Below, piece after piece: positions 1 to 5,702 of a DNA stretch of 5,702 nt; positions within the stretch are counted from its first letter, which is position 1, and every line of letters begins with the position of its first letter. The DNA is from Pseudomonadota bacterium. GTDB taxonomy: Bacteria; Pseudomonadota; Alphaproteobacteria; Rhizobiales; Hyphomicrobiaceae. Under the pieces are notes generated by a model. It did no database searches. It saw only the letters and a program-made list of their open reading frames with translations, and was not told the origin of the DNA. Where the stretch lies: positions 1-5,702 of the forward strand of contig JAKALI010000304.1 in assembly GCA_021813195.1 (NCBI GenBank). The letters are read 5' to 3'. The position numbers and the translations under genes are program-made.

Positions 1-2208
1 CTGCGGGCGGTCATCTCGCATCACGGCCGGCCTTCGGACGTCTCGACCTTCAGCTTCAGTGATGCGAGGCGCGGCTGGACCTCGCATGGTCTCTACGATC
101 CGACAATAGTCGCGAAGGAACTCGGTGCATTGTTACCAGAGTGGTTCCCGTTGGCCTTCCAGATTGGCGGTCCAACCTTGCCGCAGGACGCTCCAGCCTT
201 CGAACATCTCGTCTGTGGCCTCACGACGCTCGCCGACTGGCTTGGATCATCGACAGAGTGGTTCCCACACGTTGAGACGCTCGACCGCCGCTACATCGAG
301 GTCGCGCATCGCCAGTCTGAATTGACTTGTGCTGCCGTCGGGCTCGACGCGACGAAGCAGCGTAGCAGCAGGACGGCGCCCATCTCTTTCGCTGAACTCA
401 CCGGCTTCTCGTCACCCAACCCGCATCAGGAGTTGATCGGTGACACGGAACTCGACGCGCAAATCGTCATCCTCGAGGCGGAGACGGGCTCGGGAAAGAC
501 CGAAGCGGCTCTCTGGCACTACATGCGGCTGTTCCAGGCGGGTCATGTCGACGGGCTATACTTCGCGGTGCCGACACGGTCGGCCGCGGTGCAGTTGCAT
601 GGTCGGATCGTGAAGGCGGCCAATCGGGTCTTTGGCGATGCTTCCCCACAGCCGGTGCTTGCCGTGCCCGGGTACATCAGGGCCGGTGAAATCGGCGGGG
701 AAGCGTTACCGCACTGGCGCGTGTTGTGGGATGACAATGACAAGGCGCAACTAGCCACTTTGGCCGGTCGCTGGGCCGCGGAACACTCGAAGCGCTATCT
801 CGCCGCCCAGATCGCAGTTGGCACCGTCGATCAGGTCATGCTTGGCGCACTCACCGTGAAGCACGCACACCTTCGCGCCGGCAGCCTCGCGCGCAGTCTG
901 CTCGTGATCGACGAGGTTCACGCCAGCGACGCCTATATGACGTCGGTCCAGAAGCGACTATTGCAGAGCCATATCGCGGTCGGCGGGTATGCCATGCTCA
1001 TGTCGGCAACGCTGGGCTCCAGCGCGCGAGCGAGCTGGCTTAGCCACGTCGCGCCCAGTGTCGAAGACGCAATCGACGTGCCTTACCCCGCGATATGGAC
1101 GTCGAAGGATCAATCGCCGCGTTCGCCCGGGGCTGCTCCAGGCAGGCCGAAGCAGGTGGCCATGGAGCAGGTTGCGTCCATGGCGCCGGATACGACAGCC
1201 GAGCGCGCGCTCGCCGGCGCAAGACGGGGCGCGCGCGTGCTGGTGATCCGCAATACCGTCGACCGGGCCATCGCAACGCTGCAAGCTGTCGAGGCGGCGC
1301 TGCAGCCGGGCGAGGCGCGCCTGCTGTTCACGGTCGGCGACGTCGCGACCCTACACCACAGTCGCTTTGCACCCGCCGATCGCCGACGGCTAGACTCCGC
1401 AGTCGAGGCCGCTCTCGGCACAGGGCAGGACCGCGCGCCGGAAGGCCGCGTCGTGATCGGCACGCAGACGCTGGAGCAGAGCCTCGACATCGATGCCGAT
1501 CTCCTGATCACCGATCTCTGCCCGGTCGATGTCCTCCTGCAACGCATCGGACGCCTTCATCGCCACAAGCTCAGGCGCCCCACCGGCTTCGAGGAGCCGC
1601 GCTGCATTGTGATGGTGCCGGAGCGTGGCCTCGCGCCGTTGCTCGCGCCAGCCTTCGAGAATGGCCTCGGTGCCTGGCGCTCGAGTGGCGGACTGGAGGG
1701 CGTCTACCGCGACTTGTCGATCCTGGAACTGACGCGCTGCCTCGTCGAGCGCTATCCGGTTTGGGCCATACCGGATATGAACCGGCTCCTGGTCGAGGGC
1801 GCCATTCATCCCGAGGCGATCGAGGCGCTACACCAGGAGTTAGGCCCGACGTGGTCGAAGTACCGCACCGATGTCGTCGGCAGCGAACTTGGTGACCGCC
1901 TCGCAGCAGGAGGCGTGCTCATCGACCGCACGAGACCATTCGAGTGCCTAACCTTTCCAGATGGTGCCGAAGAACGTGTCCGCACGCGGCTCGGCGAGGA
2001 CAGCGTGCGGATCGAGCTTGCTGAGCCGCATCCGATTGGACCGTTCGGTGAGCCCGTGTCGGAGGTCGTGCTGCCGGGACGGTGGTGCCGGCATTTGTCT
2101 GTTGACGAAGCCAAGGCGGAACATTCACGGAACGAGCGCGACCTGCTAATCCGTATCAGTGGTTTGCAGGTGCGCTACAGCCGGCTCGGTATAGCTCGCG
2201 CTGCTTAG
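1..2208 (+). CDS. cas3: Cas3 helicase-nuclease of type I-E CRISPR-Cas, 5'-truncated by window edge
   Basis: Cas3 is the nuclease-helicase recruited by target-bound Cascade; it nicks and then unwinds and degrades the displaced DNA strand. The frame is open from base 1, so the true start lies upstream; 735 residues remain, against about 890 in E. coli Cas3. In partial numbering, HD-domain residues are seen as H7-H8 in HHGRP (bases 19-33) and D79 in LADWLGS. The SF2 helicase core follows: NPHQ ending at Q143, TGSGKT with Lys166 (484-501, Walker A), DEVH at 304-307 (910-921, Walker B), SAT at 335-337 (1003-1011), GTQTLEQSLDID from 487 (motif V) and QRIGRLHRH at 514-522 (1540-1566, motif VI). All key residues are present, so the protein looks active. 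The C-terminal ~210 residues show no motif I can name. The gene ends in TAG, and the next gene, cas8e, begins 294 bp later, so the two probably have separate promoters. Confidence 0.96.
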   Translation: MRAVISHHGRPSDVSTFSFSDARRGWTSHGLYDPTIVAKELGALLPEWFPLAFQIGGPTLPQDAPAFEHLVCGLTTLADWLGSSTEWFPHVETLDRRYIEVAHRQSELTCAAVGLDATKQRSSRTAPISFAELTGFSSPNPHQELIGDTELDAQIVILEAETGSGKTEAALWHYMRLFQAGHVDGLYFAVPTRSAAVQLHGRIVKAANRVFGDASPQPVLAVPGYIRAGEIGGEALPHWRVLWDDNDKAQLATLAGRWAAEHSKRYLAAQIAVGTVDQVMLGALTVKHAHLRAGSLARSLLVIDEVHASDAYMTSVQKRLLQSHIAVGGYAMLMSATLGSSARASWLSHVAPSVEDAIDVPYPAIWTSKDQSPRSPGAAPGRPKQVAMEQVASMAPDTTAERALAGARRGARVLVIRNTVDRAIATLQAVEAALQPGEARLLFTVGDVATLHHSRFAPADRRRLDSAVEAALGTGQDRAPEGRVVIGTQTLEQSLDIDADLLITDLCPVDVLLQRIGRLHRHKLRRPTGFEEPRCIVMVPERGLAPLLAPAFENGLGAWRSSGGLEGVYRDLSILELTRCLVERYPVWAIPDMNRLLVEGAIHPEAIEALHQELGPTWSKYRTDVVGSELGDRLAAGGVLIDRTRPFECLTFPDGAEERVRTRLGEDSVRIELAEPHPIGPFGEPVSEVVLPGRWCRHLSVDEAKAEHSRNERDLLIRISGLQVRYSRLGIARAA

Positions 2209-2227
2209 GGGAGAAGGCAGTATAACG

Positions 2228-2262
2228 AACATGATATCCCCTTCCTGACACCGAAGCCTCCA
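2228..2262 (+). promoter_or_regulatory. Protospacer-like target of the CRISPR-like RNA, with 5' AAC as PAM
   Basis: Bases 2231-2262 are the best match in the gap to the 32-nt pseudo-spacer at 2427-2458. The first 14 bases are ATGAT-A-TCCCC-T-TC here and ATGAT-T-TCCCC-G-TC in the guide, so the only mismatches up to position 14 are at 6 and 12. In type I-E Cascade every sixth spacer base is flipped out and does not pair. From position 15 on the match is essentially random. The three bases before it, AAC (2228-2230), share their first two with the preferred I-E PAM AAG. The site overlaps the candidate -35 at 2244-2249, so bound Cascade would block the promoter. Seed-only pairing is known to allow Cascade binding without Cas3 cutting. 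The function is inferred; the match is read directly. Confidence 0.65.
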
Positions 2263-2272
2263 TTAACTATGT
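2244..2272 (+). promoter_or_regulatory. Candidate promoter of the CRISPR-like RNA and cas8e-casB-casC
   Basis: CCTGAC at 2244-2249 (consensus CTTGAC, 5 of 6) is separated by 17 bp from CTATGT at 2267-2272 (consensus CTATAT, 5 of 6), the spacing and form of an alphaproteobacterial housekeeping promoter. Transcription would start near 2278-2281, giving a leader of about 220 nt that contains the CRISPR-like element before cas8e. The -35 lies inside the protospacer-like site. TATAAC at 2221-2226 is a competing -10, but it lacks a recognisable -35. Confidence 0.45.
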
Positions 2273-2274
2273 CG

Positions 2275-2299
2275 CATGATGCGGACGATGGAGATCATG
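2275..2299. repeat. Short inverted repeat near the predicted transcription start
   Basis: CATGAT (2275-2280) and ATCATG (2294-2299) form a perfect 6-bp inverted repeat around 13 bases. It could be an operator half-site pair or a small hairpin at the 5' end of the leader. A 6-bp repeat with this spacing may occur by chance, so no function is claimed. Confidence 0.25.
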
Positions 2300-2300
2300 A

Positions 2301-2513
2301 ATGAACTGGCTCTTAACCATCCAAGGCAATCTCCGATCAGGATGGTCAGCAGTCTGGGCGTCCCTCTCGATCTCCGTCGCGCTGCGGGTTGGCCGAGAAC
2401 TCCCTCGACCATTCGAGGATAGACCGATGATTTCCCCGTCGCTCAGGCAGGACCCATCAGATCCCCCGACCACTCGGGGCCATTCTTCTTGGCGGCGCAC
2501 TCATGGCAATTAA
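2301..2513 (+). CDS. Doubtful small ORF between promoter and cas8e (possible CreT-like candidate)
   Basis: An ATG at 2301 follows GGAG (2290-2293) by seven bases, the same spacing seen for casB and casC, and opens a 70-codon frame that runs through the whole CRISPR-like element and ends 11 bases into cas8e. The first 30 residues are fairly hydrophobic (WSAVWASLSISVALRV); the rest is rich in Pro, Arg and Ser, as expected if it is just the element read as protein. A second ATG at 2297 opens a 41-codon frame ending at 2422. In CreTA modules a short toxin gene sits between the Cascade-repressed promoter and the guide RNA, which is exactly this position. Neither frame resembles a protein I know, and the frame may be meaningless leader. 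Confidence 0.2.
   Translation: MNWLLTIQGNLRSGWSAVWASLSISVALRVGRELPRPFEDRPMISPSLRQDPSDPPTTRGHSSWRRTHGN
2398..2426 (+). repeat. Upstream pseudo-repeat with hairpin and 5'-handle
   Basis: The stem is CCTCGA (2403-2408), loop CCAT, TCGAGG (2413-2418), followed by ATAGACCG (2419-2426). The stem occupies repeat positions 6-11 and 16-21, the same as in the E. coli I-E repeat, and 18 of 29 bases match that repeat as I remember it. Cas6e would cut after base 2418 and leave the 8-nt handle, which differs from ATAAACCG at one base. The terminal CCG (2424-2426) is the usual non-PAM that protects an array from self-targeting. Confidence 0.75.
2419..2479 (+). ncRNA. Predicted mature 61-nt crRNA-like regulatory guide (CreR/CreA type)
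   Basis: If Cas6e cuts after each hairpin, the product is an 8-nt handle (AUAGACCG), a 32-nt guide (2427-2458) and a 21-nt 3' part ending in the CCCCGA-CCAC-UCGGGG hairpin. That is 61 nt, the length and layout of an E. coli crRNA. Its seed matches the promoter-proximal site at 2231. The likely role is to send Cascade to its own operon's promoter (CreR-like autorepression) or to a toxin promoter (CreA-like). The RNA is deduced from geometry and the seed match; no transcript is shown by sequence alone. Confidence 0.65.
2459..2487 (+). repeat. Downstream pseudo-repeat, hairpin kept, handle lost
   Basis: CCCCGA (2464-2469), loop CCAC and TCGGGG (2474-2479) form a perfect 6-bp stem. The last eight bases, CCATTCTT, no longer resemble the handle. 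A final repeat needs only the hairpin that makes the 3' end of the guide, so selective loss of the handle is what a single-guide element predicts. The pyrimidine-rich tail after the stem could also act as a weak terminator. Confidence 0.7.
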
Positions 2514-3042
2514 TCTGTTGAAAGATCCTCTGGTCCAGGTCGAATTTCACGATAGTTCCAACGCGCGCTCTCTTCCCGAGGTTTTCGCAACATTGATGGC
2601 CGATCGCGTCGCCTGCTTTCCGGCCCTGCGCGCCCATCAAGAGCCTGCTTGGCATATGTTCCTCGCCCAGCTCGGAGCGATCGCCGCACACCGGGCCGGG
2701 CTGACCTCACCGCCGGACGATGCCGCCACCTGGCAGGACATCCTCGGCCGGCTGACTCGCGGTGCGTTCCCGCACGACGAGCCGTGGTGCCTCGTTGTCG
2801 AAGACTGGTCGAAGCCCGCGTTCCTGCAGCCGCCGGTGCCGGACACGCTCGGGCTCGAAAAGCATGCCGCGACGCCCGACGCCTTGGACATGCTGATCAC
2901 GTCGCGCAATCACGACTTGAAGCAATCTATCGCCTCGGGGGCCGGGATCGACCACTGGCTCTTCTCCCTCGTGAGTTTGCAGACGATGGAGGGCTTTGGT
3001 GGTCGTGGAAACTACGGCATCGCGCGCATGAACGGTGGCTAG
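2503..3042 (+). CDS. casA: Cas8e N-terminal fragment (179 aa)
   Basis: This is what would be made if the TAG terminates. It begins MAINLLKDPL and contains the N-terminal fold and, at residues 164-167, GFGG (2992-3003). By alignment from memory with the E. coli segment GFGGGFKSGLRGG, this is the glycine loop that reads the PAM. The fragment stops 12 residues after that loop, in the middle of the large N-terminal domain, so it is unlikely to fold as a complete unit or to join Cascade alone. It contains only single cysteines and no zinc ribbon. Confidence 0.6.
   Translation: MAINLLKDPLVQVEFHDSSNARSLPEVFATLMADRVACFPALRAHQEPAWHMFLAQLGAIAAHRAGLTSPPDDAATWQDILGRLTRGAFPHDEPWCLVVEDWSKPAFLQPPVPDTLGLEKHAATPDALDMLITSRNHDLKQSIASGAGIDHWLFSLVSLQTMEGFGGRGNYGIARMNGG
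3040..3042 (+). other. In-frame amber stop codon within cas8e
   Basis: The codons are GGT-GGC-TAG-TCG-AGC, giving NGG-stop-SSR. One base change from a Ser (TCG), Gln (CAG), Trp (TGG), Leu (TTG), Tyr, Lys or Glu codon would create it. Nothing nearby suggests programmed readthrough or a frameshift. Confidence 0.9.
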
Positions 3043-3051
3043 TCGAGCCGC

Positions 3052-4131
3052 GTGCTGATGGGGCTGGCCCCAATACCCGCGGCGGGCCCAGACGTTACTC
3101 TCCGCCCTGGTCCACGATTGAAGCGCGATATCACGCAGCTCCTGGCGCGTCGCGAAGGCCTGTTGCGGAGCACGCCCATCCCTTATCCAGCAGATAACGG
3201 TCTGGCGCTGACCTGGACGGTGCCGTGGCGGGATGGCGAGCAATTGTCGCTCGATCGGCTGGACGTCTTGTTCATCGAAGTCTGCCGGCGGGTGCGTCTG
3301 GGTATCGAGGGAGGCGTCGTTGTCGCCGCAATCGGCAATTCCTCGGCTGAGCGGATCAAGGCCAAGGAGCTAAAGGGGTTTCTGGGCGATCCTTGGGCGC
3401 CTGTTCATCGAACCGAGTCCAAGGCGCTGACGATTGGGGACGACGGCAGATTTCACTATAGCCGGGTCGTCGAGCTGCTGTTTTCTGGGGACTGGCAGTC
3501 GCCCGTGATGGCTGAACTGGGCAACAACGAGACCGATGAGAATGCAAACTGGCTCATGGTGCTCGCGGCCATTGCGCGCGGCAACAGCAAGACCGGCGGC
3601 TTCCAATCGCGCGCCCTGCCGCTCAAGGGGCGCGAGGCGCGCGTGATCGGCGCCAGACGCAAGGAATTGCACAAGCTGGCGACGGAGCAGATCAACGAGA
3701 TCAAGACGCTCGATACCGTGCTCCGCAACGCTCTGGCGCTCGCCGTTGCCGGTGGTGTCCAGGAAAAGATCAACAAGGACAGCTACGCCCACGCCAAACC
3801 CTATCGCGACCGCCTCGACGCCGTCGCCGATCGAGATTTCTTTCCGGCGCTATGGGCGCGATTCGCCGCCGAGCAGCACGGCACGCCAGACGATGTCGAG
3901 GCGGCGCGCAGGGCATTCCTGCTGCCCCTCGTCGAGACCGTGAGGTCGCTCCTCGAGGACGGCCTCGCCGACATCCCGTGCGCGTCGATCCGGCGGCCGC
4001 GCGCCGATGCCCGCGCGCGGCGTCGGTTCGAGGCGCTGCTGCGGGGGGAGAAAACCGGCTTCCCTAGCCTGTTCGCCAAGGCTGGCGGGGAGCCGACAGG
4101 CAACGATCTGGAGACGACTGATGCACGCTGA
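3052..4131 (+). CDS. casA: Cas8e C-terminal fragment (up to 359 aa by reinitiation)
   Basis: The sequence after the stop could be translated only by reinitiation at GTG 3052 or ATG 3058, 10 and 16 bases after the TAG; no clear Shine-Dalgarno sequence precedes either. In full-length numbering it holds FIEVCRRVRLG from residue 257 and GDPWAPV at 295-301, both typical of Cse1 in many I-E systems. It ends with a helix-rich tail matching the C-terminal four-helix bundle that contacts Cse2. A split protein that reassembles is possible but has no support beyond the intact frame. Confidence 0.55.
   Translation: MLMGLAPIPAAGPDVTLRPGPRLKRDITQLLARREGLLRSTPIPYPADNGLALTWTVPWRDGEQLSLDRLDVLFIEVCRRVRLGIEGGVVVAAIGNSSAERIKAKELKGFLGDPWAPVHRTESKALTIGDDGRFHYSRVVELLFSGDWQSPVMAELGNNETDENANWLMVLAAIARGNSKTGGFQSRALPLKGREARVIGARRKELHKLATEQINEIKTLDTVLRNALALAVAGGVQEKINKDSYAHAKPYRDRLDAVADRDFFPALWARFAAEQHGTPDDVEAARRAFLLPLVETVRSLLEDGLADIPCASIRRPRADARARRRFEALLRGEKTGFPSLFAKAGGEPTGNDLETTDAR
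4110..4113 (+). promoter_or_regulatory. Ribosome binding site that fixes the casB start
   Basis: GGAG lies seven bases before ATG 4121. The frame is open upstream to 4007, but that stretch is cas8e coding sequence, so this site decides the start. Confidence 0.8.
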
Positions 4132-4753
4132 ACCGCAAGTCGACCGGTCGCCGCTGAACGACACGATCTTCGAGATCGGTCGCACGCTCGCCGGACTTGA
4201 TCCCGGCGCACTGGCCGACTTGCGGTGTATGTCGTCAGCGGGCGACGATGCCGGCGCGCCATACTTCTGGCGACTGGCGGCCAGGCATGATTTCGGCGGC
4301 GAGGAACGACAGAAGTCCTGGGTGCGCATCGTGCAGCTCATGGCGATCCTCACCGACAAGGGATCGCCCGACGGCAAGGCGTCGCCGCACGAGCCGCCGA
4401 CCGAGGCGAACGGCTGGCGCGGCCTCGGCACCGCACTGTGCGACGGCGGCGATCCGGCGTGGGGCCGCGGCGAGACGAAGCCACGCCCGATGCTCTCCGA
4501 GCAGCGCTTTGCGCGCCTTCTCTCAGCCCGGGACGTGATGGGCGCCGAATTGCTGGAGCGGGCCGCGCGCACGCTCGCCGTGAAGAAGCCCACGGGCGCC
4601 GCCTTCAATTGCACCGACCTAGCACTGTTCCTTCTCGATCCAGACAACCCCGCACACGACCGCAAATTGGCCCGCGACTATTACGCCCGGCTCGATCGCA
4701 AACAACGCGAAGACGATCCCACCAATGCCACTACGATCGGAGATACCGAATGA
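4121..4753 (+). CDS. casB: Cse2 (CasB, Cas11e) small subunit of type I-E Cascade
   Basis: Cse2 is present as two copies along the belly of Cascade, where it stabilises the crRNA-target R-loop. The 210-residue product is slightly longer than E. coli Cse2 (about 160). Family features visible are YFWRLAARHDF from residue 48, the helix RFARLLSARD from 129, and the C-terminal LARDYYARL with Tyr187-Tyr188. It is mostly helical with many Arg residues, as expected for a subunit lining nucleic acid. The start overlaps the end of cas8e by 11 bp and the stop overlaps the casC start as ATGA, so the three subunits are translationally coupled. Since casB has its own good ribosome site, it may still be made when cas8e translation ends early, although polarity could reduce it. 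Confidence 0.93.
   Translation: MHAEPQVDRSPLNDTIFEIGRTLAGLDPGALADLRCMSSAGDDAGAPYFWRLAARHDFGGEERQKSWVRIVQLMAILTDKGSPDGKASPHEPPTEANGWRGLGTALCDGGDPAWGRGETKPRPMLSEQRFARLLSARDVMGAELLERAARTLAVKKPTGAAFNCTDLALFLLDPDNPAHDRKLARDYYARLDRKQREDDPTNATTIGDTE
4739..4742 (+). promoter_or_regulatory. Ribosome binding site of casC inside the end of casB
   Basis: GGAG lies seven bases before ATG 4750, the same spacing as at casB, and supports the ATGA-coupled start. Confidence 0.75.
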
Positions 4754-5702
4754 CCACCGCACGTTTCCTGCAAATTCATACGCTTCACTCCTATTCCGCT
4801 GCTCTCCTGAACCGCGACGACAGCGGGCTCGCCAAGCGCGTCAAGTATGGCGGTGCGATGCGCACGCGCGTCTCCAGCCAGTGCCTCAAGCGCCATTGGC
4901 GCAAGGCCGAGGAGGACCCGCACGCGTTGCTCAAGATCCCGGGCGCCGAGGATGCCTTCCGCTCACGCGAAATCGTAACGCTCAAGGTGATCGCGCCGCT
5001 GGCTGAGAGCTTCAAGCCCGCTACGATTGTCGTCCTGAACGACCTGTTCCAGACGCAGGTCTACGGCGACAAGGGAACCGAGAAGAAGAGCCGGCAAACA
5101 CTTATCCTGGGCGCGCCGGAGGTCCGTTGGCTCGCCGATCAGGCTCGCACGCTTGCGCCCCAGATCGAGAAGGCTCTCGGTGACTCGCCCGCCGCCGCAG
5201 AGCCGGATCCTGCGACCGACAAAGGCAAGAAGGGGAAGAAGGCGGCCAAGTCGCTTCCCGATGCGGTCGAGGCGATCACGAAACCATGGCAGGAGGGTTT
5301 CAAGAAGAACTTCGAGGCGCTGCGCGAGTCGACGGACATCAGCGCGGGCCTCGCCTCGGCCCTGTTCGGCCGCATGGTGACCTCCGATCCCGCCGCCAAC
5401 ATCGACGCGCCGATCCATGTCGCGCACGCCTTCACAGTGCACGAGGAGGAGACCGAGAGCGACTATTTCGTCGCTGTCGACGATTTGAAGCGCGACGAGG
5501 ACGATTCGGGAGCCGACACCATTCAGGAGACCGAGCTGACCTCGGGACTCTTCTACGGGTATGTCGTCGTCGACGTGCCGGGCCTCGTCTCGAACGTCAC
5601 CGGCTGTGAGCGCAAGGATTGGCTTGACGCTGGGATCGACCGCGCCATGGCCGCGGCGGTGGTGCACAATCTGATCTACCTAATCGCCGAGGTCTCGCCC
5701 GG
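4750..5702 (+). CDS. casC: Cas7e (Cse4/CasC) Cascade backbone subunit, 3'-truncated by window edge
   Basis: Cas7e is the RAMP-fold subunit of which six copies coat the crRNA; each thumb pushes one base in six out of the guide-target duplex. That geometry explains the mismatches at positions 6 and 12 of the guide found upstream. The 317 residues present match E. coli CasC nearly end to end: IHTLHSYSAALLNRDDSG (9-26), RVSSQCLKR (40-48), FGRMVTS (from 206), HVAHAFTVHEEE, FVAVDDL and TSGLFYGY. A low-complexity segment rich in Lys, Ala, Pro and Asp at residues 145-167, including KGKKGKKAAK, looks like an inserted loop. The frame is open at the last base; the final part of the protein is outside the window. 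Confidence 0.95.
   Translation, partial: MTTARFLQIHTLHSYSAALLNRDDSGLAKRVKYGGAMRTRVSSQCLKRHWRKAEEDPHALLKIPGAEDAFRSREIVTLKVIAPLAESFKPATIVVLNDLFQTQVYGDKGTEKKSRQTLILGAPEVRWLADQARTLAPQIEKALGDSPAAAEPDPATDKGKKGKKAAKSLPDAVEAITKPWQEGFKKNFEALRESTDISAGLASALFGRMVTSDPAANIDAPIHVAHAFTVHEEETESDYFVAVDDLKRDEDDSGADTIQETELTSGLFYGYVVVDVPGLVSNVTGCERKDWLDAGIDRAMAAAVVHNLIYLIAEVSP

Follow-up and report, generated by a model that had tools for sequence, protein, structure and literature searches.

In type II-A systems the effector, Cas9, uses a natural guide, tracr-L, to repress the operon that encodes it. Cas-regulating RNAs (CreR), in turn, reportedly come from mini-CRISPRs, as Liu et al. are said to have described in Cell Host Microbe in 2023 (doi 10.1016/j.chom.2023.08.005). 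CreR-mediated autorepression has been reported for types I-B, I-E and V-A in the available part of PMC13131331, and in this circuit a crRNA-like RNA guides the repression of its own cas promoter (available parts of PMC12737573, section 3.2, and of PMC13131331). The available text of PMC8501985 and PMC9458426 describes a related arrangement, CreTA, in which degenerate repeats flank a guide that pairs at positions 1-5 and 7-11 with a target adjoining a PAM.

The contig analysed here (the window, i.e. the whole stretch of 5,702 nucleotides, from a member of Hyphomicrobiaceae) is a type I-E cas locus, in which NCBIfam profiles place cas3, a gap of 294 nt, cas8e, cse2 and cas7e in this order (Table 1). 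Its closest cas7e, P0001, belongs to a Hyphomicrobiaceae MAG and is 97% identical. The gap very probably holds a CreR together with its target, by which Cascade would repress its own genes, with a second brake acting through the leader. The guide resembles that of CreR in being crRNA-like and partially complementary to its own cas promoter, as set out in the available parts of PMC13131331 and PMC12737573. It differs in that the CreR of the window is nested in a leader ORF ending at cas8e, a feature that the same parts of these two sources do not mention. No description of such a nested leader ORF was found in the literature searched, which includes the available parts of PMC13131331, PMC12737573, PMC8501985 and PMC9458426 and has the primary CreR paper outside its scope. 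As judged from sequence, the element of the window would be a CreR; its autorepression circuit is already known, and the nested leader ORF looks new. The element is distinct from tracr-L in both effector and RNA, the latter having no repeat-spacer-repeat.

A CreR-like element and its target in the cas3-cas8e gap

A degenerate repeat-spacer-repeat unit spans positions 2398-2487 of the gap and displays the anatomy of a CreR, viz. degenerate repeats outside an array, two 6-bp stems, the handle ATAGACCG on the first repeat and a spacer of 32 nt. The array repeats of the relatives are mostly similar to GGTTCCCCCGCACNCGCGGGGATAGACCC. Pseudo-repeat 1 has many differences from this sequence, yet ATAGACC of the handle is kept, and its stem is still perfect as both sides of it have changed together. 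Folding of the RNA from 2392 to 2490 formed both stems, the fold as a whole being not unusual (z −1.45). The guide is 32 nt long in 17 of 21 loci and 20 nt long in the other four (L031, L033, L052 and L068; by eye also L183), and the 12-nt step would fit a smaller Cascade. A single snoRNA match, returned by the Rfam scan of 2100-2600, was discarded as being at chance level (18.1 bits against a gathering score of 40).

Table 1. Features of the window, with their positions, strand and basis
Feature	Position	Strand	Basis
cas3, 5' end lost at contig edge	1..2208	+	NCBIfam cas3_core TIGR01587, 176.8 bits, above cut-off
PAM-like AAC preceding the target	2228..2230	+	sequence; [AT]A[CT] precedes the target in 32 of 33 pairs (L077: AAA)
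Self target (protospacer); paired part 2231-2244 minus positions 6 and 12	2231..2262	+	seed match to guide
Candidate -35, CTGACA	2245..2250	+	best hexamer pair by simple scoring; absent from stricter scan
Candidate -10, TATGTC, weak	2268..2273	+	simple hexamer scoring
Shine-Dalgarno-like GGAG; spacing 7 nt to leader ORF start, 3 nt to competing ATG 2297	2290..2293	+	sequence
Leader ORF, 70 codons, through CreR, overlapping cas8e start by 11 nt	2301..2513	+	open frame
Pseudo-repeat 1, handle 2419-2426 (ATAGACCG)	2398..2426	+	perfect 6-bp stem CCTCGA/TCGAGG; compared with array repeats of relatives
CreR guide (pseudo-spacer), exactly 32 nt	2427..2458	+	between the two pseudo-repeats
Pseudo-repeat 2, stem-loop 2464-2479, handle lost	2459..2487	+	perfect 6-bp stem CCCCGA/TCGGGG
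cas8e (cse1), internal TAG 3040-3042	2503..4131	+	TIGR02547 on first piece, 49.9 bits, below cut-off of 70.05
cse2 (cas11)	4121..4753	+	TIGR02548, 32.3 bits, above cut-off
cas7e, 3' end lost at contig edge	4750..5702	+	TIGR01869, 253.1 bits

The pattern ATGATNTCCCC has two copies in the window (2231-2241 and 2427-2437) and no others (expected 0.02), and none of 200 shuffles contained two. As the initial annotation had noted, the guide ATGATTTCCCCGTC and the site ATGATATCCCCTTC are identical at positions 1-5, 7-11 and 13-14 and different at 6 and 12, with AAC before the site and CCG before the guide's own copy; the sequence bears out both observations. The guide is thus partly complementary to its own putative cas promoter next to a PAM, as in a CreR, with ten of ten seed positions and AAC. 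The stop of pairing after position 14, read in the initial annotation as binding without cleavage, is likewise found. Pairing of that length is too short for cleavage by Cas3, so Cascade would block the promoter rather than cleave.

The site had further been claimed to cover a candidate -35 at 2244-2249. It does overlap a promoter-like region, but the better hexamer, CTGACA, is shifted by one base from the position given, and the stricter scan reported no plus-strand promoter in 2150-2520. Given this and the weak TATGTC partner, it is the location of the site, more than its consensus, that justifies the label of promoter.

In the window cas8e carries an in-frame TAG at 3040-3042, and relatives have intact copies. 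The codon probably acts as a stop here, since cas3 also terminates with TAG. It is either a genuine change or a sequencing error, and with such a stop the window's own copy of Cascade may be inactive. No NCBIfam model matched the second piece of the gene, which has 375 homologues, the best ones mostly full length. The internal TAG would also suit a functionless self-targeting spacer, left from an old array in a strain with broken cas8e. Such a remnant is most improbable, as the stems and the handle are retained in the window and the element recurs with individually matched seeds in 32 relatives.

Guides and targets among the relatives

The relatives were compared in two sets. Set 1 comprises 93 loci, drawn from genome contigs (the best 80 of 195), genome stretches (9) and plasmids (4). 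In 79 of them the spacing between the cas3 stop and the beginning of the cas8e BLAST hit was readable; this gap is at least 100 nt in 36. Overlap of cas3 and cas8e, or a gap below 100 nt, is seen in 43 of the 79, most of them having little room for a CreR there. Set 2 comprises 26 stretches, of which 10 repeat set 1 and 16 are new; the gap reaches 100 nt or more in 11 of the latter. The cas7e of the compared loci is about two thirds identical or less, the window's closest cas7e relatives (72-97%) being outside the DNA comparison. A first genome scan with the second piece of cas8e contained no relative among 65 stretches, the 100 stretches of viral contigs that matched a pattern likewise contained none, and plasmid and phage DNA gave no near match.

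A pair was counted when the guide following a handle agreed with its own gap in at least 9 of the ten seed positions. Pairs were recorded for 24 of the 36 gapped loci in set 1 and 8 of 11 in set 2, i.e. 32 of 47, and 15 gapped relatives were not counted as paired. Three loci of set 1 that fail the hairpin rule (L015, L026 and L051) were added by hand from their gap sequences. Under the strict rule predicted before set 2 (hairpin, plus strand, target upstream), the 11 gapped loci yielded two candidates, of which L183 matched at 9 of 10 and L188 scored 7 upstream. The predictions for set 2 were therefore borne out in part, and the figure of 8 of 11 comes from a relaxed scan of both sides and both strands that dispensed with the hairpin rule. 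Relaxed-scan matches of L080 (9/10, PAM AAT) and L104 (9/10, PAM AAC, doubtful handle) were left uncounted, as were second matches of L070 (PAM CAT) and L077 (PAM CAA).

The paired loci fall into three layouts. In layout (i), that of the window and 23 relatives (L031 being without a match), the target, on either strand, comes first and the CreR lies downstream in the cas8e leader. Paracoccus kondratievae (L029) and Azospirillum picis (L008) are examples of it. In layout (ii) the CreR directly follows cas3 and the target is downstream (L184, L185, L187, L188 and L189); the handle of these loci is ATGGACC or ATCGACC, and the systems are from the order of Azospirillum picis. In layout (iii) the CreR is opposite in strand to the cas genes (L063, L066, L070, L077 and L112); L070 also has array repeats in its gap. 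Among layout (i) loci the place of the target relative to promoter-like hexamers varies and the hexamer calls are weak, so the target is placed only in the region of the leader and promoter.

In 80 set 1 loci the 1500 nt preceding the first cas3 hit were scanned; they gave 80 candidates and one seed match, at a PAM of CCA, and hence no CreR with a proper PAM. Downstream handle-like words, mostly inside cas genes, gave 142 candidates with 20 seed matches of 9 or more; among the 13 listed of these 20, none has AAC, AAT or TAC as PAM.

The seeds mostly differ between relatives, each fitting its own gap, and those of L028, L051, L064 and L033 resemble variants of a common ancestral seed, each again fitting its own site. 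L028 and L029 share one guide and L184 and L185 have nearly the same one, so these loci are not independent. With an [AT]A[CT] PAM required, 32 of the 33 pairs (the window and 32 relatives, all picked for having a match) score 9-10 of 10 on their own gaps, the exception being L077 with AAA. As the pairs were chosen for matching, the real test is the swap control, in which guides were tried on the gaps of other loci, leaving out the L028/L029 and L184/L185 pairs: none of 1052 trials reached 9 of 10. In a first, smaller test that applied no PAM rule, own scores were 9 or 10 in 18 of 19 loci. The best score among 342 swaps was 9, obtained in 6 cases, two of these being swaps between L028 and L029; of 5700 shuffled guides, 97 scored at least 9 and a single one scored 10.

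These results bear directly on the initial annotation, which had put a chance match at about 6 in 10,000 while conceding that the test was made after the fact. The relatives and the swap control answer this worry, and given the relatives a chance origin of the match in the window appears very unlikely. The co-variation that it had proposed as a check is found, guide and target changing together in 32 relatives. Seeds drifting independently, named there as the opposing outcome, are represented by one of the 24 window-type loci, L031, which has the full CreR anatomy and no seed match (best 8 of 10).

Cascade flips out every sixth base of the paired stretch, and the mismatches of the window had been claimed to sit at such places. 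Over the 33 pairs this holds, as evident from position 6, matching in 3 (L051, L070 and L112; one-sided p 0.02 against the 25% of unrelated bases), and position 12, matching in 6 (p 0.25 by the same comparison). Positions 13, 14 and 15, which like 6 and 12 played no part in picking the pairs, match in 27, 26 and 23 of 33, jointly 76 of 99, and differ sharply from positions 6 and 12 (Fisher p 4e-16); at position 18 the match falls back to 8 of 33. Release of every sixth base, with the rest kept to about position 15, is the pattern expected if selection acts through Cascade. Plain repeats or RNA-RNA pairing were considered as well, and the release of 6 and 12 with 13-15 kept argues against them. 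The Cascade-mediated autorepression offered in the initial annotation as the simplest reading is therefore supported at the level of sequence by the co-varying guides and targets and by the Cascade-type unpaired positions.

G is also enriched at the unpaired positions 6 and 12, where it accounts for 35 of 66 bases as compared with 81 of 330 at paired seed positions (p 1e-5); the enrichment is mostly in the layout of the window (28 of 44, and 7 of 22 in the other layouts). In that layout both guide positions also fall on the third base of a leader ORF codon.

The reading frame through the leader

In layout (i) the frame concerned has a codon boundary just before the third handle base (GAT AGN CCN in most) and is open through both pseudo-repeats. 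The leader ORF is present in 23 of 24 such loci (20 of 21 in set 1 and 3 of 3 in set 2). The remaining one, L109, has a CreR and a target but lacks a leader ORF in that frame; another frame there stays open until 18 nt short of the cas8e hit. The ORF starts downstream of the target in all matched ORF-bearing loci except L033. In 21 of 23 loci its stop is placed −1 to +11 nt from the closest in-frame start codon of cas8e, the exceptions being L051 (−9) and L054 (−24, with an uncertain cas8e start), and a 4-nt stop/start overlap, ATGA or GTGA, is seen in 7 of the 23. In layout (ii) a frame through the handle reaches cas8e in none of the five loci. The window also has a competing frame, whose ATGs lie at 2276, 2279, 2288 and 2297 and which is closed by the handle's TAG, short of cas8e.

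The resemblance to CreTA may be considered at this point. The window shares with it the degenerate repeats, the pairing at 1-5 and 7-11 and the adjoining PAM, and a guide of the same pairing rule acts upstream of creT according to the available text of PMC8501985; the leader ORF could then be a CRISPR-repressed toxin, CreT, and the guide its antitoxin, CreA. The CreT of H. hispanica is a mini-ORF with a strong Shine-Dalgarno sequence (same part of PMC8501985), and the leader ORF here likewise comes after the target. In contrast to a short separate unit, however, the leader ORF crosses the guide and ends at the start of cas8e, the target precedes cas8e, and no toxin-like mini-ORF with tandem rare codons was found. 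A CreR generally has no toxin gene coupled to it. Tandem AGA/AGG/ATA codons are absent near the start of all 23 leaders, the two tandems seen being at codon indices 31 (L033) and 63 (L183), and the leader peptides are poorly conserved overall. A toxin-antitoxin module is accordingly a very unlikely explanation of the gap.

Whether the CreR is embedded in a translated leader was assessed from several features of the frame. In the 23 loci with an ORF, the leader frame is open on both sides by construction; of the two alternative frames, one is open in 5 loci and the other in none. The probability of openness by chance is about 0.01-0.27 for a single ORF, and the product over 20 loci is about 1e-21 under a base-composition model, L028 and L029 being near copies and the composition having been drawn from the ORFs themselves. 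The handle sequence ATAG, which would place a TAG stop in frame, is absent from 21 of 21 second pseudo-repeats; its loss is only consistent with translation, as a CreR needs no handle there. A Shine-Dalgarno score of at least 5 of 6 is found at 9 of 20 leader starts, 4% of random places and 3 of 20 cas8e starts, a comparison biased by the choice of set 1 leader starts partly on that score. Alignment of seven pairs showed the fewest changes at second codon positions (70 of 187, compared with 101 of 194 and 108 of 187 at the other two; p 3e-4), the signal coming from three of the pairs, two of which share L026, with none in the other four (p 0.42). No homologue of the window's 70-aa leader ORF was found, nor any candidate with three shared words. 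Spacing in threes was dropped as a proof of coding, as guide lengths of 32 and 20 nt share the same phase anyway. Taken together, these features suggest that the leader is likely translated across the group.

A simpler role of the frame has also to be weighed, in which the ORF only keeps the leader translated (e.g. against Rho) or is open by chance, and CreR processing has no effect on cas8e. The wide variation of the peptides, the scarcity of stops in GC-rich DNA, the single-ORF probabilities, the choice of starts by script partly on Shine-Dalgarno score and the dispensable handle of pseudo-repeat 2, the loss of which demands no translation, all agree with it. The product over the 20 loci and the ORF stop, which in 21 of 23 falls at the closest start of cas8e, speak against chance, not against the version with Rho. 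This simpler role is considered rather unlikely.

Proposed regulation of the operon

For the gap read as a CreR with its target, the following course may be proposed. The degenerate repeat-spacer-repeat retains both stems, the 5' handle and the 32-nt guide, as seen in the sequence. Cas6e would cut 3' of each stem to yield a crRNA-like RNA of about 61 nt (2419-2479), which would be loaded by Cascade; with a 20-nt guide this RNA would measure 49 nt. Cascade would then seed on AAC and the matching stretch 2231-2244 and block the promoter of cas8e-cse2-cas7. The CreR lies inside an open frame, the leader ORF, whose stop overlaps the start of cas8e and which is presumed to be translated. As the CreR is part of the leader of the same mRNA, production of the guide would consume Cascade mRNA and separate cas8e from the coupled leader, so that the cut at the CreR would act as a second brake added to repression at the promoter. 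Competition by array crRNAs for Cascade, or loss of Cascade, would lift the repression, as in the CreR circuit of PMC12737573 (section 3.2) and PMC13131331.

It is a possible, still tentative, extension of this scheme that the guide is carved from a translated leader at the cost of one mRNA per CreR, with Cas6e uncoupling cas8e, and that two brakes thus reside in one stretch of 61 nt. If this is true, three demands fall on the stretch at once, namely guide folding, a match to the DNA and translation.

The present analysis contributes about thirty candidates for RNA-guided autorepression of cas genes. It indicates that evolution alone reveals which positions of the guide are read, 6 and 12 being released and 13-15 largely kept. 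Should the nested leader prove functional, a single RNA would connect the supply of guide, the supply of Cascade mRNA and translation, and a few mutations in the leader could probe the autoregulation of Cascade directly.
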